Numbered from the stretch's first letter, positions 1-64,000 are shown. The stretch: 64,000 nucleotides of DNA from Thermodesulfobacterium thermophilum DSM 1276 (GCF_000421605.1 NZ_ATXI01000008.1:1-64000), one strand, 5' to 3'. Program-made: numbers and translations. The notes: generated by a model not told the origin, from the sequence alone.

Positions 1-11
1 CGAAGCCAGAG

Positions 12-1262
12 ATGGTTTTTGATGCGGTTTTAAGAAGTTCTTTTATCAATCTACTTGCACGAGGTTTTGGTTATTTAAAAAATTTAGCCATAGCAATTCT
101 TCTTGGGTTTTCCTATCAAACCGATGCTTTTTTTATGGCCTTATCTTTGCTCGGAGTTTTCATGATCTTTGTCGATGTTTTTGACTCAATAGGAGTGCCT
201 AATCTTGTTTCAGCAAGACTAAAAAACCAGGAAGAATTTGAAAAATTAGCAGGGCTTTTACTGACTTTTACCACAATCTTAGCTTGTTCCCTTGCCTTAT
301 TGGCCATCGTTTTTTTTCCTGTCCTTCTTAAGGTTCCCTTTGGTTTTAAAAAAGAGGCGATTTACTATACAAAAGAATCCTACCTGTTACTTCTTCCTTA
401 TCTGTTTTTCTCCTTCTTCTTTCATCATTTTGGAGCGATTTTGAGAAGTTTAAGAAGGTTTACAGTTTATTTTATAGGAGAATTTATTTTTTCTTTTCTT
501 AGTTTTGTTTGTATCATCATAGGACTTTACTTTTTTAGAGATTATAGGGTTTTGCCCATCAGTTGGTCTTTGTCTCAGTTTTTAGCCACTCTGTATATGG
601 TGTATATGGCACGAGAGCATATAAAATTTAGGTTTTACATGGATGAAAACGTGCGACTTTTACTAAAGCATCTTTTCTATCTTACAGCAGTTTATAGTGT
701 TTTTTATCTTTATATACTTGTTGATAGAGTCTTTGGATCTCTTTTGGGAGAAAAAGGAGTTTCTGCTCTTACCTATGGTCTTCTAATTGCTCACGCGCCA
801 AAGGGAGTTATAAAATTTGAGCATATAGCTATAACTTCTCTTTCAGAAGTAGGAGGTGCATGGGAAAAATTAATTTTTTATACCAAAAAGCTTATCTTAC
901 TTGGAAGCGTTTTTGCTCTTTTTTTCTTTGTTTTTTCAGATATACTTGTAAGTCTTTTTTTTGGATATGGAGCTTTCACTAAAACAGATGTCTCTCTCAC
1001 CGCCACTGCAACAAGATTTTATGCCCTTTCCTTACCTTTAGCTTTTCTCTGGCCAGTTTTTTACAGAACTTTTCAAATAAAAAATAAATTAGAAGCTGTC
1101 TTTTTTATAGCATTGGTAGGTATAATAGGAAATATTTTTTTTAATTACTTCTTTGTTGTGGTCCTAAAGCTTGGCATTATTGGTATCTGTCTTGGAACCT
1201 TTTTTGGATATATGGTACTTTGCGGACTATCCTTTTGTCTTTTAAGAAAACTTGACAACTAA
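12..1262 (+). CDS. MurJ/Wzx-like lipid-linked sugar flippase
   Basis: Multi-pass inner-membrane protein of 416 residues belonging to the MurJ/MviN-type MOP flippases, which move lipid-linked sugars across the inner membrane. The N-terminus shows the family signature around residues 20-45 (GYLKNLAIAILLG, then QTDAFFMA), followed by about a dozen hydrophobic segments. It is shorter than typical MurJ (about 500 residues), closer to polysaccharide Wzx-like members. Its position just upstream of an O-antigen type cluster suggests it flips the lipid-linked repeat unit, but a peptidoglycan role cannot be excluded. The start is only 11 bases into the window, so the upstream neighbour is unseen. Family confident, substrate inferred. 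Confidence 0.75.
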   Translation: MVFDAVLRSSFINLLARGFGYLKNLAIAILLGFSYQTDAFFMALSLLGVFMIFVDVFDSIGVPNLVSARLKNQEEFEKLAGLLLTFTTILACSLALLAIVFFPVLLKVPFGFKKEAIYYTKESYLLLLPYLFFSFFFHHFGAILRSLRRFTVYFIGEFIFSFLSFVCIIIGLYFFRDYRVLPISWSLSQFLATLYMVYMAREHIKFRFYMDENVRLLLKHLFYLTAVYSVFYLYILVDRVFGSLLGEKGVSALTYGLLIAHAPKGVIKFEHIAITSLSEVGGAWEKLIFYTKKLILLGSVFALFFFVFSDILVSLFFGYGAFTKTDVSLTATATRFYALSLPLAFLWPVFYRTFQIKNKLEAVFFIALVGIIGNIFFNYFFVVVLKLGIIGICLGTFFGYMVLCGLSFCLLRKLDN

Positions 1263-1400
1263 AAATTCACTAAACTTGTTTATTGAACTACAAAAAATTG
1301 CAAGAATATGCGAGAATAAAAACGAGGCTAAAGGAGTTGCCTTTTGAGTTCAAAAAGTAAGAAATTTTGTTAAAAATTTTGTTAGAAGATGCTAAGATGT

Positions 1401-1423
1401 CATCTGGTCCTATACGCCAGATG
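1401..1423. repeat. short inverted repeat
   Basis: CATCTGG (1401-1407) and CCAGATG (1417-1423) form a 7-bp stem with a 9-base loop. It lies in the gene-free stretch between the flippase and the MntA-HepT region. There is no T-run right after it, so it is not a convincing terminator. I see no other recognisable feature in 1263-1545. Confidence 0.35.
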
Positions 1424-1545
1424 ATTTAGTTTTATGCTATATTAATCTGACATAGATTAAGCATTTATCTTAGAAGAAGACATAGCGACGAACTTCTCGA
1501 GCTTAAAGCCCTTATCGGAGTCTTTTCTTTCTCAGAAAGTAAATT

Positions 1546-1716
1546 TTGTGTCTTTTGAAAAGGCTTCTGAAAAATGAAAGAGGAAATACTCAAGGAGGGG
1601 ATTCTCTGGATAGATTTGCAAAGCTCTTAGAAGATTTTGAAAAGGTTCTCAAGGCCTTAGAAGAAGGCTTAAATAAAGCCAAACAGATAAAGAACGCTCA
1701 AGATTACGCCATTTAC
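1546..1716 (+). pseudogene. HEPN-type (HI0074-like) substrate-binding fragment
   Basis: A short frame opening with TTG at 1546 carries a charged helical stretch (around LDRFAKLLEDFEKVLKALEE) resembling the first helix of HI0074-family nucleotidyltransferase substrate-binding proteins. Those are normally about 130 residues. Here the homology stops near 1716 and the frame runs into sequence matching the zinc-ribbon start of the methyltransferase pseudogene at 2756, where it stops at 1734. There is no recognisable remainder of the HEPN fold. I read it as a truncated remnant joined to a second fossil. The family call rests on one helix and is tentative. Confidence 0.4.
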
Positions 1717-1838
1717 CGAATTTGTGAAACTTAGGTTGAGAACCACACTAAACCCTACACAAGTCCATATAACAACCAGAAATATAAAAATACGAATGTC
1801 CAAAATGCGATATACTAGTGAGAGCCATTCTTTACCTT
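1717..1838 (+). pseudogene. fossil copy of methyltransferase N-terminal zinc ribbon
   Basis: This stretch aligns base by base with about 2770-2884 (start of the methyltransferase pseudogene). Both share ACACAAG-CC-TATAACAA-CAG and the run AAATACGAATGTCC. Small indels and in-frame stops break it. Two zinc-knuckle cysteines survive as TGT-CCA-AAA-TGC (CPKC) where the second copy has CPHC. The rest of the methyltransferase is absent. It is therefore a diverged partial duplication rather than a gene, lying just upstream of the MntA-HepT pair, which sits between the two copies. Confidence 0.7.
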
Positions 1839-1878
1839 TTGCAGTCTTTACTGTATAATGTTCAAAAGGGGTTAAGCC

Positions 1879-2316
1879 TTGGGTGTCAGAGAAAGGTGGA
1901 AAGGGACAAAACCCATTGATATGCCTCCTGATTTAGTAGTAAAGACAAGCGAAGAAGTTCTAAGGAAAAACCCTAAGGTCCTTATTGTCTACCTTTTTGG
2001 TTCTTTAGCTAAAGACAAAGGTACCAAAGAGTCCGACCTTGATTTAGCTATCTATACCACTAAAGATTTTAGCTGGGATGACTACTATGACCTGTATGGA
2101 GAGCTAACCATAAAGCTTAGGTCTGACCGTCTTGACCTTATCTGGCTCAACATGGCTAATCCTATCCTTCAGTTTGAAGTAATTAAACATGGCAAAGTGC
2201 TTTTTTACAGGGATGTAGACATTCTAAACGATTATGAGCTCAAAGCCAAGAAAAATTATTACGATTATGTTATTTACCTTGAAAAGCACAGAAAGGCAAG
2301 CAAAGATGGTTTATAG
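1879..2316 (+). CDS. mntA: MntA-type minimal nucleotidyltransferase (antitoxin)
   Basis: A 145-residue minimal nucleotidyltransferase of the pol-beta superfamily. The signature GS (residues 41-42) followed by DLD (53-55) gives the GSx10DxD metal and nucleotide site. In the characterised MntA-HepT systems this enzyme AMPylates a tyrosine of its HEPN partner and neutralises it. The TTG start at 1879 is supported by AAGGGG at 1866-1871, seven bases upstream. An ATG at 1921 is possible but lacks such a site. It overlaps the HepT gene by 11 bases, so the two are translationally coupled. The flanks are full of decayed genes while this one is intact, which suggests retention by selection. Confidence 0.85.
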   Translation: MGVRERWKGTKPIDMPPDLVVKTSEEVLRKNPKVLIVYLFGSLAKDKGTKESDLDLAIYTTKDFSWDDYYDLYGELTIKLRSDRLDLIWLNMANPILQFEVIKHGKVLFYRDVDILNDYELKAKKNYYDYVIYLEKHRKASKDGL

Positions 2317-2668
2317 AAAAGAAAGCCTCATCAGGAGATTGGAAAAGCTAAAGGAATACAGAAGGGACCTTTTAGATTTAGGAGAGCTGAGCTTTGAGGA
2401 TTACATGAAGACTAGGTGGCTACACTACTCGGTAGAAAGGTTGCTTTTTCTCATAGCCGAAAGTATCCTTGATATCTTTGACCACATTCTGGCAAGCAAG
2501 TTCCAAGTGATAAGCGATAGCTATGAAGACATAATAAGAAACGCCTACAGCAAAGGTATTATAGACAAAGAGTTATTTGAAATGTTGAAAGGCTTAGGGG
2601 CTTTTCGTAATGTTCTTGCGCATGAATATCTTGAGCTATCCCACGAGGAGTTTACCAGAATTATCTGA
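2306..2668 (+). CDS. hepT: HepT-type HEPN domain toxin
   Basis: A 120-residue all-helical HEPN protein, the usual partner of minimal nucleotidyltransferases. It carries the RNase/AMPylation motif RX4HXY: R101, H106 and Y108 in RNVLAHEY. In known pairs the tyrosine is the residue AMPylated by MntA. The ATG at 2306 is chosen because it lies inside the 3' end of mntA and gives a start matching HEPN proteins; an upstream in-frame ATG at 2234 would overlap mntA by 83 bases. It is slightly short for the family: right after the TGA a 27-codon frame (2671-2754) encodes an amphipathic helix that could be the lost tail in a shifted frame. Confidence 0.82.
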   Translation: MVYRKESLIRRLEKLKEYRRDLLDLGELSFEDYMKTRWLHYSVERLLFLIAESILDIFDHILASKFQVISDSYEDIIRNAYSKGIIDKELFEMLKGLGAFRNVLAHEYLELSHEEFTRII

Positions 2669-2670
2669 AG

Positions 2671-2754
2671 ATGAAAGGCTTAATAGGGCAATTAATAGAA
2701 AAGCTTGAAAGCCTGGTTGATAGTTTAAGCTTTAATTCTGATAGAGAGGTTTGA
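2671..2754 (+). other. possible frameshifted HepT tail or mini-ORF
   Basis: An ATG-started frame of 27 codons two bases after the HepT stop encodes a helix-like peptide (begins MKGLIGQLIEKLESL). HEPN proteins commonly end in such a helix. It may therefore be the detached C-terminus of HepT after a single-base indel, or simply non-coding. It runs up to the start of the methyltransferase pseudogene at 2756. Confidence 0.3.
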
Positions 2755-2755
2755 T

Positions 2756-3551
2756 ATGCCACATTGCCCGGTTTGTCAGACTCAGGTTGAAGCTTACACC
2801 GAGACCTACACAAGCCCTTATAACAAGCAGGAATACGAAAAATACGAATGTCCGCACTGTGAGGTTCACTGGTGGGAGCCGTTGTAGATAATCCCGGAGT
2901 TTTATGAGAGTGAGGTATTTGAAAGCTATATTGCCTTTCATGAAGCACCGAGATTAAGGATAGGTGAGAACCACAGAATGTTTTTTGAACATATTCCCAA
3001 GCACATAAAAGGCAAACTCCTTGATGTGGGCTGTGGCGATGGAGTTTTTCTAAAAGAAGCCCAAAGGCAGGGCTTTGAAGTCTGGGGAATAGAATTTTGA
3101 CCGAAAAAGCGTAGAAATTGCTAAGAGAACCCTTGGCGTTGACACAATTTACGCCATGAGCCTTGAGGAGTTTTATGAATTTGCCAGAGAGAGAAACCTT
3201 AAGTTTGATGTTATTACCTTCTTTGAAGTCCTTGAGCATCAGGACAGACCCATGGACTTTTTAAGGATGGTAAGAGAGCTTTTGAAAGAGGGTGGCTATA
3301 TGGCGGGAAGTGTGCCAAATAGGGAGAGTTTTTTTGCAGAGATTTTAATCAGGAAAGACTCCTTGATTGACTATCCACCTCATCACTTTTTGAGATTTTC
3401 TCATAAAGCTTTAGAGAATGCCCTGAAGCTTGCTGGATTCAGAGATATAAAAGTTTTCCAACCAGACTTTCCAAGAAAAGAAATTTATCTTTTTGTTGAG
3501 AAAAAACTTTTCGGTAACTTAGATAATAAATATAATATTAATTTAAGCTAG
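2756..3551 (+). pseudogene. class I SAM methyltransferase, broken
   Basis: Read across two lesions this is a complete zinc-ribbon plus SAM-dependent methyltransferase of about 265 residues. A CPVC...CPHC ribbon (residues 4-35) is followed by the SAM-binding motif I (LLDVGCGDG, near 3020), FDVITFFEVLEH motif and a PPHHFLRFS segment. Lesion one is an in-frame TAG at 2885-2887. Lesion two is an extra T in the run 3095-3098, after which the frame shifts and stays open to 3551. Such enzymes methylate sugars in surface-polysaccharide loci, fitting its place at the edge of the O-antigen cluster. With two independent lesions I call it a pseudogene. Re-initiation at 3156 would give a 131-residue piece lacking the SAM site. 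Confidence 0.85.
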
Positions 3552-3561
3552 AAAAGAGAAT

Positions 3562-4674
3562 ATGAAAATACTTTTTATTTTCGGTACTCGTCCTGAAGCA
3601 ATTAAGATGGCTCCTGTGATTAAAAAATTTGAAAAACATAACGAATTTGAAGTTAAAGTATGCGTCACAGCGCAGCATAGAGAAATGTTGGATCAGGTAT
3701 TAAATTTTTTTGACATAAAACCTGATTATGATTTAAACATAATGAAACCAAATCAAACTCTTTACAATATAACAGCAAGTATAATTAAAGAATTAGAAAA
3801 AGTAATAAAAATAGAAAAACCAAGCCTAATATTTATTCAAGGTGATACTACTACTGCATTTGTAGGTGCACTTGCAGGGTATTATGCAAAAGCGAAAATA
3901 GCTCATATAGAGGCAGGTTTAAGAAGTTATAACAAATATTCTCCGTTTCCTGAAGAGATGAATAGAGTTTTAATTGGACATCTTGCAGATTACCATTTTG
4001 CTCCTACAAAAAAAGCAAAGGAAAATTTGTATAAAGAAAACATTAAGAAAAATGTTTATGTTGTTGGAAATACAGTAATAGATGCTTTATTTTTAGGTTT
4101 AGAAATTATAAAGAAAGAAGGTGAACAAAAATATTATGAATATTTTAATTTTATTGATTTTTCAAAAAAAATAATTCTTGTAACCGGACATAGGCGAGAA
4201 AGTTTTGGAGAGCCTTTTAAAAATATATGTTATGCAATAAAAGAAATAGCTGAAAATTATGACGATGTAGAAATTGTGTACCCTGTACATTTAAATCCAA
4301 ATGTTAGAAAACCTGTGTATAAAATTTTAAAGAGTAATAAAAGGATACATCTCATAAAACCATTATCGTATCCTTATTTTATTTGGCTTATGAATAAATC
4401 TTATTTAGTACTAACAGACTCAGGTGGGATACAAGAGGAAGCTCCTGCCTTAGGTAAACCTGTTTTAGTTATGAGAGAAATAACTGAAAGGACAGAAGGT
4501 ATAAAAGCGGGAACAGCTAAACTTGTAGGAACTGACAAGGAAAAGATAATAAAAGAAGTATCTGTCTTATTAACTAATGAAGTTGAGTATAATAATATGG
4601 CAAAAGCAATTAATCCTTATGGAGATGGAAAAGCAAGTAATAGAATAAGAGATATAATAAAAGAGGTACTTTGA
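3562..4674 (+). CDS. wecB: UDP-N-acetylglucosamine 2-epimerase (non-hydrolysing)
   Basis: Cytoplasmic enzyme interconverting UDP-GlcNAc and UDP-ManNAc, supplying ManNAc-derived sugars for surface polysaccharide. The 370 residues match the usual WecB/MnaA length. Visible family motifs in order: GTRPEAIKMAP near the N-terminus, GDTTTA, HIEAGLRS, PFPEEMNR, VTGHRRESFG, then TDSGGIQEEAP and the ERTEGIKAGT segment that binds UDP. It is the first intact gene of the AT-rich polysaccharide cluster and stops three bases before the next glycosyltransferase, so the two are probably co-transcribed. No clear Shine-Dalgarno site precedes the start. Confidence 0.93.
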   Translation: MKILFIFGTRPEAIKMAPVIKKFEKHNEFEVKVCVTAQHREMLDQVLNFFDIKPDYDLNIMKPNQTLYNITASIIKELEKVIKIEKPSLIFIQGDTTTAFVGALAGYYAKAKIAHIEAGLRSYNKYSPFPEEMNRVLIGHLADYHFAPTKKAKENLYKENIKKNVYVVGNTVIDALFLGLEIIKKEGEQKYYEYFNFIDFSKKIILVTGHRRESFGEPFKNICYAIKEIAENYDDVEIVYPVHLNPNVRKPVYKILKSNKRIHLIKPLSYPYFIWLMNKSYLVLTDSGGIQEEAPALGKPVLVMREITERTEGIKAGTAKLVGTDKEKIIKEVSVLLTNEVEYNNMAKAINPYGDGKASNRIRDIIKEVL

Positions 4675-4677
4675 TAT

Positions 4678-5787
4678 ATGAAGAAAAAAATGTTGTATGT
4701 TATGCATATTGATTGGAATTGGATAAAACAAAGACCGCAATTTTTAGCTGAAGAATTGGCAAAATTTTATGATTTAACTGTTGTCTATACTTATGGGTAT
4801 AGAAGAAAATTATTAGTACATAATCAAAAAAACAATATAAACAGGTTTGTTGCTTTATATAGATTACCTCACCAAAGGTTTAGAAATACTTTGTTTGGTA
4901 GGATCATTAATGACACAATTTTAAAATTGCAATTTCGAATGTTTGATAATAATTATGATTATGTTTGGTTAACTTCACCAACATATGTTAATTTTATAAA
5001 GAATAGATTTAAAAAAAGTAAAATAATTTATGATTGTATGGATGATAATATTGGAATAAAAGATGATATTGAAAGAAATAAAATTCTTAAATTAGAACAT
5101 GAACTTCTTAGTATAGCAGATATAGTTTTTGTCAGTAGCGATAACTTAAAAAATGTAATAAAAAAAAGAGGCTACAAGAAAGAAATTTATGTGATAAATA
5201 ATGCTATTTCTTCAGGTCTTATTCGTGAATTTGAAAATAGTTATATAAATACAGATAATACAGATAATAATTATATAGTTAAAAATAAAAAATATTTTAA
5301 ACTGCTTTATGTTGGAACGATATCATATTGGTTTGACTTTGAAAAGATTTTAAAACTTTTGGATGATTTGCCTAATATTACCGTTACTTTAGTAGGTCCC
5401 TGTGAAGTCGATATACCTAAGCATAAAAGACTTATTTATAATGGGATTATACCTCATAGTAATTTATTATCATTTGTTAAAGATTATGATGTATTAATCA
5501 TGCCTTTTATCTTAAATGAATTAATTTTGTCTGTAGATCCAGTAAAAATATATGAATATATTAGTTTTGGTAAAAATATAGTTTCAATTTATTATAAAGA
5601 GATGGAGAAATTTAGAAAATTTGTTTATTTCTATAATGATTATAAAGATTTAAAAAATACTATCGAATTTTTGACAAAAAATAATTATCTTAAATTTTCA
5701 AAACGGGAAGCTCTTCAGTTTCTCATGAAAAATACATGGGAAATACGGGCTAAAAATATTTTCCAAATATTGGAAGCTTATAAATGA
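4678..5787 (+). CDS. glycosyltransferase, GT-B fold
   Basis: A 369-residue protein with the two-domain plan of GT-B enzymes. The N-terminal half opens with a beta strand and a WIKQRPQFLAEELAK segment typical of polysaccharide glycosyltransferases that begin with a 'RPQ' motif. The C-terminal half has the YVGTI strand, TLVGP and a late DPVKIYEYISFGK segment that corresponds to the nucleotide-sugar binding region. The donor and acceptor cannot be told from sequence. It overlaps the next gene by four bases (ATGA), showing translational coupling. Base composition is strongly AT-rich like the rest of the cluster. Confidence 0.8.
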   Translation: MKKKMLYVMHIDWNWIKQRPQFLAEELAKFYDLTVVYTYGYRRKLLVHNQKNNINRFVALYRLPHQRFRNTLFGRIINDTILKLQFRMFDNNYDYVWLTSPTYVNFIKNRFKKSKIIYDCMDDNIGIKDDIERNKILKLEHELLSIADIVFVSSDNLKNVIKKRGYKKEIYVINNAISSGLIREFENSYINTDNTDNNYIVKNKKYFKLLYVGTISYWFDFEKILKLLDDLPNITVTLVGPCEVDIPKHKRLIYNGIIPHSNLLSFVKDYDVLIMPFILNELILSVDPVKIYEYISFGKNIVSIYYKEMEKFRKFVYFYNDYKDLKNTIEFLTKNNYLKFSKREALQFLMKNTWEIRAKNIFQILEAYK

Positions 5788-6617
5788 GTAAAATATCCTG
5801 TGTTATCCATACATATAATTCAGAAAAATATTTAAGGGAATGTTTATCAAGTGTAGAATGGTGTGATGAAATTGTAATTATAGATATGTACAGCACTGAT
5901 AGAACAATAGAAATTGCTCAAGAATTTGGAGCAAAAATTTATATGCACGAATATCTTGGTTATGCAGATCCTGCTAGGAATTACGGGTTATCTAAGTGTT
6001 CGTATGATTGGATCTTGGCTCTAGATTCGGATGAATTAATCCCGAAAAAATTGAAAATAAGATTGAAAGAAATAGCAGATAAAGATATTTTTGATGTAGT
6101 ATTGATTTCAAGACGGAATTTCTTTTTTGGAAAAGAATTACTAGGAGGAGCTTGGGGATATGATCAAGATGTCATAGCGCGTTTTTTTAAAAAAGGATTT
6201 CTCACCTATGGCTCGGAAGTACATAATTTTATAAAAATAAATCCAAAAGCAAGAGTAGGTAAAATTATTGATAAAGAGTCATCCATAATTCATTTTAATT
6301 ACAATAGTGTTCGGCATTTTATTGAAAAATTAAATACTTATACTGATTTCGAAACCTTTTCAACAAAATATAACTATAAAGGAAAACCTGCTATAAAGAT
6401 ACTCTATCATATTTGCCGTGAATTTTTTGGAAGATTTATATATAAAAAAGGATATAAAGATGGATGGATAGGTTTATATTTATCTTTGGCAATGGCTTTT
6501 TATCGGGCAACTGCAATTGCTAAAAGTAATTTACCTAATGAAGAAGAAGTTATTAAATTATATAAAGAACTTAGTAAAAATATTCGAGATACAAAAAATG
6601 ACAATAAAGATAAATAA
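5784..6617 (+). CDS. family 2 glycosyltransferase (WaaE/KdtX-like)
   Basis: A 277-residue GT-A glycosyltransferase. The nucleotide-binding start (ISCVIHTYNSE), the first acidic motif (EIVIIDMYSTDRT) and the metal-binding LALDSDE are all in place. The pattern of a short enzyme with CDEIVIID and YADPARNYGL resembles the WaaE/KdtX group, which adds a glucose to LPS inner core heptose. Whether it acts on core or on O-antigen here is open. It overlaps the upstream gene by four bases. The next gene begins inside its 3' end at 6598. Confidence 0.82.
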   Translation: MSKISCVIHTYNSEKYLRECLSSVEWCDEIVIIDMYSTDRTIEIAQEFGAKIYMHEYLGYADPARNYGLSKCSYDWILALDSDELIPKKLKIRLKEIADKDIFDVVLISRRNFFFGKELLGGAWGYDQDVIARFFKKGFLTYGSEVHNFIKINPKARVGKIIDKESSIIHFNYNSVRHFIEKLNTYTDFETFSTKYNYKGKPAIKILYHICREFFGRFIYKKGYKDGWIGLYLSLAMAFYRATAIAKSNLPNEEEVIKLYKELSKNIRDTKNDNKDK

Positions 6618-7806
6618 AATTTATATATTAAGTTTATTGTTGACATTTTACTCTTTACTTCCAGGGGTAGCAAAGGTTACAGGAAATAGCTTGTATTACT
6701 CTTTTTATATACCAATAATATTTTTTATATATTTAATTTTTAGGAAAAATAAATTATACCTATCACATATGGATATACCTTTTTTAATTTCCTTTTTTTT
6801 ACTAATATTATACATACCAATATCCGTCTTTATTTTGAAAACAGTATCTTTGGAAGTTACTATTTTTGGTGTAGCAACTTTTTTAATACCTATGATTGGA
6901 TACTTTTACAGTAGAATTATTCCGTTTAATTTTGTAGTTATATCAATTGTTTTTGTTGGTTTTGTTCATTCTCTTATAGCTATATTACTTTATGGTTTTT
7001 TCCCTTTACCCAGTTTTCTTGAAGATATAAGGTCAATTTTATATGAAGGAGTAATGGCTTTTAGAATGTCTAGTGTATCTGGTTCTTTAGTTTTAGGAGC
7101 ATTAATGACAATAGTTTCAGTTTTTGTTTTAAATATGGTTATTTTAAGATTCAAAAAAGAGTATATTATTTTATTATTTATCTTTTATTTTGTTGATATA
7201 TTTACAATGCAAAGAAGTGTTTGGATAAGTTTATTCATTTATAATATTTTAATACTTGCTTATCTTGCTATAAATCAAAATATCCAGAGCAAAAAAAAAC
7301 TTTATTTAATTTTTCTGTTAATTATTTTTCCAGTTTTAATATTAATGATTATAACATCAGTTTTGGAATATTATATAGATTTTCTATTAGAGAGATTTGT
7401 TTCTCTTATAAAAGGAGAAGCAATAGAGGAGAGATCTTCATTATGGAGAAATGGACTAAATAACTTTTTATCAATTCCCTCTGGTACTGGTTTAGGTACT
7501 GTAGGACAAGTAAGAAGAATTCTTAATTTAGAAAATGATTATTTACCTGTTCTAGATGGAGATTATTTCAGGATATTGAGTGAAACTGGTATAATTTTAA
7601 TTCCATTTTATATTAGATTCTTCATATACCTTGTATTAAGAGGTTTTTATTTATATAAAATGTCTATTAATAGATTAACGGTATATTTATCATTGCTGGG
7701 GTTAAGTATTAATATGATAGGATCAAATACAACAGAATTTTATTTTGTAAATTTTATTTATTGGTTAATGATGGGATATTTTTGGGACTCTAAATTTAAA
7801 AATTAA
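6598..7806 (+). CDS. O-antigen polymerase/ligase-like membrane protein
   Basis: A 402-residue integral membrane protein with about ten to twelve hydrophobic segments and a larger polar loop around residues 265-320 that contains ERSSLWRNGL and GTGLGTVGQ, a pattern seen in Wzy polymerases and WaaL ligases (O-antigen ligase superfamily). These act on the periplasmic face on undecaprenyl-linked glycans. I choose the ATG at 6598, overlapping the upstream gene by 20 bases, over an in-frame ATG at 6517, because the extra N-terminus would be a highly charged tail lying fully within the previous gene. Polymerase versus ligase cannot be settled from sequence. The presence of Wzz in the cluster favours polymerase. 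Confidence 0.72.
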   Translation: MTIKINKIYILSLLLTFYSLLPGVAKVTGNSLYYSFYIPIIFFIYLIFRKNKLYLSHMDIPFLISFFLLILYIPISVFILKTVSLEVTIFGVATFLIPMIGYFYSRIIPFNFVVISIVFVGFVHSLIAILLYGFFPLPSFLEDIRSILYEGVMAFRMSSVSGSLVLGALMTIVSVFVLNMVILRFKKEYIILLFIFYFVDIFTMQRSVWISLFIYNILILAYLAINQNIQSKKKLYLIFLLIIFPVLILMIITSVLEYYIDFLLERFVSLIKGEAIEERSSLWRNGLNNFLSIPSGTGLGTVGQVRRILNLENDYLPVLDGDYFRILSETGIILIPFYIRFFIYLVLRGFYLYKMSINRLTVYLSLLGLSINMIGSNTTEFYFVNFIYWLMMGYFWDSKFKN

Positions 7807-7840
7807 ATTTAAAAATGTAGTTCAGTCGATAGGAGTATAA

Positions 7841-8749
7841 ATGAAAATACAAAACAAAATTTATGTAATCATTGTATCTTACAATAAGGTAAATTCTGTA
7901 ATTAAAGCAGTTGAATCTGTTATGAATAATGATTTAAACATAGAAATAATATTAATCGATAATAGTGAAAATATTAAAATATTCAATGGTTTGAAAAATA
8001 AATTAGAAATATATAACAACATATTTTTTATAAATAATAAAACAAACTTAGGATTTTCTAAAGCAGTTAATCAAGGAATTAAAATTGCTATAGAAAATAA
8101 AACAGATTATATTTTACTTTTAAACGACGACGCATATTTAGATAAAAATTGTCTCCCGTTGCTTATTAATGCTTTAGAAAAAGACAAAAAAGCATTATTA
8201 GCAGGACCAACCATTTTTTATGAAAAATATCCAAATAAAGTCTGGCATACGGGGGGGTATTTTAATAAACTAACTATGGGCATTGATATTCCTTATAAAA
8301 ATAAAACAGTAGATTTTTCATTTTTCAAAATTCTTCAACCAAAAAAAGTTGATTTTTTAACTGGTTGTGTTCTTTTATTAAAAAAAGAAGCTATAGAAAA
8401 AGTTGGTTTTTTTGATGAAAACTTATTTTTTTACGGTGAAGATCTTGACTATTCTCTTAGAGTTAAAAAAGCAGGGTTCGAACTATTATGGGTACCTAAT
8501 GCATTTGCCTGGCATGATATAGATATCATTAAATATAGAACCACACCATTTGTGCTATATAATTTAGCTAAAAGTAATGTATTAGTAAGAAAAAAATTGT
8601 TTGACAGATCTTTATTTTATTATTATTTAGTTTTACATTTTTTTCTTTATACTCCTTTTAGGATATATCAGATATTGAGAGGCTCTAAAAATTTTGAGTC
8701 TATTAAAGCATGGATAAAAGGAACAATAGAAGGATTGAAGAATGATTAG
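7841..8749 (+). CDS. family 2 glycosyltransferase (rhamnosyltransferase-like)
   Basis: A 302-residue GT-A enzyme. The N-terminus carries IIVSYNK and the nucleotide-binding strand IEIILIDNS; NLGFSKAVNQGI and LLLNDDAYLD follow, the latter holding the metal-binding acidic residues. The later FFYGEDLDYSLRVKKAG segment is the characteristic acceptor-side ED motif of the rhamnosyltransferase-like subgroup. A hydrophobic region near the C-terminus (residues 260-285) may dip into the membrane. It overlaps the next glycosyltransferase by eight bases. Sugar specificity unknown. Confidence 0.85.
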   Translation: MKIQNKIYVIIVSYNKVNSVIKAVESVMNNDLNIEIILIDNSENIKIFNGLKNKLEIYNNIFFINNKTNLGFSKAVNQGIKIAIENKTDYILLLNDDAYLDKNCLPLLINALEKDKKALLAGPTIFYEKYPNKVWHTGGYFNKLTMGIDIPYKNKTVDFSFFKILQPKKVDFLTGCVLLLKKEAIEKVGFFDENLFFYGEDLDYSLRVKKAGFELLWVPNAFAWHDIDIIKYRTTPFVLYNLAKSNVLVRKKLFDRSLFYYYLVLHFFLYTPFRIYQILRGSKNFESIKAWIKGTIEGLKND

Positions 8750-9929
8750 AAATATTGTTAATAAACAAAAAATTCTTTTTCTTTCTTCTCGGCTTCCATA
8801 TCCGCCAATCGGTGGAGATAGGCTCAAGAACTACTGGTTACTTAAAATTCTTTCCAAACATTTTAAAGCTCATCTGGTGTCAATAGTTGAAGAAGAAATA
8901 CCAAAGGAATTTTATGATTGGACAAATGAAATTGGAATTACATTTAAACTTTTTCCAAAACGAAAAACTCAATTTTATCTGAATGCTCTGAAATCACTAT
9001 ATAATGGTTTACCTTTACAGGTGAATTATTACTATTTCAAAGATGTTCAACAATACATAAATTCCATCTATACCGAATATGATCTGATTTTCTCAACACT
9101 TGTTAGAACTGCTAAATACGTTATGGAGTTAAATAAACCTAAAATTTTAGATATGGCTGATTCTATAGGCTTAAATTATAGAAGAAGTGCACAAAATACG
9201 AAATCAATACTTTGGAGATTTATTTATAGCTATGAAAGTGCGAAATTGTTAGAATTTGAGGAAAAATGTATTGAAATATTTGACAAAACTTTATTTTTTA
9301 ATAGAGAGGAAAGAGAATTTTTTCTAAATGAAAATAAAACTGAATGGATCCCACATGGAGTAAATGAAGATCTACTAATTTACGAAAAGGTAAATCCAAA
9401 TTACAAAAATTATGTTGCCTTTTTCGGAAAGATGAATTATCAGCCAAATATAGATGCTGTTTTGTGGTTCATAGATAAGGTTTTTCCACATTTAAATAAA
9501 AACATTAAATTTATTATAGTTGGAGCCTACCCTCCAAAAAAAATTACTTCCCTAAAAGATAAATATTCAGATATTGAAATTACTGGTTTTGTAGAAGATC
9601 CATATGAAATATTAAAATCTGCCTTGTGTGTTGTAGCTCCTATGAGAACAGGAGGAGGAATTCAGAATAAAATTCTTGAGTGTATGGCTTTGGGAACAGT
9701 TAATGTTGTCTCTTCCTTGGCAGCAAAACCCATAGGTGCCAAAAATATGGAACATTTTATAGTAGTTGACGACCCAAAGGAAATGGCAAATATAATAAAC
9801 AATATCCATGCTCATCCTGATAAATATGAACACATCAAACGGAATGCGAGAGAATATATTAAAAATAACTTCACCTGGACCATTTATGAAAAAAAAATAT
9901 TAAAGATTATTGAGGAGGTCTTATCATGA
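8742..9929 (+). CDS. family 1/4 glycosyltransferase (Stp1-like)
   Basis: A 395-residue GT-B glycosyltransferase. The start FLSSRLPYPPIGGDRLKNY matches the type found with exopolysaccharide and exosortase-linked loci (the TIGR03087-like 'PEP-CTERM associated' sugar transferases); no exosortase is visible here. The C-terminal domain has VAFFGKMNYQPN, IVGAYPP, and the donor-binding VVAPMRTGGGIQNKILECMA, where the last glutamate is expected to hold the sugar nucleotide. It overlaps its neighbours on both sides (8 and 4 bases), so it sits inside a tightly packed operon. Confidence 0.82.
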   Translation: MIRNIVNKQKILFLSSRLPYPPIGGDRLKNYWLLKILSKHFKAHLVSIVEEEIPKEFYDWTNEIGITFKLFPKRKTQFYLNALKSLYNGLPLQVNYYYFKDVQQYINSIYTEYDLIFSTLVRTAKYVMELNKPKILDMADSIGLNYRRSAQNTKSILWRFIYSYESAKLLEFEEKCIEIFDKTLFFNREEREFFLNENKTEWIPHGVNEDLLIYEKVNPNYKNYVAFFGKMNYQPNIDAVLWFIDKVFPHLNKNIKFIIVGAYPPKKITSLKDKYSDIEITGFVEDPYEILKSALCVVAPMRTGGGIQNKILECMALGTVNVVSSLAAKPIGAKNMEHFIVVDDPKEMANIINNIHAHPDKYEHIKRNAREYIKNNFTWTIYEKKILKIIEEVLS

Positions 9930-10948
9930 TAATTCGGTCTTGTGCACCTTTAAGACTTGGGCTTGCAGGTGGGGGAACCGATGTAAGTCCCTATTCTGAT
10001 TTATATGGTGGGGCAGTTTTAAATGCTACCATATCAATGTATGCCTATGCAACCCTTGAACCACGAGATGACGGAAAAATAGTTTTTAATTCAGTAGACA
10101 CGCAAAAAAAAGTGGTGCTTGACTCAAATGAATACTTAGAAATTGAAGGCGAATTAGATCTTCTAAAAGGGATATACAACAGAATTGTAAGAGATTTCAC
10201 TAAAACCCCCCTTTCTTTTGAACTAACAACTTATGTAGATGCTCCTCCTGGCTCTGGGCTTGGAAGTTCATCAACTCTTGTTGTCGCTGTTTTAGGAGCA
10301 TTTGTAGAATGGCTTAGATTGCCGCTCGGAGAATATGAAATCGCACATCTTGCGTTTGAAATAGAGAGAAAAGACCTTAAAATGGCTGGAGGAAAACAAG
10401 ATCAATACGCTGCAACATTTGGAGGGTTCAACTTTATGGAATTTTACGATAACGACAGAGTTATTGTTAATCCACTAAGAATAAAACCAGAGATTATTAA
10501 TGAACTTCAATTCAGATTACTCCTTTATTATACAGGCACAAGTAGACTCTCTTCAAAAATCATCGAGGCTCAAATGAAAAATGTTATTGAAAAAAAGGAA
10601 AAGTCAGTTGAAGCAATGCATAAACTGAAGGAACAAGCTATACTCATGAAGGAAGCAATACTTAAAGGTGAACTGGATAAAGTGGGAGAAATTTTAGATT
10701 ATGGATGGCAGTATAAAAAACAAATGGCAGAAGGTATTACAAATCCTGTGATTGAAGAAATATATGAGACTGCTAAAAAGGCTGGAGCAATTGGAGGAAA
10801 AATATCAGGCGCAGGTGGTGGCGGATTTATGATGCTTTATTGTCCAGAAAATACAAGGTATAAAGTAATTGAAGCATTGCAAAAATTTGGCGGAGAGTTC
10901 AGAAGATATCAGTTTACAAAATATGGATTGGAAACATGGAAGGCATAA
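9926..10948 (+). CDS. hddA: D-glycero-alpha-D-manno-heptose-7-phosphate kinase
   Basis: GHMP-family sugar kinase of 340 residues that makes heptose 1,7-bisphosphate on the GDP-D-glycero-alpha-D-manno-heptose route. Motif 1 APLRLGLAGGGTDV near the N-terminus, the ATP-binding PPGSGLGSSST loop near residue 108 and the C-terminal GGKISGAGGGGF motif are all present and intact. Length fits HddA. The next two genes encode the matching nucleotidyltransferase and a truncated phosphatase, which supports heptose over other GHMP substrates. The start overlaps the upstream stop by four bases and has GAGGAGG just ahead. GmhA, the isomerase for the first step, is not in this window. Confidence 0.86.
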   Translation: MIIRSCAPLRLGLAGGGTDVSPYSDLYGGAVLNATISMYAYATLEPRDDGKIVFNSVDTQKKVVLDSNEYLEIEGELDLLKGIYNRIVRDFTKTPLSFELTTYVDAPPGSGLGSSSTLVVAVLGAFVEWLRLPLGEYEIAHLAFEIERKDLKMAGGKQDQYAATFGGFNFMEFYDNDRVIVNPLRIKPEIINELQFRLLLYYTGTSRLSSKIIEAQMKNVIEKKEKSVEAMHKLKEQAILMKEAILKGELDKVGEILDYGWQYKKQMAEGITNPVIEEIYETAKKAGAIGGKISGAGGGGFMMLYCPENTRYKVIEALQKFGGEFRRYQFTKYGLETWKA

Positions 10949-10951
10949 ACA

Positions 10952-11659
10952 ATGGTCAAGGAAGCAATAGTCCTTGCTGGTGGACTTGGAACAAGATTAA
11001 GAAATGTTATTAAAGATATTCCAAAGCCCATGGCTGATATAAATGGCAAACCCTTTCTTGAATATGTTTTAAAATATTTGTCACATATGGAAATCAAAAA
11101 TGTGGTTTTATCTGTAGGTTATAAACATGAATCGATAATAAATTATTTCGGAAACTCGTTTTTAAATTTAGGTTTAAAATATTCCATAGAAGAAAAGCCG
11201 TTAGGTACTGGAGGAGCTATCAAAAAGAGTTTAAATTTGATTAATTCTAAAGATGTTTTTGTTTTAAATGGAGATACTATTTTTTTAGTAGATTTAAGAG
11301 ATTTTTACCGCTTTCATAAATCAAAAAAATCATTCGTTACCATAGCCTTAAAAGAAATATTAAATCCAGAAAGATATGGAAGTGTAGAAATTGATGAAAA
11401 AAGCAAGATAAGATCATTCTACGAAAAGGGTATAAAAAAAGATAAAACTTTGATAAACGGTGGTATCTACATTATTAATAAAGAGTTTTTTTTATCTCAA
11501 AATCTACCATATAAATTTTCGTTTGAAAAAGATTTTCTCCAAAAGTTTTATAAAGATTTTGATTTTTACGGATATGTTTCAGATGCTTATTTTATTGATA
11601 TAGGAATCCCTGAGGACTATGAAAAAGCAAAAAATGAATTTGAAAAACTTTCACTTTGA
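10952..11659 (+). CDS. hddC: heptose-1-phosphate guanylyltransferase-like nucleotidyltransferase
   Basis: A 235-residue sugar-phosphate nucleotidyltransferase. The N-terminal LAGGLGTRLRN signature, IPKPMADINGKPFLEY, the EKPLGTGGAI segment and LNGDTIF define the family. Small size and its place directly after the heptose kinase point to HddC, which makes GDP-D-glycero-alpha-D-manno-heptose, though other NDP-sugar pyrophosphorylases share these motifs. It starts three bases after hddA ends. Its 3' end overlaps the truncated gmhB gene by 26 to 41 bases, depending on which start that gene uses. Confidence 0.8.
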   Translation: MVKEAIVLAGGLGTRLRNVIKDIPKPMADINGKPFLEYVLKYLSHMEIKNVVLSVGYKHESIINYFGNSFLNLGLKYSIEEKPLGTGGAIKKSLNLINSKDVFVLNGDTIFLVDLRDFYRFHKSKKSFVTIALKEILNPERYGSVEIDEKSKIRSFYEKGIKKDKTLINGGIYIINKEFFLSQNLPYKFSFEKDFLQKFYKDFDFYGYVSDAYFIDIGIPEDYEKAKNEFEKLSL

Positions 11660-11864
11660 CAAAAGCTGGACTTTGTTTTTAGATAGAGATGGAGTTTTAA
11701 ACAAGAAAATAGAAAATGATTACGTTAGAAGATGGGAACAGTTTGAGTTTTTACCTGGTGTTATCGAAGCGATGAAGATATTAAGAGAAGTATTCGGAAA
11801 AATTATAATTTTGACCAACCAAAGAGGTATAGGAAGAGGTTTTATGACAAAATTTTTTAAATAA
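11619..11864 (+). pseudogene. gmhB: truncated heptose-1,7-bisphosphate 7-phosphatase
   Basis: HAD-family phosphatase related to GmhB, cut to 81 codons against a normal length of about 175-190. The catalytic first motif is intact (LFLDRDGVLNKK, with both aspartates) and so is the second (ILTNQRGIGRG). The frame then ends in MTKFFK and a stop; the third and fourth HAD motifs, the zinc loop and the GDS/D segment are missing, and no remainder is found before the next gene at 11890. It may start at 11619 or 11634, both inside hddC. A HAD enzyme without its last motifs should be inactive, so the phosphatase step must be done by another enzyme. Confidence 0.8.
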
Positions 11865-11889
11865 AGTTTTAAATTGGGAGGTATTAAAA

Positions 11890-12663
11890 GTGGAAGAAAA
11901 AGTTGTTAAAGAGACCTGTAAAGATGAAATTGATCTTTATGAGCTTTTACTTGTTTTAAAGAAAAGAGCTAAATTGATAGGAGCTGTTGTTTTTGCTTCG
12001 GTTGTAATTGCAACGATTGCAGTGTTTTTAATGCCCAATATATACCAGGCGAGGGCTACTGTTTGGGTAGATTCGTTTTTAACACTAGCTTTGATACAGA
12101 GTTTGCAAACAGTTCAGTCAACGGAGCCTAAAAATGTTTTTCTTAGTCTACCAAACTCACCGCCAAACGCAAATAATTTAGCTCTTTCTATACTAAATAG
12201 TATAGAATTTAAAAAAAATGTTTTAAAAATTTTAGAGAGCTCCTATGGCAGTCTAAAAAAAATAGGACTTGATAACATAGATGAAGAAGATTTAGAAAAA
12301 ATATTACAATCAAAGGTTGACCCAAAGACTCAGTCTATTATGATTACAGCTATTCATCAGGATAAAAAAATTGCAAAAGATATTGTATCGGCTGCGGTGG
12401 AGGAGCTGGACAGGGAGTTAAAAAGAGTTTCAGAAAACTATAAAACTACGTTTATTAAAAATCCAGATAAAAACAGGGAATACAACTTTTTTGTTTTAAA
12501 TGTAATTGAAAAGCCTACATATTTTGACCAGCCAGTAAAACCTAAAAGGAGATTAATAATAGCTGTTTCCGCAGTTAGTGCACTTTTTGTTGGGATGTTT
12601 TTAGCTTTCATTCTTGAATGGTGGGATAACGCAAAGAGAACGAGAGCTAAGGGAAATAATTAA
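11890..12663 (+). CDS. Wzz-type polysaccharide chain-length regulator
   Basis: A 257-residue inner-membrane protein of the Wzz/PCP-1 group that sets O-antigen chain length. It has the standard plan: a short cytoplasmic start, a first membrane helix at about residues 33-53, a mostly helical periplasmic domain, then a proline-rich segment (KPTYFDQPVKPKRR) leading into the second helix at about 223-245. The GTG start at 11890 has GGGAGG about ten bases upstream. No cytoplasmic tyrosine-kinase domain is fused, which suits an O-antigen rather than a capsule regulator. It is the last intact gene of the AT-rich run. Confidence 0.85.
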   Translation: MEEKVVKETCKDEIDLYELLLVLKKRAKLIGAVVFASVVIATIAVFLMPNIYQARATVWVDSFLTLALIQSLQTVQSTEPKNVFLSLPNSPPNANNLALSILNSIEFKKNVLKILESSYGSLKKIGLDNIDEEDLEKILQSKVDPKTQSIMITAIHQDKKIAKDIVSAAVEELDRELKRVSENYKTTFIKNPDKNREYNFFVLNVIEKPTYFDQPVKPKRRLIIAVSAVSALFVGMFLAFILEWWDNAKRTRAKGNN

Positions 12664-12690
12664 TTATTAAAGATTCAAGGAAGGTGAAAT

Positions 12691-12785
12691 ATAAACTCAG
12701 TTATTCTTGCTGAAGGTCTTGGATGAGGCTTTATCCGGTGACTCAGGTTATCAATAAACATCTTCTTCCTATCTATTATAAGCTT
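12691..12785 (+). pseudogene. fossil of rmlA (glucose-1-phosphate thymidylyltransferase) start
   Basis: Two adjacent frames spell the N-terminus of RmlA. At 12691 ATA (in place of ATG) begins NSVILAEGLG, then a stop and a one-base loss. From 12723 the neighbouring frame continues with RLYPVTQVINKHLLPIYYK, matching the conserved GTRLYP...NKHLLP.YDKP region. Homology then ends and nothing recognisable follows up to 12969, apart from an open frame to 12923 with no family I know. A ribosome-site-like GGAAGG lies just upstream. It marks a lost dTDP-sugar gene in the polysaccharide cluster. Confidence 0.7.
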
Positions 12786-12969
12786 AATAAGCTTAGCCAA
12801 AGGGTACAAACTCAGGAATACCTCAGGATTGTCTGTCCTGCCAAAATACCACGGTTTTTTGCGATGAGTAATGGTAAAATATGTAAAACACCTGAGATAG
12901 AAATAACGCACTGGAAAGATTAGATGAAACAAAGATTGATTTATTTTAATTTTTAGCTAAAATTTACCC

Positions 12970-14040
12970 ATGCCTTATCTTATTCTTTCTTTTTTTGTAA
13001 GTTTTTTGCTTAGTCTGATTTTTATAAGAGTTTGTGTTGGGGTTGACCCAATCTGTGGGGTTCAGAAGTTTCACTGTCGGCCTGTGTCAAGGGTTGGTGG
13101 GGTTGCCATTTATTTGAGCCTCGTCTTTTTAGGCTTTGCCTTTTTTTATGGTAATAAAGATTTTACCTTAGACTACTTAAAAGTCCTGATATGTGCCTTT
13201 CCTGTTTTTATCGCAGGTTTACTTGAAGACTTGACTAAAAAGGTCTCTCCTAAAGTTAGACTTTTTGCCGGTTTTATTTCTGGGGCCTTGGTTATCGTCT
13301 TGTTATCTACCTCTGTTTCAAGGGTTGACCTTCCTTTTTTTGACGGGCTTTTAAAAATAGCTTTTGTAAGCTATGTTTTTACCGTTTTTGCTGTAGCAGG
13401 GGTTGCCCATGGGTTTAACATCATAGATGGGTTTAACGGACTTGCCTCAGGGGTTGCCTTGATGAATTTTTTGGCTTATGCTTATGTTTCTTTTCTACAC
13501 AACGATTTTTTTCTCCTCTATCTTAGCTTAGGCTTTTTTGCAGCCACCTTAGGGTTTTTTCTCTGGAACTATCCTTTTGGGTTGATTTTTCTTGGGGATT
13601 GCGGGGCTTATCTTCTTGGGTTTGCTAATGCCTTGCTTGCTGTTCTTATGGTTGATCGATATCTTGAGGTTTCCCCCTGGTTCCCTTTCCTTCTCTGTGC
13701 TTACCCTGTCTGGGAAACCCTTTTTTCTGCGTATAGAAGAAAATTTTTAAGAGGGTCTTCTCCTTTTCAGCCAGATCCTCTTCATTTTCATACGTTGATT
13801 TATAAAAGGGTAACCCAAATCTTTTTAGGAGATGAATCCGAAAGATTACTTAAAAACGCCCAAACAGCCCCTCTTATCTGGATTATCCATTTTATTTGCT
13901 ATCTACCAGCCATCTTTTTCTGGAAACATACCCTGGTTCTCATTTTGTTTTTTCTGTTTTTTGTTTTTCTATACCTTTGGGTTTACTTTAAAATCGTCAA
14001 GTTTAAGTTTCAACCTTTGTTTAAAAATCGCTCTAAGTAA
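12970..14040 (+). CDS. undecaprenyl-phosphate GlcNAc-1-phosphate transferase (WecA/MraY family)
   Basis: A 356-residue polyprenyl-phosphate sugar-1-phosphate transferase with roughly ten membrane helices. It links a sugar phosphate to undecaprenyl phosphate at the inner membrane and so starts glycan synthesis. Recognisable motifs are RVGGVAIY near residue 40, LLEDL after the second loop, the catalytic NIIDGFNGLASG, FLGDCGAYLLG, and a late DPLHFHTLIYKR that corresponds to the substrate-binding histidine loop. Length and the HFH motif fit WecA/TagO better than MraY, and no murein genes are nearby. Base composition is back to that of the housekeeping genes. Confidence 0.87.
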   Translation: MPYLILSFFVSFLLSLIFIRVCVGVDPICGVQKFHCRPVSRVGGVAIYLSLVFLGFAFFYGNKDFTLDYLKVLICAFPVFIAGLLEDLTKKVSPKVRLFAGFISGALVIVLLSTSVSRVDLPFFDGLLKIAFVSYVFTVFAVAGVAHGFNIIDGFNGLASGVALMNFLAYAYVSFLHNDFFLLYLSLGFFAATLGFFLWNYPFGLIFLGDCGAYLLGFANALLAVLMVDRYLEVSPWFPFLLCAYPVWETLFSAYRRKFLRGSSPFQPDPLHFHTLIYKRVTQIFLGDESERLLKNAQTAPLIWIIHFICYLPAIFFWKHTLVLILFFLFFVFLYLWVYFKIVKFKFQPLFKNRSK

Positions 14041-14075
14041 ACCAAAAACCGCGTAATCAAAACTTGTATTCAAAA

Positions 14076-15041
14076 CTAAATTTTTATGCCAAAAACTTTA
14101 TCTGAGGCTTTAAGCACCTCATCTACTGAGATAGATCTTAAACACTCATAGTGGTTATACGGGCAGGTTCTTTTAAAACAGGGACTGCAAGGCATTTTAT
14201 GGTGTAATACGATAGCCTTTGGGTTTAGAGGCCCTGTTTTTTGGGGATCTGTTGAGCCAAAGATGGCAACTTGAGGTATCCTTAAGGCTGCAGCAAGGTG
14301 CATAAGCCCTGAGTCGTTAGAAACCACCGCTTTAGCTAACACAAACATGCCTGCAACTGCTATTAAGTCAGTTTTGCCACAAAGGTTGTATACTCCTTGC
14401 AAATCTTTCTTGATAAACTCACCTACCTCTTTTTCTTTTTCTCCACCTGCAATTACCACAACAAACCCTTGTTTAACCAGCCTTGAGGCAAGACTCTTAT
14501 AATATTCCTTAGGCCACATCTTGGCTTGCCCATAGGCTGCACCAGGTGCAAGGATCACAAAGGGATTTTCTCCTGTAGGTTTTAAGAGGGTTTTTGCTTT
14601 TTCGATAGCCTCTTCTCCCAGAGGTAAGACAAGGTCTTTATACTCACAAGGAAGACCCAAGGTTTTTAAAAGGTATAGATAGTAGTCCCTTTGATGGAGC
14701 TTTTGTTTAGGTGGTTTTATGGCCTTAGTTAGTAAAAAACTTCTTAAGTCCTTGGCATAACCCCATCTTTCTTTAAGCCCTGCCCTAAAAAACAACCAGG
14801 CTGAGGAAAAAGAGTTGGTTAAAAGAAGCCCTGTTTCGTTTTTAAAGGGTTTTAGAGTTTCAAGGTTTTGCGAGGTGTTGCCTTTTTCATAATGGAGAAG
14901 GCCTACGTTTGGGAAAAACTTAAAAAGGCTTACAAGAGGTGGTGGACCAAAAAGATAGATTTTGGTCTTTTGACTGAGGTTGTAGTAAACAGGGGTTGCC
15001 ATCAAGGCATCGCCTAACCAGTTAGGAATGCGCACAACCAT
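14076..15041 (-). CDS. waaF: ADP-heptose:LPS heptosyltransferase II
   Basis: GT9-family heptosyltransferase of 321 residues that adds the second heptose to the LPS inner core on the cytoplasmic face of the inner membrane. It starts with the family signature VRIPNWLGDALMATP, has the LAPGAAYGQAKMWP segment that contacts the ADP-heptose, and the late VSNDSGLMHLAAAL and GSTDPQKTGP loops. The gene overlaps the 3' end of truD by 20 bases, so the two form one minus-strand unit. Its presence shows the organism makes a heptose-containing LPS core. Confidence 0.88.
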   Translation of the reverse strand: MVVRIPNWLGDALMATPVYYNLSQKTKIYLFGPPPLVSLFKFFPNVGLLHYEKGNTSQNLETLKPFKNETGLLLTNSFSSAWLFFRAGLKERWGYAKDLRSFLLTKAIKPPKQKLHQRDYYLYLLKTLGLPCEYKDLVLPLGEEAIEKAKTLLKPTGENPFVILAPGAAYGQAKMWPKEYYKSLASRLVKQGFVVVIAGGEKEKEVGEFIKKDLQGVYNLCGKTDLIAVAGMFVLAKAVVSNDSGLMHLAAALRIPQVAIFGSTDPQKTGPLNPKAIVLHHKMPCSPCFKRTCPYNHYECLRSISVDEVLKASDKVFGIKI

Positions 15042-16194
15042 AAAAAAGCCTCTTCACCACCAGGGTTGCATAAGAACCTTTTTCTAAAAAGAAGATAAGT
15101 TTGATCTCTTGGTCGTTTAGTTTTTCCCAGACTAAGTTTTCTGGAAAGATAACTGCTGGTCTGGGATAGGTTTTAAAAACCATACCTTTGATAAAACTTC
15201 TTAGTTGCGTTAGGTCTGTAAATCCTTCCTTTTGACAGACCTTGTCATAAAATCTTCTGAGGTCAAAAGGTGAGTTGTTTAACTCAAGACGCAGTTTAGG
15301 TGAGGGAAGAGGAAGCTTTAAGTTTTTGAGAATTTTCCATTGATCCTCATTAACCTCACGGTAAAAGAAAAATTCTCCTAACAGATAGGGAGCCTTAAAG
15401 TGGTTTAGGCCTAACTCTTGCAGTATCTCTTTTAATATCTCGTTCCAGAGATAGCTCTGGTAGGCATTACCTAAGAAAAACAGGTATTCCCGGTCTACCA
15501 GGTTTAAAGCCCTTTTAAAGGTTCGTTTAGAGGGTTTATGCTCTGACAAAAATTTAAGCAAGTTTTTCTCCCAGGATAGATGGGCAAACTCTATACACCT
15601 TTTAAAATCTCTCCAGTGTTTTTTTAGGCAGTCTCTAAGTTTTCTAGTTTTTTCTATCTCTGAGGGGCTTGCCTCAGCAAGCATAAGATAAAGTGCCCTT
15701 TCGTAGTTTCCTTTGATGATCTCTTTTGCAGCAAACTCCTTAGAGGATTTGACTGAACCAAATCTCTGGTCGTCAAAATAGTTGGCTATCCCATAGGTCT
15801 GGATAAGTTTAACTTCTTGGTCTAATCTCTTAGGGTCAATCGGGAAGTTTTTTACCCTTATCTCAAAGCGATTCCCTAAGAGAAGGTTTTTGGACATGGG
15901 TTTGTTGGTTTGGCCTAAATAAGTCAGTTCAAATTCCCTGGTTTTTATGTCTTTTTTGGGACCGTTTTTGATGGTTATAAACTGCTGGGCTATGGCTTTT
16001 TTATCCTTTAGCCCTCCAAACCCTATAGAATCCATCGGAATTCTGATGAGCTTGGCTATTTTTCCTAAGGCATCCCAGGTAGAAACGTTGTATTTTTTTA
16101 GCAAGTATAAAGAATATTCCCCTTTCCCCTCAGGGAAGATTTCTGCAACCTCTGATACGATAAAATCTTCGATGTTTTCTTTTATTTTTATCAT
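15022..16194 (-). CDS. truD: tRNA pseudouridine(13) synthase TruD
   Basis: A 390-residue TruD-family pseudouridine synthase that modifies U13 of tRNA-Glu and related sites. The N-terminal FIVSEVAEIFPEGKGEY segment is typical, followed by the catalytic GFGGLKDKKA, in which the aspartate is the nucleophile, and NYFDDQRFGS. The length is right for the family. The ATG at 16194 gives the standard start. It is transcribed away from secA, with a 141-base shared upstream region. Confidence 0.9.
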   Translation of the reverse strand: MIKIKENIEDFIVSEVAEIFPEGKGEYSLYLLKKYNVSTWDALGKIAKLIRIPMDSIGFGGLKDKKAIAQQFITIKNGPKKDIKTREFELTYLGQTNKPMSKNLLLGNRFEIRVKNFPIDPKRLDQEVKLIQTYGIANYFDDQRFGSVKSSKEFAAKEIIKGNYERALYLMLAEASPSEIEKTRKLRDCLKKHWRDFKRCIEFAHLSWEKNLLKFLSEHKPSKRTFKRALNLVDREYLFFLGNAYQSYLWNEILKEILQELGLNHFKAPYLLGEFFFYREVNEDQWKILKNLKLPLPSPKLRLELNNSPFDLRRFYDKVCQKEGFTDLTQLRSFIKGMVFKTYPRPAVIFPENLVWEKLNDQEIKLIFFLEKGSYATLVVKRLFYGCAHS

Positions 16195-16253
16195 GGCTTA
16201 CCTCAAGATAACTCTTTCCAATATAGCATAGAAGTGCGGTTTTAGTAAGGTGG

Positions 16254-16281
16254 TTGTTTTATGCTTAAAAGGTATTAAATT
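16254..16281 (+). promoter_or_regulatory. possible secA promoter
   Basis: TTGTTT (16254-16259) and TAAATT (16276-16281) are separated by 16 bases, the same spacing as the clearer promoters in this window. The match at -35 is only partial, so this is a weak call. It lies 54 bases ahead of the secA start. Confidence 0.3.
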
Positions 16282-16335
16282 TAAAACACGATACTTATAC
16301 ACGAACATAAATTTGCAGGGAGGAAAGATAAGCCG

Positions 16336-19092
16336 ATGATTACCAAGCTTTTGTCCAAGATTGTTGGGACAAAAAACGAAAGAGAGTTAAAGAAGATAAG
16401 GCCTATCGTTGAAAAGATAAACAGCTTAGAACCTGAAATCAGAAAACTTTCTGACGAGGCACTTTCTCAAAAAACCATAGAGTTTAAACAGAGATTAGAA
16501 AACGGGGCAAGTTTAGACGACCTTTTGCCTGAGGCCTTTGCGGTGGTGAGAGAGGCTGCAAGAAGGGTTTTAGGGATGAGACACTTTGATGTGCAGCTTA
16601 TCGGAGGTGTGGTTTTACATCAGGGTAAAATTGCTGAGATGAAAACAGGAGAAGGAAAAACCCTGGTTGCCACCCTTCCTGCCTATCTTAACGCCTTGAC
16701 AGGAAAAGGCGTTCACATCGTTACTGTAAATGACTATCTTGCTAAAAGAGACGCTGAGTGGATGGGTCCGGTTTATAGATTTTTAGGTTTAACTGTAGGG
16801 TATTTACAGAACCAGATGGATGATGAAGAACGGAAAAAAGCCTATCAGTGTGATATTACCTACGGAACTAACAGCGAGTTTGGTTTTGACTACCTAAGAG
16901 ATAATATGAAGTATTCGTTAGACGATATGGTGCAACGAGGTCATCACTATGCCATCATAGACGAGGTAGACTCAATCCTTATAGACGAGGCAAGAACTCC
17001 TCTTATCATCTCAGGACCTTCTGAAGAATCTACCGATATTTACTATTTTATAGACGAAATCGTAAGAAAGCTGAAAAAGGACATACATTTTACGGTAGAT
17101 GAAAAGACCAAAAATGCTACCCTAACTGAAGAAGGGATTGCTGAATGTGAAAAACTTTTGGGTATAAAGAACCTTTACAACCCTCGTTATGTTAGGTTAG
17201 TCCATCATATCCATCAGGCCTTAAGGGCTCATCATCTGTTTAAAAGAGACGTAGACTATGTGGTGAAGGATGGAAAGATCATCATCGTGGATGAGTTTAC
17301 AGGAAGGCTCATGCCAGGAAGAAGATGGAGTGATGGGCTTCATCAGGCTATAGAGGCAAAAGAGCGGGTAAGGATAGAGGCAGAAAACCAGACTTTGGCG
17401 ATGATTACCATCCAAAACTATTTCAGGATGTATGAAAAACTTGCAGGAATGACCGGAACGGCTGAAACCGAAGCGGCAGAGTTTAAACAGATCTACAACC
17501 TTGACGTGGTGGTTATCCCTACCAACAAACCGATGATAAGGATTGACTATCCAGATGTGGTTTTCAGGACACAGAAGGAAAAGTTTGAAAAGGTAGTAGA
17601 AGAGATAGAAAACGCCTACAAGCAAGGAAGACCGGTGCTTGTTGGTACTACCAGCATAGAGAAAAGCGAGCTTTTATCTAAGATGTTAAAGAAAAGGAAG
17701 ATTCCTCATCAGGTGCTTAATGCCAAACATCATGAAAAAGAGGCAGCTATCATCGCTCAGGCAGGAAGATCCTATGCAGTTACCATCGCAACCAACATGG
17801 CTGGTAGAGGGGTAGACATCCTTTTAGGTGGTAATCCTGAAGGGCTTGCTAAGGCTCAGCTTGAGGCTGAAGGCTATGACCTTTCTGAGATAGACGAAAG
17901 GGCCTGGAACGAAGTTCTGGCCATGGCAAAACAGGGCTTAGATCCAACAGAAAAGTATAAGGATTACTGGGCTAAGGTGCTTTATGAAAAATATCTTGAG
18001 TGCCAGAGAGACGCAGAAAAGGTAAGAGCACTTGGTGGACTTTATATTATAGGTACAGAAAGGCATGAATCAAGAAGGGTTGACAACCAGTTAAGAGGTA
18101 GGGCAGGAAGACAGGGTGACCCAGGGGCATCCAGATTTTTCTTATCGCTTGAAGATGACCTTTTAAGGCTTTTTGGGTCAGATAAACTAAAAGGCCTTAT
18201 GGAAAAAATAGGCCTTCCTGAGGGTGAGGCTTTAGAGCATCCCTGGTTGTCAAGGGCTATAGAACAAGCTCAGAAAAAGGTAGAAGCCTATCACTTTGAG
18301 ATAAGAAAGCATCTCCTTGAGTATGATGACGTGATGAACCAGCAAAGAGAGACCATCTATGCTCAGAGAAAAGAGGTTTTGAAAAGTGATTCGGTAAAAG
18401 GCTGGATAGTATCTATGATAGAAGAAACTTTGCAGGAGCTTGTAGAAGACACATTTTTAGAAAGGAAGGAACTTACCCAGGAAGATTTGCAAGGTCTGGT
18501 AGAAAGAATAAAAGAGATTTTTGCCTTTAACGTAGCCTTTGCTGAAGGTAAACACTCAAAGGACAAAGTTTTAGAGTTTTTAAAGAACACCCTGTTAGAG
18601 GTTTACGAAAATAAAGAAAAGGTCATAGGTCCTGATAACATGCGGGCTATCGAGAAGTATTTCTTACTAAACACCATCGATACCCTTTGGAGAGAACATT
18701 TACTCATGCTTGACCATCTCAGAGATAGCGTAGGCTTAAGAGGGTATGGGCAGAAAAACCCGCTTCAGGAATATAAAAAAGAGGCCTTTCATCTTTTTGT
18801 AGAACTTATGAGAAAGATAAGAGAAACCACCCTTTCCTATCTTTTCAGGGTGGAGATAAAAGAGGCAAAAGAGATAGAGGAGGTCCTTGAGTTAGAGGAA
18901 GAAGTAGATACTCAGAAGTTAGAATATAAAAGAGAAGACGTGTTTGAAGAAAAAGAGACCTCTGAAAAACCTCAGCCGGTTAAGGTGCACAAGGTCGGAA
19001 GAAATGATCCTTGCCCCTGCGGGAGTGGTAAGAAGTATAAAAAATGCTGTGGTAGAAACTTAGAAGAGGGGGTTAAAGATGAAATGTCCTAA
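16336..19092 (+). CDS. secA: preprotein translocase ATPase SecA
   Basis: The 918-residue motor of the Sec pathway, which drives unfolded proteins through SecYEG. Nucleotide-binding domain 1 shows the Walker A MKTGEGKT at about residues 100-107 and the DEVD box in [17 protein letters not shown]. The preprotein cross-linking domain follows, then NBD2 with [10 protein letters not shown] and [12 protein letters not shown], the long helical scaffold, and the C-terminal zinc module [13 protein letters not shown] that binds SecB or ribosomes. All parts are intact and length is normal. GGAGG lies 12 bases ahead of the ATG. Its last 14 bases overlap the next gene. Confidence 0.98.
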
Positions 19093-19321
19093 GTGTGGTT
19101 ATGTGTTTTCTGAGGAGTATACCCAGTGTTTACGATGCGGGAACAGTATGACCCTTATCCTTGAAGTTTTGGGCCACTTCCCTCGCCCTGCTAACGAGCC
19201 TTTCTTATCGATTGATGACTTTGAAGAAAAGCCCTCTATCCAGGAAGGAATTTCTATAGGAGAAGAACCTAACACAGAAGAAAAACCACCTAAAGAAATT
19301 GATTTTAAATTTCCCGAATAA
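19079..19321 (+). CDS. small zinc-ribbon protein downstream of SecA
   Basis: An 80-residue protein with two CxxC knuckles at its N-terminus (C3/C6 and C17/C20, MKCPKCGY...CLRCGN), which should bind one zinc. The remaining residues are acidic and proline-rich without a recognised fold. It starts inside the 3' end of secA, so it is translated from the same mRNA, with GAGGGGG as its likely ribosome site. Function unknown; the coupling suggests a role tied to secretion or to the ribosome, but this is only context. Confidence 0.72.
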
Positions 19322-19352
19322 ACGAAATAGGATTTATTTTATTTAAAAAATC

Positions 19353-20135
19353 TTAAGGGAATCTATCCCCCCAGAAGTCTTTTTTAGTCCCTTCAGCAAG
19401 TTCTTTGGTTTCAAGTAAAGCCTTTTGATAATAAAGAGAAGCTACCTTTTGGGCTTGTTGATAGACATCGGTGTCAGAAAAGTTGTTAAGGATGTAAAGC
19501 ACCCGGTTATAAGCTGCCCGATAGTATCCTAATTTGTAGTAGAACTGCGCTACATAAAATTCATGGGTAGCTAACTGTTCTCGGAGTTCCTTAATCCTTT
19601 TAGCAGCCTCAGCCCTGTAAGGGCTCTTGGGATAGTTTTGCAGTAATCTTTCATAGGTTTCTATCGCCTTTTTGGCATAAGATTGATCGCGGTCATAACT
19701 TAGCTTAAGCTTATAATAGCATGTGCCTATTTGAAAAATCACATAGGGGATGGCCTCGTTGTTAGGATAAAATTTTTCAAAAGACTCATAAAGGGAGAGT
19801 GCCTCTAAATATTCTCCTGCCCAAAACTTGGAGTCAGCCATCCTGAGCTCAGCCAGGATGGCCTGAGGACTTCCTGGATACATATCGCTTATTTTTTTGT
19901 AGTATTCATAAGCTAAATCATAACTTCCTCTGTTAAAAAGCCTCTCAGCCTCTCTTAAAAGGGTTGCTAAGTCTTCTTCCTCTTCTTTATCTGCTTTCTT
20001 AGAAACTTCTTTTTCTAACCTTGAGGTAAGCTGTGAGCCAATCTTAGAGATAGTTCCACAACCATAAAGACCAAAAAGCAGTCCAAAAACTAAAAACCAG
20101 CAAAGGATAATGGTTAGATTGTTTTTTTTATCCAT
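19353..20135 (-). CDS. bamD: outer-membrane assembly lipoprotein BamD
   Basis: A 260-residue BamD/YfiO-type lipoprotein that works with BamA in inserting outer-membrane barrels. The signal peptide ends in a lipobox LYGC, making C26 the lipidated residue. Tetratricopeptide-like helical pairs begin near residue 55 (LFNRGSYDLAYEYYKKI) and repeat to the C-terminus. It is the last gene of a minus-strand run of mqnB-mqnD-tolQ-trx-bamD, five bases after the thioredoxin gene. A general TPR lipoprotein is the alternative, but the length and ordering of repeats fit BamD. Confidence 0.83.
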   Translation of the reverse strand: MDKKNNLTIILCWFLVFGLLFGLYGCGTISKIGSQLTSRLEKEVSKKADKEEEEDLATLLREAERLFNRGSYDLAYEYYKKISDMYPGSPQAILAELRMADSKFWAGEYLEALSLYESFEKFYPNNEAIPYVIFQIGTCYYKLKLSYDRDQSYAKKAIETYERLLQNYPKSPYRAEAAKRIKELREQLATHEFYVAQFYYKLGYYRAAYNRVLYILNNFSDTDVYQQAQKVASLYYQKALLETKELAEGTKKDFWGDRFP

Positions 20136-20140
20136 ATCAT

Positions 20141-20464
20141 TTAAGCTAAGACTTTATTTAAGGCGTTTACTATGGTGTTTTTAGAAACCGCACCTACGAT
20201 TACCTCTACAGGTTCTCCGTTTTTAAAGATGATAAGGGTAGGGATGGCTCTTATTCCATATTTCCCTGGAGTAACCGGGTTTTCGTCTACGTTTAACTTC
20301 ATCACCTTAACTTTCCCTTCAAACTCCTCAGCCAACTCATCTATGATAGGTGCAATCACCCTACAAGGACCACACCAGGCAGCCCAAAAATCTACCAGCA
20401 CAGGAATAGGAGATTTAAGAACCTCGGTTTCAAAAGTCTCATCAGTTACCTTTGGTGCCCCCAT
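20141..20464 (-). CDS. trxA: thioredoxin
   Basis: A cytoplasmic thioredoxin of 107 residues, the normal length. The active site is WCGPC with C31 and C34, within [10 protein letters not shown]. The cis-proline loop IPTLIIF and the GAVSK end are in place. There is no signal peptide. A candidate promoter lies just upstream (20482-20509, minus strand), so it may be expressed on its own as well as from the upstream tolQ unit. Confidence 0.95.
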
Positions 20465-20481
20465 GTTACCCTCCTTTTAGT

Positions 20482-20509
20482 ATTTTAGTAAATAAATACA
20501 CTACCTCAA
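20482..20509 (-). promoter_or_regulatory. candidate thioredoxin promoter
   Basis: On the minus strand TTGAGG (20509-20504) and TAAAAT (20487-20482) are 16 bases apart, followed by a purine-rich ribosome site (AAAGGAGGG) and the thioredoxin start at 20464. Two mismatches from consensus. Confidence 0.45.
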
Positions 20510-20531
20510 AAACCTAAAACTGCAAGAACCC

Positions 20532-21221
20532 TCAACTCAAAAATCCTCTTTTTAATCCCAAGAAAAACTTTTTTAGTACAACCTCCAGTTCCTTGTTGAC
20601 CCTTTCGTTTTTTAACAAAAAGTAGTTATAAGCCATCACAGCCGGGATAGCACAGAAAAGTCCCATGGCGGTGTTGATAAGAGCCTCTGCAATGCCAGGA
20701 GCAACGGTAGCTAAGCTTGCACTTCCTTTTAATCCGATGTCATGAAAAGCCTTCATGATGCCCCATACTGTCCCAAAAAGTCCTATAAAGGGAGCCACAT
20801 TGCCAGTAGTTGCAAGAAAACCTAACCCATGTCTTAGGTTTAAAAGCATCCGTTCCTTTTCTAATAAAATTAAATCTTCAAGCTCTTTTTCAGCAAAGGT
20901 GATTTTTAACTTCTCATCAGAGATTTTAGGTTGATTGTTGCGAAAATAATAATCATAGATTTCTCCAAAGCTTGCTACCAACCTTTTTATACTCTTTGAA
21001 ATCATGTTCTGGTCTAAGGATTTGACCATTTTGATCAAACTAACAAAGTCTCTGGTGTTTTCGAGGTTTCTGTTAAAGTCTGAAAGTTCGTTGATAAAAG
21101 CTCTATATCTGAAGTAGTTGGCAAAGATATAATACCAGCTCTGGACGCTAAAAAAGACCAGTACCAAAAGTACAGCCTTACCAACGTATCCTGTTTGCCA
21201 AAAAAGCTTCCAGAATTCCAT
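20532..21221 (-). CDS. tolQ: TolQ/ExbB-type proton channel protein
   Basis: A 229-residue inner-membrane protein of the MotA/TolQ/ExbB family that uses the proton gradient to energise the outer envelope. It has an N-terminal membrane helix (about residues 12-30) and two more in the conserved second half: LATTGNVAPFIGLFGTVWGIM and the following EALINTAMGLFCAIPAVMAYN. The size favours TolQ over ExbB. No TolR partner follows; the next gene is thioredoxin. It begins on the base after mqnD's start region in the same direction, within a packed operon. Confidence 0.84.
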   Translation of the reverse strand: MEFWKLFWQTGYVGKAVLLVLVFFSVQSWYYIFANYFRYRAFINELSDFNRNLENTRDFVSLIKMVKSLDQNMISKSIKRLVASFGEIYDYYFRNNQPKISDEKLKITFAEKELEDLILLEKERMLLNLRHGLGFLATTGNVAPFIGLFGTVWGIMKAFHDIGLKGSASLATVAPGIAEALINTAMGLFCAIPAVMAYNYFLLKNERVNKELEVVLKKFFLGLKRGFLS

Positions 21222-22049
21222 TTAGCCTCTCCAGATTAATTCGTTGATGCCTTTTTCTATTTTTAAGAAGTTTTTTAAATACGTCAACCCTTTTAAAGAG
21301 TTTTCTTTGAAATCAAAGCTGTGTTCAGTTACATAGGTTTCTACATGAAGTTTTATGACCTTTTCGTCAAGTTCCTGGGCGTAAAACTTTAATAAGGGTA
21401 AAACTTCTTCCCAGTTTTTTTGAGCCCAAAGAAGGCTTTCTCTAAAGGCATTGACAAGTGTTTGTTTTACCTCAAAAGGAAGGTCTTTTTTGATAAAAAA
21501 ACCTCCCAAAGGCACCGGAGCTTCAGTTTGTTTTTCCCAGTAATCTCCAAGGTCGCATATCTTGTAAAGACCGTATCTTTGATAAACAAACCTGCCTTCG
21601 TGTATCAAAACCCCAAGCTCGGTTTTGTTTTCTAACAGATAAGGGATAACCTGGTCATACCGAATAAACTCTTTTTTTATTTCTCCCTGATAAAAAAAAC
21701 GAAAAAGCAGATGAGCGGTGGTATGCTCCCCTGGTATAGCCACAGTAAGCTCAGGGAAATCTTCCAAATCATAAGGTTTTAACCCCACAACCAAAGGCCC
21801 AACCCCAAAACCCAAGGCTGCCCCTACAGGCATAAGGTCATACCTTTGATAGAGTTTATCCCAGATGGCAAAAGAGGTCTTGATAACAGAGATTTCTCCA
21901 GCTAACCCTAACTGATTAAGGGTTTCTATGTCTTCAAACCGGAAAGCTAAGTTTATACCAGGGTCTACCTTTTTTAAGATAAGCCCAGACAAGATAAAAA
22001 CATCGTTTGGGCAGGGAGAAAGGGCTATCTCTAAAGCTTTTTCAGGCAT
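21222..22049 (-). CDS. mqnD: 1,4-dihydroxy-6-naphthoate synthase MqnD
   Basis: A 275-residue periplasmic-binding-like fold enzyme of the futalosine route to menaquinone. It converts cyclic de-hypoxanthine futalosine to 1,4-dihydroxy-6-naphthoate. The N-terminal SPCPNDVFI signature and the VIKTSFAIWDKL and AIPGEHTTAHLL segments identify MqnD rather than MqnA. It overlaps the 3' end of mqnB by 19 bases. Together they show that menaquinone is made by the futalosine route in this organism. Confidence 0.9.
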   Translation of the reverse strand: MPEKALEIALSPCPNDVFILSGLILKKVDPGINLAFRFEDIETLNQLGLAGEISVIKTSFAIWDKLYQRYDLMPVGAALGFGVGPLVVGLKPYDLEDFPELTVAIPGEHTTAHLLFRFFYQGEIKKEFIRYDQVIPYLLENKTELGVLIHEGRFVYQRYGLYKICDLGDYWEKQTEAPVPLGGFFIKKDLPFEVKQTLVNAFRESLLWAQKNWEEVLPLLKFYAQELDEKVIKLHVETYVTEHSFDFKENSLKGLTYLKNFLKIEKGINELIWRG

Positions 22050-22654
22050 AAAACCACCTCTCTTAAAACTTTAGAAGCAACCTGAAAATCCCAGGGTTTA
22101 TCAGGACTGTCTAAGAGATTACTTATTACCCTAATTTCTAAGAGGGCAACCTTAAATGTTTCTGCAGCCTTGGCTACTCCAAATCCTTCCATATTCTCCG
22201 CAATCACGTTAAACTGGTTTCTAAAAAAAAGACTTCTTTCAGGGTCATAAGAGGTAGCACACACCGTAGCCATAGGACCAACCACAGGCCTAAATCCTTT
22301 AGCTTTAAGCAAGTTTTCTGCCCTTTCGGTCAAAACCGGGTTAAACTCTATCTCTCTTTTTACTTTTAGTTTATCTGGTAGGCCTTCATAACGGTCTTTA
22401 TGGCGCCTTCCAAAGTCAACCCATACCTCTTTTGAGGCAATGACTATGTCTCCTTCCTTTAATCCGGTATCAGGATACCCTCCCGCCCATCCGATAAGAA
22501 CAAACCTTTGGTTGGGTAGTCTTTGAAAAAGAAGCATAGAGGAGAGAGAGGCTTCAACCAACCCTATGCCTGTTAAACCATATTTTACGTCTAAACCAGA
22601 AAGGGAGGAAGCTTCAAACTCTGAAGGGATAAGGAAAAAAGATTCTTTCATCAC
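22031..22654 (-). CDS. mqnB: futalosine hydrolase MqnB
   Basis: Nucleoside-phosphorylase fold hydrolase of 207 residues that removes hypoxanthine from futalosine. Family marks are YGLTGIGLVEASL, the substrate-binding GWAGGYPDTGLKEGDIV and the late NVIAENMEGFGVA, where the acidic residue holds the ribose. The C-terminal region has VRVISN-like EIRVISNLLD. It lies between a small unknown gene and mqnD with overlaps at both ends (4 and 19 bases). Two methionines start it; either may be used. Confidence 0.9.
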   Translation of the reverse strand: MMKESFFLIPSEFEASSLSGLDVKYGLTGIGLVEASLSSMLLFQRLPNQRFVLIGWAGGYPDTGLKEGDIVIASKEVWVDFGRRHKDRYEGLPDKLKVKREIEFNPVLTERAENLLKAKGFRPVVGPMATVCATSYDPERSLFFRNQFNVIAENMEGFGVAKAAETFKVALLEIRVISNLLDSPDKPWDFQVASKVLREVVLCLKKL

Positions 22655-22938
22655 AGCCCCTTTACCTCAAGTTCTTCTAACTCAAGGCTATCGTCAAGAT
22701 AAACCACCTCAGCCTTTATCCCTAAGTCCATCAGTTCCTCCACAAAAAAATCCACTTCATTGCATCTGATAAGATTCCCCTCAGAATAAAAGGGAAGAAA
22801 AATCCTCACCTGAGGCGGGTTTATTTCTAAAGCCTCTACCTCTATTTTAACCCCTTCAGGCAATCCTTTAAACCGTTCTTTGAATAGTTTTTTGGTAAAA
22901 AGCTTTAAATCTTTAAGACTTTTAAAACCCTTTTTCAT
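22651..22938 (-). CDS. unknown protein at head of mqnBD operon
   Basis: A 95-residue basic-then-acidic protein I do not recognise. The N-terminal 25 residues are rich in lysine and phenylalanine, and the rest has an alternating pattern that suggests a small alpha/beta fold. It has one cysteine, no signal peptide and no membrane helix. It overlaps mqnB by four bases, so it belongs to the same transcript. Expressed context argues that it is a real gene; function cannot be given. Confidence 0.6.
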   Translation of the reverse strand: MKKGFKSLKDLKLFTKKLFKERFKGLPEGVKIEVEALEINPPQVRIFLPFYSEGNLIRCNEVDFFVEELMDLGIKAEVVYLDDSLELEELEVKGL

Positions 22939-23042
22939 CCTGCGATGTCTGTTGCTGGTTGATTGTAAAATTCAAAAAACATTTTACCTTTAAAAACAAA
23001 AACTATCAATCAAAGAGGCAATATAAAATTAAGACCTATAGA

Positions 23043-23768
23043 ATGAAATGCTACGTAGGGACTTCAGGTTGGAGCTATTATTCTTTCAAAGGAATTTTAT
23101 ATCCTTTAGAATCAAAACCTAAGGATTGGCTTTCTGTCTATGCTAATCATTTTAACACCGTAGAGATTAACGCAACGTTTTACAGGCTTCCTTCTGTTAA
23201 AACCTTAGAAAAATGGTATCAAGAAACCCCTGCTGATTTTGTCTTTTCAGTGAAAGCTCCCAAGGTTATTACCCATGTAAAACGGTTAAAAGACATCTCC
23301 GAAGACCTAACAGAGTTTTTGAAAAGGGTAAGTGCCTTAAAGGAAAAGGCTAAAGTTCTTTTGTTTCAGCTTCCTCCTTCTTTAAGGTTTGATAAGGATT
23401 TGATAGAAAGTTTTTTAGAGGTGCTACCTTCAGATTATCAGATAGTTATCGAAATAAGAAACCAGTCCTTTCATAACGAAGTATTTATAGAGTTACTTAA
23501 GACAAAAGGGGTGTGCCTTTGTTTTTCTGACTGTGGGGTGAGATATCCTTCGTGGTATGAAGTCCAAACTGCTGATTTTTTGTATCTAAGACTGCATGGA
23601 AGAAAACAACTTTATGTTTCTAAGTATGAAGAAGATGAGTTGCAAGGTTTGGTTGAAAGATTAAAAAAGTTTGATGTAAAGGAGATCTGGGTTTACTTTG
23701 ACAATACAGCTTTAGGACATGCAGTTTCAGACGCTTTAACCTTTAAAAGGCTTTTGTCATCAACTTAA
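23043..23768 (+). CDS. YecE/DUF72 family protein
   Basis: A 241-residue TIM-barrel-like protein of the DUF72 (YecE) family, of unknown biochemical role. Signature segments are VGTSGWSYYSFKG at the start, NTVEINATFYRLP, FSVKAPKVITH, FQLPPSLRFD, IEIRNQSF and YLRLHGR. The ATG at 23043 is chosen over an upstream in-frame one at 22959, since the extra residues are lysine-rich and unlike the family. It ends four bases into the convergent regulator gene. Confidence 0.85.
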   Translation: MKCYVGTSGWSYYSFKGILYPLESKPKDWLSVYANHFNTVEINATFYRLPSVKTLEKWYQETPADFVFSVKAPKVITHVKRLKDISEDLTEFLKRVSALKEKAKVLLFQLPPSLRFDKDLIESFLEVLPSDYQIVIEIRNQSFHNEVFIELLKTKGVCLCFSDCGVRYPSWYEVQTADFLYLRLHGRKQLYVSKYEEDELQGLVERLKKFDVKEIWVYFDNTALGHAVSDALTFKRLLSST

Positions 23769-24928
23769 GATTCTTCCTCTTCTTCAAGTTTTTTGTAAAG
23801 TTTAAAAAGATGAGGTATTTCTTCATCTTGAAACAGGACTTTGATTTCTACAAGTTCTGGCTTGATTTTAAGGAAGATATCTACCAGTTCTGGATCAAAT
23901 CGTGTTCCCTTTTCGTTTTTGATCACCTGAAAGGCTACATCATAAGGTAAAGCTTTTCGGTAAGGTCTTTTGGAGGTAAGGGCATCAAATACATCCGCGA
24001 TGGCAACGATCCTTGCAAAAAGGGGAATTTTTTTACCTTTTAAACCAAAGGGATACCCTCTGCCGTCCCATCTTTCGTGATGGTAAAGGGCAATTTTCTG
24101 TGCAGCCTTCAGGTATTTTAAGTTAGAACCTTCTAAGATCTGGGCTCCAATTACCGTATGGAGTTTCATTATCTCCCATTCTTTTTGAGTAAGAGGTCCA
24201 GGTTTGAGTAAGATTTTATCTGGGATACCTAATTTCCCTATATCATGGAGGGGAGAGGCATACTGAAGGATTTCTATCTGGTCCTTAGAAAGGTTTAAGG
24301 CCTCTGCGATTTTTGTACAGTAAAAGCTTATCCGGTGGATATGAGCCCCGGTATGTTCGTCTCTGTATTCAGCTGCCCTGGCAAGTCTTTGGATGAGTTC
24401 TAACGAAAGCCTTCTTATCTCTTCATGGGCTTCGCTTAGGCCTAAATAGATTTTTTGTAGTTCTCTAGTTTTTTGGATGACTTCTTTTTCAAGGTTATGC
24501 TGGTAGTTTTTAAGAAATTCCCGGTATTTTTTGTTTTTGCTTAAGGTTTTAATCCTTACAAAAAGTTCTGGGATAAATACCGGTTTGGTTAAGAGGTCGT
24601 CTGCCCCTGCGGCAAGGCACCTCATCTTGGTCTCTAAGTCGTTTACTCCTGTGATGATGATTACCCCTATGTCAAAGGTTTTATAGTCGTTTTTGATGAT
24701 TTTGCAAAGAGAAAGGCCATCTAACCCTCCTGGGAGCAGGTAATCTATAAGGGCAATGTCTGGGTCTACCTCTTCAAGTTTAGCCAAAAATTCCTGCCCA
24801 GTCTTAGCAGAAAAAACCTGAAATCCCTCTAAACTTAAAACCTCAGAAAGAGAAGCTCTTATCTGGTCGTCATCGTCTACCAGAAAAACTTTGGTGTTTT
24901 TGGGGTCCTCTATCTCAGGTAAAAACAT
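23765..24928 (-). CDS. response regulator with HD-GYP phosphodiesterase domain
   Basis: A 387-residue two-domain regulator. Residues 12-130 form a receiver: the acidic pair in LVDDDDQ, the phospho-acceptor in DIALIDYLLPGGLDG and the conserved lysine in LLTKPV. A coiled linker leads to an HD-GYP domain (about 190-360) with HDIGKLGIPDKIL and HHERWDGRGYP, the metal ligands and GYP motif of c-di-GMP phosphodiesterases. No sensor kinase is adjacent. It is the last gene in the smpB-sbcC-mobA run and overlaps mobA by 19 bases. Confidence 0.9.
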   Translation of the reverse strand: MFLPEIEDPKNTKVFLVDDDDQIRASLSEVLSLEGFQVFSAKTGQEFLAKLEEVDPDIALIDYLLPGGLDGLSLCKIIKNDYKTFDIGVIIITGVNDLETKMRCLAAGADDLLTKPVFIPELFVRIKTLSKNKKYREFLKNYQHNLEKEVIQKTRELQKIYLGLSEAHEEIRRLSLELIQRLARAAEYRDEHTGAHIHRISFYCTKIAEALNLSKDQIEILQYASPLHDIGKLGIPDKILLKPGPLTQKEWEIMKLHTVIGAQILEGSNLKYLKAAQKIALYHHERWDGRGYPFGLKGKKIPLFARIVAIADVFDALTSKRPYRKALPYDVAFQVIKNEKGTRFDPELVDIFLKIKPELVEIKVLFQDEEIPHLFKLYKKLEEEEES

Positions 24929-25545
24929 TTCTCCGCTTCCTTAATATCTTCCAAAGTGTTCAGGTTTAAGAAGTTCCTGGGGTTTATATAAGAGTCCTCT
25001 AAGGTCAAAACCCTTCCTTTATCTATAAGATAATTGAAAAGCCTAAAAAGGCTATACTTGGGAGAAATTTTTATAAAAATTTCTATCTCTTCGTTTAGCC
25101 ACCCAGGATAAATACCTGGAAAGGGTTTGATTTTGTCTTCTCCCTTAGAAAGAATCACAAAACTATGGCAAAAAACTTCTGAGAGGGAGATTAACCAGTT
25201 AAGAAACTCAGGCTCTACTAGAGGCTGGTCTATTGCTAAGAAAAGAATGGTCTCATTCTTAAACTTAGAGACTACAGACCATATCCCAGAAATAGGCCCT
25301 TCGAGCTCAGGATGTTTATCTAAGATAAAATCGATCGTTTGTAGAGGAACGTTTAGCCTTTGTAAAACCTCTGCTATTTTTTGGGCTTGGTCTGTGTTTT
25401 TTACTGAGAAATATACGGGCAGGTTAATCTTTTTAGCGATGTTAAATACCCAGTAGGCTAAAGGTTTCCCTAAAAAGGTCTTTAGAGGCTTATCTCCTCC
25501 TATCCTTTCTCCTTTTCCTCCGGCTAATACCACTACTTTCATCAA
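24910..25545 (-). CDS. mobA: molybdenum cofactor guanylyltransferase-like protein
   Basis: A 211-residue nucleotidyltransferase of the MobA type, which attaches GMP to molybdopterin for DMSO-reductase-family enzymes. The start VVLAGGKGERIGGDKPLKTFLGKPL carries the GTP-binding loop and lysine, and FLAIDQPLV replaces the usual 'DMP' motif. The C-terminal half is less typical. It begins one base after the sbcC stop region. A general sugar nucleotidyltransferase is less likely given the GGDKPL motif. Confidence 0.78.
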   Translation of the reverse strand: MMKVVVLAGGKGERIGGDKPLKTFLGKPLAYWVFNIAKKINLPVYFSVKNTDQAQKIAEVLQRLNVPLQTIDFILDKHPELEGPISGIWSVVSKFKNETILFLAIDQPLVEPEFLNWLISLSEVFCHSFVILSKGEDKIKPFPGIYPGWLNEEIEIFIKISPKYSLFRLFNYLIDKGRVLTLEDSYINPRNFLNLNTLEDIKEAEKCFYLR

Positions 25546-25546
25546 G

Positions 25547-28500
25547 CTACTTCTGTATCAACCTGATTTTACTGCCAAGACTACGGTCTTTTACCACCTC
25601 CAAAACCAATGGAAAGACCTCTTTCATGTATTCAAGATGGGAGATAACCCCGATAATCCTTCCACTTTTTTCAGACAGACCAAGCAGGATGGTTATCACT
25701 TTTTCTAAGGTTTTTTCATCCAAGCTACCAAACCCTTCGTCTATAAACAGAGACTCAAAATGCTTGGTTTTAAAAAGATAGGTGATAACGTCTGAAGTTC
25801 CAAGGGCAAGGGCAAGGGTAGCTATAAAAGACTCACCTCCTGAAAGGGTCTTAACCTCCCTCTTGGTTCCTGTATAAACGTCAAACACCTCGATTGAGAC
25901 GTTTTTTTGCAAAAACATGTCCTCTACAAAGGTATACCTTCCAAAGGAAAACTCCTTCAGATATTCGTTAGCCCTTTGAAAAATAGCCCTTGCAAACATA
26001 GAAACTACAAAGGAATGAAAAGAGATCCCTTTAGGGTTTTTCCCTGAAATGAGATCACAGAGTTTACTTAAAAAACCAAATCTTTTTTCTAATCTTTCTC
26101 TTTCTTTCCCTAACTCTTGGTATTCTTTGAGATAACCCTCAAGTTGCTCTAACTTTTGATAGGCTATCCCTATTTCCTGATTTAGGCGTTTAAAGGTAAG
26201 TTCTAACCTTTCTTTTTTTTGGGTCAATGCTTCTAAATTCTGACTGATTACCTCAAGTTGGGCTTCTATTTCCTCTAAGTTTTTTAGGCCTAAACTTTCA
26301 AGCTTTTGGGTTAATTTTTCCTTTTCTGCTGTAAGCCTTTCTTTTTTCTGATAAAAATCTTTTATTTCAGCTTCTAAGGTTTGGATTTTACCTATCTCAG
26401 GTTTTAGTTCCTCAAACTCGTCCCACCGGTTTATAATTTTTTGTCTTTTTAGGGGTAACAGTTTAAAAACCTTAGCTTTATAGTTTGTTAAAAGATGCTG
26501 CAAAAATTCTTTTTGGTTTTTTAAGTCCTGTTCTATCGCGGTTTTTTGGTTGGTAAGGCTGTTTATCTGTTTTTCTAAGTCGGTTTTTTGGGTTTCAAAC
26601 TCAGTAATCTTTTTTTCTTCGGTAACGATTTTTCTTTTTAAAGCTTCTAAACTTATCTCTTCTGTAAGGAGAGCTTTTAAACTATTTGTTAATTCTTCCA
26701 GGCGTCCTTTTGATAGCAAAAGCTTCTTTCTTTGGTTTTCTAAGGCTAAAGAGAGGTCTTTTTCTTCTGTTTCTTTTTTAGAAAGGATATTTTTTTGTTC
26801 TTTGATTTTACCTTCAAGGATTTTAATGATCATAGGATTCTTTTGATACTGGGAAACAAGCTCTGGATAAGCACTTTTTTGTGCTTCTATTTGGGCTAAT
26901 TTTTCTTTTAATTCTTCTTCCTGATAAGGGGAGAGCTCAGTTTGTAATGTGTCAATCCTTATCTCCAAGGTTTGAAACTGAGTTTTGTAGTGTTCAAAAT
27001 CCCTTTTTTTCTCTGTTAAAATTTTTTCTAGATTGTTTAATTCTTCAGTAAAGTTTTTATCGGTGATGGGAGAGGGATGAGAGGTTGACCCACAGACAGG
27101 GCAAGGTTTTCCTTCTTCTAAAGCTTTAGCAACCGTTAAAGCAAGGTTTTTAACCTCAAACTCCTGTTTTTGCTTTTCTAACTTCTCTATTTCAGTAGAA
27201 AGATTAGCTACTTTGTTTTCTAATTCAGGTTTTTTACTTAAGAAATGGTTTAGTTTAGTAAACTTTTCTAAGAGCTGTCTAATTTGTTTTTCTTCGTTAA
27301 GCCAGCTTTGAATTTTTAATAAAAGGTTTAATTTTTCTGAGTTTTCCTCAAGGAGTTGTTTAAGTTTTTTAATTTCTTCCCGGATTGAAAAAATTTCTTC
27401 GTCTTTAGACTGAACCTCCTTAGAAAGTTGATCGACTGATATTTCTAACGCTGTTTTTTCTTTAAGCTTTTCTTCTAACTGTTTCAACTCCTTTACTTTT
27501 AACTTCAGGTCTTCTATTTCTGGAATTTGAGATAAAACTTGGGAGAGATTTTGGGAAAGGGTGTTTAAAACTGCAGATAGTTTTATTTTTTTGGCAGAAA
27601 GATCTTTGATTTTAAACCTTACTTTCCATATTTCCTGTTTAAATTTTTTAAAGTCTTCATAAAAAGGCAAATAATCTTTAACAGTGTTTAAAAGTTCTAA
27701 CCTGTTTTCTTTTTGTTTTATCTCATTTTCTAAGGCAAAGAGATTCTCTAACCCTTGTAAAACCTCACGAAAGGTTTTTAGGTCAGACAAGAGGGTTTGT
27801 TTGGTTGATATTTCCTGACTTAGAGTTTCTCTTTCCTTAGTAAGGTTTTTAACCTCTGCCTCTAAGGTTGAAAGATTTTTTTTGGTTTCTTTTATTTGAT
27901 CTTCCAGTTCTTTTAATTCGTTAATGTTAGCCAGTTTTTTGATCTGGTTTTCCCGGTCTAAGTTTGACTTGATCTGGTTTTGGAGTTCTTTTAGACTAAG
28001 TTTAAAAAACTCTTCTAACTCGGCAAACAAAAAGGTGTCAAAGATGATCTTAAAAAGCTCTTCTCTTTCCTTTTTTTCTGCAAGAAGTATTTTACGATAC
28101 TCTCCTTGAGGAATAAGAAACACCTTTTTAAACTGGTCGGCATTAAGTCCTATCAAAGACTGTATCTTACCGTTGACCTCTTTTTCTTTGTCAGAAAAAA
28201 ATTTGCCTTCTATCCATAGACTTAATTTTTTACCTTTATTATCTTTGAAAGGAAGCCTTCTTATGATTCTGTATTCTTTTCCGTCTAAGAAAAACTTAAA
28301 CTCTATTTCTGGCAGGAGGTTAGCCTGGTGTTGGACAAGGTGAGAAACAAGGGCCTTTGGGTCTCGCTTTTCTATGGTAGTGGTTCCGTAAAGAGCATAA
28401 ACGATGGCATCAAAAAGCGTGGTTTTCCCTGCACCTATCTCTCCTGAAATCAAAAACAGCCTGCTGTCGTTTAACTTTTTAAAATCCTGTTCGCTGATTT

Positions 28501-28552
28501 TAACGTCTAAATAAGGACCAAACCCTTTGATAGAAAGAAATAAAGGACGCAT
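25547..28552 (-). CDS. sbcC: exonuclease SbcC / Rad50-type ATPase
   Basis: A 1001-residue SMC-like ATPase that works with SbcD in opening DNA hairpins and processing broken ends. The N-terminal Walker A is GEIGAGKTTLFDA. Two long coiled coils flank a central zinc hook, CPVCGS near residue 480. The C-terminal part holds the LSGGE signature and Walker B (FIDEGFGSLDEKT). All elements are present and the length fits. The usual SbcD nuclease gene is not next to it: smpB is upstream by four bases and mobA follows. SbcD must be encoded elsewhere. Confidence 0.93.
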   Translation of the reverse strand: MRPLFLSIKGFGPYLDVKISEQDFKKLNDSRLFLISGEIGAGKTTLFDAIVYALYGTTTIEKRDPKALVSHLVQHQANLLPEIEFKFFLDGKEYRIIRRLPFKDNKGKKLSLWIEGKFFSDKEKEVNGKIQSLIGLNADQFKKVFLIPQGEYRKILLAEKKEREELFKIIFDTFLFAELEEFFKLSLKELQNQIKSNLDRENQIKKLANINELKELEDQIKETKKNLSTLEAEVKNLTKERETLSQEISTKQTLLSDLKTFREVLQGLENLFALENEIKQKENRLELLNTVKDYLPFYEDFKKFKQEIWKVRFKIKDLSAKKIKLSAVLNTLSQNLSQVLSQIPEIEDLKLKVKELKQLEEKLKEKTALEISVDQLSKEVQSKDEEIFSIREEIKKLKQLLEENSEKLNLLLKIQSWLNEEKQIRQLLEKFTKLNHFLSKKPELENKVANLSTEIEKLEKQKQEFEVKNLALTVAKALEEGKPCPVCGSTSHPSPITDKNFTEELNNLEKILTEKKRDFEHYKTQFQTLEIRIDTLQTELSPYQEEELKEKLAQIEAQKSAYPELVSQYQKNPMIIKILEGKIKEQKNILSKKETEEKDLSLALENQRKKLLLSKGRLEELTNSLKALLTEEISLEALKRKIVTEEKKITEFETQKTDLEKQINSLTNQKTAIEQDLKNQKEFLQHLLTNYKAKVFKLLPLKRQKIINRWDEFEELKPEIGKIQTLEAEIKDFYQKKERLTAEKEKLTQKLESLGLKNLEEIEAQLEVISQNLEALTQKKERLELTFKRLNQEIGIAYQKLEQLEGYLKEYQELGKERERLEKRFGFLSKLCDLISGKNPKGISFHSFVVSMFARAIFQRANEYLKEFSFGRYTFVEDMFLQKNVSIEVFDVYTGTKREVKTLSGGESFIATLALALGTSDVITYLFKTKHFESLFIDEGFGSLDEKTLEKVITILLGLSEKSGRIIGVISHLEYMKEVFPLVLEVVKDRSLGSKIRLIQK

Positions 28553-28556
28553 TCTT

Positions 28557-29006
28557 TTATTTTATTTTATATTTTCTTGAAAGTTCTCGTTCAAGATCTC
28601 TTTTTTTGATGTCTTCTCTGCGGTCGTAGACTTTTTTACCTTTAGCTAAGGCTAACTCTACCTTAGCCAATCCTCTTTCGTTAAAGTAGACTTTGGTAGG
28701 AATAAGGGTATAACCTCTTTCCTGTACCTTTCCTGCCAACCTTTTGATTTCGGATTTTTTAAGTAAAAGTTTTCTTGTGCGGGTAGGGTCAAGGTTTTGA
28801 GCTTCTCTGCTGTGAGGATAGGGGCTTATGTGCATGTTATAGAGAAAGACCTCTCCGTTGACAACCCTGGCAAAACTGTCGTTAAGGTTAGCCCTACCTA
28901 ATCTTAATGATTTTACTTCACATCCATAAAGCTGGATCCCAGCTTCATAGGTTTCTTCAATGTTGTATAGATGATAGGCTTTTTTGTTGGTGCACACTAC
29001 CTTCAT
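28557..29006 (-). CDS. smpB: SsrA-binding protein SmpB
   Basis: A 149-residue partner of tmRNA in rescue of stalled ribosomes. Family segments are [20 protein letters not shown], the tmRNA-binding [10 protein letters not shown], and the basic C-terminal tail ([16 protein letters not shown]). I place the start at 29006 ([12 protein letters not shown]); an in-frame start at 29045 would lie on the -35 element. No ribosome-binding site precedes 29006, and the candidate promoter leaves a leader of only about five bases. Confidence 0.95.
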
Positions 29007-29017
29007 ATGTTTTACTA

Positions 29018-29045
29018 AATTAACACAAATAGTTTGCCTTGACAA
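29018..29045 (-). promoter_or_regulatory. candidate smpB promoter
   Basis: On the minus strand TTGTCA (29045-29040) and TTAATT (29023-29018) are 16 bases apart. The -35 element overlaps that of the divergent ppsA promoter by all but one base. The predicted transcript start lies about five bases before the smpB ATG. Confidence 0.5.
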
Positions 29046-29066
29046 GATAAATAATTTTGCTAATAT
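29039..29066 (+). promoter_or_regulatory. ppsA promoter
   Basis: A consensus TTGACA at 29039-29044 and TAATAT at 29061-29066 are separated by 16 bases. They lie about 50 bases ahead of the PEP synthase start, which has its own GGGGG ribosome site. This is one of the strongest promoter matches in the window. Confidence 0.75.
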
Positions 29067-29118
29067 CCTTGTAAAGGGTTAGTAAAGGTTGTTAAAGATC
29101 AATTAACGGGGGTTTGTC

Positions 29119-31554
29119 ATGAGTGCTCAGAAACCTTTAATTCTATGGTTTGATCAGATTTCCAAAGATGACATTCCTTTGGTTGGTGGTAAAAATGCTT
29201 CTTTGGGAGAGATGTATTCAAAACTTACAGAAAAAGGGATTAAAGTGCCTTATGGTTTTGCAGTAACCGCAGAGGCATATCGATATTTTATAAAAGAAAA
29301 CCATTTAGACGATAAGATAAAAGAAATTTTAAAAGGGCTTGATACTCATGACGTGTTAGATCTACAAAAAAGAGGTAAGAAGATCAGGACCCTTCTTCTT
29401 AAGGCTAAAATGCCAGAGAAACTTGAGGCTGCTATAAGAGAGTCCTATGCTGAGCTTGAGAAAAGATATGGCAAGAATACCGATGTGGCTGTCAGGTCTT
29501 CTGCGACTGCCGAAGATTTACCAGATGCCTCTTTTGCCGGACAGCAAGAGACCTTTCTTAACATCAGAGGGGTAGATAATGTCGTAAAATATGTCCAAAA
29601 GTGTTTTGCCTCTCTTTTTACCGACAGAGCCATTTCCTACAGAGAGGATAAAGGGTTTGATCATTTTTCTGTTTATATCTCAGTAGCCATACAAAAGATG
29701 GTAAGAAGTGATGCCGCTTGTTCAGGAGTTATGTTTACCTTAGATACAGAAACCGGTTTTAGAGATGTGGTCTACATCACAGGCACCTGGGGATTAGGAG
29801 AAGCCTTGGTTCAGGGTAAGGTCACCCCTGATGAATATTATGTTTTTAAGCCTACCCTTAAACAGGGGTTTCGTCCTATCCTTTCTAAAAAGTTAGGTTC
29901 GAAACACCTTAAGATGGTTTATGGAGAGGACCCAAAACATCCGGTTAAGACAGTTAAAACCACCAAAGACGAAAGATTAAGCTTTGTGCTTTCTGATGAA
30001 GAAATTTTAAAACTTGCCAAATGGGCGATGATTATTGAAGAGCACTATGGAAGGCCTATGGATATAGAGTGGGCTAAAGACGGAGATGGAAAAACTATCG
30101 GTACAGGAGAGATTTTTATCGTTCAGGCAAGACCTGAAACAGTGCACGCCATTAAGGAGTATAAATATTATGAAGTCTATAAACTTAAAGGAGAAGGGAA
30201 GGTTATCTGCACCGGTAAGGCTGTAGGTAGCAAGATAGGGCAAGGAAAAGCTCGAGTGATCCTTAGCTTAAACGAAATTGCAAATTTTAAACCAGGGGAG
30301 ATCTTGGTAACTGAGATGACAGACCCTGATTGGGAACCTATCATGAAAAAGGCCTCTGCCATCATTACCGATAGAGGCGGAAGAACCTGCCATGCAGCCA
30401 TAGTTTCTCGAGAATTGGGAATACCCTGTATTGTGGGTACAGAAAATGCTACCAAACTTATCAACACCGGAGATAAAATTACCGTTGATTGTTCTCAAGG
30501 AGAGATAGGAAGAGTTTTAGAAGGGTTGGTAGACTATGAAGTTGAAAGGATAGACCTTGAGAAACTCCCTGAAACCAGGACCAAAATCATGATGAACGTA
30601 GGTATCCCTGAACAAGCCTTTGCTCAGGCACAGATACCAAACGATGGAGTAGGTCTTGCTCGTATAGAGTTTATCATCGGGTCTCATATAGGGATCCATC
30701 CTCTGGCTTTGCTTAACTATGAAAAGCTTAAGGAAGAGGCTAAAAAAGATAAGGAAATCGAAAAGGTAGTAGCTGTGATCGAAGAAAGAGCCTATAACTA
30801 TACCGATAAAGCGGATTTTTATGTAGATAAACTGGCTCAAGGTATAGCGATGATAGGTGCTGCCTTTTATCCTAAGGATGTTATCGTGAGACTTTCAGAT
30901 TTTAAGACCAATGAATATGCTAACCTGGTGGGAGGATATCTCTATGAGCCAGTAGAGCATAACCCGATGTTAGGTTGGAGAGGGGCTTCAAGGTATTATG
31001 ACCCTAAGTTTGAACCTGCCTTTGCTTTAGAGTGCAAGGCTATCAAGAAGGCCAGAGACGAAATGGGGCTTACCAACATCAAAGTTATGGTGCCCTTCTG
31101 CAGGACGGTAGAAGAAGGGGAAAGGGTTATTAAGGTGATGGAAAAATATGGGCTTAAACAGGGAGAAAACGGGTTAGAGATATATGTGATGGCTGAAATA
31201 CCAAGCAACGTTATCTTGGCAGAAGAATTTGCCAAGATTTTTGACGGTTTTTCGATAGGGTCTAACGATTTAACCCAGCTTACCTTGGGATTAGACAGAG
31301 ACTCAGAGTTAGTGTCCCACATCTATGACGAAAGAAACCCAGCCATCAAAATTTTAATAAAACAGCTTATTGAAACTGCCCATAAGTTCGGAAGAAAGGT
31401 CGGAATCTGTGGACAGGCACCCAGTGATTTTCCTGATTTTGCTGCGTTTTTGGTAGAATGTGGGATCGATTCTATGAGCCTTTCCCCAGATACTGTAATT
31501 AAAACCAGGCTTTTGGTTGCTGAGAAAGAAAAGGAGTTAAAAAAGAAAAAGTGA
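29119..31554 (+). CDS. ppsA: phosphoenolpyruvate synthase
   Basis: An 811-residue enzyme making PEP from pyruvate and ATP, the entry step to gluconeogenesis. Three domains are plain: the N-terminal ATP-grasp part (VGGKNASLGEM, then VRSSATAEDLPDASFAGQQ), the swivelling phosphohistidine domain (DRGGRTCHAAIVSRELG, with H425), and the C-terminal PEP-binding barrel ending with GICGQAPSD, where the cysteine is catalytic. The length is normal. An unlinked pyruvate phosphate dikinase is excluded by the spacing and size. The next gene begins within its stop codon. Confidence 0.96.
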   Translation: MSAQKPLILWFDQISKDDIPLVGGKNASLGEMYSKLTEKGIKVPYGFAVTAEAYRYFIKENHLDDKIKEILKGLDTHDVLDLQKRGKKIRTLLLKAKMPEKLEAAIRESYAELEKRYGKNTDVAVRSSATAEDLPDASFAGQQETFLNIRGVDNVVKYVQKCFASLFTDRAISYREDKGFDHFSVYISVAIQKMVRSDAACSGVMFTLDTETGFRDVVYITGTWGLGEALVQGKVTPDEYYVFKPTLKQGFRPILSKKLGSKHLKMVYGEDPKHPVKTVKTTKDERLSFVLSDEEILKLAKWAMIIEEHYGRPMDIEWAKDGDGKTIGTGEIFIVQARPETVHAIKEYKYYEVYKLKGEGKVICTGKAVGSKIGQGKARVILSLNEIANFKPGEILVTEMTDPDWEPIMKKASAIITDRGGRTCHAAIVSRELGIPCIVGTENATKLINTGDKITVDCSQGEIGRVLEGLVDYEVERIDLEKLPETRTKIMMNVGIPEQAFAQAQIPNDGVGLARIEFIIGSHIGIHPLALLNYEKLKEEAKKDKEIEKVVAVIEERAYNYTDKADFYVDKLAQGIAMIGAAFYPKDVIVRLSDFKTNEYANLVGGYLYEPVEHNPMLGWRGASRYYDPKFEPAFALECKAIKKARDEMGLTNIKVMVPFCRTVEEGERVIKVMEKYGLKQGENGLEIYVMAEIPSNVILAEEFAKIFDGFSIGSNDLTQLTLGLDRDSELVSHIYDERNPAIKILIKQLIETAHKFGRKVGICGQAPSDFPDFAAFLVECGIDSMSLSPDTVIKTRLLVAEKEKELKKKK

Positions 31555-32390
31555 AAATTTTAAGGGTTATCTTTTTTTGGTTTTTTGTTTTTTGTAGTTT
31601 TGCCTGGGCAGAAATAAATGTAGGTATATTACCCTTAAAACTTGAGGCACCTGCAGAATACGGTTATTTAAGAGAAGCTTTACAAAACCATATTTATCAC
31701 AGGCTGTGGGTGCCTTCTAAGGTAAAAACCGTGTCGTTAGAAGATGGACGAACGTTATCTGGATTAGACTATCTCCTTTCCTCAGAGATAAAGGTCGAGA
31801 AAGAACAGGTAGCATTAAAACTAAAGCTTGATAGCGTAAGCCCGACCCCTAAAGAGGTTTGGGCTAAAGAAGAAAAGGTAGCAAGAGATCAACTTTTTTC
31901 TAAGATAGCCGTTTACTTGGAAGAGATAAAAAGGGTTTTGGTTGAGGGTAGTCCTCAGCCTCAAACCTTTACTTCTTTTTCTGGACCTTCTCAGTCTCAG
32001 GTTAGTACTCCTGCGGGAGGAATTACTCCTTTACCTAAGAATCTATCCGAGACAAAAGAGTATAACGTTCAGATAATAAAAGAAAAGAAATCTTTTTTTA
32101 GTAAGTTAAACCCATTTGAAAAGTTGTCAGACTGGATGTCTAACCTTTTTGCTAAAGAAAGTGAGTTTAAAATAAGCATTCCCATCCCTCCCCCTCCCCC
32201 TCCTCCTGGGGTGGTGGTTTCTCATCAACCTTTAGAGGTAAACCCTCAGACGTCTTTAAAAACTCCTCAGAAAGAGGCGTATACCGTTAATCCGGCTTTT
32301 TCCAAACCTCAACCTCAAATTCAACCTCAACCTCAATCCTTGATGCAACCGCAGACCCAACCACAGCCATCACCCTGGCAATGGTTTTAG
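31551..32390 (+). CDS. exported proline/glutamine-rich protein of unknown function
   Basis: A 279-residue protein with a Sec signal peptide (about residues 1-21, cleavage after SFAWA). Residues 22-135 look like a compact alpha/beta domain. The second half is low-complexity: a run of seven prolines near residue 215, then repeats of PQPQ and QPQ to the end at PWQWF. Such tails often span the periplasm or peptidoglycan. It overlaps ppsA by four bases (GTGA) and the FtsB-like gene by ten. I do not recognise the family. Confidence 0.62.
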   Translation: MKILRVIFFWFFVFCSFAWAEINVGILPLKLEAPAEYGYLREALQNHIYHRLWVPSKVKTVSLEDGRTLSGLDYLLSSEIKVEKEQVALKLKLDSVSPTPKEVWAKEEKVARDQLFSKIAVYLEEIKRVLVEGSPQPQTFTSFSGPSQSQVSTPAGGITPLPKNLSETKEYNVQIIKEKKSFFSKLNPFEKLSDWMSNLFAKESEFKISIPIPPPPPPPGVVVSHQPLEVNPQTSLKTPQKEAYTVNPAFSKPQPQIQPQPQSLMQPQTQPQPSPWQWF

Positions 32391-32722
32391 CGATGAGGAA
32401 GAAAGGTCCTCAAATTTATATAAGACCTTATGCTAAGAAAAAAAAGAGCAGGTTTAAGAAGGTTTTTTTTACCTTACTTTTGATTTTTTTAGGCCTTACA
32501 TGTGCTGTTTTTTTAACGCTAAATTTTTTAATCAAAAAGGAGATGGAAGAGGTGGAACGAGTCAAAAGAGAAAATGTATATTATGAAGGTGAAATTAAAA
32601 GGTTAACCTCTTCTGATGAGCCTTATGAAGAGATCTTACGGACTAAATATGGATACATAAAAGAAGGAGAAAAAATCATCATCTATTCTTCTCCTCAGGC
32701 AAAGGGAGAAAAAAAACCTTAA
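32381..32722 (+). CDS. FtsB/DivIC-like septum formation protein
   Basis: A 113-residue bitopic protein: a basic cytoplasmic start, one membrane helix at about residues 27-49 and a short coiled coil with RVKREN-like heptads, ending in a segment around EEILRTKYGYIKEGE that matches the tail of FtsB/DivIC proteins. Those stabilise FtsL/FtsQ at the division site. The ATG at 32381 overlaps the previous gene; an ATG at 32393 is an equally possible start. Confidence 0.72.
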   Translation: MVLAMRKKGPQIYIRPYAKKKKSRFKKVFFTLLLIFLGLTCAVFLTLNFLIKKEMEEVERVKRENVYYEGEIKRLTSSDEPYEEILRTKYGYIKEGEKIIIYSSPQAKGEKKP

Positions 32723-32737
32723 TCAAGGGGGCTTTTT

Positions 32738-33214
32738 ATGAACTATAAAGTTTTAGAGGGGTTTTTTGAGGGAGAAGACGTCAAAGTAGGTATAGTGATC
32801 AGCCGTTTTAACGTGTTTATTACCCAAAAACTTTTAGAAGGTGCATTAGATGTGCTAAAAAGACACAAGGTAAAAGAGGAAAATATCTATGTAGCCTGGG
32901 TGCCAGGGGCTTTTGAAATTCCTCTTGTGGCTAAAAAGCTTGCAAAGACCCAGAAGTTTGACGCAGTCCTTTGTTTAGGGGCTATCATAAGAGGGGCTAC
33001 CCCTCATTTTGAATACGTAGCCGCAGAGGCTTCAAAAGGTGTAGCTCATGTGATGTTAGAAACAGAAATCCCTATTATCTTTGGTATCCTTACTACAGAC
33101 ACGATAGAGCAGGCGATAGAAAGAGCTGGCACCAAAGCCGGTAATAAAGGGGCTGAGGCTGCCCTAAGTGCCCTTGAGATGATAAACCTTTTAAAAAAGA
33201 TAAACCAGGTTTAA
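32738..33214 (+). CDS. ribH: 6,7-dimethyl-8-ribityllumazine synthase
   Basis: A 158-residue lumazine synthase that makes the direct riboflavin precursor from 5-amino-6-ribitylaminouracil and dihydroxybutanone phosphate; it forms capsids or pentamers. Motifs: [10 protein letters not shown] at the start, [31 protein letters not shown] and [16 protein letters not shown]. It is full length and preceded by AAGGGGG. No other rib genes are close, so it is a lone gene inside a mixed operon with glycolytic genes. Confidence 0.96.
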
Positions 33215-33226
33215 GGGGAAGGAGCC

Positions 33227-34396
33227 ATGCTTAAAACCTTAAGGGATTTTGACCTTAAAGGTAAAAAGGTTTTTATAAGGGTTGATTTTAACGTCCCTTT
33301 AGAAAACGGCAAAATTTTAGACGATACTCGTATAGTAGAAAGCCTTTCTACCATTACCCATGTGTTGCATTCCTATGGTAAGGTTATCCTTTGTTCTCAT
33401 TTAGGAAGACCTAAGGGAAAAAGAGTGCCTGAATTTTCTTTAAGGCCTGTTTATGAATATCTGAAAACGGTTTTTAAAGACAGAGAGGTCAAGTTTTTAG
33501 AGGATTTTTTGAGTCCTGAGGCAGAAAAAGAACTCGAAAACCTGAAAGAAGGGGAGATTTTGCTTTTAGAAAACATAAGATTTTACGAGGGAGAAACCAA
33601 AAACGACCCTGATTTTGCCAAGGCTTTAGCCAAGTTTGCAGACATCTACATTAACGATGCCTTTTCTGTCTCACACAGGGCACATGCCTCCGTTGTAGGA
33701 GTACCTCTTCTAGTTAAAGAAAAGGGGATAGGGTTACAGATGGAAAAGGAACTGAAATACCTTTCGAAGATTGTGGGAAAGCCTGAAAGACCCTTTTATG
33801 CGGTAGTAGGAGGAAGTAAGGTTTCCACCAAAATAGGGGTTTTAAAGAGCTTACTTAACAAGCTTGACAAGCTTATCATCGGTGGGGCGATGGCCAACAC
33901 CTTTCTTGCAGCCAAAGGGTATTCTGTAGGAGATTCTTTTGTAGAAGAAGAATACATAGAGGTGGCAAAGGAAATTCTTAAAGAAGCTAAGGAAAAGGAG
34001 GTTAAAATTTATTTACCGGTAGATGTAGTGGTTGAAAACAACGGACAGGTTTTAGCTAAGGGCTTAAGGGAAATCGTTAAAGAAGATAAGGTGTTTGACA
34101 TAGGAAAGGAGACGGTAAAACTTTTCTGCAGGAGTCTTGATGGAGCTAAAACTGTGGTGTGGAACGGGCCCTTAGGTTATTTTGAAAAACCACCTTTTGA
34201 CTATGGAACTGTCGAGATAGCCAGAAAGATTGCCTCTCTTACCTGTACCACCATAGCAGGGGGAGGAGATACCCTTTCTGCCATAAAATATGCCTGCGTA
34301 GAAACAGGATTTTCCTATGTTTCTACCGCAGGTGGGGCCTTTTTAGAGTATTTAGAAGGAAAAGACCTGCCAGGAATTTTAGCTTTAACGAAGTAA
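33227..34396 (+). CDS. pgk: phosphoglycerate kinase
   Basis: A 389-residue monomeric glycolytic/gluconeogenic enzyme. N-terminal substrate motifs VFIRVDFNVPLE and SHLGRPKGK, the hinge, and the C-terminal nucleotide part with VVGGSKVSTKIGVL and the GGGDTLSAI loop are complete. It sits 12 bases after ribH and directly before tpiA, an arrangement common in gluconeogenic operons, and follows ppsA by four genes. Confidence 0.97.
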   Translation: MLKTLRDFDLKGKKVFIRVDFNVPLENGKILDDTRIVESLSTITHVLHSYGKVILCSHLGRPKGKRVPEFSLRPVYEYLKTVFKDREVKFLEDFLSPEAEKELENLKEGEILLLENIRFYEGETKNDPDFAKALAKFADIYINDAFSVSHRAHASVVGVPLLVKEKGIGLQMEKELKYLSKIVGKPERPFYAVVGGSKVSTKIGVLKSLLNKLDKLIIGGAMANTFLAAKGYSVGDSFVEEEYIEVAKEILKEAKEKEVKIYLPVDVVVENNGQVLAKGLREIVKEDKVFDIGKETVKLFCRSLDGAKTVVWNGPLGYFEKPPFDYGTVEIARKIASLTCTTIAGGGDTLSAIKYACVETGFSYVSTAGGAFLEYLEGKDLPGILALTK

Positions 34397-34419
34397 CGTT
34401 GAAAAAAGGGGTTAGATTT

Positions 34420-35181
34420 ATGAAAAAGGTTCTTTTAGCTGGAAACTGGAAGATGCACAAAACTTTGTCTGAAGTAAAGGCCTATTTTGAGAAGTTTCTT
34501 AAAGACTTAGAAACAATAGACCTTTCAGCCAAAGAAATAATGATAGCTCCACCTTTTACAGCATTAGCTTACTCAAGAAAACTGACTGATGGTTCACCTA
34601 TCAAGTTAGGTGCTCAAAATGCCTGTTGGGAGGAAAAAGGTGCTTTTACCGGAGAAATATCCCCTTTGATGCTTAAGGATTTAGGGGTTGAGTATGTGAT
34701 AGTAGGTCATTCAGAAAGAAGACATGTTTTCGGAGAAACCAATGAGCTGGTAGGAAAAAGAGCAGAAGGTATTTTTCGTTTTGGGTTGACCCCTGTTCTT
34801 TGTGTAGGAGAAACTCTCGAAGAAAGACAGCAGAATAAAACCTTAGAGGTAATAAAATCGCAAATAGAGGCAGGTTTAAGCGGGATTAAAGAGGTTGGGG
34901 AAAGGGATCTGGTGATAGCCTATGAACCTGTTTGGGCTATAGGAACAGGCATTACCGCAACCCCTGAACAGGCTGAAGAAGTCCATGGTTTTATCAGAGA
35001 TTTTCTTTCAGGTCTTTATGGAAAAGAGAAGGCAGAAACCATAAGAATCCTTTATGGAGGAAGTGTAACCCCTGAAAACATAGAAAGCCTTATCAAGCAA
35101 CCTAACATAGATGGGGTGTTGGTAGGTGGAGCTTCTTTAGACCCTGAGAAATTTTTAAAGATTTGCGCTGTAGCCCTTTAA
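34420..35181 (+). CDS. tpiA: triosephosphate isomerase
   Basis: A 253-residue TIM barrel interconverting dihydroxyacetone phosphate and glyceraldehyde 3-phosphate. The catalytic residues are in GNWKMHK (lysine), GHSERRHVFGE (histidine) and YEPVWAIGTG (glutamate); the phosphate loop YGGSVTPEN follows. I choose ATG 34420 (MKKVLLAGNWK) with AAAGGGG about ten bases upstream. A TTG at 34399 would add seven residues not usual for the family. Confidence 0.97.
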   Translation: MKKVLLAGNWKMHKTLSEVKAYFEKFLKDLETIDLSAKEIMIAPPFTALAYSRKLTDGSPIKLGAQNACWEEKGAFTGEISPLMLKDLGVEYVIVGHSERRHVFGETNELVGKRAEGIFRFGLTPVLCVGETLEERQQNKTLEVIKSQIEAGLSGIKEVGERDLVIAYEPVWAIGTGITATPEQAEEVHGFIRDFLSGLYGKEKAETIRILYGGSVTPENIESLIKQPNIDGVLVGGASLDPEKFLKICAVAL

Positions 35182-35193
35182 GGAGAAAGGGCC

Positions 35194-35643
35194 ATGACAG
35201 AACAGTGTAGTTTACCCGATTATACCGACCTTTCTTACGAGATTTTAGAAATACCTAAGAAATACAAAAGATTGGCCATAGTAGGGGCAAGTCATAATCC
35301 AGAACGCCCAAGCTATCAGGTAATGGAATATCTACTAAAAGAAGGTTTTGAAGTAGTCCCTATAAACCCGGTAAGGGAAGAAATCCTTGGGAAAAAGGTA
35401 TATCCTTCTTTATCTCAACTCCCTGAAGAGCTTTATCCTGAGGTAGTGATTATTTTTAGAAAGCCTGAGATGGTTTTACCGATAGTAGAAGAGGCATTGG
35501 CTTTAAAACCTAAGGTGATCTGGATGCAAGAGGGGGTGATTAACGAAGAAGCTAAAAAACTTGCTGAGGCCCACGGGATAAAGGTAGTGATGAATAAATG
35601 TTTTAAAAAAGTCCATATGATAGGCAAAAAGAAAGGCCAGTAG
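35194..35643 (+). CDS. CoA-binding (Rossmann) protein
   Basis: A 149-residue single-domain CoA-binding protein. The nucleotide-binding segment AIVGASHNPERPSYQVMEYLL, the VVPINPVREEILGKKVYPSL stretch and WMQEGVINEEAKKLA match the YccU/CoA_binding_2 family, whose members bind CoA but have no known reaction. It stops immediately before the next start codon (TAGATG), so translation is coupled. Confidence 0.85.
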   Translation: MTEQCSLPDYTDLSYEILEIPKKYKRLAIVGASHNPERPSYQVMEYLLKEGFEVVPINPVREEILGKKVYPSLSQLPEELYPEVVIIFRKPEMVLPIVEEALALKPKVIWMQEGVINEEAKKLAEAHGIKVVMNKCFKKVHMIGKKKGQ

Positions 35644-36345
35644 ATGACAGAAGGCTTCCGCGAGGTAGAAGTATACACAGACTTAGAGCAATTCAGGAAA
35701 GTTTTTACCAAAAACAAACAGGAGGTTTTAAAGTATAATCTTTCAGAATTTGTGGCACTCCTATCAACCGTCCCTCTTCCCAAGCTTTTTTCTGGTTTAT
35801 TTTTAGAGCTTATAGTTAAACTTTCTGAAGCCCTTTACTGGAAAAGCTGTTTTTTGTTAAACACACGTCCTCAGGAGGAACCTCAACCTTCTGAGGAATC
35901 TTATCCTGAGGAAGAGATTTCAATAAAAAGACAGTTTCACTACTATAACCTTATTCCCTTAGACCGGGTTCTCGAAGATAAAGTTTTTTTACCTAAAAGT
36001 TCAGAGGTTCAACTGTCTTCAGATGAAATTTCAAACAGTCCAGAAAGTCAACAGGCTTTCAATCTTCTTTTACAGGCTCTTCTTAGGGTGCTTCAACGGG
36101 AAACCCTTAAAACAGAAGTCTTAGAAAGGCTGCCACAGGTTTCGATAGACGATTACATAGATGAGGTCTATCAGTTTTTACAACAAAATCCTTCTTTTTA
36201 TTTTAAAGATTTCCTAAAAACCAGAGATCTCGATGTGTTAAGAGTGGTTTGTTATTTTCTTGCTCTTCTTTTCATGTGTTTCTATGAACAGTGTAGACTG
36301 GTGCAAAATAGCGAGTATGAAGACATCTTGGTAATTAAGGTTTAA
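35644..36345 (+). CDS. ScpA-like kleisin (divergent)
   Basis: A 233-residue protein that resembles ScpA, the kleisin that bridges SMC heads in chromosome compaction. Evidence is the N-terminal helix with a LSEFVALLSTVPLPKLF segment, an acidic low-complexity middle (residues 80-100), and a C-terminal winged helix (VVCYFLALLFMCFYEQCRLVQ) ending in a short EDILVIKV strand, as in ScpA where the helix contacts the SMC cap. The match is weak. ScpB is not next to it. Taken as a divergent kleisin or relative. Confidence 0.5.
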   Translation: MTEGFREVEVYTDLEQFRKVFTKNKQEVLKYNLSEFVALLSTVPLPKLFSGLFLELIVKLSEALYWKSCFLLNTRPQEEPQPSEESYPEEEISIKRQFHYYNLIPLDRVLEDKVFLPKSSEVQLSSDEISNSPESQQAFNLLLQALLRVLQRETLKTEVLERLPQVSIDDYIDEVYQFLQQNPSFYFKDFLKTRDLDVLRVVCYFLALLFMCFYEQCRLVQNSEYEDILVIKV

Positions 36346-36464
36346 GGTTAAAAGTTTTTTTAAGATATGTGAAATATTTAACAAGCAGTTTAAAAAGGGG
36401 TAGCAGAGATTAGAGATTTAAGGATAAAGCTAACAAGTTATTCCTGGTTAAAGAGAGGTTATAG

Positions 36465-36893
36465 ATGAAATACAAGATAAAGCATTATCCTGAACGTTGT
36501 TCTGGTTGTGGGGAATGTGTTAAGGCTTGTGCAGAAAATCATGAAGGGTTAAGTAATTGTGCTGTTTATGAGGTAGATGGCAAGTTTTATTATTTTTCTT
36601 GTCTTCAGTGTAAAAGGCCTCAATGTGCGTCGGTGTGTCCTGTAGGTGCTATAGAAAGAGAAGGAGAGGTGGTAAGGCTTTATCCAGAGCTTTGTGTGGG
36701 ATGCAGAAACTGTGAGGAGGCTTGCCCGTTTGGTGTCCCTAAGTTTAACAAAAAAACAGGCAGGATTAACAAATGTGACCTTTGTTTAGAAAGGGTAAAG
36801 GCAGGTCTTTTACCTTATTGTGTAGAGGCTTGTCCTAATCAGGCTTTAGAGCTAGTTAAAGAAACTCCTAAACCTAAGGAGGAAGAAAAATAA
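36465..36893 (+). CDS. four-cluster 4Fe-4S ferredoxin-like subunit
   Basis: A 142-residue electron-transfer protein of the DmsB/HycB/CooF type. Sixteen cluster cysteines fall in four groups: C12/15/18/22, C46/49/54/58, C77/80/83/87 and C104/107/119/123, so four [4Fe-4S] clusters are expected. There is no signal peptide, which points to the cytoplasmic side. Its stop codon abuts the start of nuoA, so it heads the nuo operon. Since nuoE, nuoF and nuoG are absent, it may deliver electrons to the Nuo membrane arm, or link it to a partner enzyme. That role is inferred from position. Confidence 0.85.
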   Translation: MKYKIKHYPERCSGCGECVKACAENHEGLSNCAVYEVDGKFYYFSCLQCKRPQCASVCPVGAIEREGEVVRLYPELCVGCRNCEEACPFGVPKFNKKTGRINKCDLCLERVKAGLLPYCVEACPNQALELVKETPKPKEEEK

Positions 36894-37247
36894 ATGAGTG
36901 GATATCAAGGGATTTTTTTGTTTGGTTTTTTGCTTTTCCTTCTTGGGGCTTTATTGGTGATAGCTAACAATTTTTTGGCTTTAAAAAGGTTTAACTCTGC
37001 TAAGTTTAAGCCCTATGAATGTGGTATAGATGTTTCTTGGGATGCAAGAATACCCCTTAAGGTGAAATTTTACCTGATAGCTGTGATTTTTTTGGTTTTT
37101 GATGTTGAGTTGGTTTTTCTTTATCCCTGGGCAGTAGTTTTTGAAGACCTTGGTTGGTTTGGTTTTGTAGAAATAGCAGTTTTTGTGTTTTTGTTGTTGG
37201 TAGCCTATGTCTATGCCTGGAGAGAAGGAGCTTTAAAATGGGAGTAG
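36894..37247 (+). CDS. nuoA: NADH-quinone oxidoreductase subunit A
   Basis: A 117-residue membrane subunit with three helices. It has the conserved PYECGIDVS loop (the cysteine marks active/deactive change in other species) and [23 protein letters not shown]. It starts right after the ferredoxin-like gene and overlaps nuoB by ten bases. Confidence 0.95.
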
Positions 37248-37753
37248 AAAAATCTACCATAGAGATAGCACCTGGAGTAAGACAGGTTCCTGGAGCCCCT
37301 GTAGTGGTGACTACTATAGACAAAGTGATAAACTGGGCAAGAGCAGGGTCTTTGTGGCCTCTTACCTTTGGGCTTGCCTGCTGTGCCATAGAGATGATGG
37401 CAACTGGAGCCAGTCACTATGACCTTGACCGGTATGGGATAATCTTTAGAGCTACCCCTCGTCAGGCAGACCTTTTGATAGTAGCAGGTACGGTAACCAA
37501 AAAGATGGCTCCGATCGTAAGAAGGGTTTATGACCAGATGCCAGAGCCTAAATATGTGATTGCCATGGGAAGTTGTGCCTGCTCTGGTGGAATTTTTAAA
37601 ACCTATGCGGTAGCTCAGGGGGTAGACCAGTTTTTACCGGTAGACCTCTATCTCCCTGGTTGCCCTCCCCGTCCTGAAGCCTTGATCTATGCTTTATTGC
37701 AACTCCAGGAAAAAATAAAAAAAGAGACTAAAAGATGGGGTTACTGGAGATAG
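37238..37753 (+). CDS. nuoB: NADH-quinone oxidoreductase subunit B
   Basis: A 171-residue subunit that binds the terminal N2 [4Fe-4S] cluster near the quinone site. The ligand cysteines lie in [17 protein letters not shown] and [10 protein letters not shown] start it at ATG 37238, inside nuoA and with AGAAGGAG upstream; the long upstream extension of the frame matches nothing. It is full length. Confidence 0.96.
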
Positions 37754-37756
37754 TGT

Positions 37757-38269
37757 ATGGCACTTTATGAAGAGTTAAAGACTAAGTTCCCAGAGGTAGT
37801 GAAAGAAGGTTTTCAGGAAGTTGACGGAGAAGTGGTGGTTTGCAATAGAGAAGGTTTTTTAGACCTTATAGCCTGGCTTAAACAAGAAAAAGGTTTTATC
37901 CATCTGATAGACCTTTGTGGGGTTGACTACTTAGGATACAAACCTAAGACCTTTGAGGAAAGGTTTGAGGTGGTTTATCATGTTTTTAATTTAGATGAAA
38001 GAAAACTTTTAAGGTTAAAGGTTAGGGTTCCAGAAGAGGATCCCTGGCAGTATTCTATCACCTCTCTGTGGAAGGAGGCTAACTGGTTTGAGAGAGAGTG
38101 TTTTGATATGTTTGGGATAGTTTTTAAAGGTCATCCTGACTTAAGAAGGGTGCTTATGCCTGAAGACTGGAAGGGATATCCTTTAAGAAAGGACTATCCT
38201 CTTTTCTCAGAGGAAGAGGATTGGGAACCATACAAGGTTTTGGTAGAAAAGTATAAGAGGAGAGGCTAA
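37757..38269 (+). CDS. nuoC: NADH-quinone oxidoreductase subunit C
   Basis: A 170-residue 30-kDa-type subunit of the connecting module. Recognised by [10 protein letters not shown], the [20 protein letters not shown] signature near residue 115 and the PLRKDYPL end. It is separate from nuoD (not fused as in enteric bacteria). Three-base gaps on both sides. Confidence 0.95.
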
Positions 38270-38272
38270 AGG

Positions 38273-39502
38273 ATGTCTTTAGTTTTAGAGGTTAATAAAA
38301 AACAGAAAGGCAAAGACAGCTGGGAGGAGCCTTTTTACCTGAACATGGGGCCTCAGCACCCTTCTACTCACGGGGTTTTACGCCTTTTCCTTGAGTTAGA
38401 GGGGGAAACCATCGTTAACTGCGACCCTATCATCGGTTATCTTCATAGAGGAATAGAAAAACTTGCAGAAAATCTTAACTACAACCAGACCATCGTTTTG
38501 AGTGACCGGTTAGACTATATTTCTTCTGCGGCAAACAACGTAGCCTTTGCCCTTGCCTTTGAAAAACTCTTCAAGCTTGAGGTGCCAAGAAGGGCTAAGC
38601 TGATAAGGACGATCGTTTCAGAGATGGCAAGGATATGTAGCCATTTGCTCTGGCTTGCAACCCATGCCCTTGATATAGGTGCGATGACGGTTTTTCTTTA
38701 CTGTTTTAGGGACAGAGAATGGTTGTTAAACATCTATGAAAGGATTTGTGGGGCAAGGCTCACCCATACCTACGTTAGGGTGGGTGGGGTAAGAAGAGAT
38801 TTTGAGCCTGAGGTTATAGAGGAACTCTATCGGTTTGTAGAGGAGTTTCCTAAAAGGATTACCGACTACGAGACCTTAATCGATACCAACCGTATCTGGC
38901 TTAAACGAACCAAGAACATAGCGGTGGTTTCTGCTGAAGAGGCTTTTAACTTAGGGCTTACCGGTCCTTGTTTAAGAGGATCTGGTGTTTCCTATGATGT
39001 AAGAAAATTTAGACCCTATGATGCTTACTCTGAGGTAGAGTTTGAGGTTCCTGTAGGACAAAATGGAGATACCTATGATCGTTATAAAGTAAGGATGATA
39101 GAGCTTCGTCAGTCTAACTGGATCATTAAACAGTGTTTAGACAAGCTTTCTGAAACTGAAGGAGAGCTTGTGTTAGCTGAAAATTCTCCTGACCTTCTTA
39201 TGCCAGAAAAGGTGAGAGAGGTTTCTGCTCAACCCCATCCCAAGCTTGGGGTTATGTTTAAACCAAAGGAAAAAGAAATCGTCCCTGTAGGGGAGGCCTT
39301 TGCCTCTATAGAATCCCCTAAGGGTGAGCTTTCGGTTTATGTGGTAAGTGATGGTTCAAGTAGACCCTGGAGGCTTAGGATCAGGACTCCCTCTTTTGTA
39401 CATATCTCTGCCATTCCTCATATGACAAAAGGGCATATGATTGCTGATCTGGTAGCCATTATAGGGACCCTTGACATAGTTTTAGGGGATTCTGACAGGT
39501 AA
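38273..39502 (+). CDS. nuoD: NADH-quinone oxidoreductase subunit D
   Basis: The 409-residue 49-kDa-type subunit that lines the quinone-binding cavity with NuoB. Signature parts are NMGPQHPSTHGVLR (with the histidine and following residues at the quinone head), GYLHRGIEKL, and the LDIVLGDSDR terminus. It is related to the large subunit of NiFe hydrogenases, but the nickel cysteines are absent, so it is a true NuoD. Complete. Confidence 0.97.
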   Translation: MSLVLEVNKKQKGKDSWEEPFYLNMGPQHPSTHGVLRLFLELEGETIVNCDPIIGYLHRGIEKLAENLNYNQTIVLSDRLDYISSAANNVAFALAFEKLFKLEVPRRAKLIRTIVSEMARICSHLLWLATHALDIGAMTVFLYCFRDREWLLNIYERICGARLTHTYVRVGGVRRDFEPEVIEELYRFVEEFPKRITDYETLIDTNRIWLKRTKNIAVVSAEEAFNLGLTGPCLRGSGVSYDVRKFRPYDAYSEVEFEVPVGQNGDTYDRYKVRMIELRQSNWIIKQCLDKLSETEGELVLAENSPDLLMPEKVREVSAQPHPKLGVMFKPKEKEIVPVGEAFASIESPKGELSVYVVSDGSSRPWRLRIRTPSFVHISAIPHMTKGHMIADLVAIIGTLDIVLGDSDR

Positions 39503-39511
39503 GGAGGATAT

Positions 39512-40492
39512 ATGGAAGACCTTTGGTCCAATCTGTTTTGGTTTTTGGCAGGAACGGTGATCCTGCTTATAGTAAGCCTTTTACACGTAGCTTATCTTAC
39601 CTACGCAGAAAGAAAGATCATTGCCAGGATGCAACAAAGGCTTGGACCTAACAGGGTAGGACCAAGAGGGCTTTTACAACCCATAGCTGACATGTTAAAG
39701 CTGCTTACCAAGGAAGATATCATTCCTGCTCAGGTAGATAAGCCTGTATTTTATATCGCCCCTTTTATCTCTCTGGTTTGTGCTGGAACAGGGATAGCGT
39801 TGGTGCCTCTTTGGGAAAATTTTGTGATAAGCAACATAAACGTAGGTCTTTTGTTTATTTTGGCTTTAAGCTCTTTAAGTGCCTATGGAGTTATACTATC
39901 AGGATGGGCTTCTAACTCAAGGTATGCCTTTTTAGGAGGGCTTAGGGCCAGTGCTCAGGTGATAAGCTATGAGATAGCGATGAGCCTTGCCCTTTTAAGC
40001 GTGGTTTTGATGGCAGGGTCCCTTAACCTTGGAGATATCGTAAGAGCTCAGATAAACTCACCTTTTAAGGTTTATCTTATTCCTCAGCTGATTGGCTTTT
40101 TTGTTTTTATCATCTCAGCGGTAGCTGAGTGTAATCGCACTCCCTTTGATTTGCCTGAGGCAGAGACAGAGCTTGTTGCAGGGTATTTTGTAGAATATTC
40201 AGGTATGAGGTTTGCCCTTTTTTATCTGGCAGAATATTTTGGAATGCTTGTGATGAGTGCCCTTGCAGTTACTTGTTTCTTAGGTGGTTGGGCAGGGCCT
40301 TTTGAGGTTCCTTATGTTCCCTTTTTCTGGTTTGTGGTAAAGGTTTATGCCTTACTTTTCTTTTACATCTGGATAAGGGCTACCCTTCCAAGATATCGTT
40401 ATGACCAACTTATGGACCTTGGATGGAAGGTGCTTATTCCTCTTGGTTTGATAAACCTGTTTTTAACAGCCTTGATAAAACTGATTTTTTAG
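39512..40492 (+). CDS. nuoH: NADH-quinone oxidoreductase subunit H
   Basis: A 326-residue subunit with eight membrane helices that joins the peripheral arm to the proton-pumping arm and forms the quinone entry. It has AERKIIARMQQRLGPNRVGP, ADMLKLLTKED, and the FDLPEAETELVAGYFVEYSG loop. Preceded by AAGGAGG. Confidence 0.97.
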   Translation: MEDLWSNLFWFLAGTVILLIVSLLHVAYLTYAERKIIARMQQRLGPNRVGPRGLLQPIADMLKLLTKEDIIPAQVDKPVFYIAPFISLVCAGTGIALVPLWENFVISNINVGLLFILALSSLSAYGVILSGWASNSRYAFLGGLRASAQVISYEIAMSLALLSVVLMAGSLNLGDIVRAQINSPFKVYLIPQLIGFFVFIISAVAECNRTPFDLPEAETELVAGYFVEYSGMRFALFYLAEYFGMLVMSALAVTCFLGGWAGPFEVPYVPFFWFVVKVYALLFFYIWIRATLPRYRYDQLMDLGWKVLIPLGLINLFLTALIKLIF

Positions 40493-40505
40493 GAGGAAAT
40501 GGAAG

Positions 40506-41057
40506 GTGAAAAGCCTGTTTGAAAAGCTTTTTTTGATAGAAATTTTAAAGGGATTAGCCTTAACCGTTAAAAAATTACTGTTTGAAAAGCCTGTTACCAT
40601 AGAATGCTACGACAAGGTAATCCCTCAACCTTATCCAGGATTTAGAGGAAGACATGCTTTGGTTAGAAGTGAACTTACCCAGGGACCTATCTGTGTGGCT
40701 TGCCATAGGTGCGAAAGGGTTTGCCCTTCAAGATGCATCTACATCAAAACTGTAGAGATAGAAGAGGAAGGAAAGAGGAAAAGACAGTTAGCTGAGTATG
40801 CGATAGATGCTTCAAGATGTGTGTATTGTGGGTATTGTGTAGAGGTTTGTCCGGTAAATGCCTTGGTGCTTACAGAGTTTTATCAGTATGTAGGCGAAAA
40901 CAGAGAGGACCTTTATTTTGACCAGGAAAGGTTGCTTAAAAACTGGGACGAGTTTATCGCTAAAGCTGAAAGGCCTTACTTTAATCCATTCTGGAAACCT
41001 AAGGGTATCCCAGAGGGATTTTTCTCTATAGTAAAAAGAAAGGCTAAAGGGGTTTAA
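40506..41057 (+). CDS. nuoI: NADH-quinone oxidoreductase subunit I
   Basis: A 183-residue ferredoxin-type subunit binding clusters N6a and N6b. Two cysteine sets are seen: CVACHRCERVCPSRC and CVYCGYCVEVCP. The GTG at 40506 follows AGGAGG. Length and the N-terminal amphipathic helix are typical. It is the expected first acceptor for electrons coming from a non-NuoG donor. Confidence 0.95.
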   Translation: MKSLFEKLFLIEILKGLALTVKKLLFEKPVTIECYDKVIPQPYPGFRGRHALVRSELTQGPICVACHRCERVCPSRCIYIKTVEIEEEGKRKRQLAEYAIDASRCVYCGYCVEVCPVNALVLTEFYQYVGENREDLYFDQERLLKNWDEFIAKAERPYFNPFWKPKGIPEGFFSIVKRKAKGV

Positions 41058-41058
41058 A

Positions 41059-41601
41059 ATGGGATTAGGCATAGATCTTAACAGCCTTATTTTTGGGTAT
41101 CTGGCTTTTGCGATGGTGGTTTCAAGTGTGCTTGCGGTTTTCTCGAAAAATCCAGTACACACCGTGCTTCTCGTTTTGGTAATGGTGGTACATCAGGCTT
41201 TTTTGCTTTTAACCCTTGGCTCTGAGTTTTTGATGGCTGTACAGCTGATTGTATACGCAGGGGCGGTGCTGGTCCTGTTTTTGTTTGTGGTTTACCTGAT
41301 AAACCTGAGAAAAGAGACAAAACACAGCATCTTTGTTAAACGTTTTTGCCTCTGTAGTTTGGTTTTCTTGCTGTTTTTAGGTTTTATGGGGGTTAATCTT
41401 TACTTGATATACGGAGCCAAAAAATTTGAACAGGCAGTCTTACCCTTTAATCCTCTGGAAAAAGACAACCTTTGGTGGATAGCCCATTATCTTTTTAACT
41501 ACTATCTTTTGCCTTTTGAGATTATAGGAGTGATATTGCTGGTAGCGGTTTTAGGGGCGGTCTTTTTGGTAAGAAAAGTTAAAACTACAGAGGAGGCTTA
41601 G
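41059..41601 (+). CDS. nuoJ: NADH-quinone oxidoreductase subunit J
   Basis: A 180-residue membrane subunit with five predicted helices. The LIVYAGAVLVLFLFVVYLINL segment, with the conserved pi-bulge helix, identifies NuoJ. It starts one base after the nuoI stop and is followed by nuoK six bases later. Confidence 0.93.
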   Translation: MGLGIDLNSLIFGYLAFAMVVSSVLAVFSKNPVHTVLLVLVMVVHQAFLLLTLGSEFLMAVQLIVYAGAVLVLFLFVVYLINLRKETKHSIFVKRFCLCSLVFLLFLGFMGVNLYLIYGAKKFEQAVLPFNPLEKDNLWWIAHYLFNYYLLPFEIIGVILLVAVLGAVFLVRKVKTTEEA

Positions 41602-41607
41602 TAAAAA

Positions 41608-41910
41608 ATGGTACCTTTTGAGGCATATTTAATCCTATCATCGGTCCTTTTTCTGATAGGACTTTTTGGTTTCTTGATGAGAAGAAACTTGATAGTAGTT
41701 TTGGTTTCCATAGAGATTATGCTTAACGCCATCATCATCCTTTTTGCCGCACTTTCTTATTTTAAAAAAGACATAACTGGTTATGTGATGGTATTTTTTA
41801 TCATAGCGATGGCTGCGGCTGAGGCTGCGATCGGATTGACCTTAGCTATATTGATCTACAAAAAACTTAAAACCGTTTATACAGACGAAATAAACCATTA
41901 CAAGGGGTAG
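41608..41910 (+). CDS. nuoK: NADH-quinone oxidoreductase subunit K
   Basis: A 100-residue three-helix subunit. IGLFGFLMRRN and VSIEIMLNA contain the conserved glutamate of the proton path, and AAAEAAIGL has the second. Length matches the family. Confidence 0.95.
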   Translation: MVPFEAYLILSSVLFLIGLFGFLMRRNLIVVLVSIEIMLNAIIILFAALSYFKKDITGYVMVFFIIAMAAAEAAIGLTLAILIYKKLKTVYTDEINHYKG

Positions 41911-41915
41911 TTTTT

Positions 41916-43868
41916 ATGGCAGAACATCCTTATGAGTTGATTACCCATTTTAACCTCTGGGTTTTTCTTATCCCCTTTATACCCCTTTTAGGTAGCCTTT
42001 TTACCCTTATCTTTGGGAAGAAATATTTACAGGAAAAGGCACATCAGATTCCAGTTTTAGCTATTTTCATAAGTTTTCTGATCTCTTTAAAGGTTTTGTT
42101 TGAGGTGCTTTCAGGAAAGATTTTTGATTTTGACCTTTATACCTGGATTTCTGCTTCAAACTTGAAGGTAGGGTTAGGTTTTTTGGTTGACCCTCTTTCT
42201 ATAGTAATGACCACGATGGTGCTTTCGTTATCCTTTCTTATTCATGTTTACTCTATCGGCTACATGTATGGAGACCCTGGGTATTATCGATTTTTTTCTT
42301 ACATCTCTCTTTTCACGTTTAGTATGCTGATGCTGGTTCTTTCCAACAACGTGGTTCAACTTTATTTAGGGTGGGAGGCAGTAGGGCTTTGTTCTTATCT
42401 TTTGATTGGTTTCTGGTATGAGAAAAAAAGTGCAGCCAACGCAGCCAAAAAAGCTTTTATCGTTAACAGGGTAGGTGATTTTGGTTTTGCCCTTGGGGTG
42501 TTTGCTTTGTTTTATTTTACCGGAACTCTTTATTATCACGACCTCTTTTCTAAACTCCCTCTTTTGTCTGAAAAATATATAGACTTTTTAGGTTTAGAAG
42601 TCCATGTACCTTTTCTGATAGCCTTTTTGCTTTTTTGCGGGGCTATGGGTAAAAGCGCACAGGTTCCGCTTCATACCTGGCTTCCTGATGCGATGGAAGG
42701 TCCAACCCCTGTTTCTGCGCTAATCCATGCGGCTACGATGGTTACCGCAGGGGTCTTTATGGTAGCAAGGCTCCATGGCCTTTTTGAGCTTTCTTCTTAT
42801 GCCATGGCTATGGTAGCTTTCGTAGGGGCTTTTACCTGTTTTATGGCAGCAACCATCGCCCCTACCAGGTTTGATATCAAAAGGATCATCGCTTACTCTA
42901 CCATGTCTCAATTGGGATACATGTTTATGGCCTGTGGAGTAGGGGCTTTTGCTGCAGGTATTTTTCACCTCTTTACCCATGCCTATTTTAAAGCTCTGCT
43001 TTTCCTTGGGGCTGGTAGCGTGATCCATGCGGTTCATACCAACGACATAAGGCAGATGGGTGGATTAAGAAAGTATATGCCCTATACATTTGTTACCTTT
43101 ATGATAGGTGCATTAGCCTTGGCTGGTTTCCCAGGGCTTTCTGGATTTTTTAGTAAAGACGAAATACTTGCGATGGCCTATTTCTCTCAGTATCCCTGGG
43201 GTAAGTTGGTTTGGGTTACAGGGCTTTTGGTGGCGTTTTTAACAGCTTTTTATACCTTCAGGTTAGTGTTTCGGGTGTTCTTTGGAGAATATAAGGGAAG
43301 AAAGGATTTCCATCCTCATGAGTCCCCAAGGACGATGGTTATTCCTCTTTGTTTGATAAGTATAGGGGCTGTTTTTGCAGGTTGGTTAGGAGTTCCTCAT
43401 TCCTTAGGAGGAAACCCTGTATTTTTAAACTTTTTAGAGTCGGTTCTTGGACACCCAAAGACCCTGCCCATGGAACACCAGACTGAGTATCTTTTGATGG
43501 GACTTTCTGTTATGGCAGCCTTTTTGGGTATCCTTTTAGCCTGGATAGTCTACCTTAAAAGACCAAGCCTTCAGTTTTGGTTATCCCAAAACCTTCCTTC
43601 AGTCTACAGATTTTTATATGCTAAATGGTATTTTGACGAGGTGTATGATTTACTTTTTGTACGTTCTACCTTATGGACAGCTAAATGGATGGTTACTAAG
43701 ATTTCAGACGGTATTTTGATAGAAGGGATTATCAACGGCACAGCCAAACTTATAAGTCTTGCAGGCTCAGGTTTAAGGACGGTGCACTCAGGAATTGTTA
43801 ACCATTACAATACTTTTATCTTGGTAGGTCTTATTCTTTATTTTATTTTGTATTTTTGCCTAAGATAG
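41916..43868 (+). CDS. nuoL: NADH-quinone oxidoreductase subunit L
   Basis: A 650-residue antiporter-like proton-pumping subunit. The conserved GWEAVGLCSYLLIGFW motif, KSAQVPLHTWLPDAMEGPTPVSALIHAATMVTAG (key lysine and glutamate) and TYFKA-like HAYFKALLFLGAGSVIH are present, and the C-terminal region has the long lateral helix. Complete. Confidence 0.97.
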   Translation: MAEHPYELITHFNLWVFLIPFIPLLGSLFTLIFGKKYLQEKAHQIPVLAIFISFLISLKVLFEVLSGKIFDFDLYTWISASNLKVGLGFLVDPLSIVMTTMVLSLSFLIHVYSIGYMYGDPGYYRFFSYISLFTFSMLMLVLSNNVVQLYLGWEAVGLCSYLLIGFWYEKKSAANAAKKAFIVNRVGDFGFALGVFALFYFTGTLYYHDLFSKLPLLSEKYIDFLGLEVHVPFLIAFLLFCGAMGKSAQVPLHTWLPDAMEGPTPVSALIHAATMVTAGVFMVARLHGLFELSSYAMAMVAFVGAFTCFMAATIAPTRFDIKRIIAYSTMSQLGYMFMACGVGAFAAGIFHLFTHAYFKALLFLGAGSVIHAVHTNDIRQMGGLRKYMPYTFVTFMIGALALAGFPGLSGFFSKDEILAMAYFSQYPWGKLVWVTGLLVAFLTAFYTFRLVFRVFFGEYKGRKDFHPHESPRTMVIPLCLISIGAVFAGWLGVPHSLGGNPVFLNFLESVLGHPKTLPMEHQTEYLLMGLSVMAAFLGILLAWIVYLKRPSLQFWLSQNLPSVYRFLYAKWYFDEVYDLLFVRSTLWTAKWMVTKISDGILIEGIINGTAKLISLAGSGLRTVHSGIVNHYNTFILVGLILYFILYFCLR

Positions 43869-43884
43869 AAGCGGAGGAAGGTTT

Positions 43885-45354
43885 ATGGAGTTTTTACAAA
43901 ACAATCTACTTTCGGTAATATTATGGCTCCCTTTATTAGGGGCTTTACCGATTTTTCTTTTAGGAAAAAGATTTGAATATACAGCCAAATGCATAGCACT
44001 TTTTACGATGTTGATAGACTTTGGTTTGTCGGTTTTACTTCTATTTTCCTTTGATTTTCAAAATCCTGGGTTTCAGTTTGTAGAAAAGAGACTCTGGATA
44101 GACTCTTTAAACAGTTATTATTTTCTTGGGGTAGACGGTATAAGCATCCTTTTTATACCTCTTACTACCCTTACCACCTTACTTTGTATCACCATTTCCT
44201 GGGATTCCATCAAGGAAAAGGTCAGGGAGTTTTATTTAGCTCTCCTTTTTACCAACATAGCGATTGTAGGGACCCTTTGTGCCCTTGACCTGCTTCTTTT
44301 TTATGTATTTTGGGAGGCGATGCTTATTCCGATGTATCTTATCATAGGGATTTGGGGAGGACCAAGAAGGATCTATTCAACCCTTAAGTTCTTTCTCTAT
44401 ACCTTTTTTGGGTCAGTTTTTATGCTGATTGCCATTATCTATCTTTTCCTTAAATTTGGAACTTTTGATTACACCAAGCTTTTAGGGGTTCCTCTTGGGG
44501 GTTTGACTGAGAAACTTTTGTTTTTAGGGTTTGCCCTTGCCTTTGCGATAAAAATTCCTATGTGGCCTGTTCATACCTGGTTACCTGATGCTCACACTGA
44601 AGCTCCTACCGCTGGGTCTGTTATCTTAGCTGGTATTTTGATTAAGCTTGGGGCATACGGTTTTCTAAGGTTCGGGTTACCCATGTTTCCTCATGCAGCC
44701 CAGGAGTTTGCTCCGTTATTACTTTTACTTTCGGTGATAGCTATCATCTACGGAGGTTTGGCCTGTCTTGCTCAGGATGACTTAAAAAGGCTTATTGCCT
44801 ATAGCTCGGTTAGTCATATGGGTTTTGTAACCCTGGGAATTTTTGCCTTTAATCCTATAGCTATGAAAGGAGCTATCTTACAGATGATTAACCATGGAAT
44901 CGTAACCGGTGCTTTGTTTATGTGTGTAGGCATTGTTTATGACCGTACTCATAGCCGTGCGATAAGCTATTATGGAGGGCTTGCCTCTGTCATGCCTGTT
45001 TATGCTACCTTTTTTATGATTTTTACGTTAGCCTCGATCGGCCTTCCAGGAACCAACGGTTTTATCGGGGAGTTTCTGATCCTTTTAGGGACTTTCTTTA
45101 CCAACAAACTCTTGGTTGTGTTCGCTGCCTTAGGTCTTATCATCGGGGCAGGTTATATGCTTTGGCTTTACCAGCGGGTATTTTTTGAAAGGGTAAATCC
45201 TAATATAGAAGGGTTAGCACCTTTAAGGGTTAACGAATTTTTATCCTTGCTGCCTATGTTGGTTCTGGTGTTCTTGATAGGGCTTTATCCTAAACTCTTC
45301 TTAGACTACATGACCACCTCTATCGAGCATTTACTTAATAACCTAAGGTTTTAA
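43885..45354 (+). CDS. nuoM: NADH-quinone oxidoreductase subunit M
   Basis: A 489-residue antiporter-like subunit. It has FYVFWEAMLIPMYLIIGIWGG, the KIPMWPVHTWLPDAHTEAPT motif with key lysine and histidine, and RLIAYSSVSHMGF. It sits between nuoL and nuoN with short gaps and an AAGGAGG ahead of nuoN. Confidence 0.97.
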   Translation: MEFLQNNLLSVILWLPLLGALPIFLLGKRFEYTAKCIALFTMLIDFGLSVLLLFSFDFQNPGFQFVEKRLWIDSLNSYYFLGVDGISILFIPLTTLTTLLCITISWDSIKEKVREFYLALLFTNIAIVGTLCALDLLLFYVFWEAMLIPMYLIIGIWGGPRRIYSTLKFFLYTFFGSVFMLIAIIYLFLKFGTFDYTKLLGVPLGGLTEKLLFLGFALAFAIKIPMWPVHTWLPDAHTEAPTAGSVILAGILIKLGAYGFLRFGLPMFPHAAQEFAPLLLLLSVIAIIYGGLACLAQDDLKRLIAYSSVSHMGFVTLGIFAFNPIAMKGAILQMINHGIVTGALFMCVGIVYDRTHSRAISYYGGLASVMPVYATFFMIFTLASIGLPGTNGFIGEFLILLGTFFTNKLLVVFAALGLIIGAGYMLWLYQRVFFERVNPNIEGLAPLRVNEFLSLLPMLVLVFLIGLYPKLFLDYMTTSIEHLLNNLRF

Positions 45355-45368
45355 GGAGGCTTACAATT

Positions 45369-46817
45369 ATGACCATAGAGCTTAACTTTGGAGTGATACT
45401 TTCTGAGATTCTTCTTTTGCTAGTAGGTTGTTTTATTTTTCTTTTTGATAGATTTTTTAAAAACAAAGGATATGCCTTTTGGTTAACCCTTTTGTCTCTT
45501 TTGATAGCAAGTGGTGTGCTTTTAATCTCGCCTTTTGGAGGGTTTACGTTAAGTTATCAAAACGATTTTTTCTCGATAGTCTTTAAGTTTATCGTTTTGT
45601 TTGGTGCCTTTTTGGTTGTTATCCTTTCTAAGAACTATCTTACCTATCATTCACAGCTTAACTACGGGGAGTATTATGGGTTTTTGATCCTTTCTCTGAT
45701 AGGTGCTTTTTTGATGCTTTCTTCTATGGATTTGATCACCATGTATCTTTCGATGGAGCTGATGAGTTTCCCTGTATACCTTTTGATAGCGTTAAACTTT
45801 GCCCAACAGCGTAAATCCTTAGAAGGTTCTTTTAAATACTTCCTGGCTGGAGCTATGGGGTCGGTATTTTTACTTTTGGGTATGGGGTTGGTTTATAGTG
45901 CTACCGGATCTTTGTTTTTTATGCAGATTGCCCAAAGTCTGTTTGGTAAGGCAGAGTTAACCTATGTGCTGTTAGGATTTTTGTTTATTTTGGCAGGTTT
46001 TTCGGTGAAGATGTCCTTTGTGCCTTTTCATATGTGGGCTCCTGATGCTTATGAAAGCGCACCCTTGCCTATAACCTCCTTTATCGCCTCCATAATCAAG
46101 TTTGTGGTTATAGCCTGTCTGATAAAGTTGCTTATGGTAGCCTTTATTCCTTTAAAAGCCAAGATAGGGCAAATACTTATTCCTGTGGTTTTGTTAACCA
46201 TTCTTATCGGAAATGTGCTTGCTATCAAGCAAGACCATCTGATAAGGATGCTTGCCTTTTCCTCTATTGCACATGCAGGTTATGCTGGTTTAGGCCTGAT
46301 TACTGGAGACCTGATAGGCTATAGCTTTACGATTTTTTACCTTTGGGTTTATCTTATCATGACCATAGGAATGTTTAGTATAGCGGTGTTTTTGGCCAAC
46401 TACCAAAAGGATCTTCTTTATATACCTAAACTGTCAGGCTTGAGCCAAATCTCCCCTGGGCTTAGTTTTTTAACCTTGATTTTTATGTTTGCTTTAGCAG
46501 GGATTCCTCCGACAGCAGGTTTTATGGGAAAATTTTATCTTTTTATCGGTTTGGTTAAGTCAGGATATATCTGGGTAGCTATCTTAGCTGTTCTTTTTTC
46601 AGTGATAGGGGCTTATCCTTATCTTAGGGTTTTAAAGTTTATCTACATGGAAAAAACTGAGGAAACCTTTTCCTACCGTTGGGAACCTGGGGTTTGGTTC
46701 CCTGTGAGTATAACCGCTTTTCTTACCCTTTTGATCGGTATCTACCCCAAACCTTGGGTAGACATGGTTTACAGAACCCTTTATCTTTATCTTACCTTTC
46801 TTTTTTATCCATACTAA
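45369..46817 (+). CDS. nuoN: NADH-quinone oxidoreductase subunit N
   Basis: A 482-residue antiporter-like subunit. SMELMSFPVYLLIALN, the KMSFVPFHMWAPDAYE motif and MLAFSSIAHAGYA define it. It closes an eleven-gene set nuoABCDHIJKLMN. No nuoE, nuoF or nuoG precedes, interrupts or follows it; the next gene is flagellar. Confidence 0.96.
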   Translation: MTIELNFGVILSEILLLLVGCFIFLFDRFFKNKGYAFWLTLLSLLIASGVLLISPFGGFTLSYQNDFFSIVFKFIVLFGAFLVVILSKNYLTYHSQLNYGEYYGFLILSLIGAFLMLSSMDLITMYLSMELMSFPVYLLIALNFAQQRKSLEGSFKYFLAGAMGSVFLLLGMGLVYSATGSLFFMQIAQSLFGKAELTYVLLGFLFILAGFSVKMSFVPFHMWAPDAYESAPLPITSFIASIIKFVVIACLIKLLMVAFIPLKAKIGQILIPVVLLTILIGNVLAIKQDHLIRMLAFSSIAHAGYAGLGLITGDLIGYSFTIFYLWVYLIMTIGMFSIAVFLANYQKDLLYIPKLSGLSQISPGLSFLTLIFMFALAGIPPTAGFMGKFYLFIGLVKSGYIWVAILAVLFSVIGAYPYLRVLKFIYMEKTEETFSYRWEPGVWFPVSITAFLTLLIGIYPKPWVDMVYRTLYLYLTFLFYPY

Positions 46818-46945
46818 ACACCTTTAGGAAATCTTTTCCCTTCTCTTTATCAATAAACAGGACTAATTTTTCCTGCCCTGATCTAACTCCTTTTCGGCTA
46901 ACCTTTCATTTTTCTTAAGTTTTGCCAAAGCCTAAGTTTTCAAAT

Positions 46946-46963
46946 TTAGGCACACTTTTTGAT
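46946..46963 (+). promoter_or_regulatory. sigma-54-like promoter ahead of fliK
   Basis: The sequence TTAGGCACACTTTTTGAT has the -24 GG (46949-46950) and a -12 pair GA (46961-46962) at the correct 10-base spacing; GGCAC matches the consensus and the final C of the -12 GC is replaced by A. It lies 34 bases ahead of the fliK ATG. Hook operons are sigma-54 controlled in many polar flagellates. Confidence 0.5.
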
Positions 46964-46995
46964 TTTAAATTAAAAAAGCCTTGAGGGGAGCTAAG

Positions 46996-48636
46996 ATGAA
47001 GATAAATTTAAATTCAAATAATTGTTCCTGTGGCAACCTTTTTTTATCTAATGGGGGTATTTCAGGAGAGATTAATCAGGAATTTAACTTTCTACAAGTT
47101 ATCCTTCTTTATTTGCTTTCTAACGGAGATCCTTCTTCTCAGCTGTTGAGTTCTCAGGGTATAAACGCAGACCAAGTTCAGGGTTTAATACAGACTAAAG
47201 GAACACAAACTGAAGGTCTGTCTCACACTAAGATTTTTCAAAAAGACCAAGCTCAAGATGAGGACCTGCAAGGTGTGTGGAGTTTTTTGTTTTGGGGATA
47301 TTTGGTTGATAGGACAGGTATTAACTTGGATGGAGTTATTCAATCCATATCTAAAGAAGGATTAACAGAGGTTTTTGGGTTAAATCTAAACCAAAAGGCG
47401 TTGGGAGAACTTTTGGATAGATTTTTAATTAATCCCTCAGAAAAACTTAGGGTTTATGAAGAATTGAACAAACTTTTATCTTTACCTGACCTTAAAACTG
47501 ATTTTCTAACCTGGCTAAACCATAAGATAGAAAATGGATTTCAGTCTAACGAAGAGATGACGTCTCTTTGGGCTTATTCGTTTTTTAAGATAAAAATTGA
47601 TCTACCTGTTACGGAGGAAGAGCAAAATTTACTCCAAGGACAAAAATTACAAACAGTTTTAGAGGGAAAGGATGGTTTATCTTTTCAGAACTTGATACAA
47701 AAACTTGAAGAAAGATTAAAGACCGAGGTTTTTTCTGATAAAAACTTTTTAGGGTTAAATCCAAGGTTGTTAGAGGTTGTAAATCAAGCTGAGGCACGTT
47801 TAAAGGAAGGTTTTATAACCAATAATCAGGTTGTCGATAGTTTGTTTAATAAGTTAAGAGAAAGATTGTCTGAACAACAGACTATTTTAGGGGAGAGAAA
47901 TGCAGAAGTAAAGGGTTTGAACTTGGCTGAAGCCCCGTTTGAGGTGATTAAGGGATTATCTACTAAGCCTTCAGGTCCTCAAGAGGTTTCAGATAAAAGT
48001 GTTGGGATGTTTGAAAAATATTTTGAAAGGATTAAAGAAAAAGGGACTTTTTTAGCTGAGGGTATCTCCTTATCAAAGGAAAAACAGGGAGTTTTTCAAG
48101 AAGGGCAGGGAGAGTTAACACGGTTTCAATTTTTTTACCATCAAGTGTCTCACCTAAAGACTGAGGATCAGCACATGGTAAACATAGAGACTGTAAAGTT
48201 CTTAGAAGGAGATAAGATGTCTCCTCAGTTTTTTGAGTTTGTGAAGAGGTTTTCGGCAGAGGTCCTTCCAGAAGGAGAAAAGAAGGCTTATGTAAGGCTT
48301 GAACCTCCCCATTTAGGAGGTCTTGATTTAGAGATTAAGGTTAAAGAAAAAGAGGTAATCATCGTAGCCAGGGTGGAGAAAGAGGAGGCCTTTCGTGAAC
48401 TTCAAAATAACGTTGAAACCATAAAAGAAAGTTTAAAAGAACTTGGGCTCTCTCTTAAAGATTTCCAGACCCAGCTTAACTGGGGTTATCAGGGGTTTGC
48501 AGGTGGATCTGGAGAGAAAAGAGAGGGGCCTAAGGGGTTAAAAACCGGTTTAGAAGCACAAAGTCAAGATCCTAATATTTTACCCCCTGAGAAAGGGTTC
48601 AAAAACCTAAAGGGAAAACATTATTTTATCGTTTAA
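46996..48636 (+). CDS. fliK: flagellar hook-length control protein FliK
   Basis: A 546-residue secreted ruler that measures the hook and switches export specificity. The N-terminal 400 residues are low in conservation, as in the family. The C-terminal Flg_hook domain (about residues 415-490) shows the conserved YVRLEPPHLGGLDLEIKV stretch and a following LKELGLSL. The ATG at 46996 is chosen because GAGGGGAG lies just upstream; a TTG at 46981 is in frame but overlaps that site. It starts a four-gene hook operon. Confidence 0.85.
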   Translation: MKINLNSNNCSCGNLFLSNGGISGEINQEFNFLQVILLYLLSNGDPSSQLLSSQGINADQVQGLIQTKGTQTEGLSHTKIFQKDQAQDEDLQGVWSFLFWGYLVDRTGINLDGVIQSISKEGLTEVFGLNLNQKALGELLDRFLINPSEKLRVYEELNKLLSLPDLKTDFLTWLNHKIENGFQSNEEMTSLWAYSFFKIKIDLPVTEEEQNLLQGQKLQTVLEGKDGLSFQNLIQKLEERLKTEVFSDKNFLGLNPRLLEVVNQAEARLKEGFITNNQVVDSLFNKLRERLSEQQTILGERNAEVKGLNLAEAPFEVIKGLSTKPSGPQEVSDKSVGMFEKYFERIKEKGTFLAEGISLSKEKQGVFQEGQGELTRFQFFYHQVSHLKTEDQHMVNIETVKFLEGDKMSPQFFEFVKRFSAEVLPEGEKKAYVRLEPPHLGGLDLEIKVKEKEVIIVARVEKEEAFRELQNNVETIKESLKELGLSLKDFQTQLNWGYQGFAGGSGEKREGPKGLKTGLEAQSQDPNILPPEKGFKNLKGKHYFIV

Positions 48637-48650
48637 GGAGGAAAAAGGTT

Positions 48651-49331
48651 ATGGCTACCACCCCGGTTAACACCAATAGTTCTACCATTAGTTCAGTAAA
48701 CAGCTCTTCTCAGAATACCCAGAGAACACCTAAAAAAGTTTTACAAAAAGATGATTTTATAAAACTTTTTGTTACTCAACTTCAGTATCAAGACCCTATG
48801 AAACCTCTTGAAAACAACGATATGGCTATTCAACTTGCTTTGTTCAATCAGGTAGACCAGCTTTTTAACATAAACGACACCTTAAAGAGTTTGGTTGACC
48901 TTGGTAAAAACCTTAATCTTACCTATGTCTCAAGTTTGGTAGATAAAAAGGTAAAGGTAGATTCAAACATAGGAAGGGTAGAGCAAGGTCAGTTTTTAGG
49001 GGGTGAGTTTAAGGTTGAGGGGTTTGTCACCGGAGGAGAAATAGTTATAAGGGATTCTAAAGGTAATCTGGTAAAAAAGATAACCCTTACAGACCTTAAA
49101 GAAGGGATCTATAAGATAGAATGGGATGGAAAGGATCAGGCAGGAAACTCTGTGCCTGATGGTAACTATACCTTTTCTATCCTCCTTTTTGATGGTAAAA
49201 CGGTCAATTCGGTAAAACCAACGATGGTAGCTAAAGTTACAGGAGCTAAGTTAGGGGAAGAAAACAGGCTTGTGATAAACGGGGTCCAGGAAATTAACCT
49301 TTCTGACATCAAAGAATTGATAGGAGGTTAA
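48651..49331 (+). CDS. flgD: flagellar hook capping protein FlgD
   Basis: A 226-residue scaffold that caps the growing hook. The N-terminal half has the secretion/cap segment FIKLFVTQLQYQDPMKPLENNDM; the second half carries FlgD Ig-like and tudor-like folds (IEWDGKDQAGNSVPDGNYTF). Preceded by AAGGAGGAAAAAGG. Adjacent to both hook genes. Confidence 0.93.
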   Translation: MATTPVNTNSSTISSVNSSSQNTQRTPKKVLQKDDFIKLFVTQLQYQDPMKPLENNDMAIQLALFNQVDQLFNINDTLKSLVDLGKNLNLTYVSSLVDKKVKVDSNIGRVEQGQFLGGEFKVEGFVTGGEIVIRDSKGNLVKKITLTDLKEGIYKIEWDGKDQAGNSVPDGNYTFSILLFDGKTVNSVKPTMVAKVTGAKLGEENRLVINGVQEINLSDIKELIGG

Positions 49332-49334
49332 GAA

Positions 49335-50738
49335 ATGGGACTTTTTGGTGCCATGTATATAGGATATAGCGGGGTGTTAACCACTTCTATGGGAATGAAT
49401 GTTTCTGCAGACAACATCTCTAACCTTAACACCACCGGGTTTAAAGGAAGTAGGTATGAGTTTGCCAATGCCCTGGTAGAAGCTTATGCAGAAACCTTTA
49501 GAAGAGAAAAAGGTTTGGGAAGTAACGTAAAGGCTATAAGAACGCTTTTTAACCAAGGGGCTATCGTAACCACAGATTCTCCAACTGACCTTGCCATCTC
49601 TGGTAAGGGCTTCTTTGTGGTCTCAGACCAAAAGGGAAATATTTTTTTTACTCGGGATGGACAGTTTTTTGTTAACCAGGTAGACGAACAACACTTGGCC
49701 TTACAAAACAGTATGGGACTTTACCTTTTGGGTTCAGATCCAGATGCAACTTCAGCCGATTTAACCAATCTTAAACCATATCTTATCCCTAAGGTTATGC
49801 CTCCTAAAAGCACATCTAACATAGACCTTCAGCTTATCTTTGATAGCACCAAACCTGTTGAACCTATAGACGATCCACTTTGGCAAAGTTATGATGCAAC
49901 CTCTTCTAACATAATAGAAAATCAGAAGTTTGATTATGTCTTTGATTTTTATGGTTATGATTCCTTTGGGAACAAGACTAACTTTAAGCTTTATGTAGAC
50001 CGCACTTCAAATCTTAATGAATATGAGCTTTTGTTTGCCCTGGAAGACCCCACCTTAGACGGAAGAGGTTCAGGGAAATATCAAGGGGCATTTTTGTATG
50101 GAAGGCTATCTTTTGGAGGTAACGGAGATATAGTGGGGGCTAATTTTTGGGAGATAACCAACCCTTCTTCCTTTGACCCCACAGTTGACCCACCGATGGA
50201 TTTAACCACTCTTGGAAGACCACAGTTTCAGGTAAACATAGGAGGTGCTACCCAAACCATAACCTTAAACCTTGGTTTCAGGGTAGAACCAGACGGAAGT
50301 ATAACGAGATCTGCCAATCCCAGTAAACTTCAGGCTAACCCTTTTGCTCAGATGTACTTTAACCAAGATGGTTATCCAGTAGGGGTATTTGACAAGATAG
50401 AGGTGATTACCGAAGAAGGTAAGGTGGTTGCCTGGTATACCAACAACAAAAACATAGAGGTTTCAAAGATTTTCTTAGCAGACTTTTCTGGGTATGAAGA
50501 AAATTTGATTAAGGTAGGAAATGGACTTTTTATGGCAAGAGAAGGGGCTCAGCCTTTTATCTTTTCTCCCGGGGTTTTTGAAAGGGGAAGGCTTCTTTCT
50601 GGAGCCCTCGAAAACTCAAACGTAGATTTAGCTTCTGAGATGGTGAGTTTAATTACCTTGCAGAGGGCTTTCCAAAGTAATACCAGGGTGATAACCACCG
50701 CAGACCAGATGTTAGAAGATTTCTTAAGTAAACGATAA
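49335..50738 (+). CDS. flagellar hook protein, first of two
   Basis: A 467-residue FlgE/FlgF/FlgG-family protein. Start MGLFGAMYIGYSGVLTTSMG leads into the conserved DNISNLNTTGFKG; the end has ENSNVDLASEMVSLITLQRAF and QMLEDFL, the coiled terminal pair typical of axial proteins. The middle is smaller than in the second copy. It begins three bases after flgD. It may be a hook subunit, a hook-cap-like variant or the true FlgE; the order flgD-flgE favours FlgE. Confidence 0.82.
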   Translation: MGLFGAMYIGYSGVLTTSMGMNVSADNISNLNTTGFKGSRYEFANALVEAYAETFRREKGLGSNVKAIRTLFNQGAIVTTDSPTDLAISGKGFFVVSDQKGNIFFTRDGQFFVNQVDEQHLALQNSMGLYLLGSDPDATSADLTNLKPYLIPKVMPPKSTSNIDLQLIFDSTKPVEPIDDPLWQSYDATSSNIIENQKFDYVFDFYGYDSFGNKTNFKLYVDRTSNLNEYELLFALEDPTLDGRGSGKYQGAFLYGRLSFGGNGDIVGANFWEITNPSSFDPTVDPPMDLTTLGRPQFQVNIGGATQTITLNLGFRVEPDGSITRSANPSKLQANPFAQMYFNQDGYPVGVFDKIEVITEEGKVVAWYTNNKNIEVSKIFLADFSGYEENLIKVGNGLFMAREGAQPFIFSPGVFERGRLLSGALENSNVDLASEMVSLITLQRAFQSNTRVITTADQMLEDFLSKR

Positions 50739-50772
50739 AAAAATCCGATAAAAATATAAAGGGGGTGTTGAT

Positions 50773-53049
50773 ATGGGTTTGACCGATGCCTTGTTTACAG
50801 GAACAAGTGGGTTGAGGGCCCTTGGACATGGTATGAGCGTAATCGGAGACAATGTTTCTAATTTAAATACTACCGCGTTTAAAGGTGCCAGGATCTCTTT
50901 TAGTGATGTTATGTCTCAAAGTATCAATACCGGGGCTGGCTCAGGACAACTTGGAAGAGGAGCAAGTATTCAGGCACTTTATTCTCTTTTTAATCAAGGG
51001 TCTTTTGAATCAACAGCCAACCCAACTGATATGGCTATAGCCGGATCAGGGTTTTTTATCGTAAAAGACCCTAAAAGTACAGGAAATGTGTTTTACACCA
51101 GAGACGGACAGTTTGTGATAGATAAAACAGGATATTTAGTTAATGCAGGTGGGTTAAGGGTGCAAGGATGGAGGATAGATGAGGTAACCGGAGACATAAC
51201 CGGTGCTATCACCGACATTCAAATAGACCGCTCTTCTCCTCCGGTTAAGACTTCTAAGATAGATGTTATCACAAACTTAGATGCAAGAGAGGAAACAAGA
51301 ACTAAGCTTATTTTTTTAAGCGGAAATCTATACGACGACCCTTCAGACGGAAACTATACTTATTTCCCTAACGCAGGCTATTATGAGGTAGTAATAAGGG
51401 ACGTAGATGGTAAAGACAATAAGATAGGAATAAGACTTGGATATAACGCAGCCACCCAAAAATGGGCCTATGAAATCTATAACTTGGAAACAAACCAGAC
51501 TATAGTCAGTTCTACAGACAGCACCTCAACTAGAGCCTCTTTTGAACTCCCCTCTACCAAAGAGCTAATAAGTTTAGACTGGAGTGGAGTTACCCATGTA
51601 AACGGTGCTAACGACATTAAGATGCCAGGAAGAACAGGAATGATAGAATTGTCAGGTGATGTAGATCCAGATACCTGGGAATACATAGACTTTATTGCTC
51701 CTACTGATCCTCAGGTAATAGATGCTAACGGAACGCAAAGGAAGCTACGTGTGTATATAAGGTATGACAGCACCGATGGCAGGTGGGACTATAGGGTTTT
51801 TGAAAACCCTGCTGCAACCCCTGCAACTAATCCTGATGACCCTACTCAAGAGACAGGGACCCTCCTTGTAAAAGGTGACAACTCTGATGAAACGAACATT
51901 TTCTTCTTTCTTGATGGAACCACTCAAAGGATCAACTTAGACTGGTCTAACTTAGGGTATAGCGGTGGTACACCAACTGCTACAGTGTTTACCTTACAGG
52001 AAACTGATACCCTTCTTTCATACTGGGATGCAAGACAGGATGTTCCTATACCTTCTACCGCCTATTCTTACAGAACAACCCTTACTGTGTATGATTCCCT
52101 TGGGACTCCTCATGAGATTACGGTTTATTATAACCCTACCACCAAAGATAACGTTTACGAATTTTTGGTGGCTTGTAACCCTAATGAAGACGCAAGAGAT
52201 TTTACCAAAGACACCCTTCCTATGCAGTGGCAGTACGAAGAAGGAACGATTACTCAACAGCTTCAAATACCCTCAGGTAATGTGCAGGCTAAGAGTTTAA
52301 AAGGGGTATTGATGTATGGTAGGCTTGAATTTGATAACCAAGGAAATGTAAAAAAGTTTTATGAAACCTACCGTTTGGATGCAAACACCGGGGCTTTAGT
52401 TCAGGTGGTAGATACCTCTGGTAATCCTGTTCCAGACCCGGTGGATAAATTTTCAGCCCTTGGTTCACACGGTTACCCCCTTATGATAGCCGACTTTTTG
52501 GGCATAGATTTTCCATATGATATTTACCCACCAAACTCGCAAGATCAAGGTCTTGTAAGAAATGACCTTCAGCAAATAGAGTTAAACTTTGGATACTTTT
52601 TTAAAGACTCCTGGAGGTCTGAATCTGTAAGAACTACGCAATACGCAACCTCTAATGCCACCATTTTTTACGACCAAGACGGTTTTGGCCCAGGTGCCTT
52701 GGAAAGTATAACTGTAGACAACCAAGGTATTATCACCGGCAATTACTCTAACGGAAGGGTTATTCCTCTCTGGATGGTTTCTTTGGCAAACTTTAACGCT
52801 CCTGAAAGGCTGCAGAAAGTAGGGGGTAATCTCTTTAAAGAAACCACCCACTCAGGACCTCCTGTAACCGGAAAACCAGGTAGCAATGGCCTTGGAACTA
52901 TAGCTCCTAACTCGATAGAACAGTCTAACGTAGACCTGGGAGAACAGTTTGTAAAAATGATTGTCTTTCAGAGAGGCTTCCAGGCTGATTCCCGTATCAT
53001 CACCGTCTCAGATACCATGCTTGAAGAACTGATAAATCTTAAGAGATAA
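50773..53049 (+). CDS. flgE: flagellar hook protein, second of two (large)
   Basis: A 758-residue axial protein. Its ends match those of the upstream gene (MGLTDALFTGTSGLRALGHG, DNVSNLNTTAFKG, then EQSNVDLGEQFVKMI). The middle, about residues 150-620, is much longer and contains extra surface domains with aromatic-rich YYEVVIRDVDG and YNPTTKDNVYEFL parts. Such enlargement is common for hook proteins of polar flagella. Terminator-like stem follows at 53062. GGGGGTG provides the ribosome site. Confidence 0.85.
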   Translation: MGLTDALFTGTSGLRALGHGMSVIGDNVSNLNTTAFKGARISFSDVMSQSINTGAGSGQLGRGASIQALYSLFNQGSFESTANPTDMAIAGSGFFIVKDPKSTGNVFYTRDGQFVIDKTGYLVNAGGLRVQGWRIDEVTGDITGAITDIQIDRSSPPVKTSKIDVITNLDAREETRTKLIFLSGNLYDDPSDGNYTYFPNAGYYEVVIRDVDGKDNKIGIRLGYNAATQKWAYEIYNLETNQTIVSSTDSTSTRASFELPSTKELISLDWSGVTHVNGANDIKMPGRTGMIELSGDVDPDTWEYIDFIAPTDPQVIDANGTQRKLRVYIRYDSTDGRWDYRVFENPAATPATNPDDPTQETGTLLVKGDNSDETNIFFFLDGTTQRINLDWSNLGYSGGTPTATVFTLQETDTLLSYWDARQDVPIPSTAYSYRTTLTVYDSLGTPHEITVYYNPTTKDNVYEFLVACNPNEDARDFTKDTLPMQWQYEEGTITQQLQIPSGNVQAKSLKGVLMYGRLEFDNQGNVKKFYETYRLDANTGALVQVVDTSGNPVPDPVDKFSALGSHGYPLMIADFLGIDFPYDIYPPNSQDQGLVRNDLQQIELNFGYFFKDSWRSESVRTTQYATSNATIFYDQDGFGPGALESITVDNQGIITGNYSNGRVIPLWMVSLANFNAPERLQKVGGNLFKETTHSGPPVTGKPGSNGLGTIAPNSIEQSNVDLGEQFVKMIVFQRGFQADSRIITVSDTMLEELINLKR

Positions 53050-53061
53050 TTTTTTGTTTCT

Positions 53062-53092
53062 CCCTGGGAAGGGTTAGTTAGCCTTCCCAGGG
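53062..53092 (+). terminator. hook operon terminator
   Basis: CCCTGGGAAGG (53062-53072) pairs perfectly with CCTTCCCAGGG (53082-53092) around a 9-base loop. It is followed by TATCTTTCCTTTTTTC. It lies 12 bases after the hook gene stop. Confidence 0.85.
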
Positions 53093-53198
53093 TATCTTTC
53101 CTTTTTTCTAATCCACCCCTTACATCTCCTAAATAAAAGTTATCTACCGGTTAGGTGAAGACTCAAAGGTTATAAAAATAATTTAAAAAATTGATGTC

Positions 53199-53226
53199 TT
53201 GACTTTTAGAGAAAATACTTTATAAT
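53199..53226 (+). promoter_or_regulatory. rubrerythrin promoter
   Basis: TTGACT (53199-53204) and TATAAT (53221-53226) are 16 bases apart. The rubrerythrin start follows 36 bases later with AAGGAGG as ribosome site. The AT-rich stretch around -10 could hold an operator but no clear palindrome is seen. Confidence 0.75.
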
Positions 53227-53262
53227 AATTTTTAAATAAAAAAAATAATAAGGAGGTTAGGT

Positions 53263-53838
53263 ATGAAAAGTCTAAAGGGCACCCAGACAGAAAAGAACAT
53301 TTTGACTGCCTTTGCTGGAGAGTCCCAGGCGCGTAACCGTTATACCTTTTACAGCTCTATAGCTAAAAAAGAGGGATTTGACCAGATTTCCTTTATCTTT
53401 GAGGAGACTGCTAACCAGGAAAAGGAACATGCAAAAAGGCTTTATAAGTTTTTAGAAGGAGGAGAGGTAGAGATTACCGCTAAGTTTCCTGCAGGAAAAC
53501 TGGGAAATACCCTTGAAAACCTGCTTCATGCAGCAAGTGGAGAAAACTATGAATATAAAGTAATGTATCCTACCTTTGCTAAGATCGCAAGAGAAGAGGG
53601 TTTTGAGGAAATTGCCAGAGTGTTTGAAGCCATAGCTATAGCTGAGCAGTTTCATGAAAAAAGATACCTTGCTTTAGCCAACAACCTGAAGGAAGGAACG
53701 GTTTTCAAGAAAAAGATAGAAGTCATCTGGAGATGCAGAAACTGCGGTTATATTCACAGAGGACTTGAAGCACCTGAAAAGTGTCCTTCTTGCGACCACC
53801 CAAGAGCCTACTTTGAATTAGTCTGTGAAAACTGGTAA
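53263..53838 (+). CDS. rbr: rubrerythrin
   Basis: A 191-residue peroxide-scavenging protein of anaerobes. The N-terminal ferritin-like four-helix bundle carries the two-iron ligands (ESQARNRYTFYSSIAKKEG, EETANQEKEHAKR, AIAIAEQFHEKRY). A C-terminal rubredoxin-like domain has CRNCGY and CPSCDHP binding one iron. Complete and cytoplasmic. It stands alone between a promoter and a bidirectional terminator. Confidence 0.96.
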   Translation: MKSLKGTQTEKNILTAFAGESQARNRYTFYSSIAKKEGFDQISFIFEETANQEKEHAKRLYKFLEGGEVEITAKFPAGKLGNTLENLLHAASGENYEYKVMYPTFAKIAREEGFEEIARVFEAIAIAEQFHEKRYLALANNLKEGTVFKKKIEVIWRCRNCGYIHRGLEAPEKCPSCDHPRAYFELVCENW

Positions 53839-53852
53839 AAATCTTTTAAATG

Positions 53853-53882
53853 GTTTAAAGGGGCGTTAACGCCCCTTTAAAC
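53853..53882. terminator. bidirectional terminator (perfect 30-bp palindrome)
   Basis: GTTTAAAGGGGCGTT at 53853-53867 is the exact reverse complement of AACGCCCCTTTAAAC at 53868-53882, giving a strong hairpin. It stands between the convergent rubrerythrin and TonB receptor genes with U-rich sequence on each side. Confidence 0.85.
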
Positions 53883-53885
53883 AGA

Positions 53886-55655
53886 TTACTTTTTAAACTC
53901 TATTCTTAACCCAAAGGTTTGAGGCCAGGCCTTTACCCCTTTTATTTCTTCATATTCTTCGTCAAGAAGGTTTTTTCCCCATAAACTAAGGCCAACCCCG
54001 GTTTTAAACTGTTTTTTCAATTCCAGGTTTAAAAGGTATATCTCATTAGCTCGATAGGGTTTTCTCAGGTTGGCGCTAACGATCAAATCTATATCCCAGG
54101 GAAGTTTTGCATAAACCCCACCTACTAAGTTATATCTTAGATAAGAACCCTGGTATCTGGCTGAACTTAGGTTTTTGGCTACCTGGTTTAAGTAGGTATA
54201 GCTTAGAAACGGTTTAATCCTGTTAAATGCTATGTTTAAGTCCATGGTAGCTCCCAAGGTTTTTAGTTCCTCTATGTTTTGAGCTTGAGTTATAGCTCCT
54301 ACCTTTATCCAGTCTATGATGTCTTTCCCTGTTCTATAAAAAAGCGTTCCTGAAAGAGCAACGTGTGAGGTCTTATAATCAAAACCTATTTCTGAGTTAT
54401 AGGCCTTTTCGTTAGAAAGACCAGGGTTACCCTTGGTATAAGGCGAATCATAGTATAGTTCTGTAAAGCTTGGAGCTCTATAGGAAAAACTAAAAGAGGC
54501 CCTGGTTTTTAGCTTAGGGTTGATCAGATAGGCAAGCCCTAAGTAGTAAGAAAAGAGGTCTTCATTCTTAGCCAGGCTGTCATATCGAACCCCAAGGCTT
54601 GGGAAAAATTTATCACTTATCTTCGGATATATCCAAAAATAAGCCCCTAACCCTTGTCTAACATGGTCTCCCAGCCTTGAGCTATCAAGGGTTTCATAAG
54701 AAGCCTCAACTCCAACCACATAGTCAGCAAGTCTTTTTTCTAACCTTAAAGGCAAGTTTGCCCTTAATACCTGAGATTTGTGCTGGTTTTTATAAAAGTC
54801 TGGATTATTGCGATCAAGAAGATAAGTATCATAATGGATTCTGTATAGCAGTGCAGGCTCAAAAAACCATGAATTTCCGTAAAAATTCTTTTTGGCTACA
54901 AAAAGATGGGTCCTTGTTTCTTCCCATTCTGTGTTGTATTTAGTGGTATAAAAATTTCTTGCCCCAAAGTCTTTTTCCTGAAAACCATAAAAAATTAGTT
55001 TACTTTGGTCTTTTACGTAGGTATTAAAGGTTCTTATGTCAAAATCTCGGTTCCAGATAAAACCGTTTGATTTCTGCTGAGAAAGGTTGATCCCTATCGG
55101 GGTTTTTCCTAACACAAAACCTAAGCTACCTTTCATCTCCCATAGGTCATAGCTTCCGTATCCTCCTGATAAAAAAACTCCCTTTTCTGGCTTTTTGAGG
55201 TTAAAGTTGATGGCTCCACCAAAACCACCAGGGCCATAAAGGGCACTTGCTCCTCCTGCCAGCAACTCTACAGAAGAAAGCTCTTCTTGAGTGAAAGGAA
55301 GGTTCATAAGATGATGCCCTGTTTGAGGGTCAGAAAGTCTTATACCCTCAAAAACTACCAGATTTTGCTCAAACGTAGAACCTCTGATAGAAAGATCCTG
55401 CTGCACCCCAAACTCTCCTCTTTCTCTAAATTGCAAATTAGAAAACTTCTCAGGCCCGATCTTTAACTCCCAACCTTCTTTTAATACTTTCACCTCTTGA
55501 GAGACACGTTCAACCGTTTCAACACTTGCCTGGGCTGTAACCTTTACCTCCTCAAGAAAAACCGAGGTAATCTTTTCGCTGTTTTCAGCCTCTGCATTTG
55601 TGTTAAATAAAAAACACAAAACCCCTCCTATTCCTAAAATCCTGCCTATCCCCAT
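53886..55655 (-). CDS. TonB-dependent outer-membrane receptor
   Basis: A 589-residue beta-barrel receptor. Signal peptide of about 23 residues, then a TonB-box-like segment (VFLEEVKVTAQ), a plug domain with QQDLSIRGSTFEQN and VELLAGGASALYGPGGFGGAINF, then the barrel from about residue 150. It is close in plan to BtuB-like receptors. The substrate cannot be told; no B12 riboswitch is visible in its leader. It ends right beside the bidirectional terminator. Confidence 0.88.
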   Translation of the reverse strand: MGIGRILGIGGVLCFLFNTNAEAENSEKITSVFLEEVKVTAQASVETVERVSQEVKVLKEGWELKIGPEKFSNLQFRERGEFGVQQDLSIRGSTFEQNLVVFEGIRLSDPQTGHHLMNLPFTQEELSSVELLAGGASALYGPGGFGGAINFNLKKPEKGVFLSGGYGSYDLWEMKGSLGFVLGKTPIGINLSQQKSNGFIWNRDFDIRTFNTYVKDQSKLIFYGFQEKDFGARNFYTTKYNTEWEETRTHLFVAKKNFYGNSWFFEPALLYRIHYDTYLLDRNNPDFYKNQHKSQVLRANLPLRLEKRLADYVVGVEASYETLDSSRLGDHVRQGLGAYFWIYPKISDKFFPSLGVRYDSLAKNEDLFSYYLGLAYLINPKLKTRASFSFSYRAPSFTELYYDSPYTKGNPGLSNEKAYNSEIGFDYKTSHVALSGTLFYRTGKDIIDWIKVGAITQAQNIEELKTLGATMDLNIAFNRIKPFLSYTYLNQVAKNLSSARYQGSYLRYNLVGGVYAKLPWDIDLIVSANLRKPYRANEIYLLNLELKKQFKTGVGLSLWGKNLLDEEYEEIKGVKAWPQTFGLRIEFKK

Positions 55656-55710
55656 CTTTGCCCTCCATGCTAAAGTAAATTTTGGTTTTTAGATAAAGGG
55701 TTTAAATTTC

Positions 55711-55738
55711 GTTAACCAAAAATTTTAGAAAGGTTAAC
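55711..55738. repeat. inverted repeat in receptor leader
   Basis: GTTAACC (55711-55717) and GGTTAAC (55732-55738) enclose a 14-base spacer, 55 bases ahead of the TonB-receptor start. It could be an operator or an RNA hairpin. A TATAAT-like -10 on the minus strand lies at 55855-55850, giving a leader of nearly 190 bases in which I see no known riboswitch. Confidence 0.4.
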
Positions 55739-55875
55739 ATAAAAACATAAAAAGTCAATTTCCTCGTGGTGAATTTAAAAGGAGAAAGTAAAAAGACATG
55801 TTGGAAAAGGCTTAGAAGGTAACTTTTTTAAGAAAAATTTTGGGGTTAAATTATACCCTAAACATGAAAAAGTTT

Positions 55876-55911
55876 AAACAGGAGGAAAGGAATTTTCCCT
55901 TCCTCCTGTTT
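55876..55911. terminator. terminator after the winged-helix gene
   Basis: AAACAGGAGGAA (55876-55887) pairs with TTCCTCCTGTTT (55900-55911) over a 12-base loop. On the minus strand it is followed by AAACTTTTTC, so it can end the peroxiredoxin-regulator transcript. Confidence 0.7.
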
Positions 55912-55930
55912 TTATAAAAATAAAAGAGGT

Positions 55931-56164
55931 TTAGCTTAAGGCTGCACGTCCTTTTTCTGTAAGACTGTATTTTTCCCCTTCTGATGAGGCAATAAACCCA
56001 GCCTCTGTAAGTTCTCTTAGCGAACTTCTTACTTGAAAAAGGGGTCTTTTGGTTATTTCTGCTATTTCAACAGGGGTAAGAGCCCCTTTTTCTTCTAACA
56101 ACTTTAACAGCCCAAGAGCCTTTTCGCTAAGCCTTCCGTCTGGGCTTACACAACCTGTAGACAT
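55931..56164 (-). CDS. small winged-helix DNA-binding protein
   Basis: A 77-residue single winged helix. Helices 2-3 (LTPVEIAEITKRPLFQVRSSLRELTEAGF) form a typical helix-turn-helix, followed by the wing (ASSEGEKYSLTEKGRAAL), resembling MarR/TrmB-type cores. It lies ten bases after the peroxiredoxin gene on the same strand. It may regulate that gene. Two cysteines are absent except C5, so redox sensing would need another basis. Function inferred. Confidence 0.75.
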   Translation of the reverse strand: MSTGCVSPDGRLSEKALGLLKLLEEKGALTPVEIAEITKRPLFQVRSSLRELTEAGFIASSEGEKYSLTEKGRAALS

Positions 56165-56174
56165 GTTTTTCCCT

Positions 56175-56858
56175 CTAACTCAGTTTTTTCTTGCAGAAAT
56201 ACCAGTCAATGCATTCATAGCCTTGTTTAGCCCTGTTTACTGCCTCTTCATAGGAGGTTGGAGGAGGTACTATTACCTTTGTGTTTTCCTCAGTAAACTC
56301 CCAAACCTGAGGCTCAGGCACCCAGTTGGCAGGGGTGGCTACCCCATACTTGTCAGCAGTTTGTAAGGCATCAATCAACCTTAAGATTTCTCTCATGTTT
56401 CTTCCTGCAGAAAGAGGATAGTAAATAATAGCCCTTATCTTACCGTTAGGGTCTATGATAAAAACAGCCCTTACGGTAGCGGTGGAACTTTCTCCTGGAT
56501 GTAACATCCCATAAAGCTTCGCTACTCTGCCATCAGCATCAGCTACTATAGGGAAGGGAATCTCTATCCCGGTTTTTTCCTTTAAGTTCATAGCCCAGGC
56601 GATGTGAGAGAACACACTGTCTATGCTTAGACCTAAAAGCTGGACGTTTCTCTTGGCAAACTCTTCGTTCATCTGAGCAAAGGCTAAAAACTCGGTAGAA
56701 CAAACTGGAGTAAAGTCTGCCGGATGGGAAAAGAACACTACCCACTGTCCTTTAAAGTCTTCTGGAAACTTGATAGGTCCCATCGTGGTCATAGCCTCAA
56801 AACCTGGGGCTTGGTCTCCAATCCTTGGCATACTGATTACTTCTTTTACCTCTTCCAT
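56175..56858 (-). CDS. peroxiredoxin (Prx6 type)
   Basis: A 227-residue peroxiredoxin that reduces hydrogen peroxide and alkyl peroxides. The peroxidatic cysteine is in HPADFTPVCSTEF. The extended C-terminus has CIDWYFC, matching the additional cysteine pair of archaeal and thermophilic Prx6 members. The gene has a strong promoter just upstream and is followed by a winged-helix gene. It is cytoplasmic. Confidence 0.92.
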   Translation of the reverse strand: MEEVKEVISMPRIGDQAPGFEAMTTMGPIKFPEDFKGQWVVFFSHPADFTPVCSTEFLAFAQMNEEFAKRNVQLLGLSIDSVFSHIAWAMNLKEKTGIEIPFPIVADADGRVAKLYGMLHPGESSTATVRAVFIIDPNGKIRAIIYYPLSAGRNMREILRLIDALQTADKYGVATPANWVPEPQVWEFTEENTKVIVPPPTSYEEAVNRAKQGYECIDWYFCKKKLS

Positions 56859-56906
56859 AATCCACCTCCTGTAATTATTTTTAATTAAAACTAATTTTTA
56901 ATAAAA

Positions 56907-56934
56907 ATTATAATGCAGGATAAAATTTTGTCAA
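56907..56934 (-). promoter_or_regulatory. peroxiredoxin promoter
   Basis: On the minus strand a consensus TTGACA (56934-56929) and TATAAT (56912-56907) are 16 bases apart. The peroxiredoxin start is about 48 bases downstream with AGGAGG as ribosome site. A repeated TAATTA (56872-56877 and 56882-56887) lies in the leader. Confidence 0.82.
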
Positions 56935-56989
56935 GGGGGTAAAAATTCAAATACCTTAAAAATTTAAAATTCAAACACCCTAAAAAGAC

Positions 56990-57017
56990 TTGACAAAATA
57001 AAAAATATGAGTAAATT
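56990..57017 (+). promoter_or_regulatory. iron-locus promoter
   Basis: TTGACA (56990-56995) and TAAATT (57012-57017) are separated by 16 bases. The first gene begins at 57080 with AGGAGG. It is divergent from the peroxiredoxin promoter, about 56 bases away. Confidence 0.6.
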
Positions 57018-57034
57018 GAGATTTAATTTCAATT
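57014..57034. promoter_or_regulatory. Fur-like operator candidate
   Basis: AATTGAGAT-TTA-ATTTCAATT is a 21-base inverted repeat (one mismatch in nine) that overlaps the -10 element of the iron-locus promoter. AT-rich repeats of this size and position are typical for Fur-family repressors. A perfect palindrome AATTGCAATT (57031-57040) lies next to it. Confidence 0.5.
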
Positions 57035-57079
57035 GCAATTTTAAAAAGCAGGATGGTAAAAACAAACAGGAGGCCAGGT

Positions 57080-57358
57080 ATGACAGTTGCAGTCGTAGGA
57101 GGGCACGATAGGTTAAAACCTCAGTTAGAAGAATATGCTAAAGAAAACCAGCTGAAACTCAGGTTTATCAACAGATGGTCTCCTCAAGCTCCTCATTCCC
57201 TTTCATCAGCTGATTACATCGTCATAATAACGGGATGTGTATCTCATGAACTCGTTAAGCTGGCTAAAAGTTGCGGTAAGAAAAAATGTATCTTTTGCCG
57301 TGCCAAAGGGCTCTGTAGACTCAAAAAGCTCATCGACCAGTTAAAGGTGGATGCCTAA
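57080..57358 (+). CDS. DUF2325 family protein
   Basis: A 92-residue protein of the DUF2325 family (VAVVGGHDRLKPQLEEYAKENQ, then SADYIVIITGCVSHELVKLAK). The start at ATG 57080 is picked because AGGAGG lies just upstream, and the in-frame 57053 start adds unrelated residues. The C-terminal part carries cysteines CGKKKCIFC and a later C before LKKL, more than the family usually has, which could bind metal. It is the first gene of the iron locus. Role unknown. Confidence 0.75.
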   Translation: MTVAVVGGHDRLKPQLEEYAKENQLKLRFINRWSPQAPHSLSSADYIVIITGCVSHELVKLAKSCGKKKCIFCRAKGLCRLKKLIDQLKVDA

Positions 57359-57419
57359 ATTTTTTTTGCAGATTTATTGAAAATGAAATGCAGAATAAAT
57401 TAAATAAGGGAGGTCAGAC

Positions 57420-57752
57420 ATGGTTGAGGGTTTAAAAGAAAAGGGATTAATTCCTTTAGCTCTTCTTAGAGAAGGAGAGCTTGGCAAAATCTATTCTCTT
57501 TCTTCAGACTTAAAGGTTGATTCTTGGTATACCTGTAGAGGTTGTGGTGGTGTTGAGTGTTGTCTAAAAGGTAAAAAAGATGTTGTTAACCAAAAGATTG
57601 GGTCTATGGGTCTTAAACCCGGGCAGGTAGTAGAGGTAAAACAAAACAGACCAGGTAATCCTATTCTTCTTAGGGTAGAAGAAACTTTTATCGCGCTAAG
57701 CCGAAAACTGGCGATGAAAATAATGGTTCTTAAAACAAACCATAAATCATAG
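57420..57752 (+). CDS. FeoA-domain protein with a cysteine-rich insert
   Basis: A 110-residue SH3-like FeoA-type protein. The second half (VVNQKIGSMGLKPGQVVEVKQN, ending IALSRKLAMKIMV) is FeoA. Between the first strand and the fold lies an insert with C39, C42, C47 and C48 (YTCRGCGGVECCLKG), fit for metal or Fe-S binding. It lies 60 bases after DUF2325. A sensor or adapter role for iron uptake is plausible but inferred. Confidence 0.72.
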   Translation: MVEGLKEKGLIPLALLREGELGKIYSLSSDLKVDSWYTCRGCGGVECCLKGKKDVVNQKIGSMGLKPGQVVEVKQNRPGNPILLRVEETFIALSRKLAMKIMVLKTNHKS

Positions 57753-57772
57753 TTTAAAGGAGGGAGGCAGGG

Positions 57773-58530
57773 ATGAGTATACGAAAATGTCAAAAATTTA
57801 CCGTTTATCCCCTGTCTAACTTCCCATTAGGAGAATTGGCTGAGGTGATATGTATTTCTTCCTTTGACTTAAGCCTGAGGTTAAAAAGCATTGGCGTTCA
57901 GGAGGGAACTTTGGTAGAAATTATCCATCAGGACCCTTCTGGAGATAGGGTGGTAGTCAGGTTTAACGAAAGTAGAGTGGCTTTAGATAAAGCATTCCTA
58001 AAGCATATCTTGGTTAGACCATTGAAAACCTCCTATGAGATGTTGAGAGATTTTGCAAGGGTTGATCAGTTGACAGGTCTTCTAACACGACAGTTTGCTG
58101 AAAATCTCTTAAAAAAAGAGTTAGCCAACCCACCGTATTGCTTGGTTTTAGCTGATGTAGATGATTTTAAAAGATTCAACGACACCTTTGGGCACCAGGC
58201 AGGAGATAAGGTTTTAAAGGACATCTCTCAAGTTATCAGAAGGAACTTAAGAAAAACAGACCTGGCTGTTAGATGGGTGGAGAGGAGTTTGTTTTATTTT
58301 TGAGGAACACAACCGTTGAGATAGGACAATTGATAGCAGAACGTATAAGAAGGGCTGTGGCTGATCATATAGTCTGGTGGCAAGGACAGACCTTAGGAGT
58401 TACTCTAAGTCTCGGGGTTTGTGGAGCTCCTCCGGTTAGACCTTTAGAACTACTTTTTGAGATGACTGATAAGGCCCTTTATCAGGCCAAAAGATCTGGA
58501 AAAAATTTGGTTTTTCTATGCGAGGAGTAG
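57773..58530 (+). pseudogene. FeoA-GGDEF fusion, broken by a -1 frameshift
   Basis: Residues 12-80 form a FeoA-like domain (PLGELAEVICISS, RLKSIGVQEGTLVEI), followed by a diguanylate-cyclase domain. The first frame has the nucleotide-binding DVDDFKRFNDTFGHQAGD and the inhibitory-site RKTD, and ends in VRW. The second frame carries on directly with GGEEFVLFL, the active-site motif, to 58530. The junction TGGG at 58274-58277 lacks one G compared with a continuous W-G-G codon series. Both halves are otherwise intact. This is either a true single-base loss, or an assembly error. The first frame alone ends at 58303 after 176 codons. It starts with AAAGGAGGGAGG at its ribosome site. Confidence 0.85.
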
Positions 58531-58535
58531 GGAAG

Positions 58536-59210
58536 ATGTTGGCCAGACAATGCCTTTATGACCCTGAAATCGTAGAGTTATGTTGTCAGATAGAAAAATG
58601 TCAGCCTTTGATGGTTACTGTTCATCAAATCTGCGAAGTCTTGACCAATCTCATGGAAAGTAAAGACCTGCATACCAAATACCACTCAGAAAAAGTAGCG
58701 GTGTTAAGCTACATGGTTGCTTTATCCTTAGGACTTCCTCCTAAACTGGAAGACCTTATTCATATAGCAGGACATCTCCATGATATCGGAAAGTTTGCTC
58801 TACCTGATGAAATCTTGAAAAAACCAGGTCCCTTAACACAGCAGGAGTGGAAGATAGTCAAGAAACATCCAGTGATTGGGGCAGATTATCTCAAGGATAT
58901 CAGAATTTTTCAAGGCAAAGGAGGGGTTATAGAGATGGTGCTTTATCATCATGAAAGATGGGATGGAAAGGGTTATCCTGCAGGTCTTAAAAAACGGGAA
59001 ATACCTCTTGGAGCAAGGATAATAGCTGTAGCTGATGCCTTTTCTGCGATGACAGACAAGCGTCCCTACAGAAATCCTTTAAGTTTTGAAGAGGCCTTGG
59101 AGGAACTTAAAAAAGGCTCAGGTTCTCAGTTTGACCCAGAAATAGTAGACATTTTTCTTAGCATGGAAGAAAGAATAAGGGATTGGTTAGGGTTGATAAA
59201 CAAATCTTAA
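58536..59210 (+). CDS. HD-GYP domain phosphodiesterase
   Basis: A 224-residue HD-GYP protein that should cleave c-di-GMP. Metal ligands lie in HTKYHSEKV, HLHDIGKFALPDEIL and HHERWDGKGYPAGL, with the GYP motif intact; VADAFSAMTDKRPYR follows. ATG 58536 is chosen because GAGGAG at 58522-58527 gives an 8-base spacing. It begins just after the cyclase frame, so maker and breaker of c-di-GMP are coupled in one transcript. No N-terminal sensor. Confidence 0.9.
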   Translation: MLARQCLYDPEIVELCCQIEKCQPLMVTVHQICEVLTNLMESKDLHTKYHSEKVAVLSYMVALSLGLPPKLEDLIHIAGHLHDIGKFALPDEILKKPGPLTQQEWKIVKKHPVIGADYLKDIRIFQGKGGVIEMVLYHHERWDGKGYPAGLKKREIPLGARIIAVADAFSAMTDKRPYRNPLSFEEALEELKKGSGSQFDPEIVDIFLSMEERIRDWLGLINKS

Positions 59211-59226
59211 AAGGAGGTGAAAAACG

Positions 59227-59457
59227 ATGCTAAAACTTTCTAAGGTTAATTTAGGGAAGAGAGTTAAGGTAGTTTCTGTTGAAGGCCCCCCCTCGGTAAA
59301 ACAACGCCTAAAGGAAATGGGTATAACCCCTGGGGTTGAGCTTCAAATAGTTAGGATTGCTCCTCTTGCTGACCCTGTAGATGTAGAAGTGCGAGGATAT
59401 CATCTTTCTATCAGAAAAAAAGAGGCAGAGTTGATAGAGGTGGAGGTGATAGGATGA
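59227..59457 (+). CDS. feoA: ferrous iron transport protein A
   Basis: A 76-residue small SH3-like protein (LKEMGITPGVELQIVRIAPLADPVDVEVRGYHLSIRKKEAELI) of normal FeoA length. It overlaps feoB by four bases (ATGA). It is the third FeoA-type domain encoded in the locus. Confidence 0.95.
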   Translation: MLKLSKVNLGKRVKVVSVEGPPSVKQRLKEMGITPGVELQIVRIAPLADPVDVEVRGYHLSIRKKEAELIEVEVIG

Positions 59458-61598
59458 AAGAAATAAAGATAGCAGTGGTTGGTAATCCTAACACAGGTAA
59501 ATCAAGTTTGATAAACGCCATTGCCAAGGCTAACCTTCAAGTTGGCAACTGGCCTGGGGTAACGGTAGAAAAAAAACAGGCAAAACTATCTTACAAAGAT
59601 TATATTTTGCACTTCATCGACTTACCTGGTACTTACAGTTTAACCCCTTATACCGTAGACGAAACCATTACCAGAGATTTTCTCTTTCTTGAAGACTACG
59701 ACGTTATTTTATGCGTGGTTGATACTACTAATCTTGAAAGAAACCTTTATTTTGTGGTACAACTGATAGAACTTGAGAAGCCTATGGTAATTGCCTTGAA
59801 TATGTTTGATGAGGCAAAAAAACTTGGATATAAGGTAGACATAAAACTTTTACAAGACATCCTTAAAGTAAAAGCAATCCCAACGGTAGCGGTGAAAGAA
59901 CAGGGAGTTGAAGAAATTAAGGAGGCCTTGATCGAAGTCTTTGAAAGGGCAATCGTGCCAACTAAGCTTCCTTATGGAGAGGAGTTAGAGGATTTAATAA
60001 AAACGATTTTATACCGGATAAAAGCGGTAAAACCGGATTTAGAAAGGGTAAGCTTGGCTGTGGTTTTTAAGTTGTTAGAGGGAGAGGAGGATCTTTTAAA
60101 AAAGTTGGGTATTGAGCTTGATAAAAGAGAAATAGAAAACATCCTCAAACACATTAAGACAGTCCACGAGGTAGAGTTTAGCGATTACTTGCTTGATATC
60201 AGGTATGGTTTAGCAACCGGAATTGCCAAAATGGTGCTTCAACGCCCAGAAATCAGACGGGAGACCCTTACAGAAAAGATAGACAAGATAGTTTTAAACA
60301 GGATTTTAGGGATACCTCTTTTTCTTTTGGTGATGTGGCTTTCTTTTAAGGTTGCGTTTGATGTAGCTAACCCTTACATAGATTTTTTAGACAAAGCTGT
60401 AAATGAGGTTTTTAGAAGATGGATAGAGGCAGGGCTTTCCTCTGTAGGGGTAACAGACTGGTTAAATTCTCTTATAGTGGATGGGATTTGGGTAGGAGTA
60501 GGGACTGTGTTGTCTTTTATTCCTATCATCGGGATGATTATGTTTATGATAACCTTTCTTGAAGCTACCGGTTATATGGCAAGGGCGGCTTTTCTTATGG
60601 ATAGAATCATGAGATACTTTGGTCTTCAGGGAAAAGCTTTCATCCCTCTTCTTATGGGGTTTGGTTGTAATGTTTCGTCTGTATATGCTTGTAGAACTTT
60701 AGAACAGGAGCATGAGAGAAAACTTACGATGTTTATAGTTCCTTTTATGTCTTGTGGAGCAAGACTGCCAGTTTATGCTTTGTTTGTGGCAGCTTTTTTT
60801 GCAACTCACTCGGCAGCGGTGCTTCTTTTCATCTATCTGTTGGGTATAGCTGTAGCTCTTAGCCTTGCTGTTATTCTTCACAAAACCTATTTTAAAGGGG
60901 TTAGCGGACCTTTCATCATGGAATTACCGCCTTATCGTATCCCTACCTTTAAAAATCTTGCCGTCCACACCTGGCTTAAGCTAAAACATTTTGTGATCAA
61001 AGCAGGGACTTTGGTTTTGGCCTTTAATGTTCTCATATGGATGGCACTAAACCTTCCCTGGAAGCCTGAAAAACCTGAAGACTCAATCTTAGGCAAAACA
61101 GGATATCTGATAGCCCCTATTTTTAAACCCTTAGGTTTTGGAGATTGGGCAAGTAGTGCCAGCCTTTTGGCAGGGTTTCCTGCAAAAGAGGTTATAGTTT
61201 CAACGATGGCACAAATTTATGGCGGAGATGTTGAAGATAACCCCCAAGAGGAACTTTCTTTTAAAGAAGACCTTAAAGAATTGCTTTTGCTTTTTGCTGA
61301 AAAAACAAAAGAAGTAGGGGTTAATCTGATCTCTACTTTTAGGATAGTTACCCTCACGGCAGAGGTATCAGAAGAAGGTACAGGTATTTTATCTGAACTT
61401 CAAAATAGGTTTACCCCTGCTTCAGCTCTTTCTTTTATGGTTTTTGTACTCCTATATTTTCCATGCATGGTTTATGCAGCAACCGTGAGGATAGAAGCAG
61501 GATCCTTTAAGTTCGTTTGTCAGATAATTTTGGTTACCTTTATCGTTGCCTGGATAGTATCTTTTGTAGTTTATCATCTTGCAAGGTTAATTTTATAA
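59454..61598 (+). CDS. feoB: ferrous iron transporter FeoB
   Basis: A 714-residue inner-membrane iron importer. The N-terminal G protein has G1 GNPNTGKSSLINAI, G3 DLPGTYSL and G4 NMFDE; a helical GDI-like part follows, then the membrane part with two Gate motifs, including FGCNVSSVYACRTL-like GFGCNVSSV and MVPFMSCGARLP-like VPFMSCGARLP. Length slightly below E. coli FeoB, complete. Signal overlap with feoA suggests coupled translation. Confidence 0.97.
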   Translation: MKEIKIAVVGNPNTGKSSLINAIAKANLQVGNWPGVTVEKKQAKLSYKDYILHFIDLPGTYSLTPYTVDETITRDFLFLEDYDVILCVVDTTNLERNLYFVVQLIELEKPMVIALNMFDEAKKLGYKVDIKLLQDILKVKAIPTVAVKEQGVEEIKEALIEVFERAIVPTKLPYGEELEDLIKTILYRIKAVKPDLERVSLAVVFKLLEGEEDLLKKLGIELDKREIENILKHIKTVHEVEFSDYLLDIRYGLATGIAKMVLQRPEIRRETLTEKIDKIVLNRILGIPLFLLVMWLSFKVAFDVANPYIDFLDKAVNEVFRRWIEAGLSSVGVTDWLNSLIVDGIWVGVGTVLSFIPIIGMIMFMITFLEATGYMARAAFLMDRIMRYFGLQGKAFIPLLMGFGCNVSSVYACRTLEQEHERKLTMFIVPFMSCGARLPVYALFVAAFFATHSAAVLLFIYLLGIAVALSLAVILHKTYFKGVSGPFIMELPPYRIPTFKNLAVHTWLKLKHFVIKAGTLVLAFNVLIWMALNLPWKPEKPEDSILGKTGYLIAPIFKPLGFGDWASSASLLAGFPAKEVIVSTMAQIYGGDVEDNPQEELSFKEDLKELLLLFAEKTKEVGVNLISTFRIVTLTAEVSEEGTGILSELQNRFTPASALSFMVFVLLYFPCMVYAATVRIEAGSFKFVCQIILVTFIVAWIVSFVVYHLARLIL

Positions 61599-61688
61599 AA
61601 ATTATTTTTATGATAAAGGTGGCACAACTTTAAAGTTTATGTTAAAATTGTAAAAACATGTAGCTAAAACTAAATCAGGGGGGAGATT

Positions 61689-62840
61689 ATGATAAGAAAG
61701 GTTTTTACGACCTTGTCCTTAGGTCTTTTGGTTTTTGGAGTTCCTGTTAAGGCTAAGGCTTATGAGGTAAACGAAAAACTCTCTATCGAGGCAAACTTGA
61801 CAGGGGTTTACCAGTGGTTAGATAAGAGAAAGGGAGATTTTAAGGACGAGGAAAAAGGGTCTGTGGTTCTTGACGCAAGGGTTACGTTTAAACCTACAGA
61901 AAAGGATGAATTTTCTGTAAGAGGTAGTTTTGCCAAAGGAAATGGATTAAAAAAGGTTAGTCCTTTTAAACTCTCCCCTAATTCAGATGACCTCAGGGAT
62001 GACCTTCACAACATCAACAACCGTTCAAGAGACCATTTGCAAGAACTCTGGTATGCAAGAACCTTTGATCTGCCAGGCAACTCAACCCTTAAGACAACCT
62101 TGGGAATTATAGACGCAACCGCTTTCATCGACCAAAACCGGTTTGCAAACGATGAGCTGACACAGTTTATGAATGAGGCCTTTGTAAACAACCCACTGGC
62201 TAATCTCATAAGTTATGACTATGGAGTAGCTTTAGAGTGGTCTAAAGGGCCTTTTAGCTTAGGCTTAGTGGGGATGCAAAGCAAAACCGACGAGAATGAG
62301 GACCCGAGGTTTGACAAGAAAATTTATAATTATTATGCTGCTCAGGTAGGCTATAAATTGGAGACCTCTCTTGGAGAAGGAAACTATCGGGTTTTTGCCT
62401 TTACTACCAACAAGCGTTTCCCTGATTGGGATGGAGAAAAGAAAAAGGCCTTAAAAGGCTGGGGTATTTCTATAGACCAGGATATAATCAAAGATACCCT
62501 TGGGGTTTTTGCAAGAGCTGGTTTTCAGGATGATGACGCAGAAATAGACTACAAAAGCATGTATTCCTTAGGGTTGAACTATAAGTTTAAACCCTTTGGT
62601 GTAAAAAACGTTGAATTAGGGGTAGGTTACGCTTACCTTAAAGCCTCTTCCAAAAACGAAGAACTAAAACATACACAAGCTGTAGAAGCCTATCTTTCTG
62701 TTCCTATATACGAAAAAGAAAAACTCTTTGCCTCACATCTCACCTTTGACTGGCAATGGATGAAAGATAGGCTTAAGTACGAGGAAAACCCAGAAAATAA
62801 AGGTCATATCTTCGGGGTAAGGCTAAACTTAACTTTTTAA
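61689..62840 (+). CDS. outer-membrane porin-like protein
   Basis: A 383-residue beta-barrel protein with a signal peptide (about residues 1-24, cleavage after AKA). Alternating hydrophobic strands fill the length and the last residues LNLTF with terminal phenylalanine are the usual barrel signature for BamA recognition. It resembles alginate/carbohydrate-type porins weakly. It follows feoB by 90 bases with GGGGGG upstream; a role in iron entry is only suggested by position. Confidence 0.75.
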   Translation: MIRKVFTTLSLGLLVFGVPVKAKAYEVNEKLSIEANLTGVYQWLDKRKGDFKDEEKGSVVLDARVTFKPTEKDEFSVRGSFAKGNGLKKVSPFKLSPNSDDLRDDLHNINNRSRDHLQELWYARTFDLPGNSTLKTTLGIIDATAFIDQNRFANDELTQFMNEAFVNNPLANLISYDYGVALEWSKGPFSLGLVGMQSKTDENEDPRFDKKIYNYYAAQVGYKLETSLGEGNYRVFAFTTNKRFPDWDGEKKKALKGWGISIDQDIIKDTLGVFARAGFQDDDAEIDYKSMYSLGLNYKFKPFGVKNVELGVGYAYLKASSKNEELKHTQAVEAYLSVPIYEKEKLFASHLTFDWQWMKDRLKYEENPENKGHIFGVRLNLTF

Positions 62841-62863
62841 GCTTTGTAAGACAAATAGTACAA

Positions 62864-62889
62864 AGGGATAACCCCTCAAGGTTATCCCT
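62864..62889 (+). terminator. porin terminator
   Basis: AGGGATAACC (62864-62873) pairs with GGTTATCCCT (62880-62889) across a 6-base loop, followed by CTTAACTTTT. It lies 23 bases after the porin stop. Confidence 0.75.
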
Positions 62890-63053
62890 CTTAACTTTTA
62901 AATATTAACCATATTTAAGTTGATGTTCAGTAAAAAAAAAATTTCCCTCAGATAAAAACAGGTAGAAAATTTCGTATTAAAGGTCTTGAAATTTTTCTAA
63001 AATGAGTATTAATAAAAGTTAAGTTTTATATTATTTTGAGGAGGAGGTGGACT

Positions 63054-63224
63054 ATGGGGTTGTGGAAATGTAGTAACTGCGGAGAAACAAAAGAATCAAG
63101 GTGTAAGCCTAAAAAATGCCCTAAATGTGGAGAGATGAACACGATGGTTAAAGAAGGGACAGAAGCTAATTCATCCTCTTCTTGTGAGCCTAAGAAAAGA
63201 GGATGTAAGAAAAAAGCTGGGTAA
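63054..63224 (+). CDS. RCKP-type rubredoxin-like protein
   Basis: A 56-residue small iron or zinc protein. It has WKCSNCGETKESRCKPKKCPKCGE, where two CxxC pairs frame the RCKP sequence that names the family; a serine-rich linker and a CEPKKRGCKKK tail follow. ATG 63054 is supported by GAGGAGGAGGTGG just upstream. It may serve electron transfer in oxygen defence, as rubrerythrin and peroxiredoxin genes are within 11 kb. Confidence 0.82.
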   Translation: MGLWKCSNCGETKESRCKPKKCPKCGEMNTMVKEGTEANSSSSCEPKKRGCKKKAG

Positions 63225-63235
63225 TTCTATTTATC

Positions 63236-64000
63236 ATGGTAGTTGCTACCTGGAATGTTAACTCTATAAAAGTTAGAAAAGAACAGGTTTTAGAATTTTT
63301 AAAGGAGGTCGGTCCAGACCTCCTTGCTTTACAAGAAACCAAGGTAAAGACTGAAGATTTCCCTTTTAAACCCTATCAAGAGATAGGTTATCATGTAGTT
63401 CATTCTGGAGGGAAGGGGAGAAATGGAGTGGCTTTACTTTCAAAGGTGGCTCCAAAGATTATAAAACGGGGTTTCGAAAATACTTCAGAGCCTGAGAGTT
63501 TTCCTGATGCAGAAGAAAGGCTTATTGGGATAGAGGTTGAGGGCTTTGGTTTCGCTTCTCTTTGGGTTTTTTCGGTGTATATACCAAACGGAGGTCAACC
63601 TGAGTCAGATTACTATTACTACAAACTAAGTTTTTTCTGGCAGCTCAAAGAGTTTTTTGAGAAAACCTTTTCTCCTGAGGACCCTATCATCCTTATGGGA
63701 GACTTTAACGTAGCCCCAGAAGATAAGGATGTGTTTGCCCCAGGTTTATTAGAAGGACATATCTGTTTTACTGAAAAGGAAAGAAGAGCTTTTTTTGACC
63801 TTCTTTCTTTTGGTTTTTATGATACTTTGCGAGAGAAGTATCCCGATGCCCGAGGGGTTTTTACCTGGTGGGATTATCAGTTTGGGGCTTTTAAGAAAAA
63901 TCAGGGGATGCGTCTTGACCATATTCTTATCACTAGGCCTTTGTTAGAAAAGTTAGGAGACGTTTATGTAGAAAAAAGTTTTCGAACTAAACCTAAGCCG
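63236..64000 (+). CDS. xthA: exodeoxyribonuclease III (partial, runs off the window)
   Basis: An AP-endonuclease/exonuclease of the DNase I-like fold, in frame from ATG 63236 through 255 codons to the window edge without a stop. It starts VVATWNVNSIKVRKEQVLEF, has LLALQETKV, the metal/catalytic GDFNVAP, and GMRLDHILIT near the end; the final SDH motif lies just beyond the window. It starts 11 bases after the rubredoxin-like gene. Normal length would be about 260 residues, so only a few codons are missing. Confidence 0.92.
   Translation, partial: MVVATWNVNSIKVRKEQVLEFLKEVGPDLLALQETKVKTEDFPFKPYQEIGYHVVHSGGKGRNGVALLSKVAPKIIKRGFENTSEPESFPDAEERLIGIEVEGFGFASLWVFSVYIPNGGQPESDYYYYKLSFFWQLKEFFEKTFSPEDPIILMGDFNVAPEDKDVFAPGLLEGHICFTEKERRAFFDLLSFGFYDTLREKYPDARGVFTWWDYQFGAFKKNQGMRLDHILITRPLLEKLGDVYVEKSFRTKPKP

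Follow-up and report, generated by a model that had tools for sequence, protein, structure and literature searches.

In Thermodesulfobacterium thermophilum DSM 1276, one of a few sulfate reducers of hot springs with this layout, a run of ferrous iron uptake genes encloses two genes of c-di-GMP turnover, one a fusion of a FeoA domain to a GGDEF domain and the other an HD-GYP phosphodiesterase, and this gene context is good support for the view that c-di-GMP takes an input from iron status. The explanation that we favour, for Thermodesulfobacterium and two related genera, is a probably Fur-repressed Fe(II)-uptake operon whose FeoA-cyclase/HD-GYP module would report Fe(II) supply as c-di-GMP; taken as a whole it is tentative, and we put it slightly below an even chance. 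By analogy with other FeoA-type domains, docking of the cyclase or sensing of metal is the most likely task of the part fused to GGDEF. What FeoA does is still under debate, and for most cyclases the input signal is not known. A FeoA domain naturally joined to a cyclase, in a feo operon with a paired phosphodiesterase, would make cyclase activity a direct assay of sensing or binding by FeoA; transporter-coupled Fe(II) sensing would also join the known inputs of c-di-GMP.

Organisation of the feo operon

The window is the whole stretch of 64,000 nucleotides that was analysed (NZ_ATXI01000008.1:1-64000, assembly GCF_000421605.1). Relatives are referred to below by our genome (G), contig (C) and locus (L) numbers where they have to be told apart. 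The operon has the following features:

56990..57017, plus strand: sigma-70-like promoter of the feo operon, TTGACA-16-TAAATT (consensus scan, 10/12)
57016..57032, plus strand: Fur-box-like palindrome TTGAGATTTAATTTCAA, at the end of the -10 element (genome scan, relatives, shuffles)
57080..57358, plus strand: DUF2325 protein with the Cys motif CIFC...C (Pfam PF10087, 60.6 bits; alignment with relatives)
57420..57752, plus strand: Cys-rich FeoA-like protein (Pfam FeoA, 50 bits; alignment)
57773..58303, plus strand: N part of the FeoA-GGDEF fusion, FeoA and first GGDEF half (Pfam FeoA, 49 bits; GGDEF, 74 bits)
58275..58277, plus strand: GGG run where relatives have GGGG, a one-base deletion immediately 5' of the GGEEF codons (alignment with L035, G013, G010, G004 and G014)
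58273..58530, plus strand: second GGDEF half, from GGEEF to the C terminus, in another frame (Pfam GGDEF positions 79-160)
58536..59210, plus strand: HD-GYP phosphodiesterase without a recognised sensor domain (Pfam HD_5, 145 bits)
59227..59457, plus strand: FeoA (Pfam, 76.7 bits)
59454..61598, plus strand: FeoB (TIGR00437, 600 bits)
61689..62840, plus strand: OprB-like outer-membrane porin (Pfam OprB, 45 bits)
62864..62889, plus strand: intrinsic-terminator-like hairpin, 3' of the porin

Scores against Pfam and NCBIfam (TIGR00437) models bear out the gene order and the domain calls of an earlier sequence-only reading. The DUF2325 frame had been listed from 57053, and 57080 is the better start, as in relatives; the HD-GYP frame as listed begins at 58518. 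The match of the stand-alone FeoA to the NCBIfam model for ferrous iron transporter A falls below that model's cut-off. Above-cut-off FeoA matches in the genome number three in the operon and a fourth on another contig. All genes of the 57080-62840 run are on the plus strand, and neighbours either overlap, by 4 nt in the case of feoA and feoB, or are at most 90 nt apart. This co-directional run, the single promoter-like site and the terminator after the porin support the joint transcription that had been proposed, with one predicted transcript from the promoter-like site to the terminator. The porin is also the next gene after feoB in G013, G010, G004, G014 and L035. Directly past the operon (63063-63224), a small RCKP-type rubredoxin-like protein is encoded beside an exonuclease III-like gene.

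The FeoA-GGDEF fusion in relatives

The fusion is present in 8 of the 30 genomes of the family, and the 22 that show none weigh against the favoured explanation. Besides the window genome, the carriers are four genomes of the same genus (G004, G006, G010 and G013, of which G006 is T. hveragerdense DSM 12571, locus L035), one of a second genus (G014) and two of a third (G022 and G028). Six of the eight, T. hveragerdense included, have the fusion in an intact frame; the G014 copy is frameshifted after GGEEF. Five of the intact copies read GGEEF or GGDEF and that of G013 reads GGEEI by a single F-to-I change, while D128, N136, D137 and the RxxD I-site, that is, the metal- and substrate-binding residues and the inhibitory site, are invariant in the relatives' copies. 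The favoured explanation is supported by the above-cut-off FeoA and GGDEF matches within one open frame in relatives, and by the catalytic and I-site residues kept in intact copies apart from GGEEI; the broken cyclase frames of the window and G014 and the GGEEI of G013 count against it. In G013 (L115, about 9796-10130) the C-terminal half of the GGDEF domain is ~80% identical to close relatives and its flanks ~97%, a mosaic tract with GGEEI in place of GGEEF, suggesting recombination.

Against the FeoA model (PF04023, cut-off 23) the fused domain scores 47-54 bits, and FeoA chains are also reached from it by sequence-profile search. Its structural model (pLDDT 81) matches the FeoA structures 3e19, 2k5f and 7r7b with TM-scores of 0.66-0.85, the best (0.85) to 3e19, and it also matches the SH3-like domains of DtxR/IdeR/MntR regulators. 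The sequence-only reading was to fall if this part lacked a FeoA fold; structure comparison of the model instead confirms a predicted SH3-like FeoA fold, which adds to the case for the favoured explanation.

The fused domains group in a single clade (96/90) in a tree built from 49 FeoA-type domains, which again favours that explanation, and the fusion is, on this tree, of single origin. The clade lies outside the canonical FeoA clade (100/100), among FeoA-like proteins, its exact sister being unsure where long branches meet. The layout had been called unusual: a search of relatives finds both the fusion and the gene order kept, and the layout confined to part of one family. No fusion was found outside the family among 395 genomes sampled across the phylum, where most weak FeoA-GGDEF matches proved to be either DtxR-like proteins carrying a FeoA-like domain at the C terminus or stand-alone FeoA. 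Those partial matches of a genome-contig scan whose sequences were inspected proved to be GGDEF proteins of a PAS- or CBS-like kind, and a single-protein scan of an 84,980-species genome collection had a reach of close relatives only.

A one-base lesion in the window copy

In the window, the FeoA-GGDEF gene is not one open frame. The N part stops just beyond the GG(D/E)EF position, its frame being wrong after residue 168 where relatives stay in frame, and no single frame holds GG(D/E)EF together with the metal-binding and substrate residues, the break falling at GGEEF. Exactly one G is missing at 58275-58277 in alignment with five relatives. What had been read as one FeoA-diguanylate-cyclase gene is here a cyclase split into two frames by a one-base deletion; as assembled it would be dead, with the phosphodiesterase as the one working half of the module, unless the assembly is in error. 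Programmed frameshifting at GGG was rejected, as there is no slippery heptamer, and no clear ribosome site goes with the internal ATG at 58273.

The split-off GGDEF half shares 97.6% identity with residues 169-252 of L035 and differs from T. hveragerdense by 3 synonymous and 2 non-synonymous changes, five changes being too few for dN/dS to date the frameshift. Since this half still looks conserved, the lesion would be either an isolated assembly error or a very recent null mutation. That the gene is intact in the organism and the assembly wrong falls just short of an even bet, and would be compatible with any of the readings weighed below. The missing base is a single one within a short G run, the downstream half has few changes, and the fusion is the sole split gene among the 68 of the window compared with the close relative G013. 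However, the remaining window is clean against G013, which indicates an assembly that is otherwise good.

The HD-GYP partner and the neighbouring genes

The HD-GYP gene lies directly downstream of the fusion in all eight genomes and feoB is in the same operon in seven, both in favour of a working module coupled to iron uptake. In G028 the module and FeoA are present and feoB was not found within 16 kb downstream, which counts against it. All eight HD-GYP sequences contain HD and the HHExxDGxGYP motif, the latter in the form HHERWDG(K/S)GYP, and these are invariant. Seven of the eight PmGH metal ligands are kept in every one of them, the position of D308 being S; at the E185 position they have Y or F, as in the Y/F subfamily of PMC4159591, and H in the window. 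The residues at these two positions weigh against the favoured explanation, while the iron centres carried by HD-GYP enzymes (PMC4159591) speak for it. To judge from its sequence, the operon enzyme probably degrades c-di-GMP and is probably an iron enzyme itself. Only two HD_5 matches occur in the genome, that of the operon and one other, which lies in the same window (23885-24382, minus strand).

Relatives without the fusion (G018 and G024) keep the order DUF2325, Cys-rich FeoA-like protein, FeoA and FeoB, which makes the two-gene c-di-GMP module look like something gained by, or lost from, an older feo operon.

Several members of the operon are damaged in one genome or another. The DUF2325 gene of G013 (L115) has an in-frame stop, CAG to TAG, and that of G028 (L119, 18252-18449) looks frameshifted in a G run; the HD-GYP gene of G004 (L117, 10297-10905) is frameshifted near the C terminus and shortened. 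In the FeoB of T. hveragerdense DSM 12571 (L035, 7683-9444), an internal deletion after ~34 codons has removed most of the N-terminal G domain, and the remaining frame has 564 aa. Some of these lesions may be assembly errors.

A Fur-box-like site and a second locus

With up to 2 mismatches allowed, the 17-bp palindrome at the promoter has just one other match in the 1.79 Mb genome, and shuffled sequences almost never reach its match. In the relatives tested it also precedes the operon, in G004 ahead of an added first gene, and it precedes feo in the fusion-less G018, G024 and G001 too; it is absent from the second DUF2325 locus of G028. It has 3 mismatches to the dFUR box of PMC545781, the published box being delta-proteobacterial. 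Fur is predicted to bind the palindrome, and the feo operon is probably Fur-repressed; a site that is nearly unique and kept even without the fusion supports the favoured explanation.

The fourth FeoA-like gene belongs to a second locus (L004, contig C2, 95681-98890, minus strand), where it is flanked by a Fur-family gene on one side and, with an overlap, by a PilZ-phosphoribosyltransferase gene on the other, and encodes a protein with a Cys-His tail; a phosphate-binding-protein-like (PstS-like) gene follows. The order Fur, FeoA-like, PilZ is kept in ten genomes, all of the genus Thermodesulfobacterium (L182-L191), and is further support for the favoured explanation. The PilZ gene alone is present in most of the family; its pairing of PilZ with a phosphoribosyltransferase is unusual and equally widespread. 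PilZ is a c-di-GMP receptor, and the one at this locus is among four PilZ matches in the genome. The locus offers an independent context linking FeoA-type domains, Fur and c-di-GMP, though one of adjacency and not of function.

Comparison with known systems

The feoA-feoA-feoB operons of Geobacter and Desulfovibrio likewise have two feoA genes 5' of feoB, an OprB porin beside feo (with feoAAB in Geobacter) and a Fur-box-like operator; unlike the present operon, they were not reported to contain a FeoA-GGDEF fusion or an HD-GYP gene (PMC545781). Desulfovibrio also has a GGDEF gene, gdp, and an HD-domain gene, hdd, both predicted to be Fur-regulated, that is, the same kinds of gene under Fur in sulfate reducers, but at separate sites outside the feo operon and with no FeoA domain reported (PMC545781). 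In Stenotrophomonas maltophilia, SisP resembles the present proposal in that Fe(II) sets c-di-GMP turnover, but it is a PAS-GGDEF-EAL phosphodiesterase with Fe(II)-binding PAS domains, without FeoA and without a link to feo (PMC9600515).

Fusions of FeoA to a partner that it regulates are known from FeoA-FeoB proteins, e.g. in Bacteroides fragilis, where the partner of the SH3-like domain is the FeoB GTPase and not, as here, GGDEF (PMC8980893). GGDEF is not mentioned among the architectures counted in that survey of FeoA proteins, in which the stand-alone class is not subdivided. The solved ammonium-transporter chains 8qj3 and 8qpf, which match GGDEF, also join an uptake component to GGDEF, but in these GGDEF is attached to the transporter itself, and what is taken up is ammonium. 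In DtxR/IdeR/MntR, a FeoA-type fold acts as a regulatory domain in metal sensing, on a DNA-binding repressor instead of a cyclase. No description of a FeoA-GGDEF fusion was found in the literature searched, and FeoA appears to be new as a cyclase input domain, whereas Fe(II)-sensing c-di-GMP turnover was already known from SisP. The operon module would combine an ordinary cyclase/phosphodiesterase pair with an input domain and a setting that are both new.

Proposed mechanism and alternatives

In the favoured explanation, low iron would lift Fur repression, and the transporter and the c-di-GMP module would be made together. The SH3-like FeoA domain would serve both for input and for docking: it would bind metal or the G domain of FeoB, and this binding would steer dimerisation of the GGDEF domain. 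The HD-GYP enzyme would remove the signal, and between them the two enzymes would convey the supply of Fe(II), in the form of c-di-GMP, to receptors of the PilZ type. In favour of this scheme, FeoA elsewhere serves for interaction and binds the G domain of FeoB (PMC8980893), and an Fe(II)-sensing c-di-GMP phosphodiesterase exists (PMC9600515); the FeoB without a G domain in T. hveragerdense stands against it. The iron-c-di-GMP link suggested by the sequence-only reading is strengthened by the Fur-box-like operator and by the second Fur/FeoA-like/PilZ locus, and weakened by the interrupted cyclase of the genome as assembled.

Influence might also run in the reverse direction, which we regard as unlikely. 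The FeoA domain would only anchor the cyclase at FeoB, local c-di-GMP would tune the transporter, the porin or surface life, and iron would enter solely via Fur-controlled transcription. The use of FeoA domains as interaction modules (PMC8980893), the conserved Fur-box-like site and the place of the fused domain near other FeoA-like proteins, outside the canonical clade, are consistent with such an arrangement, but a c-di-GMP binding motif was found neither in FeoB nor in the porin, and G028 has the module with no feoB nearby. Less likely still is that the c-di-GMP pair is a dispensable passenger of the feo operon that is being lost in the lineage, a reading kept alive by the frameshifted cyclases of the window and G014, the G013 nonsense codon and GGEEI, the shortened HD-GYP of G004 and the patchy presence (8/30), but opposed by catalytic and I-site residues that are invariant across proteins only ~44% identical, by low dN/dS along the genes and by an HD-GYP gene always retained beside the fusion.

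An extension of the favoured explanation, which we consider rather improbable, would make FeoA-type SH3 domains the interface between Fe(II) transport and c-di-GMP in Thermodesulfobacterium: the FeoA-cyclase and HD-GYP enzyme would write and erase the signal, and the FeoA-like protein of the fur operon, coupled to the PilZ-phosphoribosyltransferase, would have a part in reading it, in a closed circuit from iron to c-di-GMP.

The genome holds 6 matches to EAL and 21 to GGDEF, a GGDEF count in which the split fusion gene figures twice, once for each half, so the effects of the signal may be local rather than global. The suggestion that the module switches motility and attachment was conjecture; flagellar-looking genes do lie upstream, but ~19 other GGDEF matches and the EAL matches share the genome with it. 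The genes in question are of the flagellar hook type (FlgD/FlgE-like by sequence) and occupy positions 48651-53049 of the window, 4-8 kb upstream of the feo operon.
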